Below, piece by piece: positions 1 to 7,563 of a DNA stretch of 7,563 nucleotides (position 1 is the first letter of the stretch; every line of letters begins with the position of its first letter). Made by a program: the position numbers and the translations under genes. A model generated the notes under the pieces. That model did no database searches. It was not told the DNA's origin and saw nothing but the letters and a program-made list of their open reading frames with translations. The stretch is from Vulcanimicrobiia bacterium (GTDB lineage: Bacteria > Eremiobacterota > Eremiobacteria > Baltobacterales > Baltobacteraceae): positions 1 through 7,563 of the forward strand of contig JAMXLG010000113.1 of the NCBI GenBank assembly GCA_024281135.1. Reading direction: 5' to 3'.

Positions 1-535
1 GAAGGTCGTTTTGAACCGTTTGCACCTTCGCCGCCGCCGATTTACGTTCGCGCACGGCTAGCTCGTTTGCGTTAATCAGCAGACGCAGATCTTCCCAACG
101 CTCGACGAATTCGGTAAAGGAACGCGCAGAGAGCAACACGGCCGCATAGCTAAGGTCGCCGTTCTCATAAATATCGACGAGACGGCGTTTAAGCGCGTCG
201 TCGTGAAGCGAAAGCGATTTCTCGGCCGCATTGAGCTGAATCGTGTTCCACGCGACCTTGCGTCTCGTCGACTCGGCCTGTGCGTCTAAACCGCCGAGGC
301 GCGCATTGACGTCGCGGATCGCCGCATTCGTCTGATCGAGCTGGGTCTGTAGGTCGTTCTCGTGTGACGCCGCTTGGTGCAGCTCGGCGCGCTTTTGGTG
401 CAACCGCGCCTGAAGCGCTTGACTCTTCTGGCGCTCGGCCTCGATGCGTTGCTGCAAGTTCGATGTTCGCGCCAGCGTAAGCGAAGGCGCGAGGGCGAGC
501 ACGAGTCCGAGAGCGAGAAATCGGCGTATGATCAC
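1..535 (-). CDS. EnvC/PcsB-like secreted coiled-coil murein hydrolase activator, N-terminal part (runs off left edge)
   Basis: I translated this frame by hand and it is open from a GTG at 535 to the window edge (178 codons). Residues 1-22 look like a signal peptide: IIRRF, then a Leu/Ala-rich core ending in TLA before RTSNL. From about residue 25 a long Gln/Glu/Ala-rich heptad-like stretch suggests an extended coiled coil. It is followed by RRLVDIYENGDLSYAAVLLS and ARSFTEFVERWEDL, which resemble the hinge of PcsB, CwlO and EnvC coiled-coil domains. Proteins of this family sit outside the inner membrane, bind the FtsX extracellular loop, and activate or carry cell-wall hydrolases. The expected C-terminal LytM/M23 or CHAP domain lies outside the window, so amidase activator versus hydrolase cannot be decided. 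The GTG overlaps the TGA of the preceding regulator (GTGA), which supports this start and translational coupling. Placement behind ftsEX strengthens the call. The family is well supported; the exact member is not. Confidence 0.85.
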   Translation of the reverse strand, partial: MIIRRFLALGLVLALAPSLTLARTSNLQQRIEAERQKSQALQARLHQKRAELHQAASHENDLQTQLDQTNAAIRDVNARLGGLDAQAESTRRKVAWNTIQLNAAEKSLSLHDDALKRRLVDIYENGDLSYAAVLLSARSFTEFVERWEDLRLLINANELAVRERKSAAAKVQTVQNDL

Positions 536-1488
536 TGGCGGCGCTTGTCCTTGACGTAAGTAGATCCGGAGATCGATTTGGCATACCGCTTCAATTCCGC
601 GGCGGCTTCACCGACTTGAGCGTAATTGGTCAACTGCCCGCGATCGTTCGAGACAATTGCGATCGAGAGCGACATGATTGGAAAACGGTTGAGTGCGCCG
701 CGGCGGTCGCGCGTTTCGATATAGCCGGCGCGCAGGTCTTTCGCAGAGTACAAGCCGCGAATGTCGGCGTCGAATTCTGAGATGATTTCTTTCGCGATCT
801 CCTCGGCACGCTCGGCTTGCGTGACGACGATGAAGTCGTCGCCACCAATGTGCCCGACGAAATCGCCCTGAGTTCCGCGCCGGCGCACGATATCGGTCGT
901 AATCCGCGCTATGTGTTGAATGGCTTCGTCGCCGTGCGTAAATCCGTAGACGTCGTTGAAGGCTTTGAAATTGTCGAGATCTAGATAGAGCACCGCGAAC
1001 GGTTCTCCGCCGTCGAGGCGTCGACGAAGCTCCCCTTCGATTGCGAGATTTCCGGGAAGTCTCGTGAGCGGCGAGAGTGACGAATCGACTTCGACGCGAC
1101 GAATCTTTGCGCGAACGCGCGCGAGTAATTCTTGGGGACCGAAGGGCTTCGTTATGTAGTCGTCCGCGCCGGCTTCAAAGCCGCGCAGTTTGTCATCAGT
1201 TTCGCTCTTTGCGGTGAGGATGATAATCGGGACGTTCGCGACGGCAGGATTGTGGTGCGCACGAATGCGGCGCGCTACTTCGTAGCCGTCCATATGGGGC
1301 ATCATCAAATCGAGCAGGACCACATCGGGCAGAACGCTCTCGATCTTCTCCAACGCTTCGGGGCCGTCAGCCGCCGTCTCGACGCCGAATCCCGCAAGCT
1401 CCAAATTCGTAGCGATGATCTTGCGCAAGTTGCGGTCGTCGTCTACGACCAGCACGCGATGCCCAACGCCCTCAGCAACCGTTTTCAT
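532..1488 (-). CDS. Response regulator with REC domain and GGDDF-type GGDEF domain
   Basis: This 318-residue cytosolic protein has two domains. The N-terminal receiver domain (about 10-130) shows the acidic cluster VVDDD at 14-18, phospho-acceptor D60 in VVLLDLMMP, T92 in ILTAK and K114 in ITKPF, so it should accept phosphate. The second domain (about 138-318) is GGDEF-like: LTRLPGN at 141-147, YLDLDNFKAFND at 168-179, and HIGGDDFIVV at 213-222. The signature is therefore GGDDF rather than GGDEF/GGEEF. The usual inhibitory RxxD site before the signature reads TQGD (206-209), so its arginine is missing. Diguanylate cyclase activity is possible but not assured; a c-di-GMP or GTP sensing role is the alternative. 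The ATG at 1488 overlaps the kinase stop (ATGA) and has GGAG five bases upstream. The upstream kinase is the obvious phosphodonor. The gene's stop overlaps the GTG of the EnvC-like gene. Confidence 0.93.
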   Translation of the reverse strand: MKTVAEGVGHRVLVVDDDRNLRKIIATNLELAGFGVETAADGPEALEKIESVLPDVVLLDLMMPHMDGYEVARRIRAHHNPAVANVPIIILTAKSETDDKLRGFEAGADDYITKPFGPQELLARVRAKIRRVEVDSSLSPLTRLPGNLAIEGELRRRLDGGEPFAVLYLDLDNFKAFNDVYGFTHGDEAIQHIARITTDIVRRRGTQGDFVGHIGGDDFIVVTQAERAEEIAKEIISEFDADIRGLYSAKDLRAGYIETRDRRGALNRFPIMSLSIAIVSNDRGQLTNYAQVGEAAAELKRYAKSISGSTYVKDKRRQ

Positions 1489-2483
1489 GTACGCTCCGGA
1501 AGACGAAGCGTAAACGTTGCACCTTCGTGTAAGCGGCTTTCGACGTCGATTGTTCCACCATGCGCGCGTGCAACGGAACGGGCGATGTAAAGACCTAACC
1601 CGGCTCCGCCGGTCACAGAAGCGAGATTTCGTTCGGCTCGATAGAAGCGCTCGAAAATGTACGGCAAATGCTCCTGACCGATTCCGATGCCGCGATCGAT
1701 GATGCGAATCTGCACTTCGCTGCCGGTGCGTTCTGCTTCGACGACGACCGTGCTCGCATCCGGAGAAAATTTCAGGGCGTTGTCGATCAATTGTTCGAGC
1801 GCGCGTGCGAGCAACGCAAGATCGCCGTGGACTTCGATCCCTTGCGTGCGACGCTCGATCCGTGATGCGAGCGTCGGACCCAACCGATCCGCGACGACGT
1901 CGAGCACGCTATCGATTGCGACATTTTTGCGTTCGGTGAGCAAATGCTCCGCATCGACGCGTCCCGCGAGCAGAAGATCGTCAACCGCGCTTGCAAGACG
2001 ATCGGCTTCCTCTTCGATCGTTTTTAGAAACTCATCGCGCTTGGGTGCCGTGGCATCTGGATTATCACGCATCGTCAACGCGTACGCTTTGATCGTGGCG
2101 ATCGGCGTCTTGAGCTCGTGCGAGACCGAGGTCACGATCTCCGACTTGAGTTGCTCGATAGCGTCGTAGGTTTGCTGGCGTCCGAACGACAGCAGCCAGC
2201 CGTCATCGATGGTCAACACGGCAGCATGAATCGCACGACGGTTCTCGTCGTTCGTCCAAACGGTGATTGCTTGCGGGACAACGGCAAAGCCGAGCGGCGG
2301 ATCGACGCGAGAGAAGATTTCATCGAGCGATTTGCCGACGGCTTCGATGCGCGGGACACCGGTGACCGCAGCAGCTCCGGAACTCCACGCCGCAACGATG
2401 CCCTCCCCGGACACATACGCGATCGCGTCTGAGATGAACTTCGCGAGCGCATCGAAATCTGCGTCGATGCGCAGGTGTGCCAT
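1485..2483 (-). CDS. Cytosolic PAS-domain sensor histidine kinase
   Basis: This 332-residue kinase has no transmembrane segment. Residues about 8-105 look like a PAS fold (AIAYVSGEGIVAAWSSGAA and a following GKSLDEIF). The HisKA helix carries the phospho-acceptor H122 in SVSHELKTPIATIKAYAL. The ATPase domain shows the N box LIDNALKFSP (N235), G1 box DRGIGIG (263-269), F box YIFERFYRAE, and G2 box GGAGLGLYIA (292-301). All catalytic boxes are intact. It should autophosphorylate and pass phosphate to the response regulator that overlaps its stop codon (ATGA). I chose the ATG at 2483 because it shares a base with the ftsX stop (TAATG), a typical coupled junction. A GTG at 2516 in the same frame would add 11 residues and overlap ftsX by 34 nt. 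The signal sensed is unknown; a cytosolic PAS points to an internal cue or a protein partner rather than a periplasmic ligand. Confidence 0.93.
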   Translation of the reverse strand: MAHLRIDADFDALAKFISDAIAYVSGEGIVAAWSSGAAAVTGVPRIEAVGKSLDEIFSRVDPPLGFAVVPQAITVWTNDENRRAIHAAVLTIDDGWLLSFGRQQTYDAIEQLKSEIVTSVSHELKTPIATIKAYALTMRDNPDATAPKRDEFLKTIEEEADRLASAVDDLLLAGRVDAEHLLTERKNVAIDSVLDVVADRLGPTLASRIERRTQGIEVHGDLALLARALEQLIDNALKFSPDASTVVVEAERTGSEVQIRIIDRGIGIGQEHLPYIFERFYRAERNLASVTGGAGLGLYIARSVARAHGGTIDVESRLHEGATFTLRLPERT

Positions 2484-3364
2484 TAGGTCCGTAGGTGTCG
2501 TCCGACCGAAATCCACGACGCGATGACTCCGATGCAGCCTCCTACGAGAATCAGCTCACCGACGAGCAGCGGAACGTTGACGACGTCCCCGTTCAACTGC
2601 ACCCACGGCAGCGCAAGCAGTAGCTTCGGCCACAGCATGTAGCGCGCGACACCAAGTACCGCGACGGCAATGAGCGAACCGATGACGCCGTCGAGCAGAC
2701 CTTCGCAGATAAACGGCGCGCGAATATACATATGTGTCGCGCCGACCAGCTGCATGATCGAGATCTCGCGGCGTCGCGCAAAGACCGTCAAGCGAATCGT
2801 ATTCGAGATAATGATGCCGGCTACAAGCAGAAATACCGCGATGATCGCGACGCCGATGCGGCGCAGGACGCCGCCGAGCTGCAACAAGCGCTCGACGATC
2901 GTTTGCGGGAACACGACATTGCCGACCCCGCTCATCTTGCGGATTTTGGCAGCAACGTTCGGAACGGACGCGGGATCGTGCACGCGGATGCGCATTTTAT
3001 CCGGCAGCGGATTCTCGGTGAGCAGCGACGTGTCGATCACGCCGTTCGTACGAGCTCGTAGTTCGGCGAGGCCTTGCTTACGCGGCACGAACTCGATCGT
3101 TGCGACGCGCGGATCCTTCGAGAGCGCGCTGCGAAGCGCGTCCTCCTGTGCGGTCGTCGCCGAGTTCGTAAAGTACACCGAAATCTCGATCTGGTTCAAA
3201 ATGTTGTCGCCCAGACCGGCTAACGTTGCACGTACGAAGAGGAAGGCGCCGAGGAGGATGATGGTGATTGCGACGGTGCCGATTGCCGTCGCTTGCATTC
3301 CGGCGTTGCGCGTGAAGTTGCGCAGCACCTCACCCAGAAAGAACTTGACCTTGCCCCAGTCCAA
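2483..3364 (-). CDS. ftsX: Cell division protein FtsX (ABC transporter-like permease)
   Basis: FtsX is the membrane half of FtsEX, which uses ATP hydrolysis to activate periplasmic cell-wall hydrolysis at the septum. The 293-residue product has the family layout: a short cytosolic N-terminus (FFLGEVLRNFTRNAGMQ), TM1 at about 26-46, an extracellular domain at about 50-165 containing VYFTNSATTAQEDALRSAL and the PLPDKMRIRV segment, then TM2 (about 170-190), TM3 (about 222-244) and TM4 (about 264-286). The cytosolic loop with NTIRLTVFARRREISIMQLV followed by GATHMYIRAPFICEGLLDG is the typical FtsX coupling region. The start is TTG at 3364, giving MDWGKVKFF and the usual family N-terminus; no ATG fits before residue 23. 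It overlaps ftsE by 35 nt. The extracellular loop is the expected contact for the EnvC/PcsB-type protein encoded three genes downstream. Identity is secure; the exact start is less so. Confidence 0.95.
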   Translation of the reverse strand: MDWGKVKFFLGEVLRNFTRNAGMQATAIGTVAITIILLGAFLFVRATLAGLGDNILNQIEISVYFTNSATTAQEDALRSALSKDPRVATIEFVPRKQGLAELRARTNGVIDTSLLTENPLPDKMRIRVHDPASVPNVAAKIRKMSGVGNVVFPQTIVERLLQLGGVLRRIGVAIIAVFLLVAGIIISNTIRLTVFARRREISIMQLVGATHMYIRAPFICEGLLDGVIGSLIAVAVLGVARYMLWPKLLLALPWVQLNGDVVNVPLLVGELILVGGCIGVIASWISVGRHLRT

Positions 3365-4040
3365 GATAGTAATATCCCCGCTCTTCGTCGGTAACGATTT
3401 TGCCGTCTTCTAAACGCACGACGCGGCGGCGCATGCGATCGACAACGGCTTGGTTGTGGGTTGCGACCACGACGGTCGTCCCTTTGAGATTGATGCGGAG
3501 CAACAGCTCCATAATTTCCGTCGTGTTCGACGGGTCGAGGTTGCCGGTCGGCTCGTCGCAGAGCAGCAGCTTCGGATGGTTAACGAGCGCGCGTGCTATA
3601 GCCGTGCGCTGTTGCTCTCCACCGGAGAGCTCCCCGGGGAACATCCGGCTCTTGTGCGAGAGACCGACGAGATCGAGCGCTCGCGGAACTTCACGCATGA
3701 TCTCTTTGCTGTGCGCGCCGGTAACTTGCATCGCAAACGCGACGTTCTCCCAGACCGTTTTGTCGGCAAGGAGCTTGAAATCTTGAAACACGACGCCGAG
3801 ATGGCGACGTAAGGCCGGGATGCGTCCGCGCTTAAGCCGGTCGACGCGTATGCCGTCGACCGTGATCTCACCACTAGTCGGAACCGTCTCTTTGTAAAGG
3901 AGGCGGAGGAGACTCGATTTGCCGGTGCCCGAATGGCCGACGAGGAAGACGAAGTCGCCCTTGCCGATTTCGAGACTTACATTATCGAGGGCGCGTACCC
4001 CATTAGGGTAGATCAGCGAGACATTGCGTATCGAAATCAT
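3330..4040 (-). CDS. ftsE: Cell division ATP-binding protein FtsE
   Basis: FtsE is the cytosolic ABC ATPase that pairs with FtsX to transmit ATP hydrolysis to cell-wall hydrolase activators. The 236-residue protein has all motifs: Walker A GHSGTGKS at 35-42, Q-loop Q86 in VVFQDFKLL, signature LSGGEQQR at 138-145, Walker B LLLCDEP at 158-164, D-loop GNLD at 166-169, and switch H195 in VVATHN. The opening MISIRNVSLIYPNGVRALDN is a normal FtsE N-terminus, so I start at the ATG at 4040. The frame stays open for another 132 codons upstream, but that extension has no ABC homology and lies antisense to the acyl-CoA dehydrogenase. The C-terminus ends in EERGYYYLGLGQGQVLSG, a short Tyr/Gly tail whose coding DNA is also the start of ftsX in another frame. 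No strong Shine-Dalgarno is visible before 4040. This is the first gene of the operon. Confidence 0.96.
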   Translation of the reverse strand: MISIRNVSLIYPNGVRALDNVSLEIGKGDFVFLVGHSGTGKSSLLRLLYKETVPTSGEITVDGIRVDRLKRGRIPALRRHLGVVFQDFKLLADKTVWENVAFAMQVTGAHSKEIMREVPRALDLVGLSHKSRMFPGELSGGEQQRTAIARALVNHPKLLLCDEPTGNLDPSNTTEIMELLLRINLKGTTVVVATHNQAVVDRMRRRVVRLEDGKIVTDEERGYYYLGLGQGQVLSG

Positions 4041-4088
4041 CGCTGTAAAAGGGGTTTTCCTGAGGCCACGGCCTATACCTCCGGTCGT
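4041..4088. promoter_or_regulatory. Divergent promoter spacer between ftsE and acyl-CoA dehydrogenase
   Basis: Only 48 bp separate the two divergent start codons, so promoters for both genes must lie here or inside the opposing genes. It contains a perfect 12-bp inverted repeat AGGCCACGGCCT (4063-4074), followed at 4074-4079 by TATACC, which reads TATAGG-like on the other strand. This could be a shared -10 region with an overlapping operator. No convincing -35 is visible in either direction. Function is inferred from position only. Confidence 0.4.
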
Positions 4089-5237
4089 ATGAATTTCGAC
4101 CTGACCGACGAGCAGAAAGCAATCCAAGACCTCGCGCGCGATTTTGCGCAGAACGAGGTTAAGCCACGCGCTGAAGAGATGGATCGCGACGAAGCGTTCC
4201 CGTACGACCTCGTCAAAAAGATGGCCGAGCTCGGTTTCATGGGCTTGCCATTTCCCGAGGAATACGGTGGCGCAGGTGCCGATACCGTAAGCTACGCTCT
4301 CGCGGTCATGGAGATCGCGCGTGCCGACGCATCGACCGCGATCACGATGGCTGCGCACGTTTCTCTTGGGGCGACGCCTTTCTATCTTTTCGGCACCGAG
4401 GCTCAGAAACAGAAGTACTTGGTGCCGCTGGCTCAAGGAAAAATGCTGTGGGGTTTCGGCCTAACCGAGCCCAACGCGGGTAGCGACGCCGGCAACACGA
4501 CAACCAAGGCCTCGCTGCAAAACGGCAATTGGGTGATCAACGGAACGAAAGCGTTTATCACCAACTCAGGTACGGAAGTCAGCGGTGGAACGACGATCAC
4601 GGCGGTCACCGGCACCCGCGATGACGGCAAGCCCGAGATTTCGAATATCATCGTGCCGCAAGATACGCCCGGCTTCACGCGCAGCAAGAAGTACAAAAAG
4701 ATGGGCTGGCGCGCGTCGGACACCCGCGAGCTGAGCTTCAACGACGCGAAAGTTGCCGAGGACAACTTGCTTGGCCCACGAGGCGAGGGCTACCGTCAAT
4801 TTTTAACAATTCTCGACGGCGGCCGCATTTCGGTTGCCGCGCTTTCCGTGGGTCTTGCGATGGGCGCGTACGACGAAGCGCTGCAATATTCGAAAGATCG
4901 CGTCGCGTTCGGTAAACCGATCAGCAAGTTCCAGGCGATTCAATTCAAACTCGTCGACATGCTGTGTGAAATCGAACACGCGAAGTTGATGATTTTGCGC
5001 GCGGCGTGGGAGAAAGACAACGGACGCGATTACGTGCAAACCGCATCGCTCGCAAAACTTTACGCCGCCGAAGTCTCACGCCGCGTCGTAAACGAAGCGC
5101 TCCAAATCCACGGCGGCTACGGCTTCATGGACGAATATCCGGTCTCACGCATGTACCGCGATCAAAAAATCAACGAAATCGGCGAAGGCACCAACGAAGT
5201 ACAACGCCTGGTCATTGCACGCTTGATGGGATTGTAG
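4089..5237 (+). CDS. Acyl-CoA dehydrogenase (FAD-dependent, short/branched-chain type)
   Basis: It catalyses alpha,beta-dehydrogenation of an acyl-CoA, passing electrons from FAD to electron-transfer flavoprotein, in fatty-acid or branched-chain amino-acid breakdown. The 382-residue length is normal. The N-terminal helical domain begins MNFDLTDEQKAIQDLARDFA. Family signature 1 is LTEPNAGSD at 125-133. Signature 2 starts at QIHGGYGFMDEYPVSRMYRD (339-358), and the catalytic-base position is E366 in NEIGEGTNEVQR. RVAFGKPISKFQAIQFKLVD (271-290) is the usual C-terminal helix contacting FAD/CoA. The frame is open back to 3933, but residues before MNF are non-homologous and antisense to ftsE, so the start is the ATG at 4089. 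No clear Shine-Dalgarno precedes it; the transcript may be short-leadered. Exact substrate (butyryl, isobutyryl or other) cannot be read from sequence. It stands alone here, with no etf or thiolase neighbours, and ends just before a palindromic cassette. Confidence 0.95.
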   Translation: MNFDLTDEQKAIQDLARDFAQNEVKPRAEEMDRDEAFPYDLVKKMAELGFMGLPFPEEYGGAGADTVSYALAVMEIARADASTAITMAAHVSLGATPFYLFGTEAQKQKYLVPLAQGKMLWGFGLTEPNAGSDAGNTTTKASLQNGNWVINGTKAFITNSGTEVSGGTTITAVTGTRDDGKPEISNIIVPQDTPGFTRSKKYKKMGWRASDTRELSFNDAKVAEDNLLGPRGEGYRQFLTILDGGRISVAALSVGLAMGAYDEALQYSKDRVAFGKPISKFQAIQFKLVDMLCEIEHAKLMILRAAWEKDNGRDYVQTASLAKLYAAEVSRRVVNEALQIHGGYGFMDEYPVSRMYRDQKINEIGEGTNEVQRLVIARLMGL

Positions 5238-5238
5238 T

Positions 5239-5394
5239 AACGCGCCGTGTCATCCTGACGCTCGTGTCACCCTGAGCTTGTCGAAGGGCCGCATCAATTT
5301 AAAAGCCCGCCGGAACGTATCGGCGGGCTTTTTGTTCATAACGATCCTTCGACAAGCTCAGGATGACACGAGTGTCAGGATGACACGGCGCGTT
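5239..5394. repeat. Palindromic cassette 1: long inverted repeat with embedded bidirectional terminator
   Basis: The left arm (5239-5287) and right arm (5346-5394) match at 47 of 49 positions when one is reverse-complemented. One of the two mismatches would be a G-U wobble in plus-strand RNA and the other in minus-strand RNA. Between the arms lies a terminator hairpin. The arms contain the motif TCATCCTGAGCTTGTCGAAG or its variant, which I recognise as a widespread dispersed palindromic repeat in many GC-rich genomes (recollection, not searched). Each arm holds two tandem 17-bp units: 5246-5262 plus 5263-5279 on the left, 5354-5370 plus 5371-5387 on the right. The right arm overlaps the 3' end of msrA and supplies its last codons and stop. 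The core 5263-5370 aligns to cassette 2 at about 94 of 106 positions by hand. Confidence 0.9.
5301..5333. terminator. Rho-independent bidirectional terminator within cassette 1
   Basis: A perfect 12-bp stem, AAAAGCCCGCCG (5301-5312) with CGGCGGGCTTTT (5321-5332), closes an 8-base loop and is followed by one more T. The run of five T on the plus strand and four A on the left side give a U-tract in both directions. It should therefore stop both the acyl-CoA dehydrogenase (plus) and msrA (minus) transcripts. Confidence 0.9.
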
Positions 5395-5890
5395 GTGGGA
5401 GTTTCCAGTCTGGGCGGATGAAGTGACAGGTGTAGCCGTCGGGATATTTTTGTAGGTAGTCCTGGTGTTCGGGTTCGGCTTCCCAGAACGGACCCGCGGG
5501 CGCAACTTCCGTCACGACTTTGCCGGGCCACAGTCCGGATGCATCGACGTCTGCGATCGTATCTTCCGCGATGCGGCGTTGCTCGTCGGTGGTGTAGTAA
5601 ATCGCCGAACGATAGCTCATGCCGCGATCGTTGCCTTGACGATTGAGCGTCGTCGGGTCGTGAATTTGAAAGAAGAACTCGAGGAGTTGGCGATAGCTCA
5701 GTTTCGACGGATCAAAAACAATTTCGATCGCTTCGGCATGCGTGCCGTGATTGCGGTACGTCGCGTTTGCGACGTCGCCGCCGGCATACCCGACACGCGT
5801 CGAAATCACGCCGGGATAGTTGCGCAGCAGTTCTTGCATGCCCCAGAAGCAGCCGCCGGCGAGAACCGCTCGCTCGGTATGTGAATCCAT
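5375..5890 (-). CDS. msrA: Peptide-methionine (S)-S-oxide reductase MsrA
   Basis: MsrA reduces the S-epimer of methionine sulfoxide in proteins and free methionine, using thioredoxin, and acts in the cytosol. The 171-residue protein has the catalytic motif GGCFWGMQE with nucleophile C14, then [12 protein letters not shown], the glutamate-containing [11 protein letters not shown], and [19 protein letters not shown] (72-90). The C-terminal [14 protein letters not shown] carries C155, the only other cysteine and so the likely resolving residue. There is no signal peptide and no MsrB fusion. The ATG at 5890 is preceded by GGAGG with a 7-base spacer (5898-5902 on the opposite strand), a strong ribosome-binding site. 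The final residues QRAVSS and the TGA stop are encoded inside the right arm of the palindromic cassette, so the native C-terminus was probably altered when the repeat inserted. It lies 37 bp downstream of the DUF695-like gene on the same strand and may be co-transcribed with it. Confidence 0.97.
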
Positions 5891-5903
5891 AGTTTATCCT
5901 CCG

Positions 5904-5928
5904 CCTATAGGAACCGGTTCGCGCGAAC
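5904..5928. promoter_or_regulatory. Chain of three overlapping perfect palindromes upstream of msrA (possible operator)
   Basis: CCTATAGG (5904-5911), GAACCGGTTC (5911-5920) and GTTCGCGCGAAC (5917-5928) are each perfect palindromes and overlap one another in 25 bp. They fill most of the 37-bp gap before msrA. On the minus strand TATAGG (5905-5910) could act as a -10 box just ahead of the ribosome-binding site, so a dimeric repressor bound here would block it. The GAAC/GTTC spacing does not match the LexA box types I know. Regulatory function is inferred from symmetry and position. Confidence 0.4.
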
Positions 5929-6332
5929 TATGTTGCATCCCGGTCGTCCGGAATGATCTCCTCGTTCGCCGGCAACAACGTGCGGTAGAGTTGCCACGTG
6001 CGATCGTCGTTCGTTTGTATGGCGATCGGTTCGTCGACGGTCGAGACGATTTCACGGAGCCGCCCGTCATCGTCGCCGTAGACGAGCAGGGTGCGCGATC
6101 CGCTCATCGTCAGCACTGCGACGAGCATGAACCCCTGCGCATCAAGCTGTTCCTTCAAGTACTCCTCGAGCTCACGAGCCGGCGTCGGATCCGCGCCGTC
6201 CTCAATTCGGCGAACGAGCAAAAACGCGAGCGGACGTGAAGGTAAATCGCGTTCTGCGTTGATTCCGATATCGATGCTGATCGAGGCGGTCTCGTCGTCT
6301 TGCGACCGTACGTATGAGTACCACTGCGCCAT
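5928..6332 (-). CDS. DUF695-like hypothetical protein
   Basis: This 134-residue soluble protein resembles the DUF695 family, whose function is unknown. The order of features fits from memory: an N-terminal MAQWYSYVRSQDDETASISI with the W-x-x-Y then A-S-I pattern, a central helix (ARELEEYLKEQLDAQ), a beta segment RTLLVYGDDDGRLREIV, and a C-terminal DRTWQLYRTLLPANEE with the W-x-x-Y...P pattern. It has no signal peptide, membrane segment or cysteine. I start at the ATG at 6332, because the nine residues added by the in-frame ATG at 6359 (MRPAVKSRH) lie before the conserved opening. Neither start has a strong Shine-Dalgarno. The TAG stop overlaps the end of the palindrome chain upstream of msrA. 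It is divergent from the peroxiredoxin and upstream of msrA, so a link to oxidative stress is possible but rests on position only. Confidence 0.75.
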   Translation of the reverse strand: MAQWYSYVRSQDDETASISIDIGINAERDLPSRPLAFLLVRRIEDGADPTPARELEEYLKEQLDAQGFMLVAVLTMSGSRTLLVYGDDDGRLREIVSTVDEPIAIQTNDDRTWQLYRTLLPANEEIIPDDRDAT

Positions 6333-6372
6333 ATGCCTGGACTTAACCGCCGGCCTCATTTAGACTTTCTTC

Positions 6373-6382
6373 ATCAATTGAT
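6373..6382. promoter_or_regulatory. Perfect palindrome ATCAATTGAT in the DUF695/peroxiredoxin divergent spacer
   Basis: This 10-bp AT-rich palindrome lies directly before the GGAGGG ribosome-binding site of the peroxiredoxin gene (6384-6389) and within the spacer to the divergent DUF695-like gene. It could be an operator controlling one or both genes. I see no convincing -35/-10 pair nearby, and a 10-bp palindrome can arise by chance, so this is tentative. Confidence 0.3.
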
Positions 6383-6396
6383 TGGAGGGTGATTCC

Positions 6397-6942
6397 ATGT
6401 TTCGTCGCGTCTTTTTAACGGCCGTCACACTTCTTCTGGCTTGTGCTCTTCCCGCGTTGGCCGCCCTCAACGAAGGCGCCAAGGCACCCGATTTCACGCT
6501 CCAAGCAACGCAGGGCGGCAAGGTCTTCACATTCTCACTGGCCGATGCGCTCAAAAACGGGCCGGTCGTCCTCTACTTCTATCCGGCGGCGTTTACGCCG
6601 GGCTGTACGATGGAAGCACACGAGTTCGCTGAAGCGATCGATCAATACAAGGCGCTTCACGCAACGGTCATCGGCGTCTCTCACGATCCGCTTGATAAGT
6701 TGCAGAAGTTCTCAGTGAGCGAGTGCCGCAGCAAGTTCGCGGTTGCCGCCGACACCGATCAAACCGTCGAAAAACAGTACGACGCCGTGCTCGACAAAGC
6801 GCCGCAATACGCGAACCGCACCTCGTATGTGATTGCGCCCGACGGCACGGTCATCTACACCTACACCAATCTAAAGCCCGACGATCACGTAAAAAACACG
6901 CTCGCCGCACTAAAAGACTGGGAAGCCAAGAACAAACAGTAA
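6397..6942 (+). CDS. Exported BCP/PrxQ-like peroxiredoxin
   Basis: It is a thiol peroxidase reducing hydrogen or organic peroxides, probably in the periplasm. The 181-residue precursor starts with a signal sequence (MFRRVFLTAVTLLLACALPA) and could be cut after LPALA at residue 22. LLAC at 13-16 also resembles a lipobox, so lipoprotein processing at C16 is an alternative. The mature part opens with GAKAPDFTLQ and carries the peroxiredoxin core FYPAAFTPGCTMEAHEF with peroxidatic C70. The PrxQ resolving cysteine five residues later is absent (H75 is there). The only other cysteine beyond the signal region is C110, 40 residues on, so it is either a 1-Cys enzyme or uses C110. DTDQTVEKQYDA and RTSYVIAPDGTVIYTY complete the family pattern. 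The start at 6397 is fixed by GGAGGG seven bases upstream; the TTG at 6382 is inside that site region. The TAA stop is the first triplet of a palindromic cassette arm. Confidence 0.93.
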   Translation: MFRRVFLTAVTLLLACALPALAALNEGAKAPDFTLQATQGGKVFTFSLADALKNGPVVLYFYPAAFTPGCTMEAHEFAEAIDQYKALHATVIGVSHDPLDKLQKFSVSECRSKFAVAADTDQTVEKQYDAVLDKAPQYANRTSYVIAPDGTVIYTYTNLKPDDHVKNTLAALKDWEAKNKQ

Positions 6943-7077
6943 CTCGCCCCTGCCCCGTGTCATCCTGAGCTTGTCGCAGGACTGCCTCAATTCAAAAGCC
7001 CGACGGAATCTCGCCGGGCTTTTTGTTCGTAGCGATCCTTCGACAGGCTCAGGATGACACGGGGGCGGGGCGAGTTA
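6940..7077. repeat. Palindromic cassette 2: long inverted repeat with embedded terminator
   Basis: The left arm (6940-6980) and right arm (7037-7077) match at 37 of 41 positions when one is reverse-complemented. The interior matches cassette 1 in the same orientation (6956-7061 against 5263-5370, about 88% by hand alignment). The outer tips differ from cassette 1: here they start TAACTCGCCCC on both sides, whereas cassette 1 has AACGCGCCGTGTCATCCTGA. Only a single 17-bp unit is present per arm. Both flanking genes end exactly in the tips: the peroxiredoxin TAA is 6940-6942 and the rmuC TAA is 7075-7077 read on the minus strand. Confidence 0.9.
6994..7024. terminator. Rho-independent bidirectional terminator within cassette 2
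   Basis: AAAAGCCCGACG (6994-7005) pairs with CGCCGGGCTTTT (7012-7023) across a 6-base loop, with one mismatch (A7003 opposite C7014; a G-U wobble in the minus-strand RNA). Five T follow on the plus strand and four A lie on the other side. It should end both the peroxiredoxin (plus) and rmuC (minus) transcripts. Confidence 0.87.
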
Positions 7078-7563
7078 GCCCGATAGTTCTTCGTTTTGGA
7101 AGAGGTTTGGGGTTGCGGGGTCGCGTTTGGGTTTTTTGGTGGGGGCCGTGTCGAGTGAAGTGATGGAGCGTGGGTTGATGTCGATGACGTTGATTTCGGG
7201 CATCTCGTCGCCGGTGAGCGCGGCTTCGTCTTTGAGCTTACGGCCTTGCGGGAGCAGGCGCGATTCGTAAGTGCCGACGGTTTCGTTGAAGGACGACACG
7301 GCGCGTTCGAGATTTTTTCCTAGGCCGACGAGCTTGTCGGCGAAGCGCGTCGCGCGTTCGTAGAGTTCCCGTCCGAGCAACGCGATGCGTTTCGCATTTT
7401 CTTCTTGCTTCACGGCTTGCCAACCCATCGCAAACGACCGCAGCAAGCTGATCAGCGAAAGGGGGCCGGTTACGAGCACCCCTTTGTCGAGCGCATACTC
7501 GATCAGCGTCGGATTTTCGTTGCACGCTGCGCTCAAGAACGCTTCGCCCGGCACGAACATGAT
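7075..7563 (-). CDS. rmuC: DNA recombination protein RmuC, C-terminal part (runs off right edge)
   Basis: The visible 162 residues are the end of an RmuC protein, a family linked to limiting recombination at inverted repeats, with a nuclease-like fold. The stretch MFVPGEAFLSAACNENPTLI (7501-7560), then LDKGVLVTGPLSLISLLRSF and AMGWQ, is the conserved RmuC core end. It is followed by a helical/coiled region (ELYERATRFADKLVGLGKNL, then ERAVSSFNETVGTYESRLLP). A Pro/Lys-rich, probably disordered tail (TAPTKKPKRDPATPN) ends in FQNEELSG. The reading frame continues past 7563, so the methionine encoded at 7558-7560 is internal, and the N-terminal coiled coil and start lie outside. The TAA stop coincides with the outer tip of the palindromic cassette. 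Family identity is secure from the MFVPGEAF and LLRSFAMGW motifs. Confidence 0.93.
   Translation of the reverse strand: MMFVPGEAFLSAACNENPTLIEYALDKGVLVTGPLSLISLLRSFAMGWQAVKQEENAKRIALLGRELYERATRFADKLVGLGKNLERAVSSFNETVGTYESRLLPQGRKLKDEAALTGDEMPEINVIDINPRSITSLDTAPTKKPKRDPATPNLFQNEELSG

Follow-up and report, generated by a model that had tools for sequence, protein, structure and literature searches.

Two cassettes, A (positions 5239-5394) and B (6940-7077), were seen in the window, the 7,563-nucleotide stretch of an Eremiobacterota genome that we analysed, and each is a long inverted repeat enclosing a bidirectional terminator-like hairpin. We consider it likely that the cassette is a head-to-head dimer of REP elements with a bidirectional terminator as its spacer, and that the pairing of the outermost tips is a local matter, brought about by template switching. 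Each cassette would thus consist of two short CGTC/TGTC-tagged REP elements that frame, head to head, a conserved spacer of about 50 nt; this spacer, a bidirectional intrinsic terminator as predicted from its sequence, lies directly past the convergent stop codons and would end transcription arriving from both genes.

Both copies close convergent gene pairs, as the first-pass annotation had said. Cassette A lies between AcdA (4089-5237, plus strand; its start is an inner ATG of a longer frame, 3933-5237) and MsrA (5375-5890, minus strand), and B between Prx (6382-6942, plus strand) and the 3' part of RmuC (7075-7563, minus strand). Judging from their sequences, AcdA is presumably acyl-CoA dehydrogenase-like and the other three presumably MsrA-like, peroxiredoxin-like and RmuC-like. 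All four are open reading frames, and AcdA, Prx and RmuC are also placed by synteny in relatives. By sequence, fold and palindrome scan, A comprises a left outer tip (5239-5264, plus), a left REP arm running from the TGTC tag to GAAGG..CG (5265-5291, plus), the hairpin (5301-5332, in the order A4, GC stem, loop, GC stem, T run), a right REP arm head-to-head to the left one (5342-5368, minus) and a right outer tip (5369-5394, minus), which contains the final 20 nt (5375-5394) of the MsrA frame, so that the 3' end of that gene falls within the right arm of A. Cassette B, delimited by the same three means, has the same layout: a left tip (6940-6957, plus) that starts with the Prx stop codon, a left REP arm (6958-6984, plus), the hairpin (6994-7023, from fold, spacer alignment and model; that of A from fold and alignment), a right REP arm (7033-7059, minus) and a right tip (7060-7077, minus) with the RmuC stop codon at its outer end.

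The arms of A (5239-5287 and 5346-5394) are 96% complementary over 49 nt, the 47/49 first reported, and those of B pair over 42 nt with 4 mismatches, close to the earlier 37/41. The core common to A and B is 87% identical over 53 nt and 92% over 51 nt, about 93/104 where 94/106 had been claimed. Folding energies are -125.1 kcal/mol for A and -101.5 kcal/mol for B. A palindrome scan (score of at least 18, gap of at most 130) found both cassettes in the window and nothing in the controls, three 3-mer shuffles for every one of 15 stretches. Scans of the window at Rfam gathering scores and of viral_contigs with a 25-mer each gave 0 matches, and none came from a plasmid search. The outer arms had been called unrelated between the copies; both contain the GTGTCATCCTGA tag, present in A's left tip as a second copy, and the truly private tips are AACGCGCC in A and a TAACTCGCCCC stretch in B. 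Left and right tips match at 11 (A) and 10 (B) of the 12 tag-adjacent nucleotides, against 4.0 +- 1.6 for other pairings, a comparison that rests on n = 2 copies.

In the spacer, sequence and fold reveal a hairpin with a G+C stem, A4 on one side and T5 on the other, the stem-and-T-run arrangement of an intrinsic terminator. A simple terminator scan of the window reported neither the A nor the B hairpin, probably because the longest stem includes the T run, paired with the A run, and the terminator assignment therefore rests on sequence and fold. Across 30 copies, one position of the stem varies as A-T, C-G, T-A and G-T pairs. Model R2, which covers the spacer and the adjoining REP tails, was trained on 30 copies, the two of the window among them; it necessarily detects these two, and it finds at least 40 distinct places in the nearest genome compared (G001; FtsX 90% identical). 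One reservation is that R2 and alignment A3 contain at least three misoriented spacers (L002, L019, L087); the 21:9 tally of spacer orientations from the same step was set aside.

The genome-wide check of the core was run in G001, the nearest genome found. Exact TGTCATCCTGA tags number 184 in G001, against 0 reversed-control matches, and 76 of the 100 tags among the matches listed (184 in total) form 38 inverted, head-to-head pairs. Together with the R2 places, these counts uphold the proposal that the cassette is repeated across the genome and encloses a bidirectional terminator-like hairpin. A 'tag' near Prx in G002 (L109:3571) was discarded as a one-mismatch match in other, apparently coding, sequence. 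Dimers were taken from similarity matches, the first 100 of the 184 tags and a few neighbours; the 58 so gathered, the 2 window copies included, became 55 on removal of three duplicate views (L018 twice, L025), and 54 without L069:1640, whose right arm could not be parsed. For the arm test, leaving out the 2 window copies, 8 second tandem or near-identical copies, L083 and L099 gave 42 dimers, with tips scored in 41. Palindromes can be mis-assembled; G001 is a MAG, the remaining genomes are split into many contigs, and contig ends that fold back were observed in G008 and G065.

What is preserved in this family is each arm's own small hairpin, not arm-to-arm pairing. Each arm would fold alone as a REP, TGTC-ATCCT-GA-R..Y-GA-AGGAT-CG, in most cases turning through C(GNA)G. 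Among the 84 arms of the 42 dimers, the ATCCT/AGGAT stem, which starts with AT and is then interrupted by a GA/GA mismatch and an R-Y pair, was found in 74, the R-Y pair in 83, GA/GA in 82 and C(GNA)G in 78; TGTC is present in 83 of the 84, a count that is partly by construction, the arms having been located by a TGTC-initial pattern with one mismatch allowed. Most arms have a CG tail that leads into the spacer. Since the R-Y covariation involves essentially two states, few events may lie behind it. The R states of left and right arms are independent over 54 dimers (P = 0.41). We suggest that the single-arm hairpin is the unit kept and that each arm comes from a pool of REP variants, and therefore that most dimers would be heterodimers.

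The first-pass annotation had read the within-copy match of the arms as a rule, with either one arm regularly rewritten from the other or the whole long stem selected. The matched tips of both window copies speak for this, as does a second palindrome family in relatives, which does pair within copies (own-arm score 19.8 versus 2.5). In G001, paired outer tips (at least 8/12) occur in 3/41 dimers (P = 0.02), and identical arms were observed in 3 of 42 against 0.62 expected, the latter excess being a slight sign for arm copying. However, arm identity within the 42 dimers is 0.628 against 0.608 +- 0.025 between dimers (a level reached in 2085 of 10000 permutations), and same-length arms number 12 against 11.1 expected. 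Concordance therefore stands locally, in both window copies, and in the second family, but not as a rule of the REP-dimer family; the argument built on it falls with the finding that copies in G001 mostly lack pairing tips. We regard regular rewriting or selection of the whole stem as improbable for the family: tip pairing is genuine in both window copies, yet it is no family rule.

We favour the head-to-head dimer with locally paired tips, and the pairing in the window would most likely reflect a replication template switch inside the long hairpin, copying one flank onto the other and flipping the loop as well. Two orthologous sites could be compared, site B and L008/L045 (where the cassette-adjoining gene is common only on the left side). 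At both, the arms differ and the spacer lies in reverse orientation with respect to the genes, which is what template switching would produce. The window stops at site B are both TAA and fall within paired tips, and the G001 stops are TGA and TAG, with unpaired tips; relatives have other arms at the same site, or no cassette. Identical orientation of the loop, also claimed earlier, is not general: beyond these inversions, of the 6 co-directional G001 copies 2 have the CCTC loop end upstream and 4 have it downstream. Arm homogenisation and spacer inversion are described for template-switch (quasipalindrome) mutation in the relevant parts of two published accounts (PMC8604942; PMC8794818), and the cassettes have both in common with it; as these parts present it, template switching is a process and not an element, and for the cassettes we infer it from two sites.

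In one relative, the site orthologous to B holds a member of the unrelated second family, with private stems paired within copies. Own-arm scores in 26 of 33 copies exceed the 99th percentile of cross-copy scores. The family covaries strongly and is present in 53/98 genomes; the mismatch count, covariation count and model R1 were taken from 28 of the 33 copies (arm score of at least 11), the other five having poor or gapped arms. An Rfam search of seven loci at E <= 0.5 gave 11 matches, all to miRNA/sRNA models below gathering scores, and the family is a candidate for an unreported structured RNA. Between the sister genomes G008 and G065, one clean pair with both arms was available (L198/L204), other pairs being spoilt by contigs that end in or fold back at the palindrome. 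Its two arms share states specific to each species, one of them a length difference of a single base; as the core differs too, the case is only suggestive.

Dimers in G001 strongly favour convergent gene ends, the position of both window copies. The context set comprised 44 dimers, without the 2 window copies and 8 second tandem copies, with genes called by a simple codon model; 4 of the 44 were not scorable, and the remaining 40 were 26 convergent, 14 co-directional and 0 divergent. Among 163 background gene pairs, 28 were convergent, 98 co-directional and 37 divergent (P = 8.6e-9 for convergent; P = 1.6e-4 for zero divergent). With all 54 dimers kept, 33 were convergent, 14 co-directional, 0 divergent and 7 not scorable. 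Spacers with a terminator were only weakly more often convergent (19/25) than those without (7/15; P = 0.09).

Among known REP systems, the CGTC-tagged superfamily (Di Nocera et al. 2013, PMC3733652), as far as the sections consulted describe it, shares with the cassettes a CGTC/TGTC end, a stem starting with AT, mostly head-to-head homo- and heterodimers, partly conserved and sometimes structured spacers, a bias to convergent and co-directional gaps and, apparently, the lack of a dedicated transposase. In the same sections, the superfamily has a stem of 8-9 bp and a short unpaired tail, mostly CCA, whereas the cassettes have 5 bp plus the GA/GA mismatch and one covarying pair, and a CG tail; unlike that superfamily as described there, many cassette arms have a further inner hairpin and the spacer is predicted to terminate transcription in both directions. 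REPINs and the RAYT-associated GTAG REPs are likewise high-copy, dispersed pairs of inverted REPs able to form one long hairpin. An active REPIN-like element, mobilised by a REP-associated Y1 (RAYT) transposase, would account for the copy number, the head-to-head dimers, the nested and tandem REPs, and the fact that relatives have different arms or lack the cassette at a shared site. However, the tag is TGTC and not GTAG, the one tied to RAYTs in the part of PMC3733652 that treats them, and the transposase that the first reading had suggested looking for (PF01797, Y1) had no match in G001, a MAG, or in any of the 12 genomes with at least 20 tags, compared with 8/37 other genomes tested for both (a difference that is not significant, P = 0.17). 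One of these 8 genomes, G034, has 19 tags. We think such mobilisation distinctly unlikely.

Insertion of cassettes into pre-existing palindromes, the tips being target halves, has a precedent in REP dimers within long palindromes of A. variabilis and H. neapolitanus, mentioned in the portion of PMC3733652 on these species, but was set aside as very unlikely: all 7 above-limit inverted repeats in the 15 stretches (about 187 kb) contain a REP or second-family core, no long palindrome stands alone, and tips are unpaired in 38/41 G001 dimers. DNA-uptake signals occur as inverted pairs at terminators in Neisseria. A similar role for the tag, a short exact word in many inverted copies by terminators, is scarcely credible here, since what is conserved is not a short word but an entire hairpin that pairs with itself, has structured loops and includes a covarying pair.

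Among the open-access papers searched, none by its title deals with this cassette or with the second family. Tentatively, and with more doubt than belief, we suggest that in this phylum the gaps between facing genes may be occupied by palindromes that carry terminators but are unrelated to one another, REP dimers or the structured-RNA family according to lineage, and that template switching would time and again rewrite their outer stems from one flank; by extending over both stops and flipping their loops, they would copy gene ends from a gene to its neighbour. The REP-dimer family, from a phylum about which little is known, resembles a set of ready-made terminators for both directions, and its data separate the conserved self-hairpin of the arm from the non-conserved arm-to-arm pairing, which two copies cannot do. 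The orthologous sites, with their inverted loops and with stops in paired tips, are a natural setting in which to study template-switch mutation at gene ends.

The two palindromes of the first-pass annotation, cassette A at 5239-5394 (between AcdA and MsrA) and cassette B at 6940-7077 (between Prx and RmuC), were confirmed in both position and arm pairing, and no palindrome above the same score limit appeared when each of 15 stretches was shuffled three times. Both were also confirmed as members of a repeat family: the nearest relative, a MAG (G001), carries the word TGTCATCCTGA 184 times, compared with zero for the reversed control, and 38 inverted pairs of 86-138 bp were found there from 76 of the 100 tag places listed. 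A covariance model of the cassette spacer and the two REP tails (R2), trained on 30 copies including both from the window, whose own matches to it are thus by construction, detected at least 40 distinct places in G001 and at least 11 matches in a second relative, G002 (E <= 1e-4). Nine other genomes gave one or two weak matches each, which are lower bounds, and at least 11 of 98 genomes were positive at E <= 1e-4. Within the reach of the R2 search, the terminator cassette is mostly restricted to the window's closest relatives, whereas the REP tag is spread more widely, in 35 of 60 genomes. In one genome (G011:C1:68592-69634), tags stand head to tail in an array spaced at 57-59 bp, beyond which a second array runs in the opposite orientation at about 60 bp.

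Each copy reads TGTC-ATCCT-GA-R...Y-GA-AGGAT-CG, then a spacer, and then the same REP inverted. Terminator spacers are 47-52 nt long and consist of a flank like CCTCAATTC, a G+C hairpin between A and T runs, and a flank like TTGTTCGTAG. A second spacer class of 20-21 nt has nearly the same two ends and no hairpin; this terminator-less sister class occurs in G001 at loci L020, L068-L072, L076-L080, L084 and L102, and the short spacer of L102 resembles a terminator spacer minus its hairpin. A REP variant whose stem has ATGCT/AGCAT where the others have ATCCT/AGGAT, a double change that keeps the pairing, sits in two palindromes after AcdA in another relative (L119:2855-3122, G049). The dimers lie at gene ends: for 40 of the 44 G001 dimers, the end of a called gene fell within 50 bases of a tag on one side or both. 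Among the 40 of 44 with scorable gene context, 26 were convergent, 14 co-directional and none divergent, compared with 28, 98 and 37 background pairs from 15 stretches, taken from the same kind of codon-model gene calls. The convergent share was somewhat higher for terminator spacers (19/25) than for the others (7/15; P = 0.09).

The first-pass annotation had argued that arms matching within each copy while the copies diverge meant that either structure was selected or one arm was rewritten from the other. Such arm-to-arm concordance did not hold in 42 G001 dimers: within-copy identity was 0.628, versus 0.608 +- 0.025 when arms were permuted, and 2085 of 10000 permutations reached the observed value. 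Between copies, left arms were 0.624 and right arms 0.596 identical, and identical-arm dimers showed a modest excess (3/42, with 0.62 expected). Because within-copy identity is close to that of permuted arms, the arms are mostly a mix of REP variants, with heterodimers making up most copies; heterodimers are likewise described for the CGTC-2 and CGTC-3 families (PMC3733652). The concordance lies instead within the single arm, where the R-Y pair (after GA and before GA) was A-T in 50 of 84 cases and G-C in 33, with one exception, and inner-loop variants such as GGTGCGAAGCACC are shared by both states. A GA/GA step was present in 82 of 84 G001 arms and a C(GNA)G turn in 78; both are features of unusually stable DNA hairpins, which makes a single-stranded DNA role for REP plausible. 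The REP-associated (Y1) transposase gene that the first-pass annotation had advised looking for was not found in the tag-rich genomes: PF01797 matched neither G001 nor any of the 12 genomes carrying at least 20 tags, counts to be read knowing that MAGs can miss genes. It was present in 8 of 37 other genomes tested for both, and the difference from the tag-rich genomes was not significant (P = 0.17).

Pairing of the outer tips, the stretches beyond the tags, held in both window copies (11 and 10 of 12 bases) and was rare in G001. Over those 12 bases, own pairs in G001 matched at 4.3 and other pairs at 4.0 +- 1.6, and at least eight matches were reached by 3 of 41 dimers, where 1.4% was expected (P = 0.02). 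The paired tips of cassette B take in both genes' stop codons, each of them TAA; at the same site G001 has TGA and TAG, and unpaired tips. The right arm of cassette A holds the final 20 bases of the MsrA ORF, and the arm's other copy comes after the AcdA stop. Each outer arm of cassette A also contains a second tag, and since nested or tandem tags occur in G001 (L022) and repeatedly in G002, nested REPs may account for part of the A tips. In G002, REPs lie within REPs at L128 near 1073-1102, L065 near 1481-1511 and L045 near 1411-1475, in the first two cases at comparable internal positions, as though by insertion of one REP into another.

At site B, Prx and RmuC nearly abut in G044, with no cassette; the site in G002 holds roughly 0.8 kb of other sequence, apparently coding; and the G001 cassette there differs in its arms, which are longer, and carries its spacer inverted relative to the genes. 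At a second orthologous site, L008 in G001 and L045 in G002, the left flank is 82% identical, the arms differ and the spacer is again inverted, so that the loop orientation, identical in the two window copies, is not fixed at either orthologous site compared (n = 2). Template switching between inverted repeats appears the likeliest source of the window tips, judging from these two sites, since inverted spacers and homogenised arms are its reported products (PMC8604942, PMC8794818). The tip match in the window is real and local, and is best read as template-switch copying together with nested REPs.

The surrounding gene order is shared among relatives. AcdA and then Prx lie beside FtsX-FtsE in 11 of 12 stretches, the twelfth stopping short of both genes, and Prx faces RmuC in all eight that reach RmuC, some with other sequence intervening. 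In the window, the MsrA and DUF695 genes (5375-6359) sit between AcdA and Prx; G001 has DUF695 there without MsrA, and neither gene was found between AcdA and Prx in the stretches, some of them short, of 12 other genomes. For the DUF695 protein (5928-6359), 32 relatives came up at E <= 0.001, one of them named Candidatus Eremiobacteraeota; among 60 genomes it was detected in one. The sole matching genome contig, L001, is from the Candidatus Eremiobacterota MAG G001, whose FtsX is 90% identical to that of the window.

Selection on structure did find support in a different element. At site B, G008 carries a palindrome unlike the REP cassette (L110:3585-3770), one of a second, unrelated family with further loci at L148:1096-1184, L154:1111-1199 and elsewhere. 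The recurrent, multi-copy core, about 90 nt long, is conserved and comes with a hairpin resembling a terminator; the outer stem is private to each locus. In 33 full-core copies from several genomes, arms scored a mean of 19.8 against their own partner and 2.5 across copies, and 26 of the 33 exceeded the 99th percentile of cross-copy scores, although a few cross-copy pairs also scored high (best 34). These stems are private because structure is kept while stem sequence stays free. Arm mismatches in the 28 best copies were strongly one-sided: over 880 positions, read on the reverse complement of the original orientation, they comprised 49 G-U, 7 of the reverse kind and 23 transversions. The one-sidedness held whichever way neighbouring co-directional genes pointed (10:0 and 9:0) and between convergent genes (22:4; unassigned 8:3), which speaks for selection acting on a single folded strand, either RNA or single-stranded DNA; a strand bias of mutation is a less likely cause. 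Covariation in the reverse-complement fold was strong: 97.0% of cells were paired, with 150 double-change cells compared with 44.2 +- 4.8 in shuffles, and the covariation score was 0.478 compared with 0.061 or less in slid controls, which lean in the structure's favour because the structure came from the same alignment. At E <= 1e-4 the second-family model had matches in 53 of 98 genomes, with a maximum of 18 in a single genome, and had none in the window; Rfam gave no family at gathering score for seven loci. Where both sides were called (29 copies), 13 contexts were convergent, 16 co-directional and none divergent. Contigs end in or fold back at these palindromes in G065 (C198, C264) and G008 (C4, C8, C90), which calls for caution over how such sites are assembled. 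We consider the second family a candidate unreported structured RNA. The window cassettes themselves represent a new form of CGTC-type REP dimer, one that frames a predicted terminator at the 3' ends of genes and whose arms are free to vary.
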